Assembly: GCA_017942025.1 (NCBI GenBank)
Contig: JAGAVH010000033.1
Span: 1 to 64,000, forward strand
Direction of reading: 5' to 3'
Length of the DNA stretch: 64,000 nucleotides
Source of the DNA: Ruminiclostridium sp.
Lineage (GTDB): Bacteria; Bacillota; Clostridia; Oscillospirales; Ruminococcaceae
The notes under the pieces: model-generated
What the model was told of the DNA's origin: nothing
Database searches by the model: none
Seen by the model: only the letters and a program-made list of their open reading frames with translations
Program-made: the position numbers and the translations under genes
Shown: positions 1 to 64,000 of the stretch, piece by piece
Position numbering within the stretch: the first letter of the stretch is position 1
Layout of the letters: the number at the start of each line of letters is the position of its first letter

Positions 1-470
1 CACTAAGCTGGACAGCTGTAAGCGGCGCAAGCTACTATCAGATTATCAGATACAGCAACGGCAACTACTCGCTTGTTGCAGAAATCAGTGGTACATCTGC
101 CACAGTAAAAAGCCTTACAAATGATTTTGAATATACATACCTTATCAAGGCTGTTGCGGCTGACGGAAGAACCTCCTTCTCGAATGCAATAAATGTTACT
201 CCTGTAGCTGAGCTTGCAAAGCCCACACTTTCAGCTGTTGCAGGCAATAAAGAGGCAACATTAAGCTGGACAGCTGTAAGCGGCGCAAGCTACTATCAGA
301 TTATCAGATACAGCAACGGCAACTACTCGCTTGTTGCAGAAATCAGCGGTACATCTGCCACAGTAAAGAGCCTTACAAATGATTTTGAATATACCTACCT
401 TATCAAGGCTATTGCGGCTGACGGAAGAACTTCCTTCTCAAATGCAGTTACAGTAACACCCCACGCTTAA
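1..470 (+). CDS. C-terminal part of a secreted FN3-repeat surface protein (5' end outside window)
   Basis: The open frame enters from the left edge (first full codon at 3) and stops with TAA at 468-470. It encodes most of two fibronectin type III-like units with the signature L-S-W-T-A-V-S-G-A-S-Y-Y-Q-I-I-R and a closing T-Y-L-I-K-A near G-R-T-S-F-S-N-A. The two units repeat every 258 bp (86 residues) and are almost identical in DNA, which indicates recent duplication. The same FN3 type ends two other proteins in this window (22682-29806 and 52817-55462), so this is one of a family of large exported proteins that finish in FN3 arrays. There is no sortase motif or dockerin at the C-terminus, which is Pro-His-Ala. 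The domain at the N-terminus is not visible, so the specific role is unknown. Confidence 0.85.
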   Translation, partial: LSWTAVSGASYYQIIRYSNGNYSLVAEISGTSATVKSLTNDFEYTYLIKAVAADGRTSFSNAINVTPVAELAKPTLSAVAGNKEATLSWTAVSGASYYQIIRYSNGNYSLVAEISGTSATVKSLTNDFEYTYLIKAIAADGRTSFSNAVTVTPHA

Positions 471-479
471 TAAACAAAC

Positions 480-507
480 AACCCCATCCTCTTAGGAAGA
501 TGGGGTT
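480..507 (+). terminator. Terminator-like hairpin after the FN3 gene
   Basis: A 9-bp stem (480-488 with 499-507, AACCCCATC/GATGGGGTT) lies 10 bp after the stop codon. The T-tract is poor. A similar ACCCCATCC/GGATGGGGT stem follows the giant FN3 protein at 22619-22648. Confidence 0.55.
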
Positions 508-665
508 TCAGCATACAGGCAAAGTCTGTCAGGCAACAAAAACGCACGCAGAAAAGACATTGCCGTTGTAATTGTACGGGTGCGCAGTAAACGACGACCG
601 ATAAAACAAGAAAATGCTTTTGGAACACCGATAAAAACGGCTCTCCAAAAGCATTTTTATTTTTA
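508..665 (-). repeat. Convergent-junction intergenic repeat, copy A (diverged)
   Basis: This sequence begins directly after the 480-507 hairpin with TCAGC and contains AAAAACGCACG, GACGA, and a 14-bp stem at 611-624/644-657 built on AAAATGCTTTTGGA. These blocks occur in the same order, read on the minus strand, in the copies at 39561-39804 and 52442-52778. It fills most of the 293-bp gap between the convergent FN3 and DUF1015 genes. The rest of the gap (666-763) has no feature I recognise. Confidence 0.6.
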
Positions 666-763
666 AAATATCAGCAAACAATAACTACCTCTACATCACC
701 GCACTCGCAAATATGAGTTATCACCTATCTCAGGTGCAGCGAAACCAGGGGAGTATGCACACC

Positions 764-2017
764 TCATTTGATTTTTCTTGCCTCGCAGTAGAATCTCTTA
801 TCGTGAGCGTGTCCCATAGAGAAGGTCTTTCTGGGGAGTGCTCCATCCTTTATAACCGTGGGGAACAGCTCATCCTTTGTCATGGAGGGCAGTAAGAAGC
901 CAATGCTGTTTTCCTTTTCGCAAAGGGTCTTTACAACGTCGTCGCCGTGGATATAGTCGATAACGCCCTTGTTTTCGGAAAGGAACTTATCGAGGAAATT
1001 CTGAAGACTGCCTACAGTAAGATTTGCACCCTGCTTTGTGATAGTGTAGTCAGCTTCTTCTCCGTTAAGAACTACGGTAAAGGTCTGTCCGTCAGTACCC
1101 TTTACAAGACCTAACGCCTCGGTCATTTCTGCCATCAGCTTATCTGTATCAACGTCTGTTATTACTCTGTGGATAGCTTCGAATTCGAGAGCAGGGCTGT
1201 GAAGGTTTACCACCTCTGCAAGCGCATATCTTGCAAGAACGGTATCAGGTGAGCCTGCCGCCTTCTTTTCCTCGTAGCAAGCCTTTGCAGTAGCAAGAGA
1301 GTGATTTCCGTCGCCCATAGCATATAACAGCACTTCCTCATTTGTAAGTCCATATCTGTTATTGAAATCAGCCTTATCAGAGAGCTTATCAAGAGCGTCA
1401 AAAACCGCCTTTGCATTATCTCCGTCAACAAGGTAGCCTTCAAGGTGTCCGCCACCCTGCATAAGCTCAAAATCATAGAGCTTAGTAAGCTTATCTGTAT
1501 TATTCTCAAGAGGCTCGATGACTGTCTTTTTTACATCATCGATAAGTATCATAATGTGGGGAAGCTCTAAAGAAGCGTCACGACGAATCTTTACACGGGG
1601 AGGAATACGGCTTGCTACCGTAGCCTCGGTCGCTCTTACCTGGGAGGTGCTACCCTTGTTGTAGTCGTACATTTCAAGGTCGATTGCACCCACAAGTCCT
1701 GTTCTCTTCTTGCCGTCAGCCTGAGTTCTTATTGTGAGTATAAGACAGTCCTTATATTCGTTGAAAAGTCCTTCATTAAGGTACTTTTCCATTTCGTTGT
1801 TGATAGCTTCTATTCTTGCTTCAGCGTCAGGCTCTTCAAGATATACCTCGGGGAGAATGAGCTTTAAGCAGGAAGGATTATCTCCTGCAATCTGAGCTGT
1901 CTTTTCCCAGTACTGAGGCTCGCTTGTGTACTGGTCGCAGGCTACTACCGCCCACTTGGTCATTTCTGCTTCGGAAAGCTTCGGAAGCAGAATATTTGCT
2001 TTTGTAAATGCTGTCAT
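764..2017 (-). CDS. DUF1015 family protein
   Basis: This 417-residue protein carries the DUF1015 hallmarks: R-A-T-E-A-T-V-A-S-R-I-P-P-R near residues 128-141 and the motif G-D-G-N-H-S-L-A-T-A-K at 235-245. Length is normal for the family. The start at 2017 has an AAGGAAGG ribosome site about 9 bp upstream. There is no signal peptide or membrane segment, so it should be cytoplasmic. The G-D-G-N-H-S motif looks like a nucleotide- or metal-binding loop, but I know of no established biochemical role for this bacterial group. It lies 24 bp downstream of the TIR gene on the same strand and could be co-transcribed with it. The family call is firm; the function is unknown. Confidence 0.8.
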   Translation of the reverse strand: MTAFTKANILLPKLSEAEMTKWAVVACDQYTSEPQYWEKTAQIAGDNPSCLKLILPEVYLEEPDAEARIEAINNEMEKYLNEGLFNEYKDCLILTIRTQADGKKRTGLVGAIDLEMYDYNKGSTSQVRATEATVASRIPPRVKIRRDASLELPHIMILIDDVKKTVIEPLENNTDKLTKLYDFELMQGGGHLEGYLVDGDNAKAVFDALDKLSDKADFNNRYGLTNEEVLLYAMGDGNHSLATAKACYEEKKAAGSPDTVLARYALAEVVNLHSPALEFEAIHRVITDVDTDKLMAEMTEALGLVKGTDGQTFTVVLNGEEADYTITKQGANLTVGSLQNFLDKFLSENKGVIDYIHGDDVVKTLCEKENSIGFLLPSMTKDELFPTVIKDGALPRKTFSMGHAHDKRFYCEARKIK

Positions 2018-2041
2018 AATAAAAGTTCCTTCCTTATCTTA

Positions 2042-4573
2042 TTACTGTGGCTTTGCACCGTTTTTACTGAAATACGTATCATAAAGCAATATCTTTGCAG
2101 GAGATGAATGATTAACGTCGGCTGCTATTCTGATCTGCTTTACACCCTTTATATCATACTCTTTTACCAAAGGCATGGATGGCTGAACAAGCTCTATCGA
2201 ATCCAGCTCCTTACCATCCGCATATATTACAATACGATTTTCCCCTTTAGCGGTATCGTCAATCTTGGATATTGTCAGATATAGTGTTTCGTAACCCTCG
2301 CTGTTATCGAATATAATATATCCGCCTTCGTTTGCGTCAAGCATTATACCTGTATTATATTCCTTGCCAAGAACGTAATATTTCTTATCAAGACTGTTTG
2401 TAAACACCTCTGATTTGAAATGTTCATAAGGTGTTTTTTCAGAAGGCACCGCCGCAAGATCAGGTGCAGTTACCTCTTCTTCCTTTATTTCAGGCTTTTT
2501 GCCGTTCTTTGCAAAATAAATATCATAAAGCAACATAATGGCAGGAGAAGAATGATTCTGTTCTACGGCAATTCTTATCTGCTTTGCACCCTTTATATCA
2601 TATTCCATAGAAACCGGCGAGGAGAACTGTCCGAAGCTCATTCTTTCCAGCTCCTTATCGTCAGCATATACTCTGATATAATTATCGCCTCTTGAGGTGT
2701 TATCAGTTTTTGCCGCCGTCAGATAAAGCGTTTCGTAACCCTCACTGTTATCAAATATAATATATGAACCATCGTTCGCATTAAGCATTATGCCGGTGTT
2801 GTGTTCCTTACCGAGAATAAGATAACTTTTTTCGAAGCTATTATCGAGTAGCTCCACTCTATTTTTTTCGTAAGGCTTCTTATCGGAAGGCACCGCCACA
2901 AGATCAGGTGCGTTTACTTCTTCTTCCTTTATTTCAGGTTTTTTGCCATTCTTTCCGAAATACAGATTATAAAGCAGAATATCCGCACGGGAAACATTGC
3001 TCTGCTCTACGGTTATTCTTACCTGCTTGGCGCCCTTTATATCATACTCTATAGAAACAGGCGAAGAGAACTGTCCGAAGCTTATCGGCTGAAGCTCCTT
3101 GTCGTCAGCATAAACTCTGATAAGATTTTCTTTTTTACCTTCATTATTATCAGTTTTTGCCGCTGTCAGATAAAAAGTTTCGTAGCCGTCGCTGTTATCA
3201 AATATAACGTAGGACGCCTCATAAGCATTCAGCTTTATACCTGTATTATATTCCTTGCCAAGAACGAAATAACTCTTTTCATAGCTATTATCAAGTATTT
3301 CCGCATTATTGTTTTCATAAGGCTTCTTTTCGGAAGGAACTGCTACTAAATCGGCAGATTCGCTTTCCTGACTGCTGTTCTCTTCGATTGCTTCGCCATC
3401 CTTATAAAAACAGATATCCATTACTGCTATATCAGCTCGTACCCCATTGCTCTGAAGAACAGCTATGCGAAGCTGACTCTTACCTGAAACATCATATTCC
3501 ACAGTCTGAGGCGCAGAGAACTGATCTGTTTTTACGGCATTAAGCTCCTTATCATCTGCAAATACACGGATAACATTTTCGCCCTTTGCTGTATTGTCAA
3601 CTCTTGCAACGGTAAATTTCACCTTATCGTATCCGTCACAGTTGAATATAACGTAGGATTCAGCATAGGCGTTAAGCACGATACCTGTATTATATTCCTT
3701 GCCGAGCACCATAAAGGATTCTTCATAGCTGTTTTCAAGCACCTTTGCTTTGTTGTTTTCATAGGGCTTGATATCAGGATAATACACTACACCGTCAGAA
3801 ACGGAAGTGTTGCCGCTCTGAGATACAGATGAGCTTGTGTTTTCTGTTATACTCGATACAGCTCCGTTATTTCCACCTGAAAGGGATATTATCAGAACAA
3901 TTAAAAGTATCACAGCAAGCAATGCTCCGCCTGCTATAGCTATAGCTTTAACAGGGACAGGCTTTTTTTCTGCTGTTACATTTGCAGGTGCTGGCGTGGG
4001 GTTATTCACGGGAGGCTTTGTCGAAATCTTTATAGGACCAGGCGCTACCTGAGCAGGTGGTGGCGTTACCTCCACAACTTTTATTGCAGGCTCTGCCGTT
4101 CTGTTGTCATTATGTATCACGGCATTTATCGTCACATTATTCACGGTGACATTAGTGGTTGATTCTCTGCCTAGAGCCTTGTTTACCGAATCCAGCAGAA
4201 CATCCGTCTTGAAATCATTTTTGCTTCTGTCCGCACTTACCCAGTGACTGGAAACAAGATAATATTTAAATCCTGCCACAAGACCTGTGTTATCAATTTT
4301 ATAGGGAATAATAGTTCTCGGATGGTCGCTTCTTTCATCAGCGAGGGCAAGCTCTCTGGCCACCTGTGGAGAGTTAGCCGAGTTTTCGCTGTATATTACA
4401 ATAAAAACCCTTGACTCGCTTATCGCTTCTGTTATGCTCGGCTGCCAATCAGCACCACCAACAATATCACGAGGTGCCATCCAGCACTTTATGCCATTGC
4501 TTTCAAGCGCTTCACACACCATTTCGGCAATTTCTTTATCTATGCTGCTGTGACTTATAAAAACTTCTGCCAT
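2042..4573 (-). CDS. Membrane-anchored TIR domain protein with four extracellular repeats
   Basis: Residues 1-135 form a TIR_2-type domain: F-I-S-H-S-S-I-D at 5-12, C-W-M-A-P-R-D-I at 30-37, and S-E-N-S-A-N-S with E74 in A-R-E-L, where TIR NADases keep their catalytic glutamate. A Pro/Thr-rich linker follows, then one membrane helix (about 208-232) and a Ser/Gly-rich stretch. The rest is four homologous repeats with a period of about 148 residues (about 268-392, 418-541, 567-690, 715-839). Each contains Y-x-V-L-G-K-E-Y-N-T-G-I, a Y-V-I-F-D core and A-D-D-K-E-L, resembling NPCBM-like carbohydrate-binding folds. The likely topology is cytoplasmic TIR and external binding repeats. That differs from soluble phage-defence TIR effectors and suggests signalling from the envelope. 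An own promoter and an AAAAGGAG site precede ATG 4573. The function is inferred only. Confidence 0.8.
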   Translation of the reverse strand: MAEVFISHSSIDKEIAEMVCEALESNGIKCWMAPRDIVGGADWQPSITEAISESRVFIVIYSENSANSPQVARELALADERSDHPRTIIPYKIDNTGLVAGFKYYLVSSHWVSADRSKNDFKTDVLLDSVNKALGRESTTNVTVNNVTINAVIHNDNRTAEPAIKVVEVTPPPAQVAPGPIKISTKPPVNNPTPAPANVTAEKKPVPVKAIAIAGGALLAVILLIVLIISLSGGNNGAVSSITENTSSSVSQSGNTSVSDGVVYYPDIKPYENNKAKVLENSYEESFMVLGKEYNTGIVLNAYAESYVIFNCDGYDKVKFTVARVDNTAKGENVIRVFADDKELNAVKTDQFSAPQTVEYDVSGKSQLRIAVLQSNGVRADIAVMDICFYKDGEAIEENSSQESESADLVAVPSEKKPYENNNAEILDNSYEKSYFVLGKEYNTGIKLNAYEASYVIFDNSDGYETFYLTAAKTDNNEGKKENLIRVYADDKELQPISFGQFSSPVSIEYDIKGAKQVRITVEQSNVSRADILLYNLYFGKNGKKPEIKEEEVNAPDLVAVPSDKKPYEKNRVELLDNSFEKSYLILGKEHNTGIMLNANDGSYIIFDNSEGYETLYLTAAKTDNTSRGDNYIRVYADDKELERMSFGQFSSPVSMEYDIKGAKQIRIAVEQNHSSPAIMLLYDIYFAKNGKKPEIKEEEVTAPDLAAVPSEKTPYEHFKSEVFTNSLDKKYYVLGKEYNTGIMLDANEGGYIIFDNSEGYETLYLTISKIDDTAKGENRIVIYADGKELDSIELVQPSMPLVKEYDIKGVKQIRIAADVNHSSPAKILLYDTYFSKNGAKPQ

Positions 4574-4605
4574 CTTACATTCTCCTTTTCAAAACAGCTA
4601 CATAT

Positions 4606-4634
4606 ATTTTACCATATTTCAGGCTATATTACAA
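4606..4634 (-). promoter_or_regulatory. Predicted sigma-A promoter of the TIR gene
   Basis: On the minus strand TTGTAA (4629-4634), a 17-bp spacer and TAAAAT (4606-4611) lie about 33 bp upstream of the start codon. Confidence 0.5.
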
Positions 4635-4644
4635 GCAAAATTTA

Positions 4645-4671
4645 ACCTTGCAGCCAAAACGACTGCAAGGT
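4645..4671 (-). terminator. Terminator after the M23 peptidase gene
   Basis: A 9-bp stem ACCTTGCAG/CTGCAAGGT is followed on the minus strand by TAAATTTT. It lies about 20 bp after the M23 stop codon and separates that gene from the TIR gene. Confidence 0.65.
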
Positions 4672-4690
4672 CAGATTTTTTGTTATTCAC

Positions 4691-6598
4691 TTACCACCAA
4701 TAACGGAGATATCCCTGATCGTAAAGCTCAGGCAAGCTATTAAGGTAGTATCTGGGGTTGAGTCGGTTGCCGTAGCTGTCACGTACCTCAAAATGGCAAT
4801 GAGCGCCATAGGCTCTTCCTGATTCGCCAAGAGCAGCTATACACTGTCCCTGAACCACCGACTGTCCCTCATAGACAAATATTTCACTGTTGTGAGCATA
4901 ATATGTGCTGTATCCATCGGGATGATCAATAACAACAAGATATCCGAAGCCGCCGTTATGCCAGCCGGCATAAGATACAACTCCACTTGCACCTGCATAG
5001 ATATCACTGCCGTAATAACCTACGATATCAACACCCTGGTGACCGCCGTATCCACCGTCCCACCAGCCCCACTCTGAAAGCTCGCCGCCATCTACGGGCC
5101 AGATATATTTCGTGTTTATATTTACTTCTTCATCGGAATAGTGTGAAGACTGGGGAGGTAATGTACCCTGAGAAATAAGCTCTGTGACAGGGTCCTTTGT
5201 TCTGACTGTGGAGATAATGTCTCGCTTTACCTCTTCACCATTTACATAATAAACCTTGGCTGTAACCTCGTTTATTCCGTATTCGCCTGCTATCAGGGGT
5301 GTGTTTACGCCCTGATAATGCTGATCGTCTGTAGTGTATTCGGTATCATAGGGTACCTCTACCTCATATACCTCGGTTCTTGAAATCGAAACTGAAAGGA
5401 AGGGCACTTCCTGATTTTTTAGTATCTTCTGACCTGAACGCAGTACGAAATCCTCATCCATAATACCGGGATTGAGCGCTTCAAGCTCTTCCATAGTTAT
5501 GCCCAGCTTTTCACAGATAAGATAATGAGAATCTCCGTCAACAACCGTGTAATATGCCGCCTCTACCTTTTTTGAGGTGATAAGCTTTATGATGTCCTGA
5601 GCGTCTACTATACTATCTGAAAGATAAAGTCCGGGAACATAGGATATCTTCTTTTCAAAGGCCACCTCTTCGTCAGGTGATGAATTGGTACGATAGTTTT
5701 CCAGAAGTTCGTTTGTCTTTGCCTCCACAGGTGCTTTCTCTACAAGCGCTCCGTAGAACTTATTTCCTATGTACATACCGTAAGCATATTCAATAGGCTG
5801 ATCGGATAACTCCAGCATCTTGTTTACAAGCTGATACTTTGTGACATAGCTCTGATCACCCAGCATCTCAAGAGAATACTGTGGCTCCATTACTACAGTT
5901 TTCTCTACGCCCATATATGTTATACGATCCTGAAGCATCTGCTCTGCGTCTATGAATACCTGCTCGTTTTCGATATATCCCACGAACTTTCCGTTAACAG
6001 AAAGCTTTATCGCATAGGTAGTGCTGGTTGCATATCCCACAACGCTTACAACGAAAACAAGCGCTATAAGCGGCACGGCATAGTTGAAAAGCGTAACGAT
6101 AAGACCTCTTTTACCGAAAAGAGAGTCTTTGACTATAAGCAGATAGAGCTTTATAGCTGTTCTCTTGTCGCCGTTTTCCTTTGCCTGGTCAATCTTTCTT
6201 TTTGTCCGCTTAAAGGCACGCCAGGTCTTTACAAAGGGAGAAGTAACCGCTGATATTATAGCTTTTCCGATTCTCACCATTGTTTCACGGAATACCTTGG
6301 TGTGAGTCCAGATAAATTTTGCCAGCATTGTCAGCAGCATAAGAGGAAGCTTCAGACAAGCTGATAGCACCTTGCACATATACTCGCCGAAATTGCTTAT
6401 ACCCTCAAATACGGGGTTTCCCTTATCCTCTTTTTCTGTCACAATCTTTGTTTCATTTTCTTCAGTCTTTTCTGTGTCTTCTGTGGACGAAGAAATTGTA
6501 ACAGTCTGATTTTCAGTTTTATCTTTGTCACTGTTATCAGGAAGGATGATTTCTTCTATCTCATCCTCATAATAAAATGGTGTTGTAGATTTGTTCAT
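4691..6598 (-). CDS. M23 family peptidoglycan endopeptidase with LysM and G5 domains
   Basis: This 635-residue protein has an acidic Glu/Thr-rich cytoplasmic N-terminus and a membrane helix near 178-200. A long external region follows, with a LysM domain (Y-Y-T-V-V-D-G-D-S-H-Y onward, about 350-400), a G5-type domain (V-E-V-P-Y-D-T-E-Y to about 480) and a C-terminal M23 LytM domain. Zinc ligands are visible as H and D in G-G-H-Q-G-V-D-I and the second His in G-A-H-C-H-F-E-V-R, with Y-Y-A-H before them. M23 enzymes cut peptide cross-links in peptidoglycan, and LysM and G5 would hold it to the wall. It is monocistronic. Its promoter has four OmpR-family boxes, which fits cell-envelope control by a PhoP- or WalR-type regulator. 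The ATG at 6598 encodes M-N-K-S-T. Confidence 0.9.
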   Translation of the reverse strand: MNKSTTPFYYEDEIEEIILPDNSDKDKTENQTVTISSSTEDTEKTEENETKIVTEKEDKGNPVFEGISNFGEYMCKVLSACLKLPLMLLTMLAKFIWTHTKVFRETMVRIGKAIISAVTSPFVKTWRAFKRTKRKIDQAKENGDKRTAIKLYLLIVKDSLFGKRGLIVTLFNYAVPLIALVFVVSVVGYATSTTYAIKLSVNGKFVGYIENEQVFIDAEQMLQDRITYMGVEKTVVMEPQYSLEMLGDQSYVTKYQLVNKMLELSDQPIEYAYGMYIGNKFYGALVEKAPVEAKTNELLENYRTNSSPDEEVAFEKKISYVPGLYLSDSIVDAQDIIKLITSKKVEAAYYTVVDGDSHYLICEKLGITMEELEALNPGIMDEDFVLRSGQKILKNQEVPFLSVSISRTEVYEVEVPYDTEYTTDDQHYQGVNTPLIAGEYGINEVTAKVYYVNGEEVKRDIISTVRTKDPVTELISQGTLPPQSSHYSDEEVNINTKYIWPVDGGELSEWGWWDGGYGGHQGVDIVGYYGSDIYAGASGVVSYAGWHNGGFGYLVVIDHPDGYSTYYAHNSEIFVYEGQSVVQGQCIAALGESGRAYGAHCHFEVRDSYGNRLNPRYYLNSLPELYDQGYLRYWW

Positions 6599-6790
6599 AA
6601 AGTATCAGATCCTTTTCATGTGTTTTAAAGCACATTTCATTGACTCTTCGCTTTTCCTCTTGATATACTTTGAGCAAAGGACTCTTGTCAAGCCCTTTGC
6701 CCGCTCTTTTCCGTCATGAATATATATACTTGTATTTTTTGATGTCATATTCTGCGTAATCAACGGCTTTTCCGCAATACGCTTTAATTA

Positions 6791-6862
6791 TTATACCAAA
6801 AAGGTTACAAAATCGCAACAATTTGTAACCATTTTGTTACCGTTTTGTAACCTTTTTGTTAA
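6791..6862 (-). promoter_or_regulatory. OmpR-family (PhoP/WalR-type) box array and promoter of the M23 gene
   Basis: On the plus strand TGTAAC (6825-6830), TGTTAC (6836-6841), TGTAAC (6846-6851) and TGTTAA (6857-6862) follow each other with 4-5 nt between. Read towards the gene they are TTAACA, GTTACA, GTAACA, GTTACA. They abut a minus-strand TTGCGA (6814-6819), 17 bp, TATAAT (6791-6796). A 15-bp perfect inverted repeat, AAAAAGGTTACAAAA, spans 6799-6813 and 6843-6857. The geometry is that of an activator-dependent promoter with boxes reaching the -35 region. The rest of the 330-bp gap (6599-6928) shows no gene. Confidence 0.65.
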
Positions 6863-6928
6863 ATTTAATATATTTTCGCTAGTTTTCAAGGGGATAAATT
6901 ATTCATTATAACTAATTTTTTATCATAT

Positions 6929-7771
6929 TCAGTCAGATTTCTTGCTATAATAATCCTCTATTCTGCTGATGATATACGAATATCCGGGAAAGGATTTTAT
7001 TATTCTTTCCTTACAGCTTGTAATAAATCTTTCCTTTTCTGTTTTATCGTCTCTCATAGCCTGCTTTGCTCCCCAGAGATGAGTATAGCTGTTCTGAGGC
7101 ATAAACAATTCGTCTTTATCCAGCAAGGTTTTATATTCTATGCCGCATTTCTTTGCAAGCATAGGAAGCAACCTCTGCTCCGCAAAAACCATATAGGTGA
7201 GATAATCCCCACCCTTTTTTGCTCTTTTCATAAAGGTTATAGCCTGAGATGTATAATACTGTTTGAAATCCTCATCAGGCATATATAAAAAGGCGGTATT
7301 AAGCGCATTTACCGTGTAATCAAGCCCGTCGGGAAAGGTATAATCCTCCATATCAAAGCTGTCAATATCGGGATAGATTGAAGGATTCAGATACTCCTCG
7401 TGTGCCGCTATCAGCTCATCGCCGAAGTCAAGTCTGTCCCACACAATAAAATCCGTGTCAATCATAACGCAGGGGGCAGTAAATTTCTGCAAGGCTACAA
7501 GCTTACCGCCTGCCCAGAACATAATAGGGTCAATTTCATCGCCGTCAACCTCCAGCGAGCTGTCAATGTCATCCCATATGTCTGTTATACCGATTTTTCT
7601 GAAAAGCTCCTCGCCCTTCTTATCGGTAATCATTATTATACTGCCGTTTTTTTCTCTCCAGTTGAGTGCTGATAGAACTGTACAGTATATCTCTGTTTCA
7701 TCAATCGTAAGCTCTCTGCCTTTATTCTTTGCAAAGAAAGGCGCCGAGCAGAAAATATGAAAGGCTCTCAT
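6929..7771 (-). CDS. DUF6734-like putative glycosyltransferase
   Basis: This 280-residue cytoplasmic protein starts with M-R-A-F-H-I-F-C-S-A-P-F and has V-M-I-D-T-D-F-I-V-W-D near residues 115-125. That is a DXD-type nucleotide-sugar/metal motif following a hydrophobic strand, as in GT-A fold glycosyltransferases. A second conserved-looking part is N-A-L-N-T-A-F-L-Y-M. Overall it resembles the DUF6734 family, judged from memory. Its start overlaps the stop of the preceding GSF-repeat gene by 4 bp (ATGA-type), so the two are translationally coupled. That makes the repeat protein its likely partner or substrate. The fold call is moderately sure; donor and acceptor are unknown. Confidence 0.6.
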   Translation of the reverse strand: MRAFHIFCSAPFFAKNKGRELTIDETEIYCTVLSALNWREKNGSIIMITDKKGEELFRKIGITDIWDDIDSSLEVDGDEIDPIMFWAGGKLVALQKFTAPCVMIDTDFIVWDRLDFGDELIAAHEEYLNPSIYPDIDSFDMEDYTFPDGLDYTVNALNTAFLYMPDEDFKQYYTSQAITFMKRAKKGGDYLTYMVFAEQRLLPMLAKKCGIEYKTLLDKDELFMPQNSYTHLWGAKQAMRDDKTEKERFITSCKERIIKSFPGYSYIISRIEDYYSKKSD

Positions 7772-8388
7772 ATCAGATGTATTCCGTAGCCGAATTTATT
7801 GAGCGGCTCTGAGGTAAAGTAGCTGAGCAATGCTTTTTCTCTGATTCTCAGCGTATTTACAAAATCATCATAATTGAAGCTGCCGTTTTTTGCTGTTAAA
7901 AATCCCGTGTAGCTTCCGAAACTGAAACTGCCGTAGCTGAAGCTTCCGAGCTTAAAGCTTGTGATGTTAAAGCTTGATCTTGCGAATGACCCCTTTTCAA
8001 ATTCAAACTGGTGTCTGTATGAGCCGAAGGAGCCTGTACCTACCCTGTAGGAGCCGTTTAATGAGGAAACATCTGCTGTAAAGGACCCGTTTGCGGATAC
8101 AGAGTTTCCTGCCTTGATAAAGGGAGGCTGTACACTCTGTCTGTGATAAACTACTTCAGATACCTTTTTTTTGCTACAGAATATCTCCTGTAGCATATTA
8201 TCAGGATTTGCACCCTTCGGTATATTCCGTACAAGTCTTGCCTCTTCTGAACCGTTGTGTGCCTCAAGCCAGTCAGCAAGTCTGCCTCCGTAGAAATATC
8301 CGCGTACATCCGTTATATTGAAATTTTCCTTTATGCCGTTTATATCCGATATTTTTTTACCGTTTATCCATAGACAGCAATTTTTCAT
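7768..8388 (-). CDS. GSF-type pentapeptide-repeat protein
   Basis: This 206-residue protein has an N-terminal part (1-70) with a D-V-R-G-Y-F-Y-G-G-R-L-A-D-W-L-E segment. The central region (about 99-171) is rich in the tripeptide [GST]-S-[FY]. Six consecutive units start at residues 133, 138, 143, 148, 153 and 158, an exact five-residue period, with more at 101, 112, 122 and 169. In canonical pentapeptide repeats a small residue, then D/N/S, then L/F recur every five residues and build a square beta-helix. Here Gly/Ser/Thr, Ser and Phe/Tyr fit those positions, leaving a ladder of Ser hydroxyls. No signal peptide is present. It overlaps the DXD protein gene by 4 bp. An AAGGA-type site precedes ATG 8388. 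Function is unknown; the repeat may be a glycosylation target (inference). Confidence 0.65.
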   Translation of the reverse strand: MKNCCLWINGKKISDINGIKENFNITDVRGYFYGGRLADWLEAHNGSEEARLVRNIPKGANPDNMLQEIFCSKKKVSEVVYHRQSVQPPFIKAGNSVSANGSFTADVSSLNGSYRVGTGSFGSYRHQFEFEKGSFARSSFNITSFKLGSFSYGSFSFGSYTGFLTAKNGSFNYDDFVNTLRIREKALLSYFTSEPLNKFGYGIHLI

Positions 8389-8435
8389 TGGGTATCATCC
8401 TTCCATAATCCTGTATCTTGTCTTTGCCGACAGAA

Positions 8436-9839
8436 TTACTTTTTAATAGTCTTTTTCACCATATCTATAAGTATCGGGGCCAGATTAAGCTTCGGCTGTT
8501 CGAGTACCGCCTCATAAAGCATATCTATAATGTGTGACGCCTGCTTTTCGTTATTTGCAAGACGACGGTTTATAAGGTCTGTCTTGCTGACTGCAAGCTG
8601 TGATTTTTTGCAGCATTCGCCCGATTTCACTATATCGTCAAGTATCTGTAAGGAGCGTCGGTATGACGCAACCTTGCCCTCGTGCACCGACGGCTTTGCC
8701 ATATCGTCCGCTATACGGAGCTTTATTATGGATTTAAGCTCCTCCGCCTCCATATCATTCATAATGCGTTTTAAGTGTATGCGATCCTCTTTTATTTCTA
8801 CATCGTGATATTCCAGCAGGAAATCTACTGTTTCAAGCAGTTTTTTATCCGATGTTATACTGCTTAAAAACCTGCCTGCAATTATTCTTGCAAGTTCACA
8901 GTGACCGTAATAATGTTCTGTTCCTGTTCCGTCATCGCTGTAGCAATCGGGATTTCCTGCATTGTGGAACAATGCGGTATAGCGGGAGGCAGGCTGTGGC
9001 GGAGAAAATTCCACCGTTCTGCATATATGCTCCCACAAATCAATACCGAAGTTTTCTTTCGGAAGAAATTCAAAGGCAGCTCTGAGATCAGGACAGATAT
9101 CACAGAACACAGTCGGGAACTGTCTCATAACCTGACTTATATTTCTTGTGAGCATCAGGCGTGTAAGCTTTGTATAAAGCACTTCCTTTTCTATTGTAAG
9201 TAACAGAGGTGCGTTTTCCTTCATTGCCTTCGCTGTAACTTCATCTATTACATAATTTCCGTCACCTAAGAATATGAGGGCATTAAGTATATTTTCGGGA
9301 TTTGTTTTAAGACTGGACTGGGGTTCCAGCTTTAATGTAAGCTCGTTTTCATCAAGGTCGTTTTCCTTCCACAGCTTTATAGGATATTCTCCTATAGCCT
9401 TCAGAGTTATAACTTCTCCCTCAATGCATTCCATTCCGTCAAAGGGGTCCTTAAATCCCTTTCTGGGGTGATAGGCAATGGCATTTGCGGAAAAATCCCT
9501 GCCTACAAGGTCGTAAAGGTAGTTATCGGTATATACAGCCTCTCCGTTTACAACTCCCTTTCTATAGGAGGATACCTGCACCACCATACCCGGCACAGAC
9601 ACCATCACGCTACTCATCTTTCTGTCACGGGACACGATTCGCATATCACGGAAGATATACATCATCTCTTCAAAGCCTGCATTGGTGATTATGTCATAAT
9701 CCATCGGACTGCGGCCCGCCAGAAGCTCGCTGACGCAGGGACCGGCTATATACGCCTTGCATTTTTCACGTTCGATCGTTTTCAGCATATCAGCAATCTG
9801 CTGCGGAATATTAAGCTTTTGCTTTGCCAAAACGATCAC
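8436..9839 (-). CDS. Class II CCA tRNA nucleotidyltransferase-like protein with degenerate motifs
   Basis: This 467-residue protein has the layout of class II CCA-adding enzymes and poly(A) polymerases. A nucleotidyltransferase core with the metal-binding D-Y-D sits in S-P-M-D-Y-D-I-I-T (about 48-54). Motif B is R-D-F-S-A-N-A-I-A-Y with D-P-F-D-G following, then a helical tRNA-binding part. Two usual features are altered. The G-G-x-V-R-D motif reads A-G-P-C-V-S-E, and the C-terminal HD site reads F-H-N-A-G-N-P instead of L-H-D-x-G-K-P, so phosphohydrolase activity is unlikely. The DXD remains, so nucleotide transfer is possible. It lies 13 bp downstream of the TtcA-like gene, consistent with a tRNA-processing operon. 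A standard CCA enzyme may exist elsewhere in the genome. Chromosomal tRNA-Arg here already encodes its CCA. Confidence 0.75.
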   Translation of the reverse strand: MIVLAKQKLNIPQQIADMLKTIEREKCKAYIAGPCVSELLAGRSPMDYDIITNAGFEEMMYIFRDMRIVSRDRKMSSVMVSVPGMVVQVSSYRKGVVNGEAVYTDNYLYDLVGRDFSANAIAYHPRKGFKDPFDGMECIEGEVITLKAIGEYPIKLWKENDLDENELTLKLEPQSSLKTNPENILNALIFLGDGNYVIDEVTAKAMKENAPLLLTIEKEVLYTKLTRLMLTRNISQVMRQFPTVFCDICPDLRAAFEFLPKENFGIDLWEHICRTVEFSPPQPASRYTALFHNAGNPDCYSDDGTGTEHYYGHCELARIIAGRFLSSITSDKKLLETVDFLLEYHDVEIKEDRIHLKRIMNDMEAEELKSIIKLRIADDMAKPSVHEGKVASYRRSLQILDDIVKSGECCKKSQLAVSKTDLINRRLANNEKQASHIIDMLYEAVLEQPKLNLAPILIDMVKKTIKK

Positions 9840-9852
9840 CCTCTTTTATTTA

Positions 9853-10605
9853 TCAGTCTGTTTGTGTATTATCTTTTTCTGCGGCGTCCTTGAACGCCCA
9901 GCCATTCACACCGCTTTTTCTGAGCGCTGTAAATATACGTAGCTTAAAGCCCTTGTCCTTCTTTTCCATATCGCTGAGGAACTGCTTTGTGGTTTCTCTG
10001 GTGGTGTTCTTATCTGCGGGACAGATAGACTTTACCACCTCAAGATTATTTCTTTTGCAAGCAGAAGCAATCTGCGATTCGGGAGCAAAGACCAGCGGCC
10101 TTATCATTGTTATCTGCTTTCTGGAAAGGTAGGTCTTTGGCGCAAAGCATCCGACTCTGCCCTCCTTGAACAGATTCATTATAAAGGTTTCTGTAACATC
10201 ATCCTTGTGATGTCCCAAAGCTATCTTATTGCATCCCGCTTCGATTGCCGCATCGTGCAATGCGCCCCTGCGCAGCTTTGCACAAAGCGAACAGGGATTA
10301 GGCTCCTTTCGTATATCAAATACTATCTCGCCTATATTGGTATGCACCAGCTTGAAGGGCACATCCAGCTTTTCGCAAAGCCTTGCCACCTCTTCATAGT
10401 CATTCTGCTGACCGTTAAAGCCGGGATCAAGAGTGATAGCCACAAGCTCATAGGAAAATTCAGCAAAGCGCCTCATACCTGCAAGTCCCGCAAGAAGAGC
10501 AAGACTGTCCTTACCTCCCGAAACGCCGACAGCTATTCTGTCACCATTTTCGATAAGATCAAACTCCTGACACGCCTTTCTGATATAACCCATTATCTTT
10601 TGCAT
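9853..10605 (-). CDS. TtcA-like tRNA 2-thiocytidine synthetase (PP-loop ATPase)
   Basis: This 250-residue protein carries the PP-loop S-G-G-K-D-S at 29-34, which binds ATP to adenylate the target base. It has C-S-L-C in P-C-S-L-C-A-K-L-R-R-G (about 112-116), and a further Cys in S-I-C-P-A-D. TtcA-group enzymes use such cysteines to hold a [4Fe-4S] cluster and thiolate C32 of tRNA. G-H-H-K-D-D-V-T-E-T is also typical. Length matches the family. It is 4 bp downstream of the small membrane protein gene and 13 bp upstream of the CCA-transferase-like gene. The family is firm; the exact modified base is inferred. Confidence 0.8.
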   Translation of the reverse strand: MQKIMGYIRKACQEFDLIENGDRIAVGVSGGKDSLALLAGLAGMRRFAEFSYELVAITLDPGFNGQQNDYEEVARLCEKLDVPFKLVHTNIGEIVFDIRKEPNPCSLCAKLRRGALHDAAIEAGCNKIALGHHKDDVTETFIMNLFKEGRVGCFAPKTYLSRKQITMIRPLVFAPESQIASACKRNNLEVVKSICPADKNTTRETTKQFLSDMEKKDKGFKLRIFTALRKSGVNGWAFKDAAEKDNTQTD

Positions 10606-10609
10606 AGAG

Positions 10610-10840
10610 TCATTTCCGTTTCTTCAGTTTAAACATATTTTCGTGCTTTTTTATAGGAATATTCAGCTTTCTCTGTAATATCATAACCGTAGCGTCACAG
10701 GCTATGAAAAGCACGATACAGATTATTGCGCCCATATATGCCCAATCGTACTGCATTATCATACCGGTGAGCAGAAAGCCTGCTCCCAGTACGATTATGA
10801 AGTATCTCAGCTTATCAAATATTTTAAGTGCTAATTCCAT
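10610..10840 (-). CDS. Small membrane protein, unknown
   Basis: This 76-residue ORF has two hydrophobic helices (about 12-29 and 34-53) and a Lys-rich tail ending K-L-K-K-R-K. It is tightly packed between the permease gene (28 bp upstream) and ttcA-like (4 bp downstream), which supports it being real. I recognise no family. Confidence 0.6.
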   Translation of the reverse strand: MELALKIFDKLRYFIIVLGAGFLLTGMIMQYDWAYMGAIICIVLFIACDATVMILQRKLNIPIKKHENMFKLKKRK

Positions 10841-10868
10841 TTTTCAACCGTTTGAAGTAAGGCGTTTA

Positions 10869-13634
10869 TCAATCTTCGCCAAGCTTCAGTGCCTTATTGA
10901 TATTTATCTTACGGATAAGCGCACCAAGTATTGCAAAGCCGCCTATCAGCATAAGTGCGATGATTATATACATCTTTATGTAGTCCGCCTGCATTGCCGC
11001 TACTCTGAATGGCGGTATCTGATCATCAACAGCATACATGAACTGGAACAGCGGAACAAACAGATCGCTTACCACGCCGCCGATGATAAATGAGCAAGCT
11101 ATCGAAACGCCTGATACGAGTATCTGTTCATATCCGAGTATTCCGATTACTTCCTTGAAGGATACACCCATAGCACGCAGAATACCGAACTGTAATGTTC
11201 TGCTTCTTATTGAAAGTATCCAGTAGATAAGGAAGCCTATGATAGTCATAAGCATAATGATTACAAAGCCTAAGGTAAGAGCACCGTTCATACCCTGGAG
11301 AGAGGGATCGGTCTTTTCTGCAATAAGCATCTGTGAGCTGTCCTTTACCTGCTCAATAGGGAGTCTTGCCTTTTCTATGCTTTCGTACAGCGCCTCACTT
11401 GTTGCGCCCTCTTTCATTTTGAGCCATATCTGATAAGGCTCGGGAACTGTTCTTGAACGTACAAAACCGTAGTTCATAACCGCAAAGTCACAGGAATTGG
11501 GGTTCATACCGGGCCAGTAATCTACAATAGCCATAACAGTTGTATCAAGATTATCGTTTCCTGCCCACTTAAAGGTGATGACATCTCCCTGCTTTACTCC
11601 TGTCTTTTCCGCAAGTCCGCTGGAGATAATAACGCCTGTACGGTTTTCTACAAGAGCATTGGTATAATTCCACCAGTGAACAGGCAGAAGGTCATTTCTG
11701 AACCATGCAGTCTGAGCAAACTTGTCAGGCTCGATAGCCATAAGAGTCATAGTCTGATTCTTCTTGCCCATCACCATTTTAACCTTGTCGTTTATAAGAA
11801 CTCTTGTAGCTATATCAACGCCCTCAAGCTTTTCATAGCGTTCGAAATCGGTTTCTACATATTCACTGCTTCCACCCTCCTCGGATGAGGTCATGGAGAA
11901 TTCGGTAATAGTAACATCTGCGCCGTTTTCGTAGTAAATTCTGTCGCTGATGTTGTTGTTTATTGCTCTGGCTGTATTCGCTGAAAACAGACCAAAGGAG
12001 AAGGTTATGACAAGGAACAGCATAAGGAAACGTTCCTTACCGCCCTGAGAACGGCAAACTGTAGTAATAGCCATATACTGGGACGGTGACCAGAAGGGTC
12101 TGCCAAGATAATAAACGATTCTTAATAAATAGGGATATATTCTTATAAATAACAGACCGAAGCCTAAAATCATAAGTGTTGAGAAGATAAACAGCAAGGG
12201 GTCGATTTCGCCTGTTGCCACAAAGGTGCCATCTGCTATTGAGTTTGTAAGTCCCAATGTGTGGAAATAGTGGAATACGAAAGCTGTAGCCAGCAGTATA
12301 ACGTCAATAAAGAGCTTTTCCCACAGTGACATCTTTACAACCTTTGTCTTGCTCGCCTTATACTGTACGATGGTAAGCTTTGACGCGGGGATTATCGGTA
12401 TCATAGTAGTAAGGAAGAATACCACAACTGCAAGCAGAGCATATATGATACTTACAGAGGTTATCTTTGCCGCTATACCTGTACGGTTTACAAACTCTAA
12501 AAATCCGTTGCTTACGCCCAGAAACTGACAGAGTGCAAGACCGATAAAGGGCGCAAAGACAAGAGTAACAAGACCGAGTATGCCTGACTGTGCAGCATAA
12601 AGCCCGAACACCTGCTTTGAGCTTGCACCACGGCTCTTGAATACCGCAATTTCATTTCTTTCACGGTCAACGTTGAGCTGGGATACCATAAAGAGATAGA
12701 ATGCCAGCATTACAAGAGCAGGAATCTGTAATATCCAAAGGATTCTTGTAAGCTTGTCGGCTCTTTCTGTGTACTGACGGATAATGTCAGAAACCTCAAA
12801 GCTGTTGGTGTAGCCGTTCTTTGCATAGAAAGCAGGATCGCCTTCGATAATAGCAGTTACATCACCGATTCTGTTCATATCAAGGGACTGGTAATCCAGA
12901 GCATAGTTTCTGTGCATTTCGCTTATGCTGAATTTGCCTGAGGGGATAAGGTCAGTCTTTACGGTATCATAATCAATGAATACCGCATTAAGATAGCTTT
13001 CCATAGTTTCTGCCCAGTAGCTGTCGTTGTCGGTCAGCTGTTCATATACGCCTGTGATGCGTACATAATAAGGCTCTATGGCAGTATCAAGGGATATAAC
13101 CTTATAGTCTGTGCCTATATTTATACCAAGTATTTTTAACGCCTCTTCAGAAGCCACGCCCTGATATACTCCGTCCTTTACGGGCTGCGAGGGCATTTCA
13201 CCTCTTACTATCTTTATGTGCTTATCATAATCGGTCATACCTACAAGCTTTACACGGGAGGTAAGGTCCTTGCCGTCCTTCTGACCTGTGGCAATATAGC
13301 TGAAGTTATCAACAAGTGTAATCTTGCTGACAGTGGTGGACATACCTATTGCACCCACTCGCTGATCTGCCTTCTGCTCAATATCACCGATAAGCTTGAG
13401 CTGTGTATCGTTGTCGGTAGCAAGCTGTAAGCTCTTATCGACTGTATAAAGTCCCGGAAATTTGCCTGTATCAAGCTGGAACTGCTCCATATCCTTTACC
13501 AGCATACGCTGTAATGAAGCGTCCATATATATAGGAATAGTGCTCATCATACCTGCTGCCATAAGGAAGCCTAAAAACAGGCAAAGTACCATCCATTTGG
13601 TGTTACGCATTTTGCGCCAGAGTAAAGTAAACAT
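10869..13634 (-). CDS. FtsX-like ABC transporter permease
   Basis: This 921-residue membrane protein has an N-terminal helix near residues 15-32, a large extracytoplasmic MacB/FtsX-like periplasmic-core region and a first block of helices (about 300-500). A second extracytoplasmic region and a C-terminal FtsX block follow, including L-R-A-M-G-V-S-F-K-E-V (about 820). The duplicated FtsX layout is typical of lipoprotein-release or MacB-type permeases of Gram-positives. It lacks an ATP-binding domain, so it needs a separate ATPase, and none is adjacent. It is 38 bp downstream of a MacA/HlyD-type adaptor lipoprotein, together forming an export or envelope-stress complex. The substrate is unknown. 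Confidence 0.85.
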   Translation of the reverse strand: MFTLLWRKMRNTKWMVLCLFLGFLMAAGMMSTIPIYMDASLQRMLVKDMEQFQLDTGKFPGLYTVDKSLQLATDNDTQLKLIGDIEQKADQRVGAIGMSTTVSKITLVDNFSYIATGQKDGKDLTSRVKLVGMTDYDKHIKIVRGEMPSQPVKDGVYQGVASEEALKILGINIGTDYKVISLDTAIEPYYVRITGVYEQLTDNDSYWAETMESYLNAVFIDYDTVKTDLIPSGKFSISEMHRNYALDYQSLDMNRIGDVTAIIEGDPAFYAKNGYTNSFEVSDIIRQYTERADKLTRILWILQIPALVMLAFYLFMVSQLNVDRERNEIAVFKSRGASSKQVFGLYAAQSGILGLVTLVFAPFIGLALCQFLGVSNGFLEFVNRTGIAAKITSVSIIYALLAVVVFFLTTMIPIIPASKLTIVQYKASKTKVVKMSLWEKLFIDVILLATAFVFHYFHTLGLTNSIADGTFVATGEIDPLLFIFSTLMILGFGLLFIRIYPYLLRIVYYLGRPFWSPSQYMAITTVCRSQGGKERFLMLFLVITFSFGLFSANTARAINNNISDRIYYENGADVTITEFSMTSSEEGGSSEYVETDFERYEKLEGVDIATRVLINDKVKMVMGKKNQTMTLMAIEPDKFAQTAWFRNDLLPVHWWNYTNALVENRTGVIISSGLAEKTGVKQGDVITFKWAGNDNLDTTVMAIVDYWPGMNPNSCDFAVMNYGFVRSRTVPEPYQIWLKMKEGATSEALYESIEKARLPIEQVKDSSQMLIAEKTDPSLQGMNGALTLGFVIIMLMTIIGFLIYWILSIRSRTLQFGILRAMGVSFKEVIGILGYEQILVSGVSIACSFIIGGVVSDLFVPLFQFMYAVDDQIPPFRVAAMQADYIKMYIIIALMLIGGFAILGALIRKININKALKLGED

Positions 13635-13672
13635 CCTTCAAATCCTTTCGTAGAAATAACAGGTCGGTTTTC

Positions 13673-14650
13673 TTATTTTACAACTACCTCGTCACCCTCG
13701 GAAAGTCCCGAAAGGATCTGTACCTCTGTTGCATTGGTGATGCCTGTTTCAACATCCACCTCTATTTTTTCGCCGTCCTTGAACACCTGAACGTACTGCT
13801 TGCCTGAAAGAGTCTTTATCAGATATTTAGGAATAACAATGGCGTTTTCTGCCTGCTCCTTTATATAAGCGATATCCGCTACAGTTCCTACCTTTGTAAA
13901 GCTGGGAAGTGTACCCTTGAACTCAGCATACACACTGGTGATATCCTCATCTCCCTCTTCCTTTGCCTCGATAGGAGTCTTTACTACAGTGCCTGCATAC
14001 TCTTCTTCATCTATTGTAATTGTGACATCCTGTCCCTTCTTGAACTTTCTGTCTTCTGTAACATTTGCCTTTATATATATTGTATCGGGATCGATAATAG
14101 TTACAACGGTTGCATATGCCTTTACCTTTGTGCCGGGCTTTAATCTGTCAGCAAAGCTTACAAGACCGTCACAAGGAGCATATAGCTTTGAATTATCATA
14201 CTGATTCTGATACTTTGCAAGAGTATTCTTTTCAATCTCAAGCTGTAAGCGGCTGTTTTCGCTTCCGTTTGCATTGTATGTATTCTGAGCCTGCTGCACC
14301 TTGAGCTCCTGCTCTCTGAGAGTGTACTCTAAATCCCCTGTGTTGTACTCAGCCAGAAGGTCACCCTTCTTTACAGTATCACCCGCTCTTACGTGAACTG
14401 TCATCATCTCGCCGTCAGCCTTGAAGCTACAGTTTTCCTGCTTCTGTGATACACAGTAACCGGTAGCCGCCGCTTTGTTTACGATTGTCTTCTTTACCGC
14501 CTTGTAGGTGGAATAGGTTACGTCCTCTACCTTGAGTACGGGGGGATCAAGAAGCTTTTCTTCTTCAGGGAAGAAGTAACAGCCTGAAAGACCTATAACC
14601 ATTGATAACGCTGCAGCGGATGCCATAATACGGGATACTATACGATTCAT
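13673..14650 (-). CDS. HlyD/MacA-type efflux adaptor lipoprotein
   Basis: This 325-residue protein has a lipoprotein signal peptide with lipobox V-I-G-L-S-G-C (Cys24). A first lipoyl-like half (V-R-A-G-D-T-V-K-K-G-D-L-L-A-E) is followed by a short coiled-coil hairpin (about 110-150), a second lipoyl half (L-Y-A-P-C-D-G-L-V-S) and beta-barrel and membrane-proximal domains ending G-L-S-E-G-D-E-V-V-V-K. Such adaptors link an ABC permease to its export path. It is the first gene of the pair with the FtsX-like permease. The short hairpin fits a Gram-positive envelope with no outer-membrane channel. Confidence 0.85.
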   Translation of the reverse strand: MNRIVSRIMASAAALSMVIGLSGCYFFPEEEKLLDPPVLKVEDVTYSTYKAVKKTIVNKAAATGYCVSQKQENCSFKADGEMMTVHVRAGDTVKKGDLLAEYNTGDLEYTLREQELKVQQAQNTYNANGSENSRLQLEIEKNTLAKYQNQYDNSKLYAPCDGLVSFADRLKPGTKVKAYATVVTIIDPDTIYIKANVTEDRKFKKGQDVTITIDEEEYAGTVVKTPIEAKEEGDEDITSVYAEFKGTLPSFTKVGTVADIAYIKEQAENAIVIPKYLIKTLSGKQYVQVFKDGEKIEVDVETGITNATEVQILSGLSEGDEVVVK

Positions 14651-14879
14651 TTGCTTTATTCCTTTCTCCTTTTGAATACTTAATATATTGCTCTTTTCAA
14701 TTTTTTCTGAATTTCCTTTTACTATTCTAATTCCAGAACATAAAAATACACATTATAATTTTACCACTTTTTTTATCATTTTTCTACACTTTTTGAAATT
14801 TAAACGAATTAAACAAAATCAAGAGAGTATTTTTGTGCATTCTACCACAACCAAATCGCCTAAAATGGCAATAGCATAC

Positions 14880-14909
14880 TTGAAAAAATATACTATTTTG
14901 TAGTATAAT
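14880..14909 (+). promoter_or_regulatory. Predicted sigma-A promoter of ppk; divergent intergenic region
   Basis: TTGAAA (14880-14885), an 18-bp spacer and TATAAT (14904-14909) lie about 90 bp before the ppk start. The surrounding 351-bp gap (14651-15001) is very AT-rich and separates divergent genes. I see nothing else definite in it. Confidence 0.6.
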
Positions 14910-15001
14910 AAATTATATATATGCATTTTTATTTTAAAAAAGCTGAATTAAAGGCAAAAACATCCTGATAATCAGCATTTTTTTGCGAAAGGAAGAAATA
15001 T

Positions 15002-17134
15002 ATGGAAACTATCAGCAATGTTTACGACAACAGAGAATTATCCTGGCTCAAGTTCAACGAGCGAGTGCTGGAAGAGGCGCAGGACGAGGCGGTCCCTCTT
15101 TTCGAAAGACTGAGATTTGTATCTATCTTCAGCAGTAACCTTGACGAATTCTTTATGGTACGTGTAGGCTCACTGTACGACCAGATGCTGGTAACTCCCG
15201 ATAAGGCAGAAAACAAGACCAATATGACGCCTGAAGAACAGCTCACGGAAATCGCTCACAGAGTAAGTCACCTGCTGTCTTTAAAGGATCAGGCGTTCAC
15301 AAATATAATGAACAGCTTCGGCGTTTTTGCTACAAGAGTAATGCCCTCCGACCTTCAGGGCGATGACAGGCTGTTTATGAGCTTATATTTTGAGCGTGAA
15401 GTAATGCCTATGCTTTCCCCGGGAATAATAGACAAGAATCACCCCTTCCCTTTTTTAAAGAACAAGCTTATGTATATCGGCGCATTACTCCGCAAAAAAA
15501 GCGAGGATGCAAAGAAAAAGCAGATGATAGGTATAGTTTCAGCAGAATTCGGCGCTAATATGCCGAGAGTTCTGTTCCTCCCGGGCGAAAAGCTCAGATT
15601 CATTTTTGTTGAAGATATAATACTCCACTATATTGACAACATTTTTCCCAATTATTATGTGGAAAGCAGATGCGTTTTCAGAATAACCAGAAACGCAGAT
15701 ATTGACGCAAACGAAGGACTTTACGATCAAGATATGGACTTCCGTGCGGTTATGGAAGAACTTTGTAAAAAGAGAAAAAAGCTGACTCCCGTGAGAGCGG
15801 AATTCAGCTATGACGCGTCCTATGAGCTTGTGAAAAGAATACTCGGCTATCTTGAGCTGGATGAGAAATACTCCTTCAGACAAAGCTGTCCTTTAGATAT
15901 GGATTTCGTATCTGAGCTTGAAAACAAGGTAAGCGATCACAAAGAGCTTTTCTATGAGCCCGTAACGCCCCAGCAGTCCCCTGCGATAAATCCTTACGAA
16001 TCTATGTTTGCTCAGCTTTCCAGAAAGGATATTCTGCTTTCCTACCCCTATAATAAATTCAAGGGCTATATGCAGCTGCTCAGCGAGGCGGCGGATGATC
16101 CCTATGTTACATCCATAAAAATCACACTTTACCGTGTTGCAAGGGACAGCGAAATAGTAAGCGCTCTTATAAGAGCCGCAGAAAACGGCAAGCAGGTACT
16201 TGCACTTGTCGAGCTGAGAGCCAGATTTGATGAAGAGAACAACATCGGCTGGAGCAAAAAGATGGAAGAAGCGGGAGTCAAGATAATCTATGGTCTTGAC
16301 GGACTGAAGGTTCATTCAAAGCTGATGCTGATAACAAGAAAAACCGGCAATACCCTTAAATACTATACCCAGATAGGCACAGGCAACTATAACGAGCGCA
16401 CCTCAAAGCTCTATACAGACTTTTCTCTTATGACCTCAGACAGAAGCATCGGCGCCGACGCCAGCGTTGTATTCAACGCTCTGTCCCTGGGCACAACGGT
16501 AGAAAGCACCAACTGTCTTTTAGTAGCTCCCAGATGCCTGAAATCTCACATTGTCGAGATGATAGACAACGAAATAATCTATGGCGAAAACGGATATATC
16601 GGATTAAAGCTGAATTCACTCACAGACAAGGATATCATTGATAAGCTGATAGAGGCAAGCGGCAGAGGCGTAAAGATTGAACTGCTGATAAGAGGCATCT
16701 GCTGTCTTATTGCAGGCGTAGAAGGAAAGACTGATAATATAACAGTCCACTCGATTGTCGGAAGATTTTTAGAGCACAGCCGAATCTATATATTCGGCAA
16801 GGATGAGCGCAGACGTGTATTTATCTCCTCAGCGGACTTTATGACAAGAAATACCGAACGCAGAGTTGAGGTTGCAGTACCTCTGAAGGACAGCCGTATT
16901 GCCGACACAATTACAACAACCTTCGATGAGATGTTCAGGGATAATGTAAAGACCAGAGTGCAGGATAACGATGGTATTTACAGAAGGGTGAAAAGAACAC
17001 CCGACGAAGAGCTCTTTGAAGTACACAAGGTATTCTATAAGCGAGCCTACGAAGACGGCGAGCAGGCGCAGAAGCTTTATAAAGCACCGAAAAAATCCTT
17101 CTTTGAAAGACTGAAGGACAAATTTGCAAAGTAA
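15002..17134 (+). CDS. ppk: Polyphosphate kinase 1
   Basis: PPK1 polymerises the gamma phosphate of ATP into inorganic polyphosphate, reversibly. The 710-residue protein has the N-terminal helical domain (N-R-E-L-S-W-L-K-F-N at 10-19 and S-N-L-D-E-F-F-M-V-R-V), the head domain and two PLD-like C-terminal domains. The autophosphorylated His is H438 in L-K-V-H-S-K-L-M-L, and the second conserved His lies in L-E-H-S-R-I-Y-I-F-G near 594. These match the spacing of the E. coli enzyme. T-Q-I-G-T-G-N-Y-N-E and the N-T-E-R-R-V-E motif are present. A GAAAGGAAG site precedes ATG 15002. polA follows after 16 bp. No ppx neighbour is present. Confidence 0.95.
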   Translation: METISNVYDNRELSWLKFNERVLEEAQDEAVPLFERLRFVSIFSSNLDEFFMVRVGSLYDQMLVTPDKAENKTNMTPEEQLTEIAHRVSHLLSLKDQAFTNIMNSFGVFATRVMPSDLQGDDRLFMSLYFEREVMPMLSPGIIDKNHPFPFLKNKLMYIGALLRKKSEDAKKKQMIGIVSAEFGANMPRVLFLPGEKLRFIFVEDIILHYIDNIFPNYYVESRCVFRITRNADIDANEGLYDQDMDFRAVMEELCKKRKKLTPVRAEFSYDASYELVKRILGYLELDEKYSFRQSCPLDMDFVSELENKVSDHKELFYEPVTPQQSPAINPYESMFAQLSRKDILLSYPYNKFKGYMQLLSEAADDPYVTSIKITLYRVARDSEIVSALIRAAENGKQVLALVELRARFDEENNIGWSKKMEEAGVKIIYGLDGLKVHSKLMLITRKTGNTLKYYTQIGTGNYNERTSKLYTDFSLMTSDRSIGADASVVFNALSLGTTVESTNCLLVAPRCLKSHIVEMIDNEIIYGENGYIGLKLNSLTDKDIIDKLIEASGRGVKIELLIRGICCLIAGVEGKTDNITVHSIVGRFLEHSRIYIFGKDERRRVFISSADFMTRNTERRVEVAVPLKDSRIADTITTTFDEMFRDNVKTRVQDNDGIYRRVKRTPDEELFEVHKVFYKRAYEDGEQAQKLYKAPKKSFFERLKDKFAK

Positions 17135-17150
17135 CCGAAAGGAAAAACAG

Positions 17151-19628
17151 ATGAAATTTCTTATAATAGACGGCAACAGCATATTAAACCGTGCCTTTTA
17201 CGGAATCCGTGTACTTTCCAACAGCAAGGGCGTTCCGACAAACGCCCTGACAGGCTTTACGAACACTCTGCTCATGCTGAAAAAGGACATAGCTCCCGAC
17301 AGGATTGCAGTTGCCTTTGACCTTAAAGCTCCCACCTTCCGTCACAAGAGATACGATGGCTACAAGGCAAACCGCAAGGGTATGCCCGAGGAGCTTGCGG
17401 TACAGCTCCCCTACATCAAGAAGATTATAGAATATATGGGTATAACCATTCTCGAAAAAGAGGGCTACGAAGCCGATGACATCATAGGCACCATCTCCGA
17501 TATATGCAGAAGAAGCAACGCTGAATGCTTCATCTCTACAGGTGACAGAGATTCATTCCAGCTGGTAAATGAAAAGGTAACGGTAAGACTTGCCAAAACA
17601 AAGGGCGACGTCCTTTACACCCCTGAAATCATTATGGAAGAATACGGCGTTACTCCCAGGCAGATGATTGAAGTAAAGGCTCTTATGGGAGATACCAGCG
17701 ATAACATTCCGGGTGTTATGGGAATAGGTGAAAAGACCGCCCTGACGCTTATAAAGGATTTTGGCAGTGTTGACGGAGTCTATGAAAATATAGAATCAGA
17801 TAAAATAAAAAAAGCAGCAAGAGAAAAGCTCAAAGCGGGCAAGGATATGTGCTATTTAAGCCGTGAGCTTGCAGAAATATGCCTTACCGCTCCCGTTGAC
17901 GAAAATCTTGACTGCTATATGGAAAAGCCCGTTGACGGCGAAAAACTGTCCGAGCTTTTATCCGAACTTGAAATGTATTCTCTGATAAAAAAACTGGGGC
18001 TTCAACCCACAAAGCCTCCTGCTTTATCAAAGGAGGCAAAGTCAGCCCCCGCACCTGATATGCCCGAGGGAGACCTTGTGTTTATTGACGGCGGCAGACT
18101 GTACTGCGGAAAAGCAGGTGACGTAAAGGAGATATCCGCAGATAAGCTGGATAATTTTATAAACAGCGACAATCCTAAGCTTACCTTCGACCTGAAGAAT
18201 ATGCTCACCGCCATCGGCAGGAAGTCAATAAAGGGAGTGATTTTTGATACCACTCTTGCAGAATATCTTGTAGCTCCCGACTGCAATGATTACAGCATAG
18301 ACAAGCTATGCATAAAATACGGCGTTCCTATGGGAACAAGCGCCGAGGAAAAATCCATTACCATTGCGGCGCTGAATATGTCCATTTACGAAAAGCTGTG
18401 TGAACTCGGTGGCAAAACGGTGCTTACGGATATAGAAATTCCGCTTTCCGAAGTGCTTGTTTCTATGGAAAGAGAAGGCGTTGAAATCGACTGCGACGGC
18501 ATAAAGAAGTTCGGCGAAGAACTGACAGAAAAAATAGCTCTCACAGAGCAGGAAATATACGACCACGCCGGCGAAAAATTCAACATCGGCTCACCAAAAC
18601 AGCTCGGCAATATACTGTTTGAAAAGCTGATGCTTCCCTTCGGCAAGAAGACGAAAACAGGCTATTCTACCAGCGCCGATGTGCTTGAAGAGCTTATGGA
18701 CAAGCACCCGATAATTCCGCTGATATCCGAATACCGCTCTCTCACAAAGCTTGTCAGCACCTATGTTACGGGGCTTTTAAAGGTAGTCGGAGAGGACGGC
18801 AGAATTCACTCCACCTTCAAGCAGACAGAAACAAGGACCGGCAGAATTTCTTCCGCCGACCCTAACATTCAGAATATTCCTGTCAGAACAGAGCTTGGAA
18901 GGAATATGAGAAAATTCTTCAGAGCAAAAGAGGGCTATACCCTTGTTGACGCCGACTATTCGCAGATTGAACTGCGCGTTCTGGCTCACCTGTCAGATGA
19001 CGAAATTATGAAGAATGCCTTTATGCGAGGAGAGGATATACACACAATCACCGCCTCTCAGGTGTTCAATCAGCCTGAGGCGTGGGTAACTTCCGAGCTA
19101 AGAAGCAAGGCAAAGGCAGTAAATTTCGGTATAGTATATGGTATCGGAGCCTTTTCGCTGTCAAAGGATATCGACGTATCCGTAAAGGAAGCTGACGCTT
19201 ATATCAAGGCTTATCTTGCAAAATATAACGGCGTTGCCGCATTTATGGAAAAGACGGTTGACACAGCAAAGAAAACGGGCTATGTATCCACTCTTTTCGG
19301 CAGAAACAGATTTATAAAGGAGCTTCAGTCAAGCAATAAAATACTGCAGAATCTTGGCAAGAGAATTGCTATGAATACTCCCATTCAGGGCACAGCGGCA
19401 GATATCATCAAGATTGCTATGATAAGGGTATATAACCGCCTTAAAGACAGCGGTCTTGATGCAAGGCTCATTTTACAGGTACACGACGAGCTTATCGTCG
19501 AGGTAAAGGAAGAGCAGTCACAGAAGGTCGCTGAATTATTAAAGGAAGAAATGGAAAACGCAGTAAAGCTATCGATACCTCTTACTGCTGATGTAAACAC
19601 AGGTAAAACATGGTATGATACTCACTGA
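17151..19628 (+). CDS. polA: DNA polymerase I
   Basis: This family-A repair polymerase of 825 residues removes RNA primers and fills gaps. The N-terminal 5' nuclease domain begins F-L-I-I-D-G-N-S and has E-G-Y-E-A-D-D-I-I-G and G-D-T-S-D-N-I-P-G-V. The polymerase domain has motif A D-Y-S-Q-I-E-L-R, the O-helix R-S-K-A-K-A-V-N-F-G-I-V-Y-G and motif C Q-V-H-D-E-L. The middle domain occupies the proofreading position but reads L-V-F-I-D-G-G where active enzymes have a D-x-E, so 3'-5' exonuclease activity is probably lost, as in many Gram-positive and Taq-type enzymes. ATG 17151 is preferred over an upstream in-frame ATG because GAAAGGA lies at the right distance. The 3' end overlaps rimI by 14 bp. 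Confidence 0.95.
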   Translation: MKFLIIDGNSILNRAFYGIRVLSNSKGVPTNALTGFTNTLLMLKKDIAPDRIAVAFDLKAPTFRHKRYDGYKANRKGMPEELAVQLPYIKKIIEYMGITILEKEGYEADDIIGTISDICRRSNAECFISTGDRDSFQLVNEKVTVRLAKTKGDVLYTPEIIMEEYGVTPRQMIEVKALMGDTSDNIPGVMGIGEKTALTLIKDFGSVDGVYENIESDKIKKAAREKLKAGKDMCYLSRELAEICLTAPVDENLDCYMEKPVDGEKLSELLSELEMYSLIKKLGLQPTKPPALSKEAKSAPAPDMPEGDLVFIDGGRLYCGKAGDVKEISADKLDNFINSDNPKLTFDLKNMLTAIGRKSIKGVIFDTTLAEYLVAPDCNDYSIDKLCIKYGVPMGTSAEEKSITIAALNMSIYEKLCELGGKTVLTDIEIPLSEVLVSMEREGVEIDCDGIKKFGEELTEKIALTEQEIYDHAGEKFNIGSPKQLGNILFEKLMLPFGKKTKTGYSTSADVLEELMDKHPIIPLISEYRSLTKLVSTYVTGLLKVVGEDGRIHSTFKQTETRTGRISSADPNIQNIPVRTELGRNMRKFFRAKEGYTLVDADYSQIELRVLAHLSDDEIMKNAFMRGEDIHTITASQVFNQPEAWVTSELRSKAKAVNFGIVYGIGAFSLSKDIDVSVKEADAYIKAYLAKYNGVAAFMEKTVDTAKKTGYVSTLFGRNRFIKELQSSNKILQNLGKRIAMNTPIQGTAADIIKIAMIRVYNRLKDSGLDARLILQVHDELIVEVKEEQSQKVAELLKEEMENAVKLSIPLTADVNTGKTWYDTH

Positions 19629-20061
19629 TAAGGAATATGACAAGAATCTGATAGTAAACGCAGTGTCGGATATAGAATCCGCCTGCTTTTCCGACCCATG
19701 GACAAAGGCTTCTGTTATGTCACAGCTTTCCTCGGACGGCACAGTTTTCGCCTGCTCTTCCGACAGCGACGGCAATATTACGGGTTATGTCTGCGGCCAG
19801 GCGGCAGCCGATGAGTGCGAGCTATACAGAATAGCCGTATCGGACAAATACAGAGGTCTTGGCTTTGCCAAAGAGCTTATGGATTACTTTATCGGAGAAT
19901 GCAAAAAACGTGAAATCATCTCCGTCTTTTTAGAGGTCAGAAGCTCCAACTCCCCTGCAAGAAGTCTTTATGAAAAATACGGTTTTCAGAACATTGCCAC
20001 AAGAAAAAATTATTATCGCAGTCCCACCGAGGATGCAATAATCTATAAAAAAGAGTTATAA
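19615..20061 (+). CDS. rimI: Ribosomal protein S18 alanine N-acetyltransferase (RimI-type GNAT)
   Basis: This 148-residue GNAT protein has the acetyl-CoA-binding loop in Y-R-G-L-G-F-A-K-E-L and the RimI pattern E-V-R-S-S-N-S-P-A-R-S-L-Y-E-K-Y-G-F followed by R-K-N-Y-Y and E-D-A-I-I-Y. RimI acetylates the N-terminal alanine of S18, and paralogues act on other N-termini. Its start lies inside the end of polA (14-bp overlap), so translation is coupled. A hairpin follows 4 bp after the stop. Confidence 0.85.
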   Translation: MILTDKEYDKNLIVNAVSDIESACFSDPWTKASVMSQLSSDGTVFACSSDSDGNITGYVCGQAAADECELYRIAVSDKYRGLGFAKELMDYFIGECKKREIISVFLEVRSSNSPARSLYEKYGFQNIATRKNYYRSPTEDAIIYKKEL

Positions 20062-20064
20062 CAT

Positions 20065-20095
20065 AAAAAGGCGGTCACCTTACAGCGACCGCCTT
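20065..20095. terminator. Bidirectional terminator, copy 1 of a 31-bp direct repeat
   Basis: The stem GGCGGTC/GACCGCC has flanking A and T runs. The 31-bp sequence AAAAAGGCGG...CCGCCTT is repeated identically, loop included, in the same orientation at 20642-20672. It serves rimI (plus) and the PEBP gene (minus). Confidence 0.8.
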
Positions 20096-20100
20096 AAATA

Positions 20101-20574
20101 TTACTTAGCAGCAAATTCTCCGATAATCTCACCGCTTTGCAAAATATGACTTTTTGCTTTTTTCAGAAAACCTCTTTTTGTTGTATTCGAAGATATATTC
20201 ATTTCGCAATCTAAAGCGTATAATGTGAATTTATATAAATGCTTTTTTCCTTTTGGCGGTTTCGGCCCTGCATATCTGTGCCACCCATACGCTATGCCTT
20301 GTTTTGCGTTGCCGAGTGTACCGATGATTTTTCCGCGCGAAACAGCCTTTTGGATAACATCTGCCGCAGGAATATTCCAGATAATCCAATGCGTAAAGTC
20401 CTTTATCGGATGGCTTGTATCCTCTAACGTAATCGCTATTGTTTTTGTTTGAGGTGATAGATTCTTTATTACAAATTCCGGAGAAATATCCTGACCATAT
20501 CCTGTATGTTCAATAATGAAATTGCCTCGAAAGTCAATTCCACGGCACTCAAATTCCAAAATTCTATTATTCAT
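20101..20574 (-). CDS. YbhB/YbcL family (PEBP, Raf kinase inhibitor-like) protein
   Basis: This 157-residue protein has the PEBP core: G-Q-D-I-S-P-E-F near 28-35, the D-x-x-x-P variant D-T-S-H-P, H-W-I-I-W-N-I-P, and a C-terminal Y-x-F-T-L-Y-A-L-D strand with G-P-x-P-P before it. Bacterial PEBPs bind small anionic ligands, but their cellular role is mostly undefined. No signal peptide is seen. The gene is more AT-rich than its neighbours and sits with its own promoter between two identical terminators. That layout looks like an inserted cassette at the rimI / GGGtGRT junction. Confidence 0.85.
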   Translation of the reverse strand: MNNRILEFECRGIDFRGNFIIEHTGYGQDISPEFVIKNLSPQTKTIAITLEDTSHPIKDFTHWIIWNIPAADVIQKAVSRGKIIGTLGNAKQGIAYGWHRYAGPKPPKGKKHLYKFTLYALDCEMNISSNTTKRGFLKKAKSHILQSGEIIGEFAAK

Positions 20575-20609
20575 TTCGTATCCCTCACTTCGAGTTTTCA
20601 GCTGATTTT

Positions 20610-20638
20610 ATTATATCAAACGCCACTAAAAAAGTCAA
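20610..20638 (-). promoter_or_regulatory. Promoter of the PEBP gene
   Basis: TTGACT (20633-20638), a 17-bp spacer and TATAAT (20610-20615) on the minus strand end only 3 bp from the second terminator copy. Confidence 0.65.
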
Positions 20639-20641
20639 CGC

Positions 20642-20672
20642 AAAAAGGCGGTCACCTTACAGCGACCGCCTT
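20642..20672. terminator. Bidirectional terminator, copy 2 of the 31-bp direct repeat
   Basis: This is identical over 31 bp to 20065-20095. It follows the GGGtGRT gene (minus strand, stop at 20710) as that gene's terminator. Confidence 0.8.
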
Positions 20673-20709
20673 TGTCATTTATTGAATTTGTTAGTGCAAT
20701 GTTTATTGC

Positions 20710-21708
20710 TTACTTGTTAGCTTCTTCAACTGCAACTGCACAAGCAACTGTAGCACCAACCATGGGGTTGTTACCCATACCGATGAGACCCATCATTTCA
20801 ACGTGAGCAGGAACAGAAGAAGAACCTGCGAACTGAGCGTCACCGTGCATACGTCCCATTGTGTCTGTAAGACCGTAGGAAGCAGGGCCTGCTGCCATGT
20901 TGTCGGGGTGAAGTGTACGACCTGTACCACCACCGGAAGCAACTGAGAAGTACTTCTTGCCGTTTTCGATAGCCCACTTCTTGTATGTGCCTGCAACGGG
21001 GTGCTGGAATCTTGTGGGGTTAGTGGAGTTACCTGTGATGGAAACTTCAACGCCTTCCATCTTCATGATAGCAACGCCTTCTGTAACGTCGTTACAACCG
21101 AAGCAACGAACCTTAGCCTTGTCGCCCTTTGAGTATGCGATTTCTCTTACTACTTCGAGCTTATCGTTAGAAATATCGTATTCTGTCTGAACGTATGTGA
21201 AGCCGTTGATTCTGGAAATGATCTGAGCGGCATCCTTACCAAGACCGTTTAAGATAACTCTTAAAGGTTCTTTTCTTGCCTTGTTAGCTGTTCTTGCGAT
21301 ACCGATAGCACCTTCAGCAGCTGCGAAGGATTCGTGACCTGCTAAGAAGCAGAAGCACTTTGTATCTTCTTCAAGAAGCATCTTGCCGAGGTTACCATGA
21401 CCAAGACCAACGCTTCTGTTTTCAGCAACAGAGCCGGGAATGCAGAAAGCCTGTAAGCCTTCGCCGATAGCAGCTGCAGCTTCGCTAGCCTTTTTGATTC
21501 CTCTCTTGAGAGCGATTGCTGTACCGAGTGTATATGCCCATACAGCGTTTTCGAATGCGATAGGCTGTACGCCCTTAACGATTTCTTCTACGTTGATTCC
21601 CTTGGAAAGGCAAAGATCTCTTGCTTCTTCGATTTCCTTCATACCAAGGGTTTCGAGACATGCTGCAATCTTGGCTGCACGTCTTTCCTGACCTTCAAAT
21701 TTAGCCAT
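20710..21708 (-). CDS. GGGtGRT protein
   Basis: This 332-residue cytoplasmic protein belongs to the family named after its motif, seen here as S-G-G-G-T-G-R-T-L-H-P-D-N (about 263-275). Other visible blocks are S-V-G-L-G-H-G-N-L-G, A-G-H-E-S-F-A-A-A-E-G-A and a C-terminal M-G-N-N-P-M-V-G-A-T-V-A-C-A-V-A-V-E. The gene is 21 bp downstream of a NifU-like scaffold gene, a pairing often kept in anaerobic Firmicutes, so a role linked to iron-sulfur or sulfur metabolism is likely but not proven. The Gly-rich motifs could bind a nucleotide or cofactor. Start 21708 has an AAGGAG-type site. Confidence 0.85.
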   Translation of the reverse strand: MAKFEGQERRAAKIAACLETLGMKEIEEARDLCLSKGINVEEIVKGVQPIAFENAVWAYTLGTAIALKRGIKKASEAAAAIGEGLQAFCIPGSVAENRSVGLGHGNLGKMLLEEDTKCFCFLAGHESFAAAEGAIGIARTANKARKEPLRVILNGLGKDAAQIISRINGFTYVQTEYDISNDKLEVVREIAYSKGDKAKVRCFGCNDVTEGVAIMKMEGVEVSITGNSTNPTRFQHPVAGTYKKWAIENGKKYFSVASGGGTGRTLHPDNMAAGPASYGLTDTMGRMHGDAQFAGSSSVPAHVEMMGLIGMGNNPMVGATVACAVAVEEANK

Positions 21709-21729
21709 TATATCTTTACTCCTTCCTAA

Positions 21730-22425
21730 TTATTCTTCACGGGGATCGATCTTCTTAACAGCTTCATCATATCTGCCGTACTGACCCATGTTAGCCTTGT
21801 AAGCTTCATCAGGAGTCTTGCCGTGACGGATGTCTTCGAGCATCTTGCCAAGACGGATGAACTGATAGCCGATGATTTCGTTATTTTCGTCAAGACCGAG
21901 GGATGTGATGTAACCCTCTGCCATTTCCATGTAACGTACACCCTTTTCCTTTGTGGAGAAGATTGTACCGATTTGTGAACGAAGGCCCTTACCTAAGTCC
22001 TCAAGACCTGCACCGATGGGAAGACCATCTTCGGAGAAGGCTGTCTGTGTACGACCGTAAACGATCTGTAAGAAAAGCTCACGCATAGCTGTGTTGATAG
22101 CGTCACAAACGAGGTCTGTGTTGAGAGCTTCTAAAAGTGTCTTACCGGGGAGGATTTCACCTGCCATAGCTGCGGAGTGTGTCATACCTGAGCAACCGAG
22201 TGTTTCAACTAATGCTTCTTCAATGATACCATCCTTAACGTTGAGTGTCAGCTTGCAGGCACCCTGCTGGGGTGCACACCAGCCTACACCGTGTGTAAGA
22301 CCGCTGATATCGGAAATCTGATAGGCTTTAACCCACTTGCCCTCTTCGGGAATGGGTGCGGGACCGTGCTTGGGGCCTTTGGCAACCACGCACATGTTCT
22401 GAACTTCATGAGAAAAACTTGCCAT
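21730..22425 (-). CDS. NifU-like iron-sulfur cluster assembly scaffold protein
   Basis: This 231-residue protein resembles IscU/NifU N-terminal scaffolds. C-A-P-Q-Q-G-A-C-K-L and V-E-T-L-G-C-S-G-M-T-H-S occupy the places of the conserved cysteines, and L-L-E-A-L-N-T-D-L-V-C-D-A-I gives a third. It is longer than classical IscU by a C-terminal extension found in this anaerobe subgroup. ATG 22425 is preferred to an upstream in-frame ATG at 22503 because GAAAGGAG lies just before it. It is the first gene of the operon with GGGtGRT. The 256-bp region up to 22681 should hold the promoter; I see no clear operator there. Confidence 0.8.
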   Translation of the reverse strand: MASFSHEVQNMCVVAKGPKHGPAPIPEEGKWVKAYQISDISGLTHGVGWCAPQQGACKLTLNVKDGIIEEALVETLGCSGMTHSAAMAGEILPGKTLLEALNTDLVCDAINTAMRELFLQIVYGRTQTAFSEDGLPIGAGLEDLGKGLRSQIGTIFSTKEKGVRYMEMAEGYITSLGLDENNEIIGYQFIRLGKMLEDIRHGKTPDEAYKANMGQYGRYDEAVKKIDPREE

Positions 22426-22618
22426 TTTTCTGCTCCTTTCAAAATTGTTACAGTTCCTGTCCGCTTTCGGACAAGTCACATATACAAATATATTATATAC
22501 CATTCTGAAGAAAATTTCAATAGTTTTGAGAAAAATCCGTCAATAAAATAACAAAGTTTTTTATATCCGTAATATTGTCCCCGACATATATACCCGGATG
22601 ACAGCTGTTATCCATGCC

Positions 22619-22648
22619 GAGAACCCCATCCTTGCGGATGGGGTTCTC
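22619..22648 (-). terminator. Hairpin after the giant FN3 surface protein gene
   Basis: A 13-bp perfect stem (22619-22631 / 22636-22648, loop TTGC) lies 33 bp after the stop codon. It has no T-tract. Its core, ACCCCATCC/GGATGGGGT, resembles the hairpin at 480-507 after the other FN3 gene. Confidence 0.55.
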
Positions 22649-22681
22649 TTATCAGATATCTTTATAAGATACTTTACCTGC

Positions 22682-25600
22682 TTATGCCGTCGGAGTTACA
22701 TTTATCGAATCGGAAAGCGAGGTTCTGCCGTCTGCGGCAACCGCCTTGATAAGATAAGTGTACTGATAATTGTTTGCAAGTCCCTTTACTACAGCAGAAA
22801 GGTCTGAAACTGTAGCAATGAGGCTGTATGTACCCTTGTTATAACGGATAATCTGGTAGTAGCTTGCACCCTCGACTGCTGTCCAGCTAAGAGTTGCCTG
22901 CTTGTTTCCTGCAACTGCTGTTACAGTTGTCTTTTCAAGAGCCGGTAAGGGAGTTACGCTTACTGCTGATGAAAGTGAGCTTCTGCCGTCTGCCGCTACT
23001 GCCTTTATGAGGTAAGTGTATTCAAAGTTGTTTGTAAGTCCCTTTACTGTAGCTGTTGTACCGCTGATATTTGCGATTACGCTGTATGTACCCTTGTTGT
23101 AACGGATAATCTGATAGTAGCTTGCGCCTGCTACCTCATCCCACTTGAGAGTTACCTGCTTATCGCCTGCTACTGCTGTAACAACAGTGCTTTCAAGACT
23201 TGCAACGGGAGTAACCTTTACTGATTCAGAAACAGATGTTCTGCCATCTGCGGCTACTGCCTTGATGAAATATGTGTATTCAAAGTTGTTTATAAGTCCC
23301 TTTACTGTAGCAGCTGTACCGCTGATGTTAGCTACAACGCTCTGTACGCCGTCCTTATCACGGATAATCTGGTAGTAGCTTGCACCCTCGACTGCTGTCC
23401 AGCTAAGTGTAACCTGCTTGTCGCCGGGTGTTGCTGAAAGTTCGGGAGCTGCAAGGATAGCTGTAGGTGTAACACTTACAAATTCAGAAACAGATGTTCT
23501 GCCATCCTCAGCTATTGCCTTGATGAAATATGTGTATTCAAAGTTGTTTATAAGTCCCTTTACTGTAGCAGTTGTGCCGCTGATGTTAGCTACAACACTC
23601 TGTGAACCGTTCTTATCACGGATAATCTGGTAGTAGCTTGCACCTTCGACTGCTGTCCAGCTCAGTACAGCCTGCTTATCGCCGGGTGTTGCTGAAAGCT
23701 TGGGAGCTTCAAGAGGCGCTACAGGAGTTACATAAACTGCCTTTGAAAGAGCAGATCTTCCGTCATCTGCAACTGCCTTGATAAGATATGTATATGTTGT
23801 ACCATTTATCAGACCACGGATATCAATCGATGTTTCGGTTATTGTATCAACCAGAATATAGGTATTATTACTGTAACTGATAACCTGATAAGCTGTTGCA
23901 CCTTCAACCATTGTCCATTCAAGTGATACCATTTCGTCGCCTGCTGTAGCCATAACTACAGGGCTGACAAGGTCAAGAGGCTCTTTAAAATCACCTGTAT
24001 AGCTGTCACCACAAATTTCACATGTGTAGATTGTGTAACCTTCTTCTGTAAATGTAGGAGGTACAACTATGCTGGAATATTCGTGACCGGTCATAGCAAT
24101 TTCTCTTGCACATTTTGTTGCGTCACAGCCTCTGCAGTGGAGACTTTCCTTACCGGGCTCGCTGCAGGTAGGTTCAATATCCACAACATATTCTTCGCCA
24201 AAGTCATGAAGTGTTCTGAGCATAAATGTTGAAAGCTCGCTTATTGCTTCTACATCTTCTTCTACCTTGTAAGCCGCTACTGCAACATCAAGCATAGAGC
24301 AGGATGTAGTATGGAGAGTATATTCTGTAGAAGAAACTCTGTCATATTCTACATACTCTGTACCATCCCATAAGTAGATGATATAGCCGTCAGCATTTGC
24401 AGATTCTGTCCATGCAAATGTAGCTGAAAGAGGAGCTGCAAGGATAGAATATACTTCTGCAGGGTCAACATAAATCTGAGTTTCGTCATCGGGCACATCA
24501 ATATCAGGGATATCGGGTTCTCCGGGGAAGATAGCGCCATCAAGAGGGTCAAATTCTGTTAATGTAACTGTTGCTGTTGCTGAATCAAGCATTTTGAGCA
24601 TTTCGAAGTATTCTTCGTCGCTCATATTATATTCTTCCATAATAACGCTTGCAAAATTGATCATAACAGCATTACCGGAAATTCCCCACATCTCTTCAAC
24701 ACCTAAGAGTTCTCCTCTCAGTTCCTGTGCAGGTATAGTATATGTAGTGCCATCTGTAAGAGTGAATGTTATATCAGAGAGATCGGCATTGATTCTACCT
24801 GTCTGTCCTACCTCTGTAATCAAGTAGCTTCCTATCTGTATGCCGAAAGAAGGATAACCTTCCCATTCTTCAGCAGGAGCTTTAAGTAATGATAACGAAA
24901 TATCACCTGTCGTCCTTGTGATGATATCCTGGATACCGTACCATGTAAGCTCGTAGATTCCTTCTTCCTTAAAGTCAACTATATAGTCGGGATCTTCAAA
25001 CCAAGCCCAGTCACCGCCATTATTCTGAATGTAGAACTTGCTGAAGCCGTAGCTCTCTACATCATCAGGAATAACAACATCCTCAGTGATGTCGCCGTTT
25101 TCATCAAAACCGCTTACATTAAATGTAACTGAAAGAGTGTTTTCTGGATAAACATTACCATAATTGCCCACTTCATCATTCCAGATGTTTACAAGCTCTA
25201 TAGTAATATAGCCGTCTGAATCCACAACATAGCCTGTGTCGTAGCATGCTGTAATTTCACCATCTGCGGCAATATAGATGTCTGAGATTATTACACTGGA
25301 GTCATAGGGTATATCTGTATCTATTTTGATTAAATTGAAATCACTTGCGGCGTCAAGAGACCAGTCAAAATCACTTATGCTGATTTCATACGTTCCGTTA
25401 CCTGTAATAGCCGCATCTGTTATAGTTGCAGGGAATACATATCCTTCAATATCATAGTCATAGTAATCATTGTATTCGGGATATGTATCGGGATTCTGTC
25501 CGCCCCATACAACCATGTTATAGAAGTATTCTGTATTTATACCATAGGATTCGTTATACCAGGATTCTCTGAAATTAAATGTATTTGTCTGAACGCTTAA

Positions 25601-28600
25601 ATATGCATTGTAGTCACCTGCAGGTGTGTTTTCTTCCACTTCTTCACCGGGAGTAATAATCATTGTCCAGTCAACTGTAACGTCTGCCGGAGTATTCCAG
25701 ATCTGAAGATTGAAGCCACCGAAATCGCTGATTTCTGTGCAGCCGATAGCATCCATCACATCCTGTACTGTGCATGAAAGCTCAAGTGCGCCGCTAGTTG
25801 CTGTGTGAGCATTCCAGCCGGACCATGAGCAGTCATAAGCGTTAAGAGCGATATTCCACTCGGACATATCCATCTCAGTATCCCAGGGTGCTATTGATAC
25901 ATAAATCTTATCCTCGGGTTCAAGTACAACATTGCCGCCTGCCCAAGGTGTTGTTATCAGCATCATAGAACCGTCAATATTACCGTTTTCATCTTCTGTG
26001 GTTGTAGCGGTGCCATTGAAGTGAAGCGTTTCTCTTTCGATATACTCTACTTCAACATAATCCATATAGATATCAGCGGAAATAGTAGCAGTATTATTAA
26101 GAATTTCAGTCCAGTCTTCAGGAGCTGTACCATCATCTGAATAAATTTCAGATGTTAATGAGTTTTTTGACTCATGTGTGTCTCCATATCTGAAGGAATC
26201 TCCAAATTCGCAATCATTGATAGTATATACTGTACCGTCAAGCAGTGTTAATACAATATTGCTAAATGATACGTTTACATACGCGATCTGGTCTGAGCGT
26301 AAGCTTACATTACCGCCTACAATATAGCCAAAATCAGTAAGTAAATATCCACCGGAAATGCATTCCTGCACATTATCCCATACAATGCTGTAGGAGCCAT
26401 TGCTGTTTATCTGCACCTGAGTTCCGGCATCAAGGTGATTGAGTTCTTCGTCGTCACCTTCCACATAGAAGCCGGCAATTATATCATATTCAGGCTCTGT
26501 TGAGGGTTCTTCAGGCTCTTCATTCTGCTTTATGTTGATCTCCGACAATAAATAATCTGCTGTTATTGACTCTATTTTTGTCAGCATCTCGAAGTATTCT
26601 TCTTCGGTAATAAGATTTTCATCTATGATGTTATATTTTAAAGAAACATATGTAGCGTTTTCATACGGATCATAATAGCTGTCCTCTAACGATGTGCCTG
26701 AGCACTTCAGGATAGTGCCATCATTAAGTGTTATTCTGATATTGGATATTGCGCTGTATAGATAAGCAACCTGATCATCTTCTATGTTGACATATCCGCA
26801 TACATAGAATCCCAGATCAGGATATCCGGAGTTCTCATCCTGAGGAAGTTCAAGAAGACAAACCTTTTCACCGTCTACTTCAGTATAAATATAATCCTGG
26901 ACATTGTTCCATCCGAGGGATTTATAATTAAGCAGTTCCTGCTGAACCATCTGTGATTCATCGATAAACCTCTGACAATCACCGGCCTGGTTCTGAATAT
27001 ATAAGCCTGCAGATATTGAATACTGATCAGGAGATAATATTGTTTCATCCTCATCTATAGCAACTACGCACATCTCCCAGTCAACATCAACACCGTCCAC
27101 GTTGCTGACCAGCTCGACATCAAGCTGACCGAATTCAGAAATATCGCTGATGCCTGCCGCCTCCATCAGTTCAGCAACAGTCTTTATAAACTTGAGCGAA
27201 CCGGTTTCAGAGTTAACTCTTATCCATTCTTCAAGAGAATTGTTTAATGCGTTGAATGAAACGTACCATTCTGATGTATCAACATCTGTACCGTAAGGAA
27301 CAAAATTTACTGTTATAACGTCGGTAGGCTTGCAATTTGACAGCTCACCCTGAGATACGCTATAAATCCACTTTGCTCCGTTAATACTGCTGAGGTTACC
27401 GCTAAGGTAATTGTTGTATCTTGTATTGTCCTCGGGAGGAACATCTTCGCCGCCACTGCTGCCATCGTTCTCTCTTACGGAAATTTTTATTGAATCTATG
27501 GATAAGGCAGGAATAAAGCCATCTTCTGTAGCTTCAAGGTCGGTACAAACAGACATATATCCCATACCGTCTATGTAGCTATCAACGTATGCACGAATTA
27601 CATATGTTCCATCACCCTCGATATATAAAGTTTCGGAGGATCCGTTCATATTTCCATCATTGCCTTCGCCCCAGAACTGTGAATTCCATGAGCTGTCGGC
27701 AAAGGAAACCCATGCATTGAACGGTGTATCTACGCCTATTGCAGTAAGTGTAACATAAATATTCTTTGCGCCTTCAAATTCTGCACCGTCACAGATTACA
27801 TCTTCAGCTTCGCTTGTCCATACATTGATAATATTTGTTCTAACTCTGCCGCTATCAATACATGTTCTGCCGTTGCTGTTAAGTATTATATCTCTGTATT
27901 CGTTGAACTCTTCAATTCTGAAGGTTGCTGTTATGCTGTCAATCTTCTTGATAAGCTCAAAATATTCCTCGTAGGAAAGATCATAATCAAATCTGATGTT
28001 CTCCTTCCAGTCGATTTCAAAATATCCGTCTACCGCCGATTCAGGAAGTGCTGTTCCAGTACTGATACCACTTACGTAAGTTGTTCCATCTGTAAATGTT
28101 ATAATAATATCATCTACATATATCTCTGCTTCGCCGTCTGTACCCTTTCGTAAGCTGAGGAAATCACCGAGACGCACGCCTACAAAGGGATAGCTGTCAG
28201 GATCACCCTCAGTAGCAGTAAGCTTTGTGTTGCCCTCTTCATCTGTAATTAAATCCTGGATATTATACCAGCTTAACTGGCATGCGCCTTCTCTATCATA
28301 ATAAATGCAAACATCTTCGCTGTCATATATAGTTGTTTCATCGCCGTCAATGTTCTTTATATAAAAATCAACATATGTTCCATCATATGCTAAATTTTTA
28401 AGAGAAGGATTACCGTATCTGTCAAACCATACAAGCACATTGCCTTCAGCGTCGAGTACCTCGCATTTTGCAACAACGAAAGGAAGATCATCACTTCCCC
28501 ACTGCTGTAATGCTACCTGCATATATGCTATTTCGTTAATATCCCATTCATCTGTTTCACAGGACAAAGGATTTATAAATTCTGCTGTAAGCTGATATGT

Positions 28601-29806
28601 ATAATTACCGAGAGCTACAGCGGAAACGGGATTGTCATTTGCCGGATCATCATCTGCATAATTAGGATCAGTGTTGATGCCCAATTCTTCATCATTTACG
28701 CCCCACCAGACTTGTGTCTGCCAATCGTATGTAATCCATGCCTCAGATTCTTCGCTGGTATCATCGGGATCTTCATAGCGGGCAATATCTTTGCCACCGC
28801 AGGAAAGTACAACTCCGCCACCGATTACGCCTGTAAAGAATTCCTCATAGGATTCCTCTGGTATAGATCCGTTTTTGTCAGGCTCAATAGTGAATCTTAA
28901 CTGAGAAACCTTCGCATAGTCAATGCCATAATCTGTGGCAGGCTTATCTCCATCTTCATCACCCGTATTGTACAGCTGCACAAGGTACATAGAGGAAGAT
29001 ATGTTTGCGCCGGGATGTATAAATGTATTGTCTGTGTCTTCAGGCTCCTCAGGAGTTGTTGTATCATCTGATTCGCCATCATCAGCAATATTCTCAAGAG
29101 AAGGAGTTCCATTGCCGTCAAACCACATAAGCACATTGCCGTCTGCGTCAAGTATCTCACACTTGAGCACATTGATAGGTGCCGGGTCCATACCCCATTC
29201 CTGTAAAGCAATCTGTATGCAACCCACATGGTTTATTTCCCACTCGTCTGTTTCACAGGTAAGGGGGTTTACAAATTCGGTAGCAAGCTCATAGGTAGCG
29301 TTACCAAGAGCAACCGCTGATACAGGGTTGTCATTTGAGGGATCATCGTCATCCTTATTCGGGTCTGTTGATATACCGAGTTCCTCATCATACACGCCCC
29401 ACCACTGGTGTGACACCCAGTTATATGTGTTCCACACCTCTGAGTCGGGAGTTTCGCCCGAATCTGCATTCGTTATTGACGGATCAGATTCGTAGGGATA
29501 TATATCGCCGCTATTGCAGGAAAGAACAATCGCTCCACCGATATCTCCCTGGAATAAATCAATGCTGTCTCTGTCAACTTCCACAGTGAACTTTGCCCCT
29601 GCTATAGCTGAACAGTCAATACCATAGTCGGTAGTCGGTTTACCCGAGCTACTGCCATCGTTATAAATTAAGCTAAGCCACATGCCGCTACCTGTACTGG
29701 CGCCCGGATCGGTCCATTCAGGTGTAACAAGCTCTGCACTTGCCTGTGTTACCAGCATACTTGCTGCAACAGCTGCTGCAGTTATTCTGGATAAAATCTT
29801 TTTCAT
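22682..29806 (-). CDS. Giant secreted surface protein with duplicated N-terminal modules and five C-terminal FN3 repeats
   Basis: From ATG 29806 (strong CGGAGGT site) it encodes about 2374 residues. A Sec signal peptide (K-K-I-L-S-R-I-T-A-A-A-V-A-A to A-S-A) is followed by two homologous modules of about 230 residues, each with a K-P-x-T-D-Y-G-I-D segment, W-W-G-V-x-D-E-E-L-G-I and D-D-P-x-N-D-N-P-V-S-A-V-A-L-G-N. Several Asp/Glu-rich beta domains follow, with recurring E-E-Y-F-E-M-L and W-Y-x-I-Q-D-I segments. Near the C-terminus are a Cys-pair module (C-R-G-C-D, C-E-I-C-G) and five FN3 units of the S-Y-Y-Q-I-I-R-Y type. There is no sortase motif, dockerin or terminal membrane helix, so wall attachment is unexplained. 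Recurrent beta modules suggest polysaccharide or host-surface binding (inference). No catalytic domain is recognised. Expression is from a strong promoter shared in design with the neighbouring gene. Confidence 0.85.
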   Translation of the reverse strand: MKKILSRITAAAVAASMLVTQASAELVTPEWTDPGASTGSGMWLSLIYNDGSSSGKPTTDYGIDCSAIAGAKFTVEVDRDSIDLFQGDIGGAIVLSCNSGDIYPYESDPSITNADSGETPDSEVWNTYNWVSHQWWGVYDEELGISTDPNKDDDDPSNDNPVSAVALGNATYELATEFVNPLTCETDEWEINHVGCIQIALQEWGMDPAPINVLKCEILDADGNVLMWFDGNGTPSLENIADDGESDDTTTPEEPEDTDNTFIHPGANISSSMYLVQLYNTGDEDGDKPATDYGIDYAKVSQLRFTIEPDKNGSIPEESYEEFFTGVIGGGVVLSCGGKDIARYEDPDDTSEESEAWITYDWQTQVWWGVNDEELGINTDPNYADDDPANDNPVSAVALGNYTYQLTAEFINPLSCETDEWDINEIAYMQVALQQWGSDDLPFVVAKCEVLDAEGNVLVWFDRYGNPSLKNLAYDGTYVDFYIKNIDGDETTIYDSEDVCIYYDREGACQLSWYNIQDLITDEEGNTKLTATEGDPDSYPFVGVRLGDFLSLRKGTDGEAEIYVDDIIITFTDGTTYVSGISTGTALPESAVDGYFEIDWKENIRFDYDLSYEEYFELIKKIDSITATFRIEEFNEYRDIILNSNGRTCIDSGRVRTNIINVWTSEAEDVICDGAEFEGAKNIYVTLTAIGVDTPFNAWVSFADSSWNSQFWGEGNDGNMNGSSETLYIEGDGTYVIRAYVDSYIDGMGYMSVCTDLEATEDGFIPALSIDSIKISVRENDGSSGGEDVPPEDNTRYNNYLSGNLSSINGAKWIYSVSQGELSNCKPTDVITVNFVPYGTDVDTSEWYVSFNALNNSLEEWIRVNSETGSLKFIKTVAELMEAAGISDISEFGQLDVELVSNVDGVDVDWEMCVVAIDEDETILSPDQYSISAGLYIQNQAGDCQRFIDESQMVQQELLNYKSLGWNNVQDYIYTEVDGEKVCLLELPQDENSGYPDLGFYVCGYVNIEDDQVAYLYSAISNIRITLNDGTILKCSGTSLEDSYYDPYENATYVSLKYNIIDENLITEEEYFEMLTKIESITADYLLSEINIKQNEEPEEPSTEPEYDIIAGFYVEGDDEELNHLDAGTQVQINSNGSYSIVWDNVQECISGGYLLTDFGYIVGGNVSLRSDQIAYVNVSFSNIVLTLLDGTVYTINDCEFGDSFRYGDTHESKNSLTSEIYSDDGTAPEDWTEILNNTATISADIYMDYVEVEYIERETLHFNGTATTTEDENGNIDGSMMLITTPWAGGNVVLEPEDKIYVSIAPWDTEMDMSEWNIALNAYDCSWSGWNAHTATSGALELSCTVQDVMDAIGCTEISDFGGFNLQIWNTPADVTVDWTMIITPGEEVEENTPAGDYNAYLSVQTNTFNFRESWYNESYGINTEYFYNMVVWGGQNPDTYPEYNDYYDYDIEGYVFPATITDAAITGNGTYEISISDFDWSLDAASDFNLIKIDTDIPYDSSVIISDIYIAADGEITACYDTGYVVDSDGYITIELVNIWNDEVGNYGNVYPENTLSVTFNVSGFDENGDITEDVVIPDDVESYGFSKFYIQNNGGDWAWFEDPDYIVDFKEEGIYELTWYGIQDIITRTTGDISLSLLKAPAEEWEGYPSFGIQIGSYLITEVGQTGRINADLSDITFTLTDGTTYTIPAQELRGELLGVEEMWGISGNAVMINFASVIMEEYNMSDEEYFEMLKMLDSATATVTLTEFDPLDGAIFPGEPDIPDIDVPDDETQIYVDPAEVYSILAAPLSATFAWTESANADGYIIYLWDGTEYVEYDRVSSTEYTLHTTSCSMLDVAVAAYKVEEDVEAISELSTFMLRTLHDFGEEYVVDIEPTCSEPGKESLHCRGCDATKCAREIAMTGHEYSSIVVPPTFTEEGYTIYTCEICGDSYTGDFKEPLDLVSPVVMATAGDEMVSLEWTMVEGATAYQVISYSNNTYILVDTITETSIDIRGLINGTTYTYLIKAVADDGRSALSKAVYVTPVAPLEAPKLSATPGDKQAVLSWTAVEGASYYQIIRDKNGSQSVVANISGTTATVKGLINNFEYTYFIKAIAEDGRTSVSEFVSVTPTAILAAPELSATPGDKQVTLSWTAVEGASYYQIIRDKDGVQSVVANISGTAATVKGLINNFEYTYFIKAVAADGRTSVSESVKVTPVASLESTVVTAVAGDKQVTLKWDEVAGASYYQIIRYNKGTYSVIANISGTTATVKGLTNNFEYTYLIKAVAADGRSSLSSAVSVTPLPALEKTTVTAVAGNKQATLSWTAVEGASYYQIIRYNKGTYSLIATVSDLSAVVKGLANNYQYTYLIKAVAADGRTSLSDSINVTPTA

Positions 29807-29837
29807 AGGATTACCTCCGATAATTTTGTTGTACTTT

Positions 29838-29903
29838 ATTATACTACTAAAGCAAACTCCCGTCAATTTACATATTTAACAATATTTATCACCATATTTT
29901 GTA
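29838..29903 (-). promoter_or_regulatory. Promoter with conserved upstream block (surface protein module, copy 1)
   Basis: On the minus strand TTGACG (29861-29866), 17 bp and TATAAT (29838-29843) precede the giant surface gene. The block overlapping and upstream of -35 (29861-29903) matches 34207-34249 at nearly every base. Confidence 0.75.
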
Positions 29904-29958
29904 TATTTTTCGCTTCCGTAAAATGGCAAAGATTCCTATCCTTAGTGAGAGCGTCATA

Positions 29959-30045
29959 AAGCAGTTTTGAAACCGCCGCACAGACAAAATGTTGAACAGT
30001 TCTTGTTTACTGTGCGGCGGAACTGCTTAAAGGCTCTGCCTTTAA
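29959..30045. other. Strong intergenic hairpin pair, possible mobile-element remnant or structured RNA
   Basis: Nested stems AAGCAGTT/AACTGCTT and CCGCCGCACAG/CTGTGCGGCGG (29973-29983 with 30010-30020) are followed by TAAAGGC/GCCTTTA. The GC-rich stem stands out in an AT-rich gap. It lies between the terminator of the 1295-residue protein gene and the promoter block of the giant FN3 gene. No ORF fits. Positions 30046-30224 show nothing I recognise. Confidence 0.45.
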
Positions 30046-30224
30046 GGGTGGGGATTATTCATATAATTTATGCCTTTAGTGTAACACTTACCGCATTGGT
30101 TTCGTTTCGAAAAAATAAAAATTTCAAAAAATGATTATATCAGAAATAAGACATTCCGCAACCTTTTATCTGTTCTGAAGCTCATAAAATTGCGTTTTTA
30201 TTTCTTCGGACTGCTGCAATAAAA

Positions 30225-30253
30225 ATATAGTCCCTGTTTTTCAGGGACTATAT
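30225..30253 (-). terminator. Terminator of the LPxTG-like surface protein gene
   Basis: A 12-bp stem ATATAGTCCCTG/CAGGGACTATAT with a T5 loop is followed on the minus strand by a TTTTTATT tract. It lies 8 bp after the stop codon. Confidence 0.85.
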
Positions 30254-30261
30254 CCTTTTTA

Positions 30262-33200
30262 TTATCTTCTCTTTTTTGAAAGAATCGCAATACCTGTCAG
30301 AGCAAACGCAATGCCTATTGAAACCGCCATACCCTCTGCACCTGTATCGGGAGCAGGCTTTACGGGATCGTCAGTTTCGGGAACGTCAGTTTCAGGATCG
30401 TCAGTTTCAGGATCGTCAGTTTCAGGATCGTCAGTTTCGGGATTGCTATCCTCCTGTACTTCCTTCACTTCCACTATGTTTGAACATTCTGCACGCTGAA
30501 TCTCATAGCCGTCCTTTTTTGTAAGTATGATTCTGAAGCTCCATTCATCCGACGCTTCAAGTCCATCTACCGTATAATTACCTACGCTTGCGTCGTCAAG
30601 CTCGGCAATTTCCTCCCAATTACCATCAATAAGCTGTTCAATCTCCACGCCATAGATGTCGCTCACTTCATCCCATGTAAGAATCACAGAATCTTCATCG
30701 TATTCTGTGCCGTACAACTGAACAGGACATTCGGTTCCGATATAGTGAGTCTGCGTATTATTATACGCAAGATTATCGTTGCCGTGTGTTGTTTCCACTG
30801 TTACCGTCACCATTTTAGAAAGATCTCCTTTGCCGATGATTTTCTTTTCATCAAGGTCAAAGAATATCATATCCTCTGCTGTAAGATTTTCAAAAGTCTC
30901 GGTATATATCACGCTTCCACTGCTGTCTGATACATTTATTGTACCGCTTGCGGGAACGTGATTTTCATTTTTGATCATTACATAAAGCAGATTTTCCTTC
31001 TCGGATTTGTAATCATCAATATATACACGGATAGCTGTAGTTGAAAAATCCACAGGATGCTTATTATTATCAGGAGAATCGTCAGAAGTCTCGATATTGT
31101 TTGTTTCGCTTATTTCTTCAGCTGTAACGTAGAATTTCTCTCCGATAACGTTAGCGCTGTCAGAAATAGAAATAGTGAATTCTTGCGATTCTCCCGTTTC
31201 TAAATCCGCATCTTCAAGCAGATGACTGCCAATGTTGTTGCCATTTTCATCTGTAAAGCTGAATAATATCATATCAACATCGTCGCTGCCGTTATTGGTC
31301 AGGTAAACATCCATAGGGATATCCGAATTTTCCAAAAGATTATAAGCGTCAACATCTACATAATCAACTCTTATATCCGACTTTTCCTTTATAGTTTTAA
31401 GATACAGATTGCATATCTCAAAGGATTGCTCACCATCCGACAAATTACAGAGAATCGTGTTATCTCTGACGATCATTCTACCTATATTTTCACTTACCGT
31501 ATCGTATTCAAAAGGTGCTGTCAGCTTTTCGCCGTGACGTGCCATTACATAAAACACGCTATCGCCTTCAGGATTGGGTTTTCCGACATAGCAGATACTA
31601 CCATCGTCAAGCACGCAGAAGAGGTTGGAAATCTCTTCCTGTGCAAATTCAGTCGGCGATTCTCCTGCCGCGGCTACACTGTAAAGCCTTGTACCATTCT
31701 GCCATACAAGCATACCGTTGTTATAGTCGGTAAACTGCACAGTTTCTATATTTCCTTCGCTTACAAGAACAGGCTCACCGCCGTTTACATCAAGAAGATA
31801 CAGCCTGGTATCGCCGTTTGTTTCATAATTTCCATCACCTTCAAGAGTGTAGGCGATGTACGTTTCACCGGAAATGTTGCCAATCCTGAGTGCAAGGATA
31901 TGAGGCAGACCTTCCTTTATAACCTTGGATTCCTCACCATCGAAAAGAACGATATTATTGTTATTGGTATTTCCGAAGGGATTGCCGTCCATATTGTGAT
32001 ACCATACGCTGTAGCCCTTGTCTGTAGCAAGAGAGAAATTGTAGCCGTCAGCGCCATATATCAGCTCCGTTTCACCGAAGGTCATAGTTTCCTTATCAAG
32101 CTTTGATAAGGCTATACCAACTGCACCGGTAACCTTATCTGCATCAGCGTCATCGCTGAATATCTCTGTCGCCTGTTGATAGATAAGGAATATATCCTCA
32201 CCCTTCTTATAAAGTCTGGGAGAAAACTCTGCATAGCCTGTGTTATTTACAGCAGTAGTCTCACTCCAGTTGCCTTCTGAGTAAACAGATGTAACAATAT
32301 ATGTCTGATTATTTATACCGCGCGAAGTATCGGTATCGACAGCCGCAAGAATAGTTGTATCGCCGTCAATCAGAACGTCAGCGTCAGAGAAGGGAGATAC
32401 GTTTTCTGCGATCACTCCCTGCTCATTGTCATTCAGAGAAAGTTGGTCATTGCTTGATTGTGTGGCGGAATAATTATCCACATTCAGCATACTTTCCAAA
32501 GTATCACGCTCGAAGGAGCAAGGGGTGGTATATGCCACCTCATCACGGGCGGCAATTGTCCCTGCTATATAATTCTTCCTTGTATATATATTATAGCTTC
32601 CTGACAATAGTTGTTTCGTGTATTTAAAGAACAGGAAGCTTGCCTGTATACCAAGCTCGCCCGTCAGATCTATAGTATTAAGTCCTACCTTACTTGCATC
32701 GTCATTGAAAATGCAGATTGATACAGGCAGTGAAGCGCCGCCATATATACCCAGACTTGCCACTTTTTTTAGTCCGACGCCTGCAAAAAACTTGACATAT
32801 GGCTTTATCTTAAGGTTGAAACTGCCACTGACCTTGGTATCCTCACCAAAATCACTTATTTTCAGTTTGGCAACTGTAGAAATGTTGACGCCCGCACTTA
32901 TATCAAAAACAAAAGGTATTACCCAGATCAGAGTCTGCCACGAATGATTCACGCATACGTCTATAGAAAGAACAACCTTTACGCTGATTGCTTTCAGAGC
33001 CCTGCCGGCTGTATCAATCTTGGCAGAACCATATCCGGCTATGTTTACTTTACACTTCACAGGTATTCCGGGAACCTTAGAATCGCTTTGAGAGTTTACG
33101 TAATTTGTCCATGTTTCCTTTGAACGCATAGCCGCCAATCCGGTAAGACCGCTATCCACGTCTTCAATCCACTTTTCAAGGGAATTCGTGAAACCATTCC

Positions 33201-34149
33201 ATTTTTCATCGTCCTTCATAACGTCCTTGCCTACTCCTACTGCAACACGAACTTCATCGTTGACATAGGAAGCATAGACAGGAAATTCCGGCAAGCTTAA
33301 CGAAAGCGAACCAAGCCAGCTATATTCGTCAGGCAGAGTTATATCCATACTTCCTACGTCGAGTTTGAAATCCAGCTCACTTGAGTTGTCCTTGACTTTA
33401 AGATAAATAGGCTTTTTCAGCTTATACCCGTCCTTGAATTCTACTTCAACAGAAAGCTTTCCGCCGCCTGAAATCGACTTGGTGTTTATACGTATATTGT
33501 TTTCCTTTGTTGAGCTGATAAGCTTGTCATCACAGTAAACCATAAAGTTTTTGGCTTTAGTTCCGGATGTACTGACGCGCAGAAAAATATCATAATAGGT
33601 GGGGTTCAAAACTGTGATCTGACGATTTATAGTGTGTGCGGAATTAAGTACGTCTACGCCATTTCCGTCTTCGGTGTCAGAATAATACACATTGTCTATT
33701 GAATATGACGCACTATTCATCCTTATGACATTCACCTGATTTTCTTTAAAAGTACTGACATCTACAGACACAGACTCATATCCTTGGGCGAAAACTTCAA
33801 CTTTGGGCCAGTAAACGCATTTAACCGTTGCTTCGCCGCCGCTTTCGGTGACAGCACTATATGAGTTACTCATTTCACTCCATTCGACCTTTGCACCTGA
33901 TATAGGATTGTTATCCTGATCAACCACCTTTATCATATATGTGTGTATTCGTCTGTCCTGTGGTCCGAACCGCGATGATACCGCATCCTGAGTTTCAGAA
34001 TCAGACACTGTAATTTCTTCCGCTCCTGCCGCAAAAGCACTGGGTACGCCGAAATAATTCAGCACCTCATAAAGCGGCGACGCTGTTACGGATAATATCA
34101 TAACAAACGCCATTATGCCTCCGAATAATTTTTTTACTGTACTCCTCAT
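30262..34149 (-). CDS. Large cell-wall surface protein with CARDB/FN3-like modules and sortase-type C-terminus
   Basis: This 1295-residue protein starts with a Sec signal (F-G-G-I-M-A-F-V-M-I-L-S onward, cleavage near A-F-A-A-G). An Ig/CNA-like module follows (V-V-D-Q-D-N-N-P-I-S-G-A-K-V-E-W), then a long beta-rich middle with a beta-propeller-like stretch of repeats (about 600-900). A CARDB-like domain (V-D-V-D-A-Y-N-L-L-E-N-S-D-I-P-M) and an FN3 domain (L-T-W-D-E-V-S-D-I-Y-G) come next. The tail is E-T-D-D-P repeats, A-P-D-T-G, a hydrophobic helix and K-K-R-R. P-D-T-G with helix and basic tail is a sortase-type signal, although the residue before P is Ala rather than the canonical L-P order. 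It is likely wall-anchored. It lies upstream of the giant FN3 gene on the same strand with a matching promoter. Confidence 0.8.
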   Translation of the reverse strand: MRSTVKKLFGGIMAFVMILSVTASPLYEVLNYFGVPSAFAAGAEEITVSDSETQDAVSSRFGPQDRRIHTYMIKVVDQDNNPISGAKVEWSEMSNSYSAVTESGGEATVKCVYWPKVEVFAQGYESVSVDVSTFKENQVNVIRMNSASYSIDNVYYSDTEDGNGVDVLNSAHTINRQITVLNPTYYDIFLRVSTSGTKAKNFMVYCDDKLISSTKENNIRINTKSISGGGKLSVEVEFKDGYKLKKPIYLKVKDNSSELDFKLDVGSMDITLPDEYSWLGSLSLSLPEFPVYASYVNDEVRVAVGVGKDVMKDDEKWNGFTNSLEKWIEDVDSGLTGLAAMRSKETWTNYVNSQSDSKVPGIPVKCKVNIAGYGSAKIDTAGRALKAISVKVVLSIDVCVNHSWQTLIWVIPFVFDISAGVNISTVAKLKISDFGEDTKVSGSFNLKIKPYVKFFAGVGLKKVASLGIYGGASLPVSICIFNDDASKVGLNTIDLTGELGIQASFLFFKYTKQLLSGSYNIYTRKNYIAGTIAARDEVAYTTPCSFERDTLESMLNVDNYSATQSSNDQLSLNDNEQGVIAENVSPFSDADVLIDGDTTILAAVDTDTSRGINNQTYIVTSVYSEGNWSETTAVNNTGYAEFSPRLYKKGEDIFLIYQQATEIFSDDADADKVTGAVGIALSKLDKETMTFGETELIYGADGYNFSLATDKGYSVWYHNMDGNPFGNTNNNNIVLFDGEESKVIKEGLPHILALRIGNISGETYIAYTLEGDGNYETNGDTRLYLLDVNGGEPVLVSEGNIETVQFTDYNNGMLVWQNGTRLYSVAAAGESPTEFAQEEISNLFCVLDDGSICYVGKPNPEGDSVFYVMARHGEKLTAPFEYDTVSENIGRMIVRDNTILCNLSDGEQSFEICNLYLKTIKEKSDIRVDYVDVDAYNLLENSDIPMDVYLTNNGSDDVDMILFSFTDENGNNIGSHLLEDADLETGESQEFTISISDSANVIGEKFYVTAEEISETNNIETSDDSPDNNKHPVDFSTTAIRVYIDDYKSEKENLLYVMIKNENHVPASGTINVSDSSGSVIYTETFENLTAEDMIFFDLDEKKIIGKGDLSKMVTVTVETTHGNDNLAYNNTQTHYIGTECPVQLYGTEYDEDSVILTWDEVSDIYGVEIEQLIDGNWEEIAELDDASVGNYTVDGLEASDEWSFRIILTKKDGYEIQRAECSNIVEVKEVQEDSNPETDDPETDDPETDDPETDVPETDDPVKPAPDTGAEGMAVSIGIAFALTGIAILSKKRR
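30364..30443. repeat. 15-bp tandem repeat encoding the Glu-Thr-Asp-Asp-Pro wall spacer
   Basis: About five copies of a GGATCGTCAGTTTCA unit encode (minus strand) E-T-D-D-P repeats just before the anchoring signal. Slippage would change spacer length in frame. Confidence 0.85.
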
Positions 34150-34183
34150 AGACTTTCCTCCATTGCTGTAATAAAGTACTTTA

Positions 34184-34249
34184 ATTATACACTTTTATCC
34201 ACTTTTTGTCAATTCACATATTCAACAATATTTATCACCATATTTTGTT
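34184..34249 (-). promoter_or_regulatory. Promoter with conserved upstream block (surface protein module, copy 2)
   Basis: TTGACA (34207-34212), 17 bp and TATAAT (34184-34189) on the minus strand lie 35 bp before the surface protein start. The upstream block AACAATATTTATCACCATAT and its flanks match 29861-29903 almost exactly. Confidence 0.75.
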
Positions 34250-34271
34250 TACATTTCAGACCCGCGACAGC

Positions 34272-34303
34272 AAAAAAAGTCCCCATCCTTACGGATAGGG
34301 ACT
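34272..34303 (-). terminator. Terminator of rplJ-rplL
   Basis: An 11-bp stem with one mismatch (AGTCCCTATCC/GGATGGGGACT on the minus strand) is followed by seven Ts. It lies 21 bp after the rplL stop. Confidence 0.85.
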
Positions 34304-34324
34304 ATAGTTTTAATCAAACAGTAA

Positions 34325-34702
34325 TTACTTGAGTTCGATCTTAGCGCCAGCTTCTTCGAGCTTAGCCTTGATTTCTTCAGCTTCTGCCTTGGAAACGCCT
34401 TCCTTGAGAGCCTTAGGAGCTGCTTCAACGAGTTCCTTAGCTTCCTTAAGACCAAGACCGCAGATATCCTTAACTGCCTTGATAACGTTCATCTTAGCAT
34501 CGCCGAAGGATGCGAGAACTACGTCAAATTCTGTCTTTTCTTCAGCTGCTGCAGCTGCGCCGCCTGCTGCGGGACCTGCTACTGCTACTGCTGCTGCAGA
34601 TACACCAAATTCTTCTTCGAGAGCCTTAACGAGTTCGTTGAGCTCTAATACTGTTAAACCTTTTACTTCTTCGATCATTGCTAAAATCTTTTCTGAAGCC
34701 AT
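34325..34702 (-). CDS. rplL: 50S ribosomal protein L7/L12
   Basis: This 125-residue stalk protein recruits translation factors to the ribosome. It has the N-terminal dimerisation segment ([14 protein letters not shown]), an Ala/Gly-rich hinge (about 43-55), and the C-terminal domain with K-T-E-F-D-V-V-L and [12 protein letters not shown]. The start is ATG 34702, because the GGAGG at the proper distance overlaps a spurious upstream ATG at 34717. It lies 85 bp downstream of rplJ in the same transcript. Confidence 0.97.
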
Positions 34703-34787
34703 TTTATTTTCCTCCATAAATATGTTTAAATTTTTCTTTGCGGTTTTCCGCTTTAATTTTTTGGCTTATTTTAAGCCGCCGCATTTC

Positions 34788-35285
34788 TTATGCGTTCTTC
34801 TTTTCGATTTCGCTTATAGCGATAGCGAGCTTCTGGATAGGGGACTGAAGCATAAATACGAGCTGAGAAAGCAGAGTTTCCTTTGTAGGAAGCTTTGCGT
34901 AAGCTACTACTTCTTCCTTGCTGATAGCCTTGCCATCAACGAAGCCCTTCTTGATTGAGAAAGCACCGTTGGAAGCTTCTTCCTGCTTGAATAAAAGCTT
35001 GGGAGCTGTAACGATATCTTCCTTTGCGAGTGCGATAGCTGTTGTGCCTTCGAGAACGTCATCAAGACCTTCGATGCCGGCAATTTCAGCTGCACGCTTT
35101 AAAAGAGTGTTCTTAACTACGAAGTAATCAACCTCTGCCTCACGGAGTCCCTTTCTGAGAACTGTGTCGTCAGCAACTGTGATACCCTTGTAGTCAACGA
35201 TTACGCCGCAAGCGGAATTCTTGAGCTTTTCAGCGAGCTGAGCTACGTATTCCTGCTTTGACGCTAAGATCTTTTCACTGGGCAT
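34788..35285 (-). CDS. rplJ: 50S ribosomal protein L10
   Basis: This 165-residue protein anchors L7/L12 dimers to 23S rRNA. Visible features are V-D-Y-K-G-I-T-V, E-V-D-Y-F-V-V-K-N-T-L-L-K-R-A and E-G-T-T-A-I-A, plus the C-terminal L-L-S-Q-L-V-F-M-L-Q-S-P helix that binds L12. ATG 35285 is chosen because GAAAGGAG lies directly upstream; 20 extra in-frame codons from 35345 overlap the leader attenuator and are not coding. rplK-rplA are not upstream here. An L10 leader and strong promoter precede it, so rplJL is its own unit. Confidence 0.97.
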   Translation of the reverse strand: MPSEKILASKQEYVAQLAEKLKNSACGVIVDYKGITVADDTVLRKGLREAEVDYFVVKNTLLKRAAEIAGIEGLDDVLEGTTAIALAKEDIVTAPKLLFKQEEASNGAFSIKKGFVDGKAISKEEVVAYAKLPTKETLLSQLVFMLQSPIQKLAIAISEIEKKNA

Positions 35286-35289
35286 AGTG

Positions 35290-35448
35290 TATCTCCTTTC
35301 GTGTATTAACTGTTCGAAAAGGGGAATATAAAAACCCTTTTCCAAAGAAGGAAAAGGGCAGAAAAATCATATTCTTTCTTCCCATTCCTCGGTAGGCGAC
35401 ATAGTCGTTAGCGGTTTCCCGACCTACTGTCTTTAGAACAGCTTCATT
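35290..35448 (-). ncRNA. Ribosomal protein L10 leader with attenuator
   Basis: The untranslated leader between promoter and rplJ contains the conserved leader core (AGTAGGTCGGG... CCTACCGAGGAAT, about 35385-35430). A terminator-like hairpin CCCTTTTCC/GGAAAAGGG (35335-35358) with a TTTTTAT tract follows. Such leaders bind L10(L12)4 and attenuate transcription of rplJL when the complex is in excess. Confidence 0.85.
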
Positions 35449-35477
35449 ATTATAGCATATTGATTTATGTTTGTCAA
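35449..35477 (-). promoter_or_regulatory. Promoter of rplJL
   Basis: TTGACA (35472-35477), 17 bp and TATAAT (35449-35454) on the minus strand are a full consensus, placed just after the stop of the preceding gene. Confidence 0.85.
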
Positions 35478-35492
35478 TAGGTTTTTAAAAAA

Positions 35493-36212
35493 TTATTGAT
35501 TTTCTTTATCGTTTTCTTCGATTTTCCTTTTACCCTTTTCATAAAGGAAAATAACGGTTGCCGTTGCCGCCACAAGTATACCGAGTCCTATCCATAAAAA
35601 CGCATTGCCGAAGGTCACGTCCTGCCCGATTATAACCGGCTTTTCATTCACCTTATGATTTACGTAGACTGCATTTATACCTGCTATAGGAGTATCGGCG
35701 TAGGGCTTTTCAGCAAATTCAAGAGTTATATCCTTTACGTAAAAGTCAAGGCTGGTACCATCCCGTTTTCCGTAGATACAAAGCTGCATTTTCTCTGCGT
35801 CTTCGGGGATAGTTGCAAATTCGTCTTCCTTCTGCCCTTTTGTCATATATTCGTAAAAATATTTTTTATCCGCTATAGGAGTAGTGGCAACCGTGCCGAC
35901 TATTTCTCCTTCCTGATTCAGAAATTCGGCGGAGACACAGCCTCTGTCCCCTCCTGTCACCGCTCCGTTTGCCGCTTTAAAGATAAGGCGGAAGCTGTCC
36001 ATCCCATCGGGTATATCAAGCTCTGTCCTGCACCAGCCGTCGCAGTTATCTATATTTATAACAACCTCATCGGAAAACCTGCCTTTTTCTTCTTCATTTC
36101 TTTCCTTTTTGCTGTCAAAGAAAAGCACCTTGTTTTCCTCATCGTAACCCAGCGTTCCATCGTGTTGCCATATACTGATATCCGACCAGTCGGATAAATA
36201 ATTTTCCGCCAT
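35493..36212 (-). CDS. Tail-anchored membrane protein, unknown (last gene of four-gene operon)
   Basis: This 239-residue protein has no signal peptide. It has a soluble beta-rich N-terminal part (about 1-195) with C-D-G-W-C-R-T-E-L-D-I-P and a jelly-roll-like D-F-Y-V-K-D-I-T-L-E-F strand, then a single helix (about 203-223) followed by a Lys/Glu-rich tail. I recognise no family. It lies 24 bp downstream of the 160-residue membrane protein gene in a row of four small envelope genes (35493-38050). Confidence 0.65.
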   Translation of the reverse strand: MAENYLSDWSDISIWQHDGTLGYDEENKVLFFDSKKERNEEEKGRFSDEVVINIDNCDGWCRTELDIPDGMDSFRLIFKAANGAVTGGDRGCVSAEFLNQEGEIVGTVATTPIADKKYFYEYMTKGQKEDEFATIPEDAEKMQLCIYGKRDGTSLDFYVKDITLEFAEKPYADTPIAGINAVYVNHKVNEKPVIIGQDVTFGNAFLWIGLGILVAATATVIFLYEKGKRKIEENDKENQ

Positions 36213-36236
36213 TTATAAACTTCCTTTATACCTTAG

Positions 36237-36719
36237 TCATTCGCTTGTCTTATTCTTCTCTTGCTCTTCAATCCGTTGCAGCGTATCCAGATAATCCTGA
36301 TAAAATTCCTCGTTGACGTGATCGTCTATATCAATTTCGTAACCGTTTCCGCAAAGGATTATTTTCTGTGGCTTTGTTTTCAATGGTATTTTTATAGTTT
36401 CTGTTCTCAGTCCATTGTCAAACAGAAGGGAGACAAGTCCTATATAATATTTTATGCCTATTTTCAGAACTCCGTCTTTTTCTTCGGTTATATAGCCAAG
36501 AGTGCTGCCTATTCCGTGAAGACCGTTTTTGGTAAAAAGAATCTCTACAGAATCTTCTTTTACTTCATAGTGATAAGTAATGTAACGTTCGGGGCTGACA
36601 CAAGCCGAAAACCCCCATAACCGCCAGCCGAAATTGTACATAAGAACAGCCCCGGCAATCAGAAAAGCTATTATTGATAAAACTAAAAGCACCTTATGCT
36701 TAAAAAGCTTTTTTAACAT
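36237..36719 (-). CDS. Small membrane-anchored protein, unknown
   Basis: This 160-residue protein has one N-terminal helix (about 9-29), then an external domain with S-A-C-V-S-P-E-R-Y-I-T-Y-H-Y and a Glu/Lys-rich C-terminus. A clear GGAGGT site precedes ATG 36719. No family is recognised. It is part of the four-gene row under the boxed promoter at 38145-38227. Confidence 0.65.
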   Translation of the reverse strand: MLKKLFKHKVLLVLSIIAFLIAGAVLMYNFGWRLWGFSACVSPERYITYHYEVKEDSVEILFTKNGLHGIGSTLGYITEEKDGVLKIGIKYYIGLVSLLFDNGLRTETIKIPLKTKPQKIILCGNGYEIDIDDHVNEEFYQDYLDTLQRIEEQEKNKTSE

Positions 36720-36779
36720 AAAGGTTACCTCCGTTATTGTACATTATGAAATCATATTATAATTTATAATATTGTCCGA

Positions 36780-37226
36780 TTACGGTGGTTCGTGATAATC
36801 TGCTACCTTCCACTGGAAATCGGAAAATTTCAGTATTAAGGTGCAGGGAATATTATGACTTCCCGGACCTAATTCGCCATCATAAGACAGCCATTTGTGA
36901 GTGTATCTGTAATGCACATAAGCTGTATCCAATATCACCACAGTATAGAAATTACCGCATTGGTTTATATCTTCGTAATATTCCTTTTGCCATTCGCCGA
37001 TATCATCACCATGATATTCTCGATAATTTATAAATGTTGACAATTCCTTGGGTACAATTTTTTTCATATCCTCGGGCAATTCTTCCCATACACCAAAATT
37101 TTCGGCTACTGTAAGAACAATCTCCCTGCCCTTAAAGGTTAAGTAAGCACATAATGCACAATAAAAAATCAACAGAACGCCAAAAGCAACAGCTACTGAT
37201 ATCAGTATTTTTTTCTTTTTAGTCAT
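36780..37226 (-). CDS. Small membrane-anchored protein, unknown
   Basis: This 148-residue protein has an N-terminal K-K-K-K basic stretch and one helix (about 8-30). The external domain contains H-Y-R-Y-T-H-K-W-L-S-Y-D-G-E and ends K-V-A-D-Y-H-E-P-P. No family is recognised. It lies 20 bp downstream of the lipoprotein gene. A 60-bp gap to the next gene shows no terminator. Confidence 0.6.
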   Translation of the reverse strand: MTKKKKILISVAVAFGVLLIFYCALCAYLTFKGREIVLTVAENFGVWEELPEDMKKIVPKELSTFINYREYHGDDIGEWQKEYYEDINQCGNFYTVVILDTAYVHYRYTHKWLSYDGELGPGSHNIPCTLILKFSDFQWKVADYHEPP

Positions 37227-37246
37227 ATATCATTTCCCCTTTGTCA

Positions 37247-38050
37247 TCAGTTCATTTCAGCTACGTCAAAGGAACGGAAAAATTCATCGGTCAGCTTTTC
37301 CCTACTTGCTCTGATAGAAATCAGTATTCCATCCTTATATATATTCGCATAAGTTTCTCTGACGTTGTTGGTTTCGGAAATAAGAGCCGTAGCCTTGCTG
37401 TTATCTGCAAGTGTGATTTCCTTTTCATAAACAGAAGTGTAGTTTTTAAAATTGCTGTAATTATCGGGATTAGGTGACGAAGGCGAAATAATATTCTGTA
37501 CTTCAAGATATGATTTTGCATTATCTATGCTTTCATTTTCAAGAGGTAACAGATAGGATAACATTACTATCATCTGCTCATCACCTGATATAGCCCCGCA
37601 ATGATACCATATCCACGGAATACGGTAAAGCTCACTTGTCATAAACGATACCTGTGAATAAGCGCTATCACTCTGAATTTTCATATTCTCCCCGTTTAAC
37701 TGCGGTACACAGAGCTTTATTTTACCCGTTTCAAAATACTGTAGCGTCTTTCTGAACAACTCGAATTTTTCGTCTGAGGTATTCTGCTCCATCCGTGTAT
37801 AGATATCTTTATATCCGTCAGAATTATTATCTGTCAGCGCAGATAACAACTGTTCATAACTATCAAAGTGATAATCAATGACGTTATTCGGAGCACATAA
37901 GCCCAGTCCGTTATCTTCTGTACTCTGGTTGTCAGAAGTTACGGCACAACTGCTCTCTATTCCGCTGTTATCGGAATTTTCCTGCCCGCTGCAAGCAGTC
38001 AGGCTGAAGGTAACGGCAAGAGCGAGTAAGAATGATGTGAGCTTTTTCAC
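37247..38050 (-). CDS. Lipoprotein, unknown (first gene of four-gene operon)
   Basis: This 267-residue protein starts at GTG 38050, chosen because GAAGGGAG precedes it and the product then begins with a proper lipoprotein signal (K-K-L-T-S-F-L-L-A-L-A-V to L-T-A-C-S-G). The 41 upstream in-frame codons are leader. After the lipobox Cys comes a Ser/Asn/Glu linker and a domain with L-C-V-P-Q-L-N-G-E-N and L-A-D-N-S-K-A-T-A-L-I. The C-terminal half resembles substrate- or surfactant-type extracytoplasmic domains only vaguely, so I assign no function. It is the likely head of an envelope operon controlled by an OmpR-type box array. Confidence 0.75.
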   Translation of the reverse strand: MKKLTSFLLALAVTFSLTACSGQENSDNSGIESSCAVTSDNQSTEDNGLGLCAPNNVIDYHFDSYEQLLSALTDNNSDGYKDIYTRMEQNTSDEKFELFRKTLQYFETGKIKLCVPQLNGENMKIQSDSAYSQVSFMTSELYRIPWIWYHCGAISGDEQMIVMLSYLLPLENESIDNAKSYLEVQNIISPSSPNPDNYSNFKNYTSVYEKEITLADNSKATALISETNNVRETYANIYKDGILISIRASREKLTDEFFRSFDVAEMN

Positions 38051-38144
38051 AGTCTTTTCTCCCTTCAGAATCAGATCTTTATATACAATACAAAACATAA
38101 GCCTGTTTTGTCCCGTAAGCTTGAAAAATTCTTTTTTCAATTTC

Positions 38145-38227
38145 AATATATCACAGTTATATATGTATGTCAATACGTTTAAACGTTTTGTAACTGAATT
38201 GTAATAATTCTGTAACCGTTTTGTAAC
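38145..38227 (-). promoter_or_regulatory. Promoter with four OmpR-family boxes upstream of the lipoprotein operon
   Basis: TTGACA (38168-38173), 17 bp and TATATT (38145-38150) read on minus. Upstream, on the plus strand, TGTAAC, TGTAAT, TGTAAC and TGTAAC start at 38189, 38200, 38211 and 38222, each separated by exactly 5 nt. This fits the WalR pattern TGTWAH-N5-TGTWAH, and read towards the gene it fits the PhoP-like TTWACA series. The array also sits about 45-83 bp upstream of the divergent fliB-like promoter. Confidence 0.7.
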
Positions 38228-38271
38228 AAAAGAAAATTAAGGAAAGTATCACTCTGTTCATAATATAACGG

Positions 38272-38300
38272 TTGATTTTCATAGCCGATAGTGATATAAT
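38272..38300 (+). promoter_or_regulatory. Promoter of the FliB-like gene
   Basis: TTGATT (38272-38277), 17 bp and TATAAT (38295-38300) lie 23 bp before the start codon. Confidence 0.7.
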
Positions 38301-38323
38301 AAGCGTATAAAGGAGTGATAAAA

Positions 38324-39526
38324 ATGGCATACACAATAAAAATCCCATCATATATAAACGATTTTAAATGCATAGGTAAGGAATGCGAGCTTCATTGCTG
38401 TCAGGTATGGGGCATAGACTGGTACGTATCCGAGGTAGAAAGAATAATGAATTCCGACTGCTCGCAGGAGCTGAAGGAGCTTGTTTCCCGTTCCTTCAAA
38501 AAAACAGAACATGATGACATAGTACGCATAATCTTTGATGATGACAAGGACTGTCCCTTCCACGATAAAGAAGACAGACTCTGTATGATACAAAAGGAGC
38601 TGGGGCACGACTATCTTTCCCACACCTGCAAGACCTATCCGCTTGCGGGAACGATCAACAACGGCACCATACTCCGTTACCGTGTTATCAGCTGTCCTGC
38701 GGTTTACGACCTGGTCACAGCCTCCCCCGACGCCTGCGACGTCTATACAAAAGCTCGTAAAGAGGACATCACTACCATTAACAGTTGCTTTGTTGATACC
38801 GACGCCGACGTATCAAAAAATCAGGTTTTAAAGTATCGCAACGAGCTTTTCGACTTCTTCTACAGCATTCTTTCAAACAAGAACACCGACGTTATCACAG
38901 CGCTGATTTCAGGAATACTTGCCGCATCAAAAATAGACGAATTTGCCGCAAAGGACGTAAAGAAAATACCTGAGGTCATAAAGGCACTTACTCCCCAGAT
39001 GACAAACCCTGCCACCCTGAAATCCCTTCAGGATATAGCTCCGAATTTATCGGTAAAGCTTCCCGTATTGAAAAATCTGTTCTCTTCACTTGAAATAGAA
39101 GTACCATTCAGAAAATTCATCCAGAACGGTGAGGGCACCGCAGATGCCGACGTTCTTTTTATTTCTCCCGAGCAGTATAATGATTACTACAAGAAATTCA
39201 GAAGCTGTTTTACGGAGGATTTCGTTATCAGAAACATTGTCAGGGCTCTTTATATGGATATGCAGATGCCCTTCATCAATAAAACAGACAGCATATTTGC
39301 AAATTACGCATATTTTGCGGTATGTGTAGCGGCTATAGAATATCTTGGTGTATGCATTGCCGCATCCAACGACGACGAAGCGGTAGTAAGAGCAAAATTC
39401 AAAACTATAGTATGCCATCTGGCAAGAAAGCTGTGTCACAACACAACAACCAATAAGCTTGTTCTTGACTTTATCAAGAGTGTAAACTGCTACACACCCG
39501 GTTACATATCAATAATAGTAAAATAA
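38324..39526 (+). CDS. FliB-like Cys-rich protein (flagellin lysine-N-methylase family)
   Basis: This 400-residue protein has an N-terminal cysteine cluster, F-K-C-I-G-K-E-C-E-L-H-C-C-Q-V-W, followed by C-P-F-H, L-C-M-I-Q and H-T-C-K-T-Y-P. This is the pattern of the YkgJ/FliB family, probably binding an iron-sulfur cluster or zinc. The family name comes from Salmonella FliB, which methylates flagellin lysines. No flagellar gene is present here and this lineage is usually non-motile, so the substrate is probably another protein. ATG 38324 follows an AAAGGAG site; a second ATG 9 bp upstream overlaps that site. It is monocistronic, between a divergent operon and a convergent junction. Confidence 0.75.
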   Translation: MAYTIKIPSYINDFKCIGKECELHCCQVWGIDWYVSEVERIMNSDCSQELKELVSRSFKKTEHDDIVRIIFDDDKDCPFHDKEDRLCMIQKELGHDYLSHTCKTYPLAGTINNGTILRYRVISCPAVYDLVTASPDACDVYTKARKEDITTINSCFVDTDADVSKNQVLKYRNELFDFFYSILSNKNTDVITALISGILAASKIDEFAAKDVKKIPEVIKALTPQMTNPATLKSLQDIAPNLSVKLPVLKNLFSSLEIEVPFRKFIQNGEGTADADVLFISPEQYNDYYKKFRSCFTEDFVIRNIVRALYMDMQMPFINKTDSIFANYAYFAVCVAAIEYLGVCIAASNDDEAVVRAKFKTIVCHLARKLCHNTTTNKLVLDFIKSVNCYTPGYISIIVK

Positions 39527-39531
39527 CAAAT

Positions 39532-39560
39532 GCCGTATCTGAAAATGCATCAGATACGGC
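39532..39560. terminator. Terminator hairpin left of element B
   Basis: GCCGTATCTG/CAGATACGGC stem, 5 bp after the FliB-like stop. The same stem with a different loop recurs at 39805-39833, on the other side of the repeat element. Confidence 0.7.
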
Positions 39561-39804
39561 TCAGACTGAAGACAAACTCACGCACCGCAAAAATGCTGGT
39601 AACTTGTAACGTATTTGTGGATATACGCGAAATAGTGATATAAAAGTTTTAGAGAGCCTTAAACGGCTCTCTAAAAGCATTTTTGCTTACTTCGTCACCC
39701 ACCCCTCAATGTACTATCTGTACACCTATCGGGGTGGCTTCCTCGTCTGCGTGCGTTTTTCATCGTCTGACAGCATGTAGACAAAGACTTTGTCTACACG
39801 CTGA
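39561..39804 (+). repeat. Convergent-junction intergenic repeat, copy B
   Basis: This 244-bp element runs from TCAGACTGAAGACAAACTC to GTCTACACGCTGA. Internal landmarks are an AGAGAGCC/GGCTCTCT hairpin followed by AAAAGCATTTTTGCTTAC, CCCCTCAATGTAC, GTGCGTTTTTCATCGTCTGACAG and the palindrome GTAGACAAAGACTTTGTCTAC. The same blocks in the same order make up copy D (52442-52778, opposite strand). Ends share TCAG...CTGA. No ORF of note. It occupies almost the whole gap between two convergent genes. Confidence 0.75.
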
Positions 39805-39833
39805 GCCGTATCTGAAACATAATCAGATACGGC
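39805..39833. terminator. Terminator hairpin right of element B
   Basis: This has the same 10-bp stem as 39532-39560 and serves the EamA gene on the minus strand (stop at 39842). Confidence 0.7.
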
Positions 39834-39841
39834 TTATTTTA

Positions 39842-40687
39842 TCAGAATATACTTACTACTACGCCTGCTACCACCAGCATTATGCCTGCCACATTCACGG
39901 AAGAGGGCTTTTCCTTCAGCATTGCACCGCCGCCTGCTACTGTAAGCATAAGCGTGGCAAGCTTTATGTACTTATCAAGGGATACCCCCTCTATCGTTCC
40001 CACATACTGTACCGAGAACGCCGCTAAGGTCATTGAAAGCACGGCAAGCACCATAAAGAATGCGCCCTTTACGGTAACACCCGAAAAGATATTCTTTTTC
40101 CCTTTTGCAAAGGCTGTTATCCACAGCATTGCAAATATAACCACAGATTCTGTCATAACGCCTAAAGTGTAGTTTACGCTGTAAGCTCCCGTTCTTGCAA
40201 GGAAAAGAGAAACCGCCGCCAGCACCACCGACAGCCAGGCAAAAAGCATCCATCTTTTGTTACCCTTTTTCCAGCTCATAAGCACAGTACCTGCTCCTGC
40301 AAGAGAAATTGCAACTATGGTAAGCAGACTGTAGCCTTCGTATAAGAACATCATCGACATCAGCATCATCATAATCGGCTGAAAGCTGATTATCGGCTGA
40401 ACTCTCACAAGTTCCGAGCCTTTAAGCGCATAGGAGTGGAAAAGCCATGCGCCGCCCAGCGCCACACCCGATATTATCAGATAGAAGAGATTCAGTCCGC
40501 CCACAGAGGTTATATCCACATAAGCACCCGTAAAAGAGGCATAAATAAGAGTCACCACAATAACTGCCACAGTCTTTATAGATGTGACCGAATAAGGCTC
40601 GCTGTCCTTTACAGACAGCTTGTAGAACACCGCACCGCCCGATAACAAAAGAACTGTCAGCAGTGCAAAAAGAATACTTATAATCAT
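39842..40687 (-). CDS. EamA/DMT superfamily transporter
   Basis: This integral membrane protein of about 281 residues has roughly ten hydrophobic helices arranged as two EamA halves, with a short hydrophilic K-K-G-N-K-R in the middle. Helix features include G-G-A-V-F-Y-K-L near the start and G-G-A-M-L-K-E-K-P-S at the second half end. DMT members export or import small metabolites; the substrate cannot be read from sequence. ATG 40687 is chosen because GAGGTGGGG lies 4-12 bp before it, rather than a TTG 15 bp upstream. It is monocistronic. Confidence 0.8.
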   Translation of the reverse strand: MIISILFALLTVLLLSGGAVFYKLSVKDSEPYSVTSIKTVAVIVVTLIYASFTGAYVDITSVGGLNLFYLIISGVALGGAWLFHSYALKGSELVRVQPIISFQPIMMMLMSMMFLYEGYSLLTIVAISLAGAGTVLMSWKKGNKRWMLFAWLSVVLAAVSLFLARTGAYSVNYTLGVMTESVVIFAMLWITAFAKGKKNIFSGVTVKGAFFMVLAVLSMTLAAFSVQYVGTIEGVSLDKYIKLATLMLTVAGGGAMLKEKPSSVNVAGIMLVVAGVVVSIF

Positions 40688-40764
40688 ATAACCCCACCTC
40701 AAGAAAAAATATCAGTCGCAGTTCCACTTGTCGGACTTTGACGACTGATATTAGTATAACAGAT

Positions 40765-42396
40765 TTATTCAGTTTCTGCAAGCTTTAAAAGCGCTTTATC
40801 CGTACTCCAGAAAAATCTTTCCTTGCCGTACTTTTCAACAAGACCGCATCTTGTCAGCATTTCGTCTACCTGAGGCTGTACGCAGGAGAAGTAAATTTCA
40901 TCGCCCTGATTTGTAAGCCCCTCGCATAATTCCATAAGTGCCTGAACACCTGAAATATCCGCTACAGGTACGCCACGCATAGAAAATATTACGTTTTCTG
41001 ATTTTCCGTTATCCAAAAATGCAAGCTTTTCAGAAAGCTTATTTGATGTACCGAAATAAAGAGGTCCTGTTATGTAGACAACCTTTGTTCGCTTGAAGCA
41101 TTCGTTATCCTCAATACCCACCTTGGAGGCGTCAACACCTGCGATGTTGACCTGCATATCCGAAACCTTTAAAACGAACATTATTACAGAGAATAATACT
41201 CCTACTAAAATAGCAATGGTGAGGTCGAATATTACCGTAGCCGCCATAGTAATAAGATACTGGAACATGGCAGTCTTTATCTTTCTGCCGAAGATGTCCT
41301 TTATAACGTGGAATTCGTTCATTCTCCAGGCTGTAACGATAAGCACGCCTGCCAGCGCCGCCAGAGGAATCTTTGACATTACTCCGCCGAGCAAAAACAT
41401 AGAAGCAATAAGCACTACGGAATGGATAACACTTGTAAGTCTTGTCTGACCTCCTGCCTTTATGGCAACGGAGGTACGGGCAATAGCCGCAGTCGCAGGA
41501 ATACCGCCGAAGATAGGTATTATCATATTGCCGAGTCCCTGAGCAACAAGCTCTATATCGCTATCCAGCTTTTCATTCTTCATTCTGCCTGCAGAAGCGC
41601 CGCATAAAAGACTTTCGATAAGTCCTAAAGCCGCAATACTGATAGCAGGAACTATAAGATTCTTTATTGTATCAAAATCAAGAGCTGTAAAATCGAGTCT
41701 TTCTTCAGGTAAAAGCGTCTGAGGGATAGCTCCGACAACTCCCACATTGAAATTAAAGATGAAGTTGAGCGCTGTTGCGATAATGATAGCCGCTAAGGAT
41801 GAGGGGATTATCGCATTAAGCTTTTTAGGATATATCAGCATAAAGATTATAACGCTGACGCCTATTATGATCGCCTCTATATTCAGAGCCTGGGGAGTGT
41901 TGAAGTAGCTTATTATCTTATCAATGGTGGTTTCACCTGTGCAGGTAAGACCTGTGAGATTGTTTATCTGACCAAAGGCAATAATGATTGCAATACCCGA
42001 TGTAAAGCCTGTGATTACAGGTGTGGGGATAAAGGAAACCAGACCACCCAGCTTGAAGATTCCGCATATAAGCAGTATCACACCCGATAAGAAGCAGGCA
42101 ATGAACACACCCTGCATCTGATAGGTAGCAACAAGGGAGCATAAAATAGCCGCCATCGCACCTGTAGGTCCCGATATCTGATAAGAAGCGCCTGAAAAGA
42201 AGCCTATAATAACACCGGCAAGGATAGCTGTTATAAGTCCTGCCGCCGCAGTCGCGCCGCTGGATACACCGAAAGCAAGAGCCAGAGGAAGAGCTACCGC
42301 CGCTACCGTAACACCTGCCAACAGATCCTTTCCGAATTTTGCGCCGTTATAACCCTTGAACTCAGCGCCGAGTCGTTTAACATACCTTTTTACCAT
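40765..42396 (-). CDS. SulP family anion transporter with STAS domain
   Basis: This protein of about 543 residues has the SulP membrane domain: an N-terminal L-A-G-V-T-V-A-A-V-A-L-P-L-A-L-A-F-G, Y-Q-I-S-G-P-T-G-A-M-A-A (the substrate-site signature), and F-G-G-I-P-A-T-A-A-I-A-R-T. A cytoplasmic STAS domain follows (about 430-540, K-V-V-Y-I-T-G-P-L-Y-F-G-T to V-A-D-I-S-G-V-Q-A-L). SulP proteins carry sulfate, bicarbonate or other anions; the substrate here is not known. ATG 42396 is chosen because TTGGAGAAA supplies the ribosome site; the in-frame TTG at 42411 is part of it. Confidence 0.9.
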   Translation of the reverse strand: MVKRYVKRLGAEFKGYNGAKFGKDLLAGVTVAAVALPLALAFGVSSGATAAAGLITAILAGVIIGFFSGASYQISGPTGAMAAILCSLVATYQMQGVFIACFLSGVILLICGIFKLGGLVSFIPTPVITGFTSGIAIIIAFGQINNLTGLTCTGETTIDKIISYFNTPQALNIEAIIIGVSVIIFMLIYPKKLNAIIPSSLAAIIIATALNFIFNFNVGVVGAIPQTLLPEERLDFTALDFDTIKNLIVPAISIAALGLIESLLCGASAGRMKNEKLDSDIELVAQGLGNMIIPIFGGIPATAAIARTSVAIKAGGQTRLTSVIHSVVLIASMFLLGGVMSKIPLAALAGVLIVTAWRMNEFHVIKDIFGRKIKTAMFQYLITMAATVIFDLTIAILVGVLFSVIMFVLKVSDMQVNIAGVDASKVGIEDNECFKRTKVVYITGPLYFGTSNKLSEKLAFLDNGKSENVIFSMRGVPVADISGVQALMELCEGLTNQGDEIYFSCVQPQVDEMLTRCGLVEKYGKERFFWSTDKALLKLAETE

Positions 42397-42584
42397 TCCT
42401 GATTTCTCCAATTCTTAATACATTTTCAAAAACATTATTCAGCCTTATTATTTTAGTACCAAAAGCAGATTTTGTCTATATCAATTTAAAACAAATAATT
42501 ATTCACTTTTTCTTTTTTTTAAGCGGTTTTTCATAATAAACCGATTTTTTGCGGCATCGGGCAGAATAAAAAGCGTAAAAGCAC

Positions 42585-42613
42585 TTGAAAAAAAGATGTT
42601 TATGATGTATAAT
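42585..42613 (+). promoter_or_regulatory. Promoter of tRNA-Arg
   Basis: TTGAAA (42585-42590), 17 bp and TATAAT (42608-42613) lie 27 bp before the mature tRNA. Confidence 0.75.
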
Positions 42614-42640
42614 ATTCAGGTAGCTTAATTTAAAATACAC

Positions 42641-42715
42641 GCCTCCTTAGTTCAATGGATAGAATAAACCCCTCCTAAGGGTTAGATGTGGGTTCGATTC
42701 CCGCAGGGGGTGCCA
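42641..42715 (+). tRNA. tRNA-Arg (anticodon CCU)
   Basis: A complete cloverleaf is present: acceptor GCCTCCT/AGGGGGT (one G-U), anticodon stem AACCC/GGGTT around CTCCTAA giving anticodon CCT, T arm with GGTTCGATTCC, discriminator G and an encoded CCA. It reads AGG codons. Confidence 0.95.
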
Positions 42716-42717
42716 AG

Positions 42718-42751
42718 AAGAAAGCCTTTGTCGTCTGACAAAGGCTTTCTT
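42718..42751 (+). terminator. Hairpin after tRNA-Arg
   Basis: A perfect 15-bp stem (42718-42732 / 42737-42751, loop GTCT) starts 2 bp after the CCA end. It probably terminates or protects the tRNA transcript; the T-tract is weak. Confidence 0.7.
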
Positions 42752-42756
42752 CAACT

Positions 42757-42935
42757 AAATCCGTCCTTACGGACGGGATAAATTGTGCTAAAGCTCGCGA
42801 AATCACTTCGCGATGAAATCCGACTTAGTCGGAATAATGGGCGGATTTAATTTCATCTGAAACCGAAGGTTGAAGATTTCATCCGAGCAAAGCGAGGATT
42901 TCATCGTGCGTAGCACAATTTCATCAATCTATTCT
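42757..42935. repeat. Modular palindromic intergenic repeat
   Basis: Short hairpins (CCGTCC/GGACGG, GCGAAATCACTTCGC, CCGACTTAGTCGG, GAGCAAAGCGAG, GTGCGTAGCAC) are separated by the phrase GATGAAATC on the left and its complement GATTTCATC on the right. AAATTGTGCT at the left end mirrors AGCACAATTT at the right, so the block is one large imperfect palindrome. No coding potential. Confidence 0.7.
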
Positions 42936-42972
42936 ATTGACTTCAGTAACAAAATGTGATAAACTGATTATG

Positions 42973-43120
42973 CCAAACCAATTTAATATAACGTAAGGAG
43001 CAAATTTTCATTTCAGGGATTATTGTGCCTTTTTTACGCATAATTATATTACGAATTTGATAAAATGCAAATTCCATCAATATAATTATGCTTATTGCCC
43101 TTTATATTGAATTGGTTTGG
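42973..43120. repeat. Nested inverted repeat (MITE-like)
   Basis: Outer 18-bp arms CCAAACCAATTTAATATA and TATATTGAATTGGTTTGG (one mismatch) enclose inner 13-bp perfect arms GCATAATTATATT/AATATAATTATGC (43038-43050, 43079-43091) and GAATTT/AAATTC at the centre. Total length is 148 bp. This is the structure expected of a short non-autonomous element or a long RNA stem. No target duplication is evident. Confidence 0.6.
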
Positions 43121-43143
43121 CGACTATCGGGGTTTGCGTTTTT

Positions 43144-43177
43144 GTGCGGTTACTTCGGTAGCCGCACTTTTTGTTTT
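43144..43177 (+). terminator. Intrinsic terminator/attenuator before the acyltransferase genes
   Basis: A 10-bp stem GTGCGGTTAC/GTAGCCGCAC with TTCG tetraloop is followed by TTTTTGTTTT and, 3-4 bp later, by the GGGGAGGA ribosome site. Its position between leader and start codon suggests conditional read-through. Confidence 0.7.
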
Positions 43178-43190
43178 ATGGGGAGGAATT

Positions 43191-44033
43191 GTGAAAAAGA
43201 AAAAAACCAACTCTGCTCTCACAATATGGCTGCGGACAAAAATCTATCCGGTAGCAATGTTGCTGAGCAGAACAAAAGTAAAATATAAAATTATTATTAA
43301 AAAAAATTATACTTTAAAAGCAGATACGCCTGTTATATTTGCCTGCAATCACTCCGCTTTCCCGGATATTCCAATTGCGCTCAGAGCAATCAAAAAACAC
43401 TGCTACACACTGATCGGAAGGCAAAATCTCGCCTTTGCAGATAAAATTTTTTTCTTTTTATCCGGAGCGATATGGGTAGACAGAAAAAGTAAAGAAGATT
43501 CAACCTACGCCAAAGAGCGAATCATAGAGTATCTGAAAAAAGGAAAATCTATCCTTTGGTTTCCTGAAGCAACCTGGAATCTGACCGATAATCTGTTAAT
43601 GCTCCCTATGCGATGGGGTATAATAGATGTCGCTATACAAGCCGAAGCTCAGATTATCCCTATAGCTCTTGATTACAACAGAGCACAAAGCATCGTAACA
43701 GTTAATTTTGGAGAATGTCTGACCTCCGAAAGCTTCACAAGCAAGCAGCAAGGGATAAATCAGCTTCGTGACGAAATGTCAACTATGCGTTGGGATTATA
43801 TAAGTCAAAGAGGCGAAAAAAGAGAGCATATCAACCTGAGCGAGCAGCGGAATATAATATTTCAGGCTGTTACCGATTATCCCCCACTTAACTGGCAATA
43901 TGAAGAATCTTGTATTTTCCGAGAAAAAGGCAACTATAACACCGATGAAGTGTTTTCACATTTAACAAACATAAACGCCACAATACAAAATTCATTTTTG
44001 TTTAATAAGAGATTGAAAGGAGGAAGAACATGA
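43191..44033 (+). CDS. PlsC-like lysophospholipid acyltransferase
   Basis: This 280-residue protein has the acyltransferase H-x4-D site in C-N-H-S-A-F-P-D and the acceptor-binding motif F-P-E-A-T-W-N in place of F-P-E-G-T-R-S. W-V-D-R-K corresponds to block II. These enzymes transfer acyl chains to lysophosphatidate or related acceptors at the membrane, but the variant motif III (Ala, Trp) suggests a different acceptor. The start is GTG 43191, directly behind GGGGAGGA; in-frame upstream codons pass through the terminator hairpin and an inverted repeat and are not coding. The gene is more AT-rich than the flanking core genes and follows a tRNA and repeats. Its TGA overlaps the ATG of the next, related gene (ATGA). 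Confidence 0.8.
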   Translation: MKKKKTNSALTIWLRTKIYPVAMLLSRTKVKYKIIIKKNYTLKADTPVIFACNHSAFPDIPIALRAIKKHCYTLIGRQNLAFADKIFFFLSGAIWVDRKSKEDSTYAKERIIEYLKKGKSILWFPEATWNLTDNLLMLPMRWGIIDVAIQAEAQIIPIALDYNRAQSIVTVNFGECLTSESFTSKQQGINQLRDEMSTMRWDYISQRGEKREHINLSEQRNIIFQAVTDYPPLNWQYEESCIFREKGNYNTDEVFSHLTNINATIQNSFLFNKRLKGGRT

Positions 44034-44977
44034 AGTTTAAGAAAATAAATTATTTTTCTCGTAAAAAAATGTCTATAGAGGATCTGATTTCTTACCATGC
44101 GGAACAACGGAAATTCAATTATGTATCCGGAAAACGATTGCGTGGCATAACTTTCAGGAAAAGGATATACCCGTTAATAAGATAAATTTTGAAAATCGAT
44201 CAATTGATTTCACGAGAAAAAATAGTCATTTTAAAAGATCTGCACACAAGGAATACTAGCATTGCTACTATTTATGCTTGTGCACACATTGGCGGCAATG
44301 ACATACAGAGAGCATTTCAAGTTATTAACGATCCATCTTATCTCATGTTAGGAGATCCTGGTATATTATATCGAATGCCTATATATTTAGGATTAAAATT
44401 AAACGGAGTAATCCCACTTGAAACTAATGATAAGACAGATAGAAAAATAGCATATGCAAGGGCTATTGAATTGTTAAATTCTGGGGGCAATCTGTTAATA
44501 TATCCAGAAGGTGCTTGGAACGTATCTCCTAATTTAATAATGATGAAAACGTTTACCGGAACTGTTCGTATGGCACAAGAAACTAATGCAGAAATTGTTC
44601 CGATTGCAATGGAACAATATGGAGATAAATTTATAATCAATATCGGGAAAAATTATCGTATTCCGCAAAATAGTTATAAAAACACCGATGAACTAAACCA
44701 GGAACTTCGCTGTATATTAGCAACGCTTAAATGGGATATAATGGAAAGTCAAGAACTTTCGCTTCGTGCAAACATTCCTAAAGATTATCTGGATGATTTT
44801 CAAACCGAAATAATAGGACGCTGTAATTTTGGTTATGGTTTTACGTTGGAGGATGCGTTAAAAGAAGCATTTCACGATAAGAATGTTACAAATAGTGAAG
44901 ATGTATTCGCCCATATGAATGCTCTCATACCAAATGGTGCAAATACATTCCTATATAACAAACGAAATCATTATTAA
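44030..44977 (+). pseudogene. Second PlsC-like acyltransferase, interrupted by in-frame TAA
   Basis: ATG 44030 has a GAAAGGAGG site and overlaps the previous stop by 4 bp. The frame reads 51 codons (ending R-I-Y-P-L-I-R), meets TAA at 44183-44185, then continues in the same frame to 44977. Similarity to the preceding paralogue spans the stop: R-T-K-I-Y-P-V there, R-K-R-I-Y-P-L here, followed by the H-x4-D motif C-A-H-I-G-G-N-D and Y-P-E-G-A-W-N. So an intact ancestral gene of about 315 codons acquired a nonsense mutation. A TTG at 44189 could restart translation and give a 262-residue protein that keeps both catalytic motifs. It is thus either a pseudogene or a re-initiated gene. A recent mutation or sequencing error is possible. 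Confidence 0.7.
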
Positions 44978-45067
44978 AGAACGTTGTTAATAAAACAACA
45001 AAAGTGTCTCGTAACGATACGAAACTCCTTTTTATCCTTAGTCTTAGTCGGGACTTTCTCCGTCTTT

Positions 45068-45167
45068 TCATGTACTATCTGCTGTATTTCAGCTTTGTGG
45101 CAAGCCACCTCTATATGCGTTTTTCGTCGTCTGACAGCGTGTAGACAAAGACCTTGTCTACATGCTA
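45068..45167 (+). repeat. Convergent-junction intergenic repeat, copy C (truncated)
   Basis: CATGTACTATCTG, GTGGC, ATGCGTTTTTCGTCGTCTGACAG and GTAGACAAAGACCTTGTCTAC follow in the order seen in the right half of copy B. The left half is missing or unrecognisable (44978-45067). It again lies between convergent genes. Confidence 0.65.
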
Positions 45168-45196
45168 AAAAAGCCGCTACTTTGTAGCGGCTTTTA
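45168..45196. terminator. Terminator right of repeat copy C
   Basis: A run of As, the stem GCCGCTAC/GTAGCGGC and TTTTAAT make a bidirectional terminator. Unlike copies B and D, no second copy is seen left of the element. The rest of the gap (45197-45308) holds a possible short coding remnant on minus. Confidence 0.75.
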
Positions 45197-45308
45197 ATAT
45201 TATTCTGTTATCCTTTTTGTTTATCTTATTTCATATTTAAGCTCGTTACCAATAGCAAACTGCTCTGCAGCAAAGCCCTTTTCACACATTATGAGGGATT
45301 GCTGAATC

Positions 45309-45998
45309 TTATCCTTTAACAACAAAAGTAGAAGCCGCTAAATCAAGCTGGCTTAAAACAAGCCTTTCCTTATCTGTACCTACCATAGAAACGGGGTATG
45401 TAACAGTAAACTGGGTATATGCGGGAGCGCCCGGGAACTTTACGCAGTAGGACGCATAACGGGTATCGTTGTCGTTGCCGTACTTCCAGTACATTTTATA
45501 AGAAAACAGTCCGCTGTTTATCTTGAAAAGCTCGCAGTTTTCGTCAACCGCACCATTATCCTCATACTTATCTATTATCTTCTCTATAGGACGGTCTGCG
45601 TCACCGATATAGAGCTTCGGAATGCTGTCATCCAACGTCATATCTGTATCAATAGGCATAAAGGGAGAATAAAGCGCACTGTAGGATATCTCCATAGCAC
45701 CTGCGTTGTATTCCTTGAAGCCGTCAGCTAAAACAAAGGAACACTTTATGTTGTTGCCCTTCAGATAAAGCTCAAACTCTACCTCTGCGCCGTTTACGTC
45801 AGAAGGTCTTACAAGATCAACAACCTCTACATTGTTCTGTCTTACAGAGGGTGATGACTTCTGCTGAGAGGAGCTTTTGCTGTTGTCGCCTGACAAAGCC
45901 CTGGACGCCTGCTTGATACCCTGATCCACCGCCTTGTTGACTACTTTTCTTGTGGCTGTTCTTGCCGCTGATTTTAAAAGACTATCAAAGAATCCCAT
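45309..45998 (-). CDS. Conserved hypothetical protein
   Basis: This 229-residue protein begins M-G-F-F-D-S-L-L-K-S-A-A-R-T-A, an amphipathic start rather than a signal peptide. A Ser/Gln-rich linker (about 38-55) follows, then a beta-rich domain starting V-E-V-V-D-L-V-R-P-S-D. ATG 45998 is chosen because GAAAGGA precedes it; 24 upstream codons are probably untranslated. I recognise no family. It is monocistronic, 90 bp from the rhodanese terminator. Confidence 0.65.
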   Translation of the reverse strand: MGFFDSLLKSAARTATRKVVNKAVDQGIKQASRALSGDNSKSSSQQKSSPSVRQNNVEVVDLVRPSDVNGAEVEFELYLKGNNIKCSFVLADGFKEYNAGAMEISYSALYSPFMPIDTDMTLDDSIPKLYIGDADRPIEKIIDKYEDNGAVDENCELFKINSGLFSYKMYWKYGNDNDTRYASYCVKFPGAPAYTQFTVTYPVSMVGTDKERLVLSQLDLAASTFVVKG

Positions 45999-46072
45999 TT
46001 TATATATTCCTTTCGTGTGTGAATTTTTAATCGCTGATATTATTATACATATATATTCATAATTTGTCAAAT

Positions 46073-46103
46073 AAAAAAGCAGGAGATTATCTCCTGCAAT
46101 TTT
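46073..46103 (-). terminator. Terminator after the rhodanese gene
   Basis: GCAGGAG/CTCCTGC stem flanked by A/T runs; on the minus strand it is followed by TTTTTTATTT. Confidence 0.85.
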
Positions 46104-46535
46104 TTATTTCACTGTACCATATGTCCAGCTGTTTATACCGCCGAATTCCATTACGTTGGTATAACCAAGCTCTGCGAGTATTTTTGATGCCGTCTTGCTT
46201 CTGTTGCCGCTACGGCAATAAACAAGGATAAGCTGATTTTTATCTTTAAGCTCTTTTTCAGCTCTCTGCTCAATTTCGGTATGAGGGATAAGGATAGCAT
46301 TTTCTATATGCTTTTCTTTAAATTCCTCTTCCGTTCTTACATCAAGGATTATATAATCCTTTTCGCTGTCCATAAGCTCTTTTGCTTTTATCTGGGTTAT
46401 CTGATAATACCCGTCAACATATCTTCCGCTTTCGCTTACGACAGAATTATTATCTGTGCAGGAGCAAAGCAGAATTACAGATAATACTGCAAGCAGCACC
46501 GATATTATTTCTTTTCTTGTGAACATTTTCCGCAT
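46104..46535 (-). CDS. Rhodanese-domain lipoprotein
   Basis: This 143-residue protein has a lipoprotein signal with lipobox V-I-L-L-C-S-C and a single rhodanese domain: L-D-V-R-T-E-E-E-F-K-E-K-H, active-site loop Y-C-R-S-G-N-R-S-K with catalytic Cys, and G-G-I-N-S-W. Rhodaneses move sulfane sulfur; an exported one may act on thiols or sulfur compounds outside the cell. ATG 46535 is chosen from the GGAGG 10 bp upstream. It overlaps the antiporter gene by 31 bp, so the two are coupled. Confidence 0.85.
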   Translation of the reverse strand: MRKMFTRKEIISVLLAVLSVILLCSCTDNNSVVSESGRYVDGYYQITQIKAKELMDSEKDYIILDVRTEEEFKEKHIENAILIPHTEIEQRAEKELKDKNQLILVYCRSGNRSKTASKILAELGYTNVMEFGGINSWTYGTVK

Positions 46536-47878
46536 CCTGTACACTCCTCCGTAACAAGCTGATGGGCGTCAAGGTGTTCTTCCATAGCTTCGAGAGAGAA
46601 CTTTTTGGGTTTAAGTCTGTGGGTGTGTGGTAATTCTTCGCTGTGATGCGCCTTGAAGGTCAGCTTCAGGAAAACAGGGCATAATATCGAAGTAATTATG
46701 ATAAGGAAGATGGTAGCTACAAGAGGATCGATACCTGCAAGCGCTCCGCTTTCATCATAATAGATGAGTCCCTTACCTGCCGCATAGACTGCCAGTGCAA
46801 CCTCGCCTCGTGCTATCATACCAAAGCCTGCCGCCAGACTTTCCTTGCCCTTATATTTGAAGGCTCTTGCGGTAAGCGAGCAGCCGAGTATCTTTCCTAT
46901 TATACCGATTGCCACAAACGCCAGAGCGAATACCAGTCCTGCCATATCAAAGCTGGAGAAGTCTGCGCTGATTCCTATATATGCAAAGAAAATGGGTGTA
47001 AATATCATATATCCGCTGACTACTACCTTACGGTCGAGGATGGGAGTTTCATCCATACCGCTGAGCATAAGACCTGCCATAAATGCACCTGTAATTGCGG
47101 CGATGCCGAACAGCTCTTCTGCGCAGAAGGCAAAGGTGAAGCACATAACAAGAGCGAAAATACCGGTTCTTCTCTTATGAGGATATATTCTTACGAGATT
47201 TTTCAGCAATATTCTCATAAGCAAGCCAACACCGATTGTAAAGACAAAGAAACCAAGTGCCTTTAAAAGTGTAATTCCCACGTTTCCGCCGCCGCTGATA
47301 CCTGTAACAACGCTGAGCGCAATGATGCCGAGCACATCATCTATGATTGCGGCACTTAAAATAACTGTTCCTATTCTCGTATTGAGCTTTCCCAGCTCTC
47401 TGAGTGTTTCAACCGTTATACCTACACTTGTAGCAGAAAGGATACAACCGACAAAAATAGCATTCATAAGCTTATCGGGATTTGTTATCTCTCCGATACC
47501 GCCCATAAACATAAGCGCACCAAAAGTACCTAAGGCAATAGGAACAATAACGCCAGCCGCCGCTATTGCCGTTGCCGCCGCACCGCTTTTCTTGAGCTCT
47601 CTGAAGTCTGTTTCAAGACCGCTTGAAAAGAGAATAAATACAACACCTATCTGTGAAAAGCTGTGCAGTACCTCTTTCTCAATCTCACCCGGGTTTATAA
47701 GTCCCTTGAAGCCGCCTAAATCCAGCTGTCCGAAAATAGCAGGACCTATCAATATACCTGCTATTATCATACCTACAACCTGAGGCAGACCTATTTTTCT
47801 TGTAAACATACCGAGCAGCTTTGTCATAAGAAGTATGACAGCACAGTCGTATAGTACAATCATTACATTAAATTCCAT
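46505..47878 (-). CDS. CPA2-type cation:proton antiporter with Cys-rich tail
   Basis: This 457-residue membrane protein has about 12-13 helices. Visible family features are L-P-Q-V-V-G-M-I-I-A-G-I-L-I-G-P, S-A-T-S-V-G-I-T-V-E-T-L-R-E-L-G and A-A-I-I-D-D-V-L-G-I, where the D-D pair is the ion site of NapA/Kef-like exchangers. It exchanges Na+ or K+ for protons. The C-terminus has a cytoplasmic tail ending E-C-T-G-C-G-K-C-S, a C-x2-C-x2-C cluster not usual in this family and encoded exactly where the rhodanese gene begins. ATG 47878 is supported by CGAGGGTGG; 18 upstream codons are dropped. The neighbour rhodanese hints at redox- or sulfide-linked control. Confidence 0.85.
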   Translation of the reverse strand: MEFNVMIVLYDCAVILLMTKLLGMFTRKIGLPQVVGMIIAGILIGPAIFGQLDLGGFKGLINPGEIEKEVLHSFSQIGVVFILFSSGLETDFRELKKSGAAATAIAAAGVIVPIALGTFGALMFMGGIGEITNPDKLMNAIFVGCILSATSVGITVETLRELGKLNTRIGTVILSAAIIDDVLGIIALSVVTGISGGGNVGITLLKALGFFVFTIGVGLLMRILLKNLVRIYPHKRRTGIFALVMCFTFAFCAEELFGIAAITGAFMAGLMLSGMDETPILDRKVVVSGYMIFTPIFFAYIGISADFSSFDMAGLVFALAFVAIGIIGKILGCSLTARAFKYKGKESLAAGFGMIARGEVALAVYAAGKGLIYYDESGALAGIDPLVATIFLIIITSILCPVFLKLTFKAHHSEELPHTHRLKPKKFSLEAMEEHLDAHQLVTEECTGCGKCSQEKK

Positions 47879-48080
47879 AAATTCCACCCTCGTATTACTT
47901 TTCTTATTTTCCGAATAGTAATGGTAACACATATTTAATCAGGATTCAAGCGGTTTTTTCTTAAAATCCCCGATATTTTATATTTTCGTGCAGGTGTACA
48001 ATTTAATCTGCAAAGTATAATATTTTTTGGCGGAATTTATGAGGCATAAAATCTGAAGCCGCTATATCAGAAACACGTAT

Positions 48081-48116
48081 AAGAGCCATATCCGATATAA
48101 AACGGATATGGCTCTT
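48081..48116 (-). terminator. Terminator of the flotillin operon
   Basis: A 14-bp stem AAGAGCCATATCCG/CGGATATGGCTCTT lies 20 bp after the flotillin stop. The gap 47879-48080 otherwise shows only AT-rich sequence, presumably with the antiporter promoter. Confidence 0.7.
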
Positions 48117-48135
48117 CATTTTAACTGTTTATTTA

Positions 48136-49515
48136 TTAACCGAGTGTATCAGGAGTGTCAATCTTTTCGCCTAAGAACTTAGGTAATTCCATACCTGCCT
48201 GGTTGAACATTTCTGCCATAGGAGGTACTGACTTCATCATACCGCTGATAAAATCTGCGGTAGCAGTCTTGCCGTCCTTGTTAGAACCGCCATCCCAGAC
48301 AGTAACCTTATCGATCTTGATATTCTTGATAGCTTCAACCTGGATACGCATAAGCTCTTCCATATTGTTTGCAAGGATAAGTCTGATAGCGCTGTCTGCG
48401 TCGCCGCCTGCGGCTGTAACCAGCTCTCTCATACCGTTTGCCTGCTTCATTAAGATTTCCTGAGCACCGAGCGCCTGAGCTTCCATCTTTGCATATAAAG
48501 CGTCAGCTTCACCCTTTGCGGTACGACGAGCAACTTCCGCCTGTGCTTCCGCTTCGATGACTGCCTGTTCCTTAGCAATGTTAGCCTTAACGATAACGTC
48601 AGCCTGCTGGGTTGCAGTTTCGAGCTGAGCACGGGTTTCTTCTGCCATTTTCTGGGCTATGTAAGCTTCTTCCTTAGCCTTAGCAGCCTGAACAGCTTCT
48701 GCGGCTGTAGCGATACGCATAGCTTCCGCTTCTTTTTCTCTTCTTAAAGCTTCTGACTGAGCAACTTCGATCTTGGATTCGTTTTCACCACGGATAGCAA
48801 GAGCGTTTGCAGCAGCAACCTGGATACGCTGGTCACGCTGTGCGTTAGCCTGACCGATTTCACCGTCTCTGTCCTGTTCAGCAACGGATTTCTTCGCGTC
48901 GTTGATAGCCTTAGCAGCGGCTTCCTTACCAAGAGCCTCAATATATCCGGATTCGTCGTTGATGTCGGTTACGTTTACGTTGATAAGTCTTAAACCAATC
49001 TTTTTAAGCTCGATTTCCACGTTGTTTGATACAGCGAGAAGGAACTTATCACGGTCGTTGTTGATTTCTTCGATTTCCATTGTAGCAACTACAAGACGGA
49101 GCTGACCGAATACGATATCCTTAGCAAGCTCCTGGATTTCGTTCATACGAAGACCTAAAAGTCTTTCAGCGGCGTTTTGCATTACACCGGGTTCTGTAGA
49201 GATACCTACTGTAAATCTTGAAGGTACGTCGATACGGATGTTCTGCTTTGAAAGCGCGTTCTTTAAGTCAACGTTGATTGACATAGGTGTAAGGTCCATA
49301 AACTGATAGGACTGGATGATAGGCATGATGAATGCCGCACCACCGTGGATACACTTAGCACTTCTTGCCTGACCGCTGGCGTCACTACCAACCTTACCGT
49401 AGATAACAAGTATCTTATCGGAAGGGCACTTGCGGTAGCGGGAAAGAATTCCCATGAATAATGCGAAGAGTATGATTACACCTACGCAAATTGCAACTAA
49501 AATTTCTGGTGCCAT
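48136..49515 (-). CDS. floT: Flotillin-like SPFH protein
   Basis: This 459-residue protein has an N-terminal membrane helix (about 5-25), the SPFH/band-7 domain (S-R-F-T-V-G-I-S-T-E-P and A-A-E-R-L-L-G-L-R), and a long Ala/Glu coiled coil with repeated E-A-E-A (about 200-340). The C-terminus is Gly/Met-rich. Flotillins oligomerise at the cytoplasmic membrane face and organise fluid membrane microdomains. The gene follows an NfeD-like partner by 27 bp, the usual arrangement in Firmicutes (compare yuaF-floT of Bacillus). Confidence 0.9.
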   Translation of the reverse strand: MAPEILVAICVGVIILFALFMGILSRYRKCPSDKILVIYGKVGSDASGQARSAKCIHGGAAFIMPIIQSYQFMDLTPMSINVDLKNALSKQNIRIDVPSRFTVGISTEPGVMQNAAERLLGLRMNEIQELAKDIVFGQLRLVVATMEIEEINNDRDKFLLAVSNNVEIELKKIGLRLINVNVTDINDESGYIEALGKEAAAKAINDAKKSVAEQDRDGEIGQANAQRDQRIQVAAANALAIRGENESKIEVAQSEALRREKEAEAMRIATAAEAVQAAKAKEEAYIAQKMAEETRAQLETATQQADVIVKANIAKEQAVIEAEAQAEVARRTAKGEADALYAKMEAQALGAQEILMKQANGMRELVTAAGGDADSAIRLILANNMEELMRIQVEAIKNIKIDKVTVWDGGSNKDGKTATADFISGMMKSVPPMAEMFNQAGMELPKFLGEKIDTPDTLG

Positions 49516-49542
49516 TTGTTATTTCCTCCTGAATAAAAAAGT

Positions 49543-50196
49543 TTAATCTTCTATTTCAACCACCACAACATCGCCTCTGACATCTATGATGCGTACAGCA
49601 GTGTTTGTGGGAATTGATTCGTCTTCATCTGTTATCGCAGAGAATTCGCTGAATAATTCTCCTACGGCAACATTTACTTTACCCTGGCCCTTGCCCTTTG
49701 CAGGAACGGGAATATATACGGTAGCCTTTGCACCTAAAAGGTTTCTGATATCAACAGTACCGTTCTGTGCAAGCTTTCCTGTAAGCTGAATTATCTTTGC
49801 TACGCCGACCATTGCGGCAAAGCCGAGTACGATCGAGATAAGTATCGCAATCGCTATATGTAAGCCAAGAACTGTGCATATAACGCCACTCCAGCCGAAT
49901 ACACAAAGGAAGGTCATAATTCCCTGTAATGTGAATATCTGCATTGCGCCCACATCATGAGCACAGCTACCATCCATCATTTCTGCATGAGATGCATCAG
50001 GAAGGTCGGTTATATCGCCATCCATACCGGAAAGACCGCTTGTATCGCTGGGGTTGAAATCAGCACCGCCTGAGCAGTCATCGCCCATACCCATCATAAT
50101 GAGGATTGTCTGTATAATTATAACCAACGTTGCAGGTATCGCTATGCAGTAAAAAATCTGAAGCACGATTCCTAAAGAATTCCACCATTCTAACAT
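49543..50196 (-). CDS. NfeD-like membrane protein (flotillin partner)
   Basis: This 217-residue protein has an N-terminal helix (about 10-35) and an external or loop region rich in Asp/Ser with C-S-G-G and S-C-A-H. Three helices follow (about 85-140), then a C-terminal OB-fold NfeD domain (about 150-217) from G-T-V-D-I-R-N-L-L-G-A-K-A-T-V to V-V-V-V-E-I-E-D. The NfeD OB domain is typical of proteins encoded beside SPFH genes, which they help to assemble. It is the middle gene of a likely three-gene operon with the lipoprotein and flotillin. Confidence 0.85.
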   Translation of the reverse strand: MLEWWNSLGIVLQIFYCIAIPATLVIIIQTILIMMGMGDDCSGGADFNPSDTSGLSGMDGDITDLPDASHAEMMDGSCAHDVGAMQIFTLQGIMTFLCVFGWSGVICTVLGLHIAIAILISIVLGFAAMVGVAKIIQLTGKLAQNGTVDIRNLLGAKATVYIPVPAKGKGQGKVNVAVGELFSEFSAITDEDESIPTNTAVRIIDVRGDVVVVEIED

Positions 50197-50226
50197 AATA
50201 TTTTCCCTTTCTTGATTTAATCAATT

Positions 50227-50838
50227 TTATCTTGCGTAATAGCCCAGAGTCAGCAGGATGAGGAAGTTTTCATCATCAAACCTCCAGCTCTTGTTGGTAT
50301 ATCTGAACTTAATCTCGAATTTAAAGGGTACCGACTTTAAATCCTCCTGTCCGATAACCGACTCGATATAATCCATCTGACCATCAAAATTATCCTTCAG
50401 CTCACTGTTTACCTTATATTCTATGGTCTTATTGAGCTTTTCAAGGTTTACCGATGTAAAAATACCCGATACGGTAGCAACTCTGTTCTGTTCGTCTACC
50501 GATTCTTCAATTCTGTCAAAGGTTACATATTCTTTAAACAGCTTGTGGAGTATCTCAGAGTATCGCTGTGTCCACTCCATCTGAAACTCTGTATCGGTTT
50601 CAGAAAAATATCTTTCTACACTATAGGCTGAAAATGTTCTGCAATAGCTTGCCGCCTCTGTATATTCTTCATCCTCAATAAGGTCCATCACCTTATAGAA
50701 GATGTCCTTTGGAGAGAGCTTTTCTTCTACCACTTCTTCTTTGTTGCACCCGCTCATCATCATAACTGATAGCACAAGCGATATGCAAAGCAGAATGCCT
50801 GTTATTTTTTTTATAATAGTCAATTTATTTCCCTTCAT
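50227..50838 (-). CDS. Lipoprotein, unknown
   Basis: This 203-residue protein has a signal peptide with lipobox M-M-M-S-G-C, then an alpha/beta domain (K-D-I-F-Y-K-V-M-D-L-I-E-D-E-E-Y) resembling small DUF4878/NTF2-like stress lipoproteins in outline, though the match is not certain. It is the first gene of the NfeD-flotillin operon, 30 bp upstream of the NfeD gene, with a consensus promoter. Confidence 0.7.
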   Translation of the reverse strand: MKGNKLTIIKKITGILLCISLVLSVMMMSGCNKEEVVEEKLSPKDIFYKVMDLIEDEEYTEAASYCRTFSAYSVERYFSETDTEFQMEWTQRYSEILHKLFKEYVTFDRIEESVDEQNRVATVSGIFTSVNLEKLNKTIEYKVNSELKDNFDGQMDYIESVIGQEDLKSVPFKFEIKFRYTNKSWRFDDENFLILLTLGYYAR

Positions 50839-50855
50839 CGTTTTATTTTACGATT

Positions 50856-50902
50856 GTAAATTTAATTTACCTTAATTATACCACTTTTGAGCAAAATGTC
50901 AA
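50856..50902 (-). promoter_or_regulatory. Promoter of the lipoprotein-NfeD-flotillin operon with palindrome at the start site
   Basis: TTGACA (50897-50902), 16 bp and TATAAT (50875-50880) on minus. A palindrome GTAAATT-T-AATTTAC (50856-50870) covers the expected transcription start and is a candidate operator. The 306-bp divergent gap also holds 51022-51115. Confidence 0.65.
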
Positions 50903-51021
50903 TAGGTTACGACCTAAAAATACAAATTCGTCATAATACACAAAACCGGCTCCACAATTTGTGCAAAAGGTAGAAAACCATTGTTTTTCAGGCATTTATC
51001 AGCTTTTTTTCGAAAAACATC

Positions 51022-51115
51022 TTGATTTTTATTCTGGTTTCTGTTACACTAAAACAAAAGAAGGTAATTATTATTTACCAGCGTGTAATTTGTCTTAACG
51101 GAATTATAATTTACC
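51022..51115 (+). promoter_or_regulatory. Promoter and operator-like palindromes of the XRE regulator gene
   Basis: TTGATT (51022-51027), 17 bp and TACACT (51045-51050) are followed by GGTAATTATTATTTACC (51063-51079) and the related GGAATTATAATTTACC (51099-51114). These resemble the palindrome at 50856-50870, suggesting that the XRE protein controls its own gene and the divergent operon. Confidence 0.5.
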
Positions 51116-51144
51116 ATATTGAATAAACAGAAAGGATGAGTTGT

Positions 51145-51666
51145 ATGAATTCACAGGAACTCGGAAAAAGAATAAAAGAAGCAAGAATAGCCCGTAAAAT
51201 GACTCAGTCTGAACTTGTGGGTGACTTCATAACAAGAAATATGCTCAGCCGTATAGAAAGCGGCAACGCCTGCCCCTCAGTAAAGACACTTGAATATCTT
51301 GCAAACCGCCTGGAGCTTCCACCGGGAAGTCTTATGGACAATATCAGTGATGATATTCCGGTATCAGAAAGCAAGGATTCCGAGCTTTTACTTATATGTA
51401 AAAAGCATTTCAAAGAAAAGGCGTACAGTGACGCCGCAGAAAGTGCAAAACAGCTTATCGACAGTGATTTCTCTGACGAAGGGGCAGCAATACTCGCAAA
51501 ATGCTTTATGAATATGGCAAAATCCGCCGCAGACGCCGAAAATTATCCACAGGCGGTTAAATACGCAAAATCCGCTATGGAATTTTCAGATGACGGAATA
51601 TACAAATCGAGAGAAATAAGTATGGAAGCTATGCTTCTTTTAAAGGAGCTTGCAGATAAAAACTGA
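51145..51666 (+). CDS. XRE-family regulator with helical C-terminal domain
   Basis: This 173-residue protein has an N-terminal helix-turn-helix of the Cro/CI type (L-G-K-R-I-K-E-A-R-I-A-R-K-M-T-Q to N-M-L-S-R-I-E-S-G) and a C-terminal TPR-like helical region (about 75-170). ATG 51145 is used rather than ATG 51136 because the AAAGGA site touches the latter. It faces the flotillin operon divergently and leads a probable two-gene unit with the membrane protein 18 bp downstream, which it may sense with or regulate. Confidence 0.8.
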   Translation: MNSQELGKRIKEARIARKMTQSELVGDFITRNMLSRIESGNACPSVKTLEYLANRLELPPGSLMDNISDDIPVSESKDSELLLICKKHFKEKAYSDAAESAKQLIDSDFSDEGAAILAKCFMNMAKSAADAENYPQAVKYAKSAMEFSDDGIYKSREISMEAMLLLKELADKN

Positions 51667-51684
51667 TCAGGGGAAGGATAAATT

Positions 51685-52380
51685 ATGTCAAAAACAGCAA
51701 AACTCGTTTCTAATATTGTTGTAATATCCGTTGCATCAATTATTACCACCGCACTTGTGTTTTTCAGATATGACCTCGGCACCTTCTATCATATATTAAA
51801 CGGTATTCTTTTAGCGATAATGATATTCGTTACCGCTCTTGCGGTCACAAAGGACAGCTCAATACCTGAAATTCTGCGCAGCGACCGCGTAAAAGGTTCG
51901 GGAATTACAAAAAACATCCCCTTTGCCAGATTTTTTATAGCAGTTGCCGTATATGTTTTATTCGATGTATGCTCAGTAGTGATTACGCCGCCCTTATCAT
52001 CGATTGCGGCCACAGGCGATATCACCGCTTTAATGCTTTTATCAGCCGCTTACGAAACGTTAAAATGGTATGCCGTATTCCTGATACTTTCTGTCAGAGT
52101 CGCTAAGCCTGTAAACATAATCGGTATGATAATCGCTTTCATTTTGCCATATATAATTATTGTTGCACAGTCAGCCCTCGAATTACATAACTATCATATA
52201 ATCGTCAATAACGGCGGCGGACTTATAACAACCATGAATGCGTTCATTTTCCAGAAGTATTCACAGAATAGCGTTGTTTCTATGCTGTTCCAGTTCGGAT
52301 TTACAGCAGTTACACCGATTATATATGTGATAATCGGTCATCTTATGAGAAAAAAGAAAACTGAGAAAAAAACTTTTTGA
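51685..52380 (+). CDS. Integral membrane protein, unknown
   Basis: This 231-residue protein has about six hydrophobic helices and a Lys-rich C-terminus. The central part A-Y-E-T-L-K-W-Y-A-V-F-L-I-L-S resembles YhfC/CAAX-protease-like membrane folds only loosely, and I see no catalytic motif. It lies 18 bp after the XRE gene. A bidirectional terminator follows 32 bp after its stop. Confidence 0.65.
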   Translation: MSKTAKLVSNIVVISVASIITTALVFFRYDLGTFYHILNGILLAIMIFVTALAVTKDSSIPEILRSDRVKGSGITKNIPFARFFIAVAVYVLFDVCSVVITPPLSSIAATGDITALMLLSAAYETLKWYAVFLILSVRVAKPVNIIGMIIAFILPYIIIVAQSALELHNYHIIVNNGGGLITTMNAFIFQKYSQNSVVSMLFQFGFTAVTPIIYVIIGHLMRKKKTEKKTF

Positions 52381-52411
52381 TAATTCGCCATCGCAGAAAT
52401 CACGATAAAAT

Positions 52412-52442
52412 TCAAGACCACCGGCTATCCCGGTGGTCTTGT
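52412..52442. terminator. Terminator left of element D (31-bp repeat, copy 1)
   Basis: CAAGACCACCGG/CCGGTGGTCTTG stem with loop CTATC. The 31-bp sequence including the loop is identical and in the same orientation at 52778-52808. Confidence 0.8.
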
Positions 52443-52778
52443 CAGCGTGTAGACAAAGACTTTGTCTACACGCTGTCTGACGATGAAAAACGCACGTCAG
52501 CCATTGATTTTGACCTGTCGGTCAAAATCGTCAACCGCCCCGACAGGCGTATAAACGGCAAGGATGCCGTATAGCGAACACACAAAGTGCGTCAGGACGA
52601 CGCACGACAAGGTGTTCGCATAAGGTACAGTTGAGGGGCGAATGACGAAGTAAGCAAAAATGCTTTAGGGAAGCCGTTTTCGGCTTCCCTAAACTTTTAT
52701 AATAAAATTTTCGTTTACCCATAAAATCTAATGCATATTGTGCATTTTTTGCGGTGCGTGAGTTTGTCTTCAGTCTGT
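52442..52778 (-). repeat. Convergent-junction intergenic repeat, copy D
   Basis: This 337-bp element begins TCAGCGTGTAGACAAAGAC, with the palindrome GTGTAGACAAAGACTTTGTCTACAC, and ends CTCACGCACC-complement ... GTCTTCAGTCTG. In reverse complement it carries the same ordered blocks as copy B. An extra segment of about 90 bp contains further stems (TTGACCTGTCGGTCAA and AACACACAAAGTG/AAGGTGTTCGC). The hairpin GGGAAGCCG/CGGCTTCCC (about 52670-52692) corresponds to AGAGAGCC/GGCTCTCT in B. The stems differ in bases but are conserved as stems, suggesting a structured RNA or DNA. Confidence 0.75.
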
Positions 52779-52808
52779 CAAGACCACCGGCTATCCCGGT
52801 GGTCTTGT
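52778..52808. terminator. Terminator right of element D (31-bp repeat, copy 2)
   Basis: This is identical to 52412-52442. It terminates the transglutaminase/FN3 gene on the minus strand, whose stop is at 52817. Confidence 0.8.
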
Positions 52809-52816
52809 TGTATATA

Positions 52817-55462
52817 TTATGCTTTCGGTGTTACATATACCGCATTTGATACAGAGCTTCTGCCATCCTTTGCAACCGCTCTTACAAGGTATGTGTACTC
52901 AAAATTATTTGTAAGTCCCTTTACAGTAGCGCAGGTGCCTGAAATTGCCGCAACCTTTGAATATACCCCGTTTTTATAACGGATAATTTCATAATAATCA
53001 GCCTCAGCTACCTCCATCCACAGAAGAAGAGCCTGTCGGTCGCCGCCTGCCGCCGCAAGCACCGGCTTTGCAAGAGGTGCTCTCGGTGTTACGTTAACCG
53101 CTGTAGATAAAGCAGTTCTGCCATCAGAAGCTACCGCCTTTATAAGGTAGGTGTATTCAAAATTATTTGTAAGTCCCTTTACTGTGGCAGTTGTACCTCT
53201 GATATTGGCAATAAGAGTATATGTACCCTTATTGTAGCGGATTATCTGATAATAGCCTGCACCCTCAACCTTTGTCCAGCTGAGTGTTACCTGCTTATCC
53301 TGGGATACCGCTGTCAGCACGGGTTTTTCAAGGGGAGGCATCGGTGTTACATTTACAGCCGCCGATAAAGATGTTCTGCCATCGGTAGCTACTGCCTTTA
53401 TAAGATATGTATATTCAAACTTATTTGCAAGTCCCTTTACTACAGCAGATGTACCGCTGATATTTGCTACAAGGCTGTAATTACCCTTGTTATAGCGGAT
53501 TATCTGATAATAACTTGCGCCTTCAACCTTTGTCCAGTTGAGAGTTACCTGCTTATCGCCCACTGTTGCTTTAAGAACGGATTTTTCAAGGACCGCTACA
53601 GGAGCTATGCTCACCTTATCGGAAAGAGAGGTTCTTCCATCAGAAGCTACCGCCTTTATAAGATAAGTATATGTAAAGCCGTTTGTCAGTCCCTTTACAG
53701 TAGCAGAAGTACCACCGATATTTGCCACTACGGTATCTATACCCTTGTTGCGGCGGATTATCTGATAATAATCTGCTCCGTCTACAGCTGTCCAGCTGAG
53801 ATAAACCTGGTTGTTTCCCTTTGCCGCTTTAAGTGTAGATTTTGCTATCGGTCTTACATAATCAATATCATTATCGATGGCATACTGCTCGGCACAGGAG
53901 CCCACGCCGCAGGCAATCACCAGTTTTCCGTCGCCGATAAAGACTGATTCTTCAATCGTTGTTACACTATCGGGTATAGTGATAACCTCTAAATCACTAC
54001 AATATCCGAAAGCTCCGAGTCCTATAGACTTAACGCTGTCCGGGAGTATTATATCCTTCAGTGAGCCTGAACGATAGAATGCAAAATCATCAATTATTTC
54101 AAGCTTGCTTCCATCTATTGACACACTTACAAGAGAACTGCACTCTCCGAATGCGCCCTCTCCGATTTCGGTAACGGATGAAGGAATAAAAACATATGTA
54201 ATGTTACTGTTAAGACGGAAAGAATATCGTCTTATAAGCTCTACCGTATCAGGTACAACAAACTTCTCCGCTATCTTTGTTGCACATACAAGCTCCTTCT
54301 TATCGGCTGTATAAAGAACTCCGTCGCTCATTACAAAGTAGGGATTGTCCTTACTTACAGTCAGATTGAGAAGCTTGCAGTTTTCGAAGGGATTGTCCCC
54401 TATTATCTGTACATTCTTCGGAATTTCAAGAGCTTCAAGGCTTGAACTGTTGCAGGAAAAAGCATGCGAGCCTATCTCTTCAAGCGTATCAGGAAGCTTT
54501 ACCGTTTTAAGATCATAAAGATAACTGAAGGCGGATGCGGCAATAGATGTTACTTTATATCCATCAATTTCAGAAGGAATTTCGAGGGATGTTACATCTG
54601 ACTTTCCATCGTACTGATATATCTCAATTTTCTTATTATCATAGTCTGAGATACGTGTTGAAAAAAGACTTGTTTTTTCATAAAGGTCATAATATCTCGG
54701 TGCTGTACCGACAAAGCCGGCGTCGGCAAGATAATACTTTCCGTCGCAGTATGCAATGACATTTCTGTGACCGCTGCCTGCTCCGGGATCATTTGCGGCA
54801 TTACGCATCCAGGCGTCAATCCCGACCTTTTCGCACATAATAAGTACCGCGCTTGTGCTTGCCCAGCAGTCACCGCCGCCGCTTACAATCATCGAATAAG
54901 CCGACGAATAATTTCCGCTGTAATTGTAGCTTGCAACAAACCTGCAGATTTCGTCAAGCTTTTCATATCCGCTCATATCGGATGTAATATTCTTGTCGAT
55001 ATAATCATCCATTATTTTATCTGCATATACTTCGTTGTAATTTAAAACATTTACCGATATATCAAAGTATTCATCGCCTGATACTACTCTAACAACAGAT
55101 TCGCCGAATACGGGACGGGTTTCGGCATACTCACCCTCAGCACCTGTGGGATAGCTGTAGCCGATATTTCCGTTCCAGTAAATTGTTCGGGTTGCCGTTT
55201 TGATAAGACCGGTGTCAGAAACGGTAACCGAATCACCCTTTGCGACGTAGTAATAAACGTCTGTTCCGTCGCTGACCTTTATCTGGAATGAATCTGAGCC
55301 CTCCGGAATGGAAATAAACTCCTTTGACCAATCAGGGAGTGAATAAAGCTCAACCTCTGTAGCATTAACCGACGCCGCAGAGCCTGTGATGCACATTATG
55401 CACATTAAAGCTATTGTCGTCGCAAAAAAGCTCATCAATTTAAATACTTTTCCGCTTTTCAT
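52817..55462 (-). CDS. Secreted transglutaminase-like / BspA leucine-rich-repeat / FN3 protein
   Basis: This 881-residue protein has a Sec signal (to about residue 29, G-S-A-A-S) and a transglutaminase-like papain fold. The Cys-His-Asp set is G-G-G-D-C-W-A-S, G-S-G-H-R-N-V and Y-Y-L-A-D-A-G. A BspA-type LRR_5 region (about 290-540) follows, with repeated L-P-D-x-x-x-x-I-G-x-x-A-F. Four FN3 units of the family shared with the proteins at 1-470 and 22682-29806 complete it. Transglutaminase-like domains may crosslink or cleave proteins, and BspA repeats bind host or matrix proteins. No anchoring signal is present. It lies 47 bp after pyrD with a strong CGGGAGGT site and no terminator between, so it may be co-transcribed with the pyrimidine operon. 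Confidence 0.9.
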   Translation of the reverse strand: MKSGKVFKLMSFFATTIALMCIMCITGSAASVNATEVELYSLPDWSKEFISIPEGSDSFQIKVSDGTDVYYYVAKGDSVTVSDTGLIKTATRTIYWNGNIGYSYPTGAEGEYAETRPVFGESVVRVVSGDEYFDISVNVLNYNEVYADKIMDDYIDKNITSDMSGYEKLDEICRFVASYNYSGNYSSAYSMIVSGGGDCWASTSAVLIMCEKVGIDAWMRNAANDPGAGSGHRNVIAYCDGKYYLADAGFVGTAPRYYDLYEKTSLFSTRISDYDNKKIEIYQYDGKSDVTSLEIPSEIDGYKVTSIAASAFSYLYDLKTVKLPDTLEEIGSHAFSCNSSSLEALEIPKNVQIIGDNPFENCKLLNLTVSKDNPYFVMSDGVLYTADKKELVCATKIAEKFVVPDTVELIRRYSFRLNSNITYVFIPSSVTEIGEGAFGECSSLVSVSIDGSKLEIIDDFAFYRSGSLKDIILPDSVKSIGLGAFGYCSDLEVITIPDSVTTIEESVFIGDGKLVIACGVGSCAEQYAIDNDIDYVRPIAKSTLKAAKGNNQVYLSWTAVDGADYYQIIRRNKGIDTVVANIGGTSATVKGLTNGFTYTYLIKAVASDGRTSLSDKVSIAPVAVLEKSVLKATVGDKQVTLNWTKVEGASYYQIIRYNKGNYSLVANISGTSAVVKGLANKFEYTYLIKAVATDGRTSLSAAVNVTPMPPLEKPVLTAVSQDKQVTLSWTKVEGAGYYQIIRYNKGTYTLIANIRGTTATVKGLTNNFEYTYLIKAVASDGRTALSTAVNVTPRAPLAKPVLAAAGGDRQALLLWMEVAEADYYEIIRYKNGVYSKVAAISGTCATVKGLTNNFEYTYLVRAVAKDGRSSVSNAVYVTPKA

Positions 55463-55509
55463 TGCATTTACCTCCCGAACATTTATATCTTATTCTGTTT
55501 AATCAGATA

Positions 55510-56430
55510 TTACCAGGGCTTGACTGTACCAACAATATCAGAAAGCTTTTCAATCTTATTTTCTGTCAGGAATTTTTCGATACCCTCGCATACCTTGATA
55601 GGTGCATAGGGATCGCCGAAGATAGCAGTACCCATCTGAAGTGCAGATGCACCCGCCATCATCATTTCGATAGCGTCCTCAGCAGTTGCGATACCGCCCA
55701 TACCGATTACGGGAATCTTGACTGCATTTGATACCTGCCATACCATTCTTACCGCAACGGGGAAAATAGCAGGACCTGAAAGACCACCTACATTGTTGTG
55801 AAGGATAGGTCTTCTTGTGCGGATATCAATTCTCATACCAAGAAGAGTATTTATTACGGATACGCTGTCTGCGCCCTCTGCTTCAACCGCTCTTGCTATT
55901 TCTGTTATATCTGTAACATTAGGAGTCAGCTTTACGATAACGGGCTTCTTGGTGGCATTTCTTACAGCCTTTGTTACAGAAGCCGCACCCTCGCAGGTAA
56001 CGCCCCAGGTAGCGCCGCCCTTCTTTACGTTGGGGCAGGAAATGTTAAGCTCTATCATATCAACATCGGTTGCATCCAGCTTTTCAGCAACCTCTCTGTA
56101 GTCGTCAATGGAAGCACCTGCGATGTTTGCAATAACTACAGTATCCTGAGCTTTGAGTCTTGGGAGATAGTAGTTTATAAATCTGTCAATACCGGGATTC
56201 TGCAGACCTACGGAATTTAAGATACCGCTGGGAGTTTCTGCGATTCTGGGAGGAATATTACCATCCTTGGGGTTAAGTGTAGTACCCTTGCAGGAAATAC
56301 CGCCAAGTGCTGATAAGGGATAAAGGTCTGTATAGTCCTCGCCAAAGCCATAAGCGCCTGATGCGGCGATTATAGGATTCTTAAAAGTCTGTCCGCAGAC
56401 ATTAACTGAAATATCAGGTTTAAAACTCAT
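55510..56430 (-). CDS. pyrD: Dihydroorotate dehydrogenase B, catalytic subunit
   Basis: This 306-residue FMN enzyme oxidises dihydroorotate to orotate, the fourth step of UMP synthesis. It has the class 1B features N-P-I-I-A-A-S-G-A-Y-G-F-G, L-N-I-S-C-P-N-V-K-K-G-G with the catalytic Cys nearby, V-K-L-T-P-N-V-T-D and the FMN phosphate site G-M-G-G-I. It pairs with PyrK, whose stop codon overlaps this start by 4 bp; the complex passes electrons to NAD+. Confidence 0.97.
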   Translation of the reverse strand: MSFKPDISVNVCGQTFKNPIIAASGAYGFGEDYTDLYPLSALGGISCKGTTLNPKDGNIPPRIAETPSGILNSVGLQNPGIDRFINYYLPRLKAQDTVVIANIAGASIDDYREVAEKLDATDVDMIELNISCPNVKKGGATWGVTCEGAASVTKAVRNATKKPVIVKLTPNVTDITEIARAVEAEGADSVSVINTLLGMRIDIRTRRPILHNNVGGLSGPAIFPVAVRMVWQVSNAVKIPVIGMGGIATAEDAIEMMMAGASALQMGTAIFGDPYAPIKVCEGIEKFLTENKIEKLSDIVGTVKPW

Positions 56431-57200
56431 AATACTACCTCCTCACCCTTGAATACGGGGCCATCCTTACATACTCTTAAAACGTATTCCTTGCCGCCTC
56501 GGATAACTGTACAGGCACATACAACACAAGCACCTACGCCACAGCCCATTCTCTGCTCCAGGGAAACCTCGCTGTCAACACCTGCCGCCTTGGTTGCTTC
56601 TACAATAGCCTTCAGCATAGGAGTAGGACCGCAGGCATAAACACATGCCACATCGCCCTTTGCAAGCTCCTCGGTGAGAGGTCCGATTACTGTGCCCTTT
56701 ACACCTACAGAGCCGTCGTCTGTGCAGACTATAGTCTTTGCGCCTGTAGCCGCATAATCCTTATCAAGGATAACTCTGTCAAAGCTACGGAAGCCTAGGA
56801 TTGCTGTGCAGTTTTCGCCGTACTGCTTTGCAATATCCAGCATAGGAGGTGTACCGATACCACCACCTATTACAATTACTCTGCCTTCCTTCTTTGAAGG
56901 AGTTGTAAAGCCCTTGCCAAGAGGAGCGATAACATCCATAAGGTCGCCCTTATTAAGCTCGGTTATCTTATCTGTACCCTTGCCTCTTACTTCGAATACA
57001 AGGCGGATTGTACCCTTTTCCTTATCTGTACTGCAGATAGAGATGGGGCGGCGGAGCGTATAGCCTTCAGCCTTTATCTGTACAAACTGACCGATACTCG
57101 CATTCTCTGCCACTTCAGGGCAAAGGATGGTGTAGGAATAGATATCCTCAGCCAGTGCTTTTTTCTCGATTACGGGATATGAATTGCAAAAAAAGCTCAT
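56427..57200 (-). CDS. pyrK: Dihydroorotate dehydrogenase B, electron transfer subunit
   Basis: This 257-residue protein has an FAD-binding barrel (R-R-P-I-S-I-C-S), an NAD-binding half (G-G-G-I-G-T-P-P-M-L) and a C-terminal [2Fe-2S] site with four cysteines (M-G-C-G-V-G-A-C-V-V-C-A-C and R-V-C-K-D-G-P-V-F). ATG 57200 is preferred over ATG 57233 from the GAAAGGA site. It overlaps pyrD by 4 bp, which supports equal synthesis of the two subunits. A 71-bp gap separates it from the preceding membrane protein gene. Confidence 0.95.
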   Translation of the reverse strand: MSFFCNSYPVIEKKALAEDIYSYTILCPEVAENASIGQFVQIKAEGYTLRRPISICSTDKEKGTIRLVFEVRGKGTDKITELNKGDLMDVIAPLGKGFTTPSKKEGRVIVIGGGIGTPPMLDIAKQYGENCTAILGFRSFDRVILDKDYAATGAKTIVCTDDGSVGVKGTVIGPLTEELAKGDVACVYACGPTPMLKAIVEATKAAGVDSEVSLEQRMGCGVGACVVCACTVIRGGKEYVLRVCKDGPVFKGEEVVL

Positions 57201-57271
57201 AGTGATTTTCCTTTCATTTAAAGCATAAGCCACCGTAAGTATTCCCTGCGGCAGCTTCTGTTATTACAGGA

Positions 57272-57901
57272 TTAGCCACGCATTATAACATCCTCGTCGC
57301 TATTTTCCTTTTTCTTTATTTTAACTTTTCCTTCTTCCCTTACGGAAGGCTTTTCAGAGCTTGCTTTGTCCTTTTCTGTCCTGATTTTAGCAAACGCCTT
57401 TATACGGCAGTATGTAATATAAATCACAAGCCCTGCTACGATTACATCAAGAACAAACTGCAGACTGAACCAGGATGTGCCCTGGAGAAGAATGTTGTTC
57501 TGGCATATGAATGTAAGGTCCCAAAGTGCAAAAAGCGCTAAAATACGAAGCAGACTGTTTGTTATCATTATCGTATCATAATACTTCTGTGCATTTGCTT
57601 CGGTTATAACAAATCTTTTCGGCTCCTTATGCTTTGCGAACATAAACCAGATAGAAAAGACTATAACCGCAAGAGCGATAATCGGGAATGTAAACCCCCA
57701 TAACCACACATGAAAAGGAATACCGTCCGCAAATATAGTTTCAACTATTCTTTTTAAAACGGCGCTGGAGGGGTTTGTCATATTATTTACAAAGGCAAAG
57801 GTAGTCTGATAGATGAGGTATGCCAGAAGCAACCCCATCACATCAATAAAACCCTTTAATATGCCATAGTTTAATTTAACCTGATATTTACCTATCTTCA
57901 A
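57272..57901 (-). CDS. Four-helix membrane protein inside the pyr operon, unknown
   Basis: This 209-residue protein has hydrophobic segments near 17-38, 65-88, 110-130 and 140-163, then a charged Lys/Glu tail. It lies 9 bp after carB and before pyrK on the same strand, so it is an operon member. The architecture resembles DUF2975-like membrane proteins, not known uracil permeases. No pyrimidine function can be assigned. Confidence 0.65.
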   Translation of the reverse strand: MKIGKYQVKLNYGILKGFIDVMGLLLAYLIYQTTFAFVNNMTNPSSAVLKRIVETIFADGIPFHVWLWGFTFPIIALAVIVFSIWFMFAKHKEPKRFVITEANAQKYYDTIMITNSLLRILALFALWDLTFICQNNILLQGTSWFSLQFVLDVIVAGLVIYITYCRIKAFAKIRTEKDKASSEKPSVREEGKVKIKKKENSDEDVIMRG

Positions 57902-57910
57902 CTTATCACC

Positions 57911-60900
57911 TTAAATTTTTGTGATGTCAATCATTTCGATATCATCAACCGTCTTATCCATAGCAATACACTTTACAAGTGCGTTTGCTGTGTCTACTGA
58001 AGTAAGGCAGGCGATGGAACGCTCAACCGACTTACGACGAATCTTAACGCTGTCACGGGCAGGCTTTCTGCCTGTTTCAGAGGTAGAGATAACGTAGTTT
58101 ATCTTTCCGCTTTCAAGCAGGCTGATTACGTTGGGTTCCTTTTCCTCGTTTATACGGTAGGTGAAGTTTGTAGCTATCATATTTCTGTTGAGCATTGAAG
58201 CTGTACCGCTGGTAGCATAAAGCTCAAAGCCGAGCTTTTCAAACTTTTCTGCAAGAGGAATGATTTCGGGCTTGTCGCTGTTCTTTACGGAGAACATTAC
58301 GCCGCCCTCCTTGAACATCTTGAAGCCTGCCGCCATAAGTCCCTTGAATAATGCCTCTTCAAAGGTCTTTGCAATACCGAGAGCTTCACCTGTGGACTTC
58401 ATTTCAGGACCGAGCTGTGTATCTACATCGTGGAGCTTTTCAAAGCTGAATACGGGTACCTTTACAGCCACATAGTCGCCTACGGGGTAAAGTCCGCTCT
58501 GATATCCCTGATCCTTTAAGGTCTGACCGAACATGATCTTTGTTGCAATGTCAACCATCTGTACGCCTGTTACCTTGCTGATGTAAGGAACAGTTCTTGA
58601 AGAACGGGGGTTAACCTCAATTACATATACTTCATTATCATATACAACGTACTGGATATTTACAAGACCGATAACGTTAAGTGACTTTGCAAGTTTTTCC
58701 GTATAGGTGATGATCGTATTCTTTATCTTATCTGAAAGCGTCTGGCAGGGATATACAGAGATACTGTCACCTGAGTGAACGCCTGCACGCTCGATGTGTT
58801 CCATAATGCCGGGAATGAGGAAGTCTGTACCGTCGCAGATAGCGTCAACCTCAACCTCTGTACCCATAAGGTACTTATCGATAAGAACAGGGTTTTCAAG
58901 CTCTGTTGCCGTGATGATTGTCATATATTCATCAACGTCGCTGTCGCAGTGTGCGATAATCATATTCTGACCGCCGAGTACGTAGGAGGGACGGAGCAGA
59001 ACGGGATAACCAAGCTCGTTTGCAACCTTTAAGGCTTCTTCTGTTGTGAATACTGTATGACCTGCAGGTCTGGGTATTCCGCACTTTTCAAGAAGCTCGT
59101 CAAACTTTTCTCTGTCCTCTGCATCGTCAATGCTCTGTGCAGAAGTACCGAGGATTCTTACGCCTGTTTCCTGGAGGTGCTTTGTCAGCTTGATAGCTGT
59201 CTGACCACCGAACTGAACAACAACGCCGTAGGGCTGTTCTGTTGCGATAAGAGCGTCAACGTCCTCAAAAGTAAGGGGATCGAAATAGAGTCTGTCGCCT
59301 GTATCAAAGTCGGTAGAAACTGTTTCGGGGTTATTGTTGCAGATGATTGCCTCGTAACCCAGTTCCTTCAGAGCCCATACGCAGTGAACGGAGCAGTAGT
59401 CGAATTCGATACCCTGACCGATACGGATAGGACCTGAGCCGAATACTATAACCTTCTTCTTGTCTGTGGGGTGCTGCTTTATGAATTCAGCCGCTTCGTT
59501 TTCATCGTCATAGGTGCTGTAAAAGTAGGGAGTTTCTGCGGCAAATTCTGCGGCGCAGGTATCAACCATCTTATATACAGCCTGACGTGTCTTTATACCC
59601 TTGTCGGAAAGACTCTGACCTGAAATCTTTTCAATGGACTTATCAAGGTAGCAGTACTTCTTTGCAAGGTCGTATTTTTCCTGAGTAAGCTCACCCTCAG
59701 CAAGCCACTTTTCAAGCTCTGCAAGATTTAAGAGCTTTGAAATAAACCACTTGTCAACCTTTGTGATTTCGTTTATTTCTTCAACGCTGATGCCTCTCTT
59801 AAGCGCTTCAAAAATGCAGAAGCATCTGTCAACGTCAACATTGTGAAGACTTGCTCTGATTTCCTCATCGGAAAGATCTATAAACGTCTTCTTTGTAAGT
59901 GTGTCCATGCCAAGCTCGATAGAACGTACAGCCTTCATCATAGCCGCCTCAAAGCTGGGAGCAATGGACATGATCTCACCGGTTGCCTTCATCTGTGTAC
60001 CAAGTGTCTTCTTTGCATAAACGAACTTATCAAAGGGCCACTTGGGGAACTTTACTACGATATAGTCGATAGAAGGCTCAAAGCAGGCGTAGGTCTTGCC
60101 TGTTACCTGGTTCAGAATTTCATCAAGGCAGTAGCCTATAGCAATCTTTGCCGCTACCTTAGCGATAGGATAACCTGTAGCCTTGGAAGCGAGAGCAGAA
60201 GAACGGGAAACTCTGGGGTTAACCTCGATTACTGCGTATTCAAAGCTATCGGGCTTTAATGCGAACTGACAGTTACAGCCGCCTTCTACTTCAAGTGCCT
60301 GAACGATATTCAGCGCCGCTGTGCGGAGCATCTGATATTCTATGTCTGTAAGAGATACTGCAGGAGCAACTACTATACTGTCGCCTGTGTGTACGCCTAC
60401 AGGGTCCATGTTTTCCATTGAACATACTGTGATAGCATTTCCCTTGGCGTCACGGATAACCTCAAATTCGATTTCCTTCCAGCCGGAGATACACTTTTCA
60501 ACAAGTATCTGTGTGATAGGAGATAAACGAAGACCGTTTGTAGCGATTTCGTGAAGCTCCTTCTCATCGTATGCAATACCGCCGCCAGTACCGCCAAGAG
60601 TGAAGGCAGGTCTTACGATTACGGGGTAGTCGATAACCTTTGCGAAGTCCATCGCATCTTCAACTGTTTCTACAACCTTTGAAGGAATGCAGGGCTCACC
60701 GATAGCCTCCATTGTATCCTTGAATGCCTGTCTGTCCTCTGCTTTGTGGATAGTTTCAGGTTTAGAACCGAGAAGCTTTACGTTGTTTTCAGCAAGGAAG
60801 CCCTCTTCTGCAAGCTGCATTGAAAGGGTAAGACCTGTCTGACCGCCGAGGTTTGACAGAATGCTGTCAGGCTTTTCAATCTTGATTATCTTCTTTATTA

Positions 60901-61117
60901 CATCAAGTGTTAAAGGCTCGATGTAAATTTTGTCAGCCATATGCTTGTCCGTCATAATTGTAGCAGGGTTGGAGTTTACTAAAACAACCTCAAGTCCCTC
61001 CTGCTTTAACGCACGGCAAGCCTGTGTGCCTGCATAGTCAAACTCTGCTGCCTGACCGATTACGATAGGTCCTGAACCGATTACGAGAACCTTTTTGATA
61101 TCACTTCTTAATGGCAT
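57911..61117 (-). CDS. carB: Carbamoyl phosphate synthetase, large subunit
   Basis: This 1068-residue enzyme makes carbamoyl phosphate from bicarbonate, ammonia and two ATP. Both ATP-grasp halves are intact: the N half begins V-L-V-I-G-S-G-P-I-V-I-G-Q-A-A-E-F-D-Y and has E-V-N-P-R-V-S-R-S-S-A-L, and the C half has V-F-G-S-G-P-I-R-I-G-Q-G-I-E-F-D-Y and E-V-N-P-R-S-S-R-T-V-P. The C-terminal MGS-like allosteric domain (from about 935) is present. One base separates it from carA upstream. Because the small subunit here seems to lack glutaminase activity, CarB may take free ammonia. Confidence 0.97.
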   Translation of the reverse strand: MPLRSDIKKVLVIGSGPIVIGQAAEFDYAGTQACRALKQEGLEVVLVNSNPATIMTDKHMADKIYIEPLTLDVIKKIIKIEKPDSILSNLGGQTGLTLSMQLAEEGFLAENNVKLLGSKPETIHKAEDRQAFKDTMEAIGEPCIPSKVVETVEDAMDFAKVIDYPVIVRPAFTLGGTGGGIAYDEKELHEIATNGLRLSPITQILVEKCISGWKEIEFEVIRDAKGNAITVCSMENMDPVGVHTGDSIVVAPAVSLTDIEYQMLRTAALNIVQALEVEGGCNCQFALKPDSFEYAVIEVNPRVSRSSALASKATGYPIAKVAAKIAIGYCLDEILNQVTGKTYACFEPSIDYIVVKFPKWPFDKFVYAKKTLGTQMKATGEIMSIAPSFEAAMMKAVRSIELGMDTLTKKTFIDLSDEEIRASLHNVDVDRCFCIFEALKRGISVEEINEITKVDKWFISKLLNLAELEKWLAEGELTQEKYDLAKKYCYLDKSIEKISGQSLSDKGIKTRQAVYKMVDTCAAEFAAETPYFYSTYDDENEAAEFIKQHPTDKKKVIVFGSGPIRIGQGIEFDYCSVHCVWALKELGYEAIICNNNPETVSTDFDTGDRLYFDPLTFEDVDALIATEQPYGVVVQFGGQTAIKLTKHLQETGVRILGTSAQSIDDAEDREKFDELLEKCGIPRPAGHTVFTTEEALKVANELGYPVLLRPSYVLGGQNMIIAHCDSDVDEYMTIITATELENPVLIDKYLMGTEVEVDAICDGTDFLIPGIMEHIERAGVHSGDSISVYPCQTLSDKIKNTIITYTEKLAKSLNVIGLVNIQYVVYDNEVYVIEVNPRSSRTVPYISKVTGVQMVDIATKIMFGQTLKDQGYQSGLYPVGDYVAVKVPVFSFEKLHDVDTQLGPEMKSTGEALGIAKTFEEALFKGLMAAGFKMFKEGGVMFSVKNSDKPEIIPLAEKFEKLGFELYATSGTASMLNRNMIATNFTYRINEEKEPNVISLLESGKINYVISTSETGRKPARDSVKIRRKSVERSIACLTSVDTANALVKCIAMDKTVDDIEMIDITKI

Positions 61118-61118
61118 A

Positions 61119-62225
61119 TTACTTATTTCCCTCCATCAGACCGATAAATTTATCATAAAGATAAGATGTAGTACTCTTCTGTTCTCCTGTTTCAGGATGG
61201 AACTGTACCGAGAATGCGGGAGTATTCTTGTACTCGATACCCTCGCAGGTCTTATCGTTTGCATTGATGTGGCTTATTACCGCCTTTGCTGTATCAACGC
61301 TATCGCTTATTACCGCATAGCCGTGATTCTGTGAAGTTACATAAGTTGTACCGAAGTTCTTATCTGTTACAGGCTGGCTTGCACCTCTGTGACCGTACTT
61401 CAGCTTTTCTGTATCAAAGCCGTTGGCAAGAGCTAAAAGCTGATGGCCGAGTCTGATACCGAAGGTAGGAATGTTTTCTGCGATAAGCTCTTTAAGTGTG
61501 TTTACAGCCGCTTCGTTATCCTTAGGGTCTGCAGGACCGTTTGAAAGAACTATACCATCGGGAGCAAATTCCTTTATTTCTGCCGCTGTGACATTCCAGG
61601 GGAATACTGTTACATCACAGCCTCTCTTTGTAAGAGAATTTACTATATTCTTTGTAAAGCCGTAGTCGATAAGAGCAACCCTGTACTTGCCGTTTTCAGC
61701 CTTGAATTCCTTCTTTTCGCCGCTTACCTTCTCTACTGCACCTGTTATCTTATATTCCTTGATTTCAGGGATAGCCTTTGCGAGAAATTCTTCTGTAGGC
61801 TCTTCGGTAGTAATCATACCATTCATAACGCCCTTTTCACGAAGGATTCTTGTAAGTCTTCTTGTATCTATGTCGAAAAGACCGATAATTCCGTGCTTTT
61901 TAAGGAAACTGTCAATATCGCCTTCACAGCGGAAGTTTGAGGGTGCCTCGCAGTATTCACGGACAATATATCCGTTTATGGCAATCTTCTCTGAGGAGTA
62001 ATCCTCGTCGTTCACGCCGTAGTTACCGATAAGGGGGAAAGTCTGCACCATAATCTGTCCGCAGTAGGAGGGGTCTGTTATAGCCTCCTGATAGCCGACC
62101 ATTGATGTGCTGAATACAACCTCACCGATTGCTTTGCCTTCACTTCCAAAGCTTTTGCCTTTGAAAATTGTGCCGTCCGCTAAAATAAGGTATGCGGTCT
62201 TTGCTTTAATCAGGTTTAAAGTCAT
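61119..62225 (-). CDS. carA: Carbamoyl phosphate synthetase small subunit lacking the catalytic cysteine
   Basis: This 368-residue protein is clearly CarA: the N-terminal swivelling domain has E-V-V-F-S-T-S-M-V-G-Y-Q-E-A-I-T-D-P-S-Y, and a class I glutamine amidotransferase domain follows. But the nucleophile elbow, normally G-I-C-L-G-H-Q, reads G-I-R-L-G-H-Q. R258 is encoded by AGA (61452-61454), which needs two base changes from the usual TGC. The oxyanion strand N-G-P-G-D-P reads N-G-P-A-D-P, and the loop after H343-P-E345 is also altered. The His and Glu of the triad remain. The protein may thus be a structural subunit of an ammonia-dependent synthetase, as in animal CPS I, which has also lost the Cys. 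Reading frame and length are intact. Confidence 0.93.
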   Translation of the reverse strand: MTLNLIKAKTAYLILADGTIFKGKSFGSEGKAIGEVVFSTSMVGYQEAITDPSYCGQIMVQTFPLIGNYGVNDEDYSSEKIAINGYIVREYCEAPSNFRCEGDIDSFLKKHGIIGLFDIDTRRLTRILREKGVMNGMITTEEPTEEFLAKAIPEIKEYKITGAVEKVSGEKKEFKAENGKYRVALIDYGFTKNIVNSLTKRGCDVTVFPWNVTAAEIKEFAPDGIVLSNGPADPKDNEAAVNTLKELIAENIPTFGIRLGHQLLALANGFDTEKLKYGHRGASQPVTDKNFGTTYVTSQNHGYAVISDSVDTAKAVISHINANDKTCEGIEYKNTPAFSVQFHPETGEQKSTTSYLYDKFIGLMEGNK

Positions 62226-62263
62226 TTAAGTCTGTTCCTTTCGTAAGTTTATATAGAAGAGTT

Positions 62264-63196
62264 TTACGGAAGCTTGATTTCTCCCACAAAACCCATAATT
62301 TCATCTCTCATACGCATTGCCTCTCTGAATGCCGCACCTGCATAGTCACGCTCGTCGCAGCCTTCCTTCTTGTATGCGCACATAATTCCTCTTGAGCTGT
62401 TTACGATACCGCCAAGACCGTTACCATCAAATGCCGCCGCAATATCCTTTGCAGAAGCACCCTGAGCGCCATAGCCGGGGATGAGGAAAAAGGTGTGAGG
62501 AAGCTTTTCACGAAGCTCTGCAATCTGCTCGGGGTATGTTGCACCAACTACCGCGCCTACGCCTGAGTAGCCATACTTGCCCATAAGCTCCTGTCCCCAC
62601 TTTTCACACATATTACCCATATGCTCATAAACTGTGATGTCGCCTATCTTCAAGTCCTGAAGCTCACCGCTTGAAGGATTTGATGTCTTTACTAATACGA
62701 AGATACCCTTGTTGTTTTCCTTACATACCTTGATAAGAGGATTGATACCATCGCTGCCGAGATAACCGTTTACTGTAAGGGCGTCGCCCATAAAGGGTGT
62801 GTATTCTTCCTTGCCCACCTTGATTTTACCTAAATGAGCCGCCGCATAGGCTTCCATTGTTGTACCGATATCGTTTCTCTTACCGTCGGTAATTACATAC
62901 ATACCTCTGCTTCTTGCATATTCCTGTGTCTTGTACAGAGTCTTCATACCTGCTGTGCCGTACATTTCGTAATAAGCCGCCTGGGGCTTTACTGCAGGAA
63001 CTATCTCGTGCAGAGCATCGATAAGTCCTTTATTGTATTCTAAAATTGCCTTTGCCGCACCTTTAAGAGTTTCGCCGTACTTGTTGAACGCCTTCTCCTT
63101 GATGTATTCAGGTACAAAGTCAAGCTTGGGGTCGAGACCTGCAACTGTAGGGTTCTGTGTGCGCTGGATTGCCTCCATAAGTAAATCAAGTGACAT
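62264..63196 (-). CDS. pyrF: Orotidine 5'-phosphate decarboxylase
   Basis: This 310-residue protein is of the longer type 2 (mycobacterial-like) form. It begins N-P-T-V-A-G-L-D-P-K-L-D and has the catalytic D-G-K-R-N-D-I-G motif and the phosphate-binding P-G-Y-G-A-Q-G-A and S-S-R-G-I. It converts OMP to UMP, the last step of the pathway. It lies 31 bp after pyrC and 38 bp before carA. Confidence 0.96.
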   Translation of the reverse strand: MSLDLLMEAIQRTQNPTVAGLDPKLDFVPEYIKEKAFNKYGETLKGAAKAILEYNKGLIDALHEIVPAVKPQAAYYEMYGTAGMKTLYKTQEYARSRGMYVITDGKRNDIGTTMEAYAAAHLGKIKVGKEEYTPFMGDALTVNGYLGSDGINPLIKVCKENNKGIFVLVKTSNPSSGELQDLKIGDITVYEHMGNMCEKWGQELMGKYGYSGVGAVVGATYPEQIAELREKLPHTFFLIPGYGAQGASAKDIAAAFDGNGLGGIVNSSRGIMCAYKKEGCDERDYAGAAFREAMRMRDEIMGFVGEIKLP

Positions 63197-63227
63197 AGTT
63201 TTTACCTTTCCTTTCAGTTTTTATATT

Positions 63228-64000
63228 TTAATTATCTTTATATACAACTTGTCCGTTTACCAGTGTGTATTTTACCCTGCCCTTCATAGTCATACCCTTG
63301 AAACAGGTATTCTTTGACTTTGAATGAAGCTTTTCGGGTTCTACTACCCATTCTTCCTGAGGATCAAATATTGCTATATCCGCAACCTCGCCTCTTGCGA
63401 GAGAACCGCCCTCAATGCCGAGAATTCTTCTGGGATTGATACACATAAGTCTTACTATCTGTGCAATATCTATCGTTTCTGTGTGATAAAGTGCCGTAAG
63501 TGTAGCCGCAAGGGATGTTTCCATACCTACTACACCATTCGGAGCCTTTTCAAAATCTGCCTTTTCTTCAGCAGAATGAGGTGCATGGTCAGTTACTATA
63601 CAGTCGATTGTACCATCTGTTATAGCCGCTCTTATCGCCATAACATCGTCAGCCTCACGAAGCGGAGGATTCATTCTGTAGTCGGCGTCACGTGAACGCA
63701 GAGCCTCGTCAGTCAGCATAAAGTAATGAGGTGCTGTTTCGCAGGTGCACATTACACCGATGTGTGTATTGCCTCTGATTATATTGATGCTTCCCTTTGT
63801 GCTTACGTGTGCTATGTGAATAGGCATCTGGCTTGCCTGGGCTATCGCCAGCTCTCTTGCCGTTATGGTGTCCTCGCTGAGTCTGCTCATTCCTTTTACG
63901 CCAAGTTCAAGAGAAACCTTGCCCTTGTTCATAATACCGCCGTCGATTACCTCTAAATCCTCACAATGGGAGATAACCTTGAGTCCGGCATAGTGAGCCT
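63228..64000 (-). CDS. pyrC: Dihydroorotase (N-terminal part outside window)
   Basis: The frame is open to the right edge; the visible 257 residues are the C-terminal part. Metal ligands and substrate residues can be seen in I-S-H-C-E-D, H-I-A-H-V-S-T, E-T-A-P-H-Y-F and V-T-D-H-A-P-H, with the usual N-P-P-L-R. It closes carbamoyl aspartate to dihydroorotate. An ATG at 63932 is internal, since homology continues upstream of it. First visible gene of the operon; the promoter and pyrB, if present, lie outside. Confidence 0.95.
   Translation of the reverse strand, partial: AHYAGLKVISHCEDLEVIDGGIMNKGKVSLELGVKGMSRLSEDTITARELAIAQASQMPIHIAHVSTKGSINIIRGNTHIGVMCTCETAPHYFMLTDEALRSRDADYRMNPPLREADDVMAIRAAITDGTIDCIVTDHAPHSAEEKADFEKAPNGVVGMETSLAATLTALYHTETIDIAQIVRLMCINPRRILGIEGGSLARGEVADIAIFDPQEEWVVEPEKLHSKSKNTCFKGMTMKGRVKYTLVNGQVVYKDN

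Follow-up and report, generated by a model that had tools for sequence, protein, structure and literature searches.

The small subunit of carbamoyl-phosphate synthetase (CPS) encoded in the stretch of Ruminiclostridium sp. DNA analysed here (the window, 64,000 nucleotides) has arginine at the position of the glutaminase nucleophile cysteine, and we consider it likely, from sequence comparison, that its CarAB is a working CPS which would be unable to hydrolyse glutamine and would take free ammonia instead, in convergence with the CPS1 of animals. The catalytic triad of CarA has been lost repeatedly among relatives of this bacterium, the protein that remains is under selection, and the large subunit, CarB, is intact and has undergone convergent changes. 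Glutamine is described as the physiological donor of the E. coli enzyme and, by extension, of all bacterial CPSases, use of ammonia being said to demand concentrations that are likely irrelevant (PMC6245113, excerpt), and CPS1 has been named the sole CPS type not using glutamine (PMC4655335, excerpt). In the open-licence full-text literature we found no report of natural nucleophile loss in a bacterial CarA; a study of E. coli carB mutations (PMC6941894) does not, in the part available, treat a CarA that lacks its nucleophile.

The features of the locus are collected in Table 1. Window CarA scores 432 bits against the NCBIfam profile TIGR01368 (curated cut-off 307), and E. coli CarA chains match it at E about 1e-86. 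An earlier note on this DNA had read Arg in place of the nucleophile, and alignment bears this out, with Arg258 of the segment G-I-R-L-G-H-Q (residues 256-262) standing opposite Cys269 of E. coli. The same note had taken a Gly-to-Ala change in N-G-P-A-D-P, which begins at residue 229, for a second lesion of the glutaminase site. The alanine is present at the position of E. coli Gly243, but it does not mark loss of activity, because it is missing in the third of the Arg-bearing species described below (L003) and occurs in the Cys-type, intact CarA of two other genomes (G133 and G222); it was therefore rejected as a sign of loss. TIGR01368 is an equivalog for the ‘glutamine-hydrolyzing’ small subunit and accepts the nucleophile-less window protein well above its cut-off. 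Since Arg replaces the nucleophile, that label cannot hold if the nucleophile is needed, and as an automatic annotation of window CarA it is probably wrong.

Table 1. Features of the CPS locus and adjoining pyrimidine genes, in window coordinates.
Feature	Position	Strand	Basis or remark
pyrD, dihydroorotate dehydrogenase	55510..56430	-	PF01180
pyrK, dihydroorotate dehydrogenase B electron-transfer subunit	56427..57233	-	PF10418
209-aa protein of no Pfam family, between carB and pyrK	57272..57901	-	no Pfam match
carB, large subunit, 1068 aa, full length, putative catalytic residues conserved	57911..61117	-	TIGR01369
CarB position 350 (E. coli 352) = Ile (Leu in nearest Cys-type relatives)	60068..60070	-	switches with triad loss
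CarB position 272 = Val (Ile in nearest Cys-type relatives)	60302..60304	-	switches with CarA triad loss
carA, carbamoyl-phosphate synthetase small subunit, without glutaminase nucleophile	61119..62225	-	368 aa; TIGR01368 and E. coli CarA matches
Gln349-Lys350 replacing Gly359-Pro360, invariant in 105 intact relatives	61176..61181	-	alignment
His343 and Glu345 of the triad, kept (E. coli His353, Glu355)	61191..61199	-	alignment
Codon AGA = Arg258, aligned to E. coli CarA nucleophile Cys269	61452..61454	-	alignment
Codon GCA = Ala232 (E. coli Gly243); not diagnostic, also in Cys-type CarA	61530..61532	-	
pyrF, orotidine 5'-phosphate decarboxylase, adjoins carA	62264..63196	-	PF00215
pyrC-like dihydroorotase (amidohydrolase), cut by window end	63228..63998	-	PF01979

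The arginine is shared by three species. A protein search matched CarA at 1e-60 in 51 of the 60 genomes of the genus, and among the best 30 of these 51 sequences 27 have Cys and three have Arg, the latter belonging to the genome of the window itself (G000) and to two separate assemblies (G040 and G028) whose CarA are 95% and 93% identical to it. All three use the codon AGA, at a carA DNA identity of 87-90%, and a single base error offers no explanation for it because AGA lies two substitutions from any Cys codon (TGY). Pairwise dN/dS of CarA among the three species is 0.040, 0.054 and 0.061 (0.06-0.08 for the glutaminase domain alone), and none of the genes contains a stop. The earlier note's reading of an intact frame is thus upheld, a pseudogene can be rejected, and CarA of the Arg species is maintained by selection rather than degenerating. 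The note had named a second intact carA as an observation that would undo its interpretation; none was found in the same genome (83% complete, a draft of 80 contigs) or in the two sister genomes (98% and 90% complete), and the idea was rejected for these three. The Arg clade appears, as far as its sequenced genes tell, to have an ammonia-type CPS only.

Loss of the nucleophile is not confined to this clade. We searched 84,980 species genomes with the pattern P-x-F-[GA]-I-[Arg or AGY-Ser]-L-G-H-Q-L (x encoded by RYN), which captures Arg or AGY-Ser within intact flanks only, in a set that need not include the window's own record. Nine stretches were returned, every one of them carA. Seven come from MAGs named Oscillospiraceae, Ruminococcus, Ruminiclostridium or Clostridia, five of which are titled goat, buffalo or deer gut; the remaining two are an Alkaliphilus and a Lachnospiraceae MAG. 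We then considered an alignment of 150 CarA including E. coli, reduced to 148 by leaving out RGIG3953 (frameshifted, in two pieces) and G303 (partial). The Cys-His-Glu triad is incomplete in 42 of the 148 (E. coli being counted among the 148), and CarA of this kind is called dead below, a definition that takes in G254 and G308, where Cys is present and His is gone. The nucleophile position of the 42 holds Gly (24), Ser (8), Arg (4), Asp (3) or Ala (1), with Cys kept in two, and Cys and His are both missing in 31 of the 148. In G254 and G308 (L153 and L154) the catalytic His has become Ile (FIPE) beside a retained Cys, so His can be the first member of the triad to be lost.

Within the family, at least 26 of the 223 genomes that have CarA carry a dead copy, a lower bound since not every Cys place among the motif matches was confirmed to be CarA or had its His and Glu read. 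The figure combines nine among the motif places listed (177 genomes with the motif) with 17 of 46 genomes from a protein search, which took 80 of the 120 motif-negative family genomes and found CarA in 46, the other 34 being without a match at 1e-40. For the genus the count is 12 of 47 genomes read, leaving out G004, G016, G037 and G053, which also have CarA matches. In a phylum-wide sample two of 59 other motif places are non-Cys, namely G596 (confirmed as CarA) and G533 (a motif match). Triad loss therefore extends beyond one family, exclusiveness being rejected by G596, the Alkaliphilus and the Lachnospiraceae MAG, and it is also found on contigs over 1 Mb (G063, G202 and G218). The earlier note had proposed to see whether the change marks a clade; it does, in three species, and the pattern is wider than expected, many relatives having lost the triad independently. 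The Lachnospiraceae MAG, Zagget2 (L043), has a separate Cys-to-Arg replacement (A-I-R-L-G-H-Q). At 14 other site positions that were checked it has the intact form, and the replacement is either very recent or an error. In CarA of Alkaliphilus sp. NP8 (L042), Ser replaces Cys and Asn replaces His; greater availability of free NH3 to an alkaliphile is a possible ecological link to this loss.

The number of losses was estimated on trees of both subunits. With the main active-site columns left out and E. coli as outgroup, the CarA tree needs at least 14 changes of state. Well supported branches force eight of these, and shuffled labels need about 37 on average. The CarB tree, from a longer alignment in which RGIG3953 stayed with no state assigned, requires 16 changes, 14 of them forced, and 17 when the candidate columns discussed below are removed. 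The CarB tree makes two separate losses of the window Arg clade and G022, a Gly-type member of its genus; on the CarA tree the two fall together, at a modest support of 85. We infer that the direction is loss and not gain because regaining a full triad is unlikely.

Once the triad is incomplete, a defined part of CarA is released from constraint. Of the 99 positions with a conservation of 93% or more among 105 intact CarA, 25 are released in the 42 dead sequences, including S47, E71, K202, N240, C269, H353, E355, G359, P360 and D362 (E. coli numbering), and 74 are kept, including G241, H272, H290, H312, N331, D334 and many sites in the N-terminal domain. Residues 359 and 360, which we take to line the ammonia tunnel, are Gly-Pro in all 105 intact CarA and changed in 31 of the 42 dead ones. 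Window CarA differs by C269R and F367Y and by E71S, K202T, N294S, G359Q, P360K and D362T, the last six being marks of the Arg clade at positions invariant in the 105 intact relatives. Its clade still has S47, N240, Q273, N311, H353 and E355, so that decay of the pocket has gone less far here than in the majority of dead CarA. Measured from the nearest intact relative and relative to CarB, divergence of the glutaminase half is about 3.0-fold in dead and 1.63-fold in intact CarA (34 and 48 rows; Mann-Whitney p 4e-10), and that of the N-terminal half 2.39 and 1.75 (p 3e-4); the rows are related and both p values are indicative only. Position 359 has been altered in the laboratory, the E. coli small-subunit mutant G359F being a solved structure (PDB 1M6V; PMC4360534, excerpt), and E. 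coli variants whose tunnel is blocked or perforated can no longer use glutamine, while their activity with external ammonia is normal (PMC4655335, excerpt).

The large subunit is intact in sequence. Window CarB scores 1442 bits against TIGR01369 (curated cut-off 1027), and carB lies close downstream of dead carA in 39 of 42 rows, the loci of Zagget2, G003 and G017 ending within about 1 kb or being short. CarB was compared over 35 dead rows (seven others are without a CarB of at least 800 aligned residues) and 52 intact rows. Sixteen positions that we take to be the catalytic residues of the two ATP-grasp active sites, R129, R169, E215, H243, Q285, E299, N301 and R303 together with R675, R715, E761, H788, Q829, E841, N843 and R845, are unchanged in all 35 dead-type CarB, and only two of 331 conserved CarB positions are released in the dead type.

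Two CarB positions change with the state of CarA. Position 272 is Ile in 45 of 52 intact rows and Val in 29 of 35 dead rows. At position 352 (E. coli numbering) Leu is found in 47 of the 52 intact rows, and either Ile or Val in 28 of the 35 dead ones. The Arg clade of the window has Val at 272 and Ile at 352, its nearest Cys-type sisters Ile and Leu. One or both changes are found in 33 of 35 dead as compared with 9 of 52 intact rows. They are neither necessary nor sufficient, because dead-type G130 and Alkaliphilus NP8 have neither and three intact genomes have both. Kinship was controlled with 13 independent pairs on supported branches, in which each position moves the same way in about eight and the opposite way in about none. 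Out of 694 variable CarB columns, 352 and 272 rank as the top two (differences 8.1 and 8.0; mean 0.008, s.d. 1.5) in a test run on a tree built with seven CarB columns removed. Residues 230-390 hold 10 of the top 11 columns as compared with 75 of the 694 in the background (p about 1e-9, for a stretch picked after the list had been viewed). Positions 232, 251 and 314 (E. coli numbers), presumably the ammonia gate of CarB, fall within this stretch, and in window CarB they are Cys/Ala/Ala, as in E. coli CarB. The gate residues named for CPS1 agree with these numbers (PMC4655335, excerpt). On this comparative evidence positions 272 and 352 shift convergently with triad loss, and they lie near the putative gate in the linear sequence.

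The window carA and carB lie among pyrimidine genes (Table 1), and no ammonia-generating gene was recognised among the seven neighbouring genes considered. The 209-aa protein encoded between carB and pyrK is membrane-like, and its versions in the sister species are 79% and 88% similar. Elsewhere in the genus, three genomes of a Gly-type clade (G012, G023 and G027; L170, L171 and L167) have, between carA and carB, an insert of 600-1437 bp that contains small ORFs, and two of the inserts encode a similar protein of 120-140 aa that seems to us to resemble DUF559; these inserts look like small, unrelated additions. Other glutamine-dependent enzymes of the window genome have kept their nucleophile, HisH reading G-I-C-L-G-M-Q and PurL G-I-C-N-G-F-Q, and a general loss of glutamine amidotransferases is thereby rejected. 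A search of this genome with the Pfam GATase family PF00117 recovered CarA and HisH only. It should also have hit GMP synthase and CTP synthase, neither of which it showed, and it is therefore weak evidence of absence.

Glutamine synthetase shows a distribution of its own. A type I enzyme with a long catalytic match (about 1.10 kb) occurs in 14 of 38 dead-CarA genomes and 1 of 42 intact ones, as raw counts in which kinship is ignored, and within the genus, again ignoring kinship, in 10 of 12 dead and 0 of 16 intact genomes, ten of the intact members having at most weak matches. Where read, this long form is 474-476 aa (for example L214:7548-8978, on G000:C21, and L216:6352-7776). Dead and intact genomes are not told apart by whether they have a type I glutamine synthetase of any length. 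Beside glnA of the window genome, on the opposite strand, lies a gene for a protein with many PNQYAQ/PNQYGQ repeats (L214:6457-7503).

Among loci of at least 8 kb, each CarA being counted once, pyr genes stand beside carA in 25 of 34 dead and 32 of 54 intact rows. Four genomes have two CarA (G046, G057, G218 and G282). In the first three the dead carA lies among pyr genes with its own carB, and the intact carA adjoins purF, in G046 and G057 also guaA; the intact copy of G046 is also near glmS, a glutamate-synthase-like gene, purC, purB and purA, and that of G218 near gdhA, a fused amt-PII gene and asnB. The intact copy of G282 adjoins a glutamine-hydrolyzing asparagine synthase and its dead copy a gene for LL-diaminopimelate aminotransferase, not pyr genes. 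The intact carA has its own carB in G057, G218 and G282. In G046 (L095 and L226) the intact carA stands between purF and guaA, with guaA directly following it, and no carB was seen there; the same cluster in G057 still has carB. At loci of at least 8 kb, no carB was seen beside intact carA in four rows (G052, G010, G267 and copy a of G046). The layout of the two-CPS genomes suggests that an ammonia enzyme and a glutamine enzyme may divide the work between them. The broader reading to which we incline, with some reserve, is that the CPS of gut Clostridia switched to ammonia more than 12 times by loss of the glutaminase, with matching convergent changes near the putative CarB gate, and that some genomes pair an ammonia CPS among pyr genes with a glutamine-cluster CPS, as isozymes for high and low ammonia in the manner of GDH and GS-GOGAT.

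The earlier note's interpretation, that loss of the Cys leaves CPS dependent on free ammonia, is on the whole supported by these comparisons as the likely reading. Arginine cannot act as a thiol nucleophile, and ammonia is plentiful in the rumen and gut. In the mechanism we propose for window CarAB, ammonia would have to come from outside because without the thiol no glutamyl thioester forms, and CarB would carry out the whole synthesis, from phosphorylation of bicarbonate through attack by ammonia to the second phosphorylation. CarA would be retained as a structural partner, most likely stabilising and ordering CarB as happens in CPS1. The switch would have been repeated many times in related gut Clostridia, and ammonia-rich habitats may have selected for it; afterwards the glutamine site and the tunnel that led ammonia from glutamine to CarB would decay, and CarB residues near the gate in sequence would converge. 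Cys269 and His353 have been called essential, and without glutamine the E. coli enzyme requires very high ammonia (PMC6245113, excerpt), so the window enzyme would have to use ammonia better or live with much of it.

Several other explanations have to be weighed against the ammonia-using CPS. Another glutamine amidotransferase or a deaminase might feed ammonia to CarB in trans and leave the pathway indirectly dependent on glutamine, and HisH and PurL with intact Cys, in a genome that is itself incomplete, would be compatible with this. We regard it as very unlikely, given that CarA stays beside CarB with purifying selection in both of its halves, that loss of Gly359-Pro360, the presumed tunnel residues, speaks against the old route of delivery, and that none of the seven neighbours was recognised as ammonia-generating, one of them encoding the 209-aa protein without a Pfam match. 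There is a similarly slim chance that the former glutaminase pocket binds an amino acid, glutamine or another, without cutting it and regulates an ammonia-driven CarB. Such a sensor could draw on Ser47, Gln273, Asn311, His353 and Glu355, which stay in window CarA, and the E. coli C269S structure does hold bound glutamine (PDB 1C3O; PMC4360534, excerpt), but retention of Ser47 in just 18 of the 42 dead CarA makes a common glutamine sensor unlikely, and Arg would be expected to crowd the pocket.

It is highly improbable that CarA is decaying because CarAB has become dispensable, with uptake of pyrimidines or arginine, or carbamate kinase as a source of carbamoyl phosphate, taking over. The 34 of 80 family genomes without a CarA match at 1e-40 indicate that the pathway can be lost in the family; the low dN/dS and unbroken frames of the three Arg species, the intact catalytic residues of CarB in every dead-type row and the position of window carA among pyrF, pyrC, pyrK and pyrD nevertheless argue for a gene in use. 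An error of sequencing or assembly, which the earlier note had itself raised and to which a draft in 80 contigs might be thought prone, can be given virtually no weight in view of the one AGA codon in three species with diverged carA, its distance of two substitutions from Cys, and the many assemblies, some with contigs over 1 Mb, in which the triad is lost.

Set beside known systems, the inferred ammonia-using CPS of the window resembles E. coli CarAB (TIGR01368/TIGR01369) in its two subunits, the order carA-carB, the CarB catalytic residues and the gate Cys/Ala/Ala, and differs from it in Cys269 to Arg and Gly359-Pro360 to Gln-Lys. The E. coli laboratory mutants C269S and G359F hit the same positions, the window changes being natural, combined and fixed by evolution. 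With animal CPS1 it shares a glutaminase domain that is kept although the catalytic Cys is replaced (by Ser294 in human CPS1, which uses ammonia) and an altered ancestral ammonia tunnel (PMC4655335, excerpt). CPS1 is a single mitochondrial chain, activated by N-acetylglutamate and serving the urea cycle; the small and large parts of the window CPS are separate genes among pyrimidine genes, with no CPS1-like fusion. On the CarA tree, rooted on E. coli and with no CPS1 among its rows, window CarA groups with CarA of its own genus, and we infer an origin independent of animal CPS1. Frog CPS1 is likewise an ammonia-only enzyme, as the window CPS would be, but its triad is kept and disabled by a Lys beside the Cys (PMC4655335, excerpt), whereas in the window Cys is gone and the Leu that follows is retained. 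The carbamate-kinase-like CPS of Pyrococcus also makes carbamoyl phosphate without glutamine, as we suppose for the window, and is set apart by its description as a carbamate kinase (PMC6245113, excerpt). The window CPS would thus work like CPS1, yet its sequence and gene order are those of a bacterial CarAB.

If this reading is right, many bacterial CPS enzymes cannot follow the rule that glutamine is the donor, and nature would have repeated more than 12 times the step that created animal CPS1. Positions 272 and 352 of CarB would be two candidates for what makes a synthetase ammonia-using. Because the annotation model labels the window gene glutamine-hydrolyzing, models of nitrogen flow in the rumen and gut are probably wrong at the CPS step.
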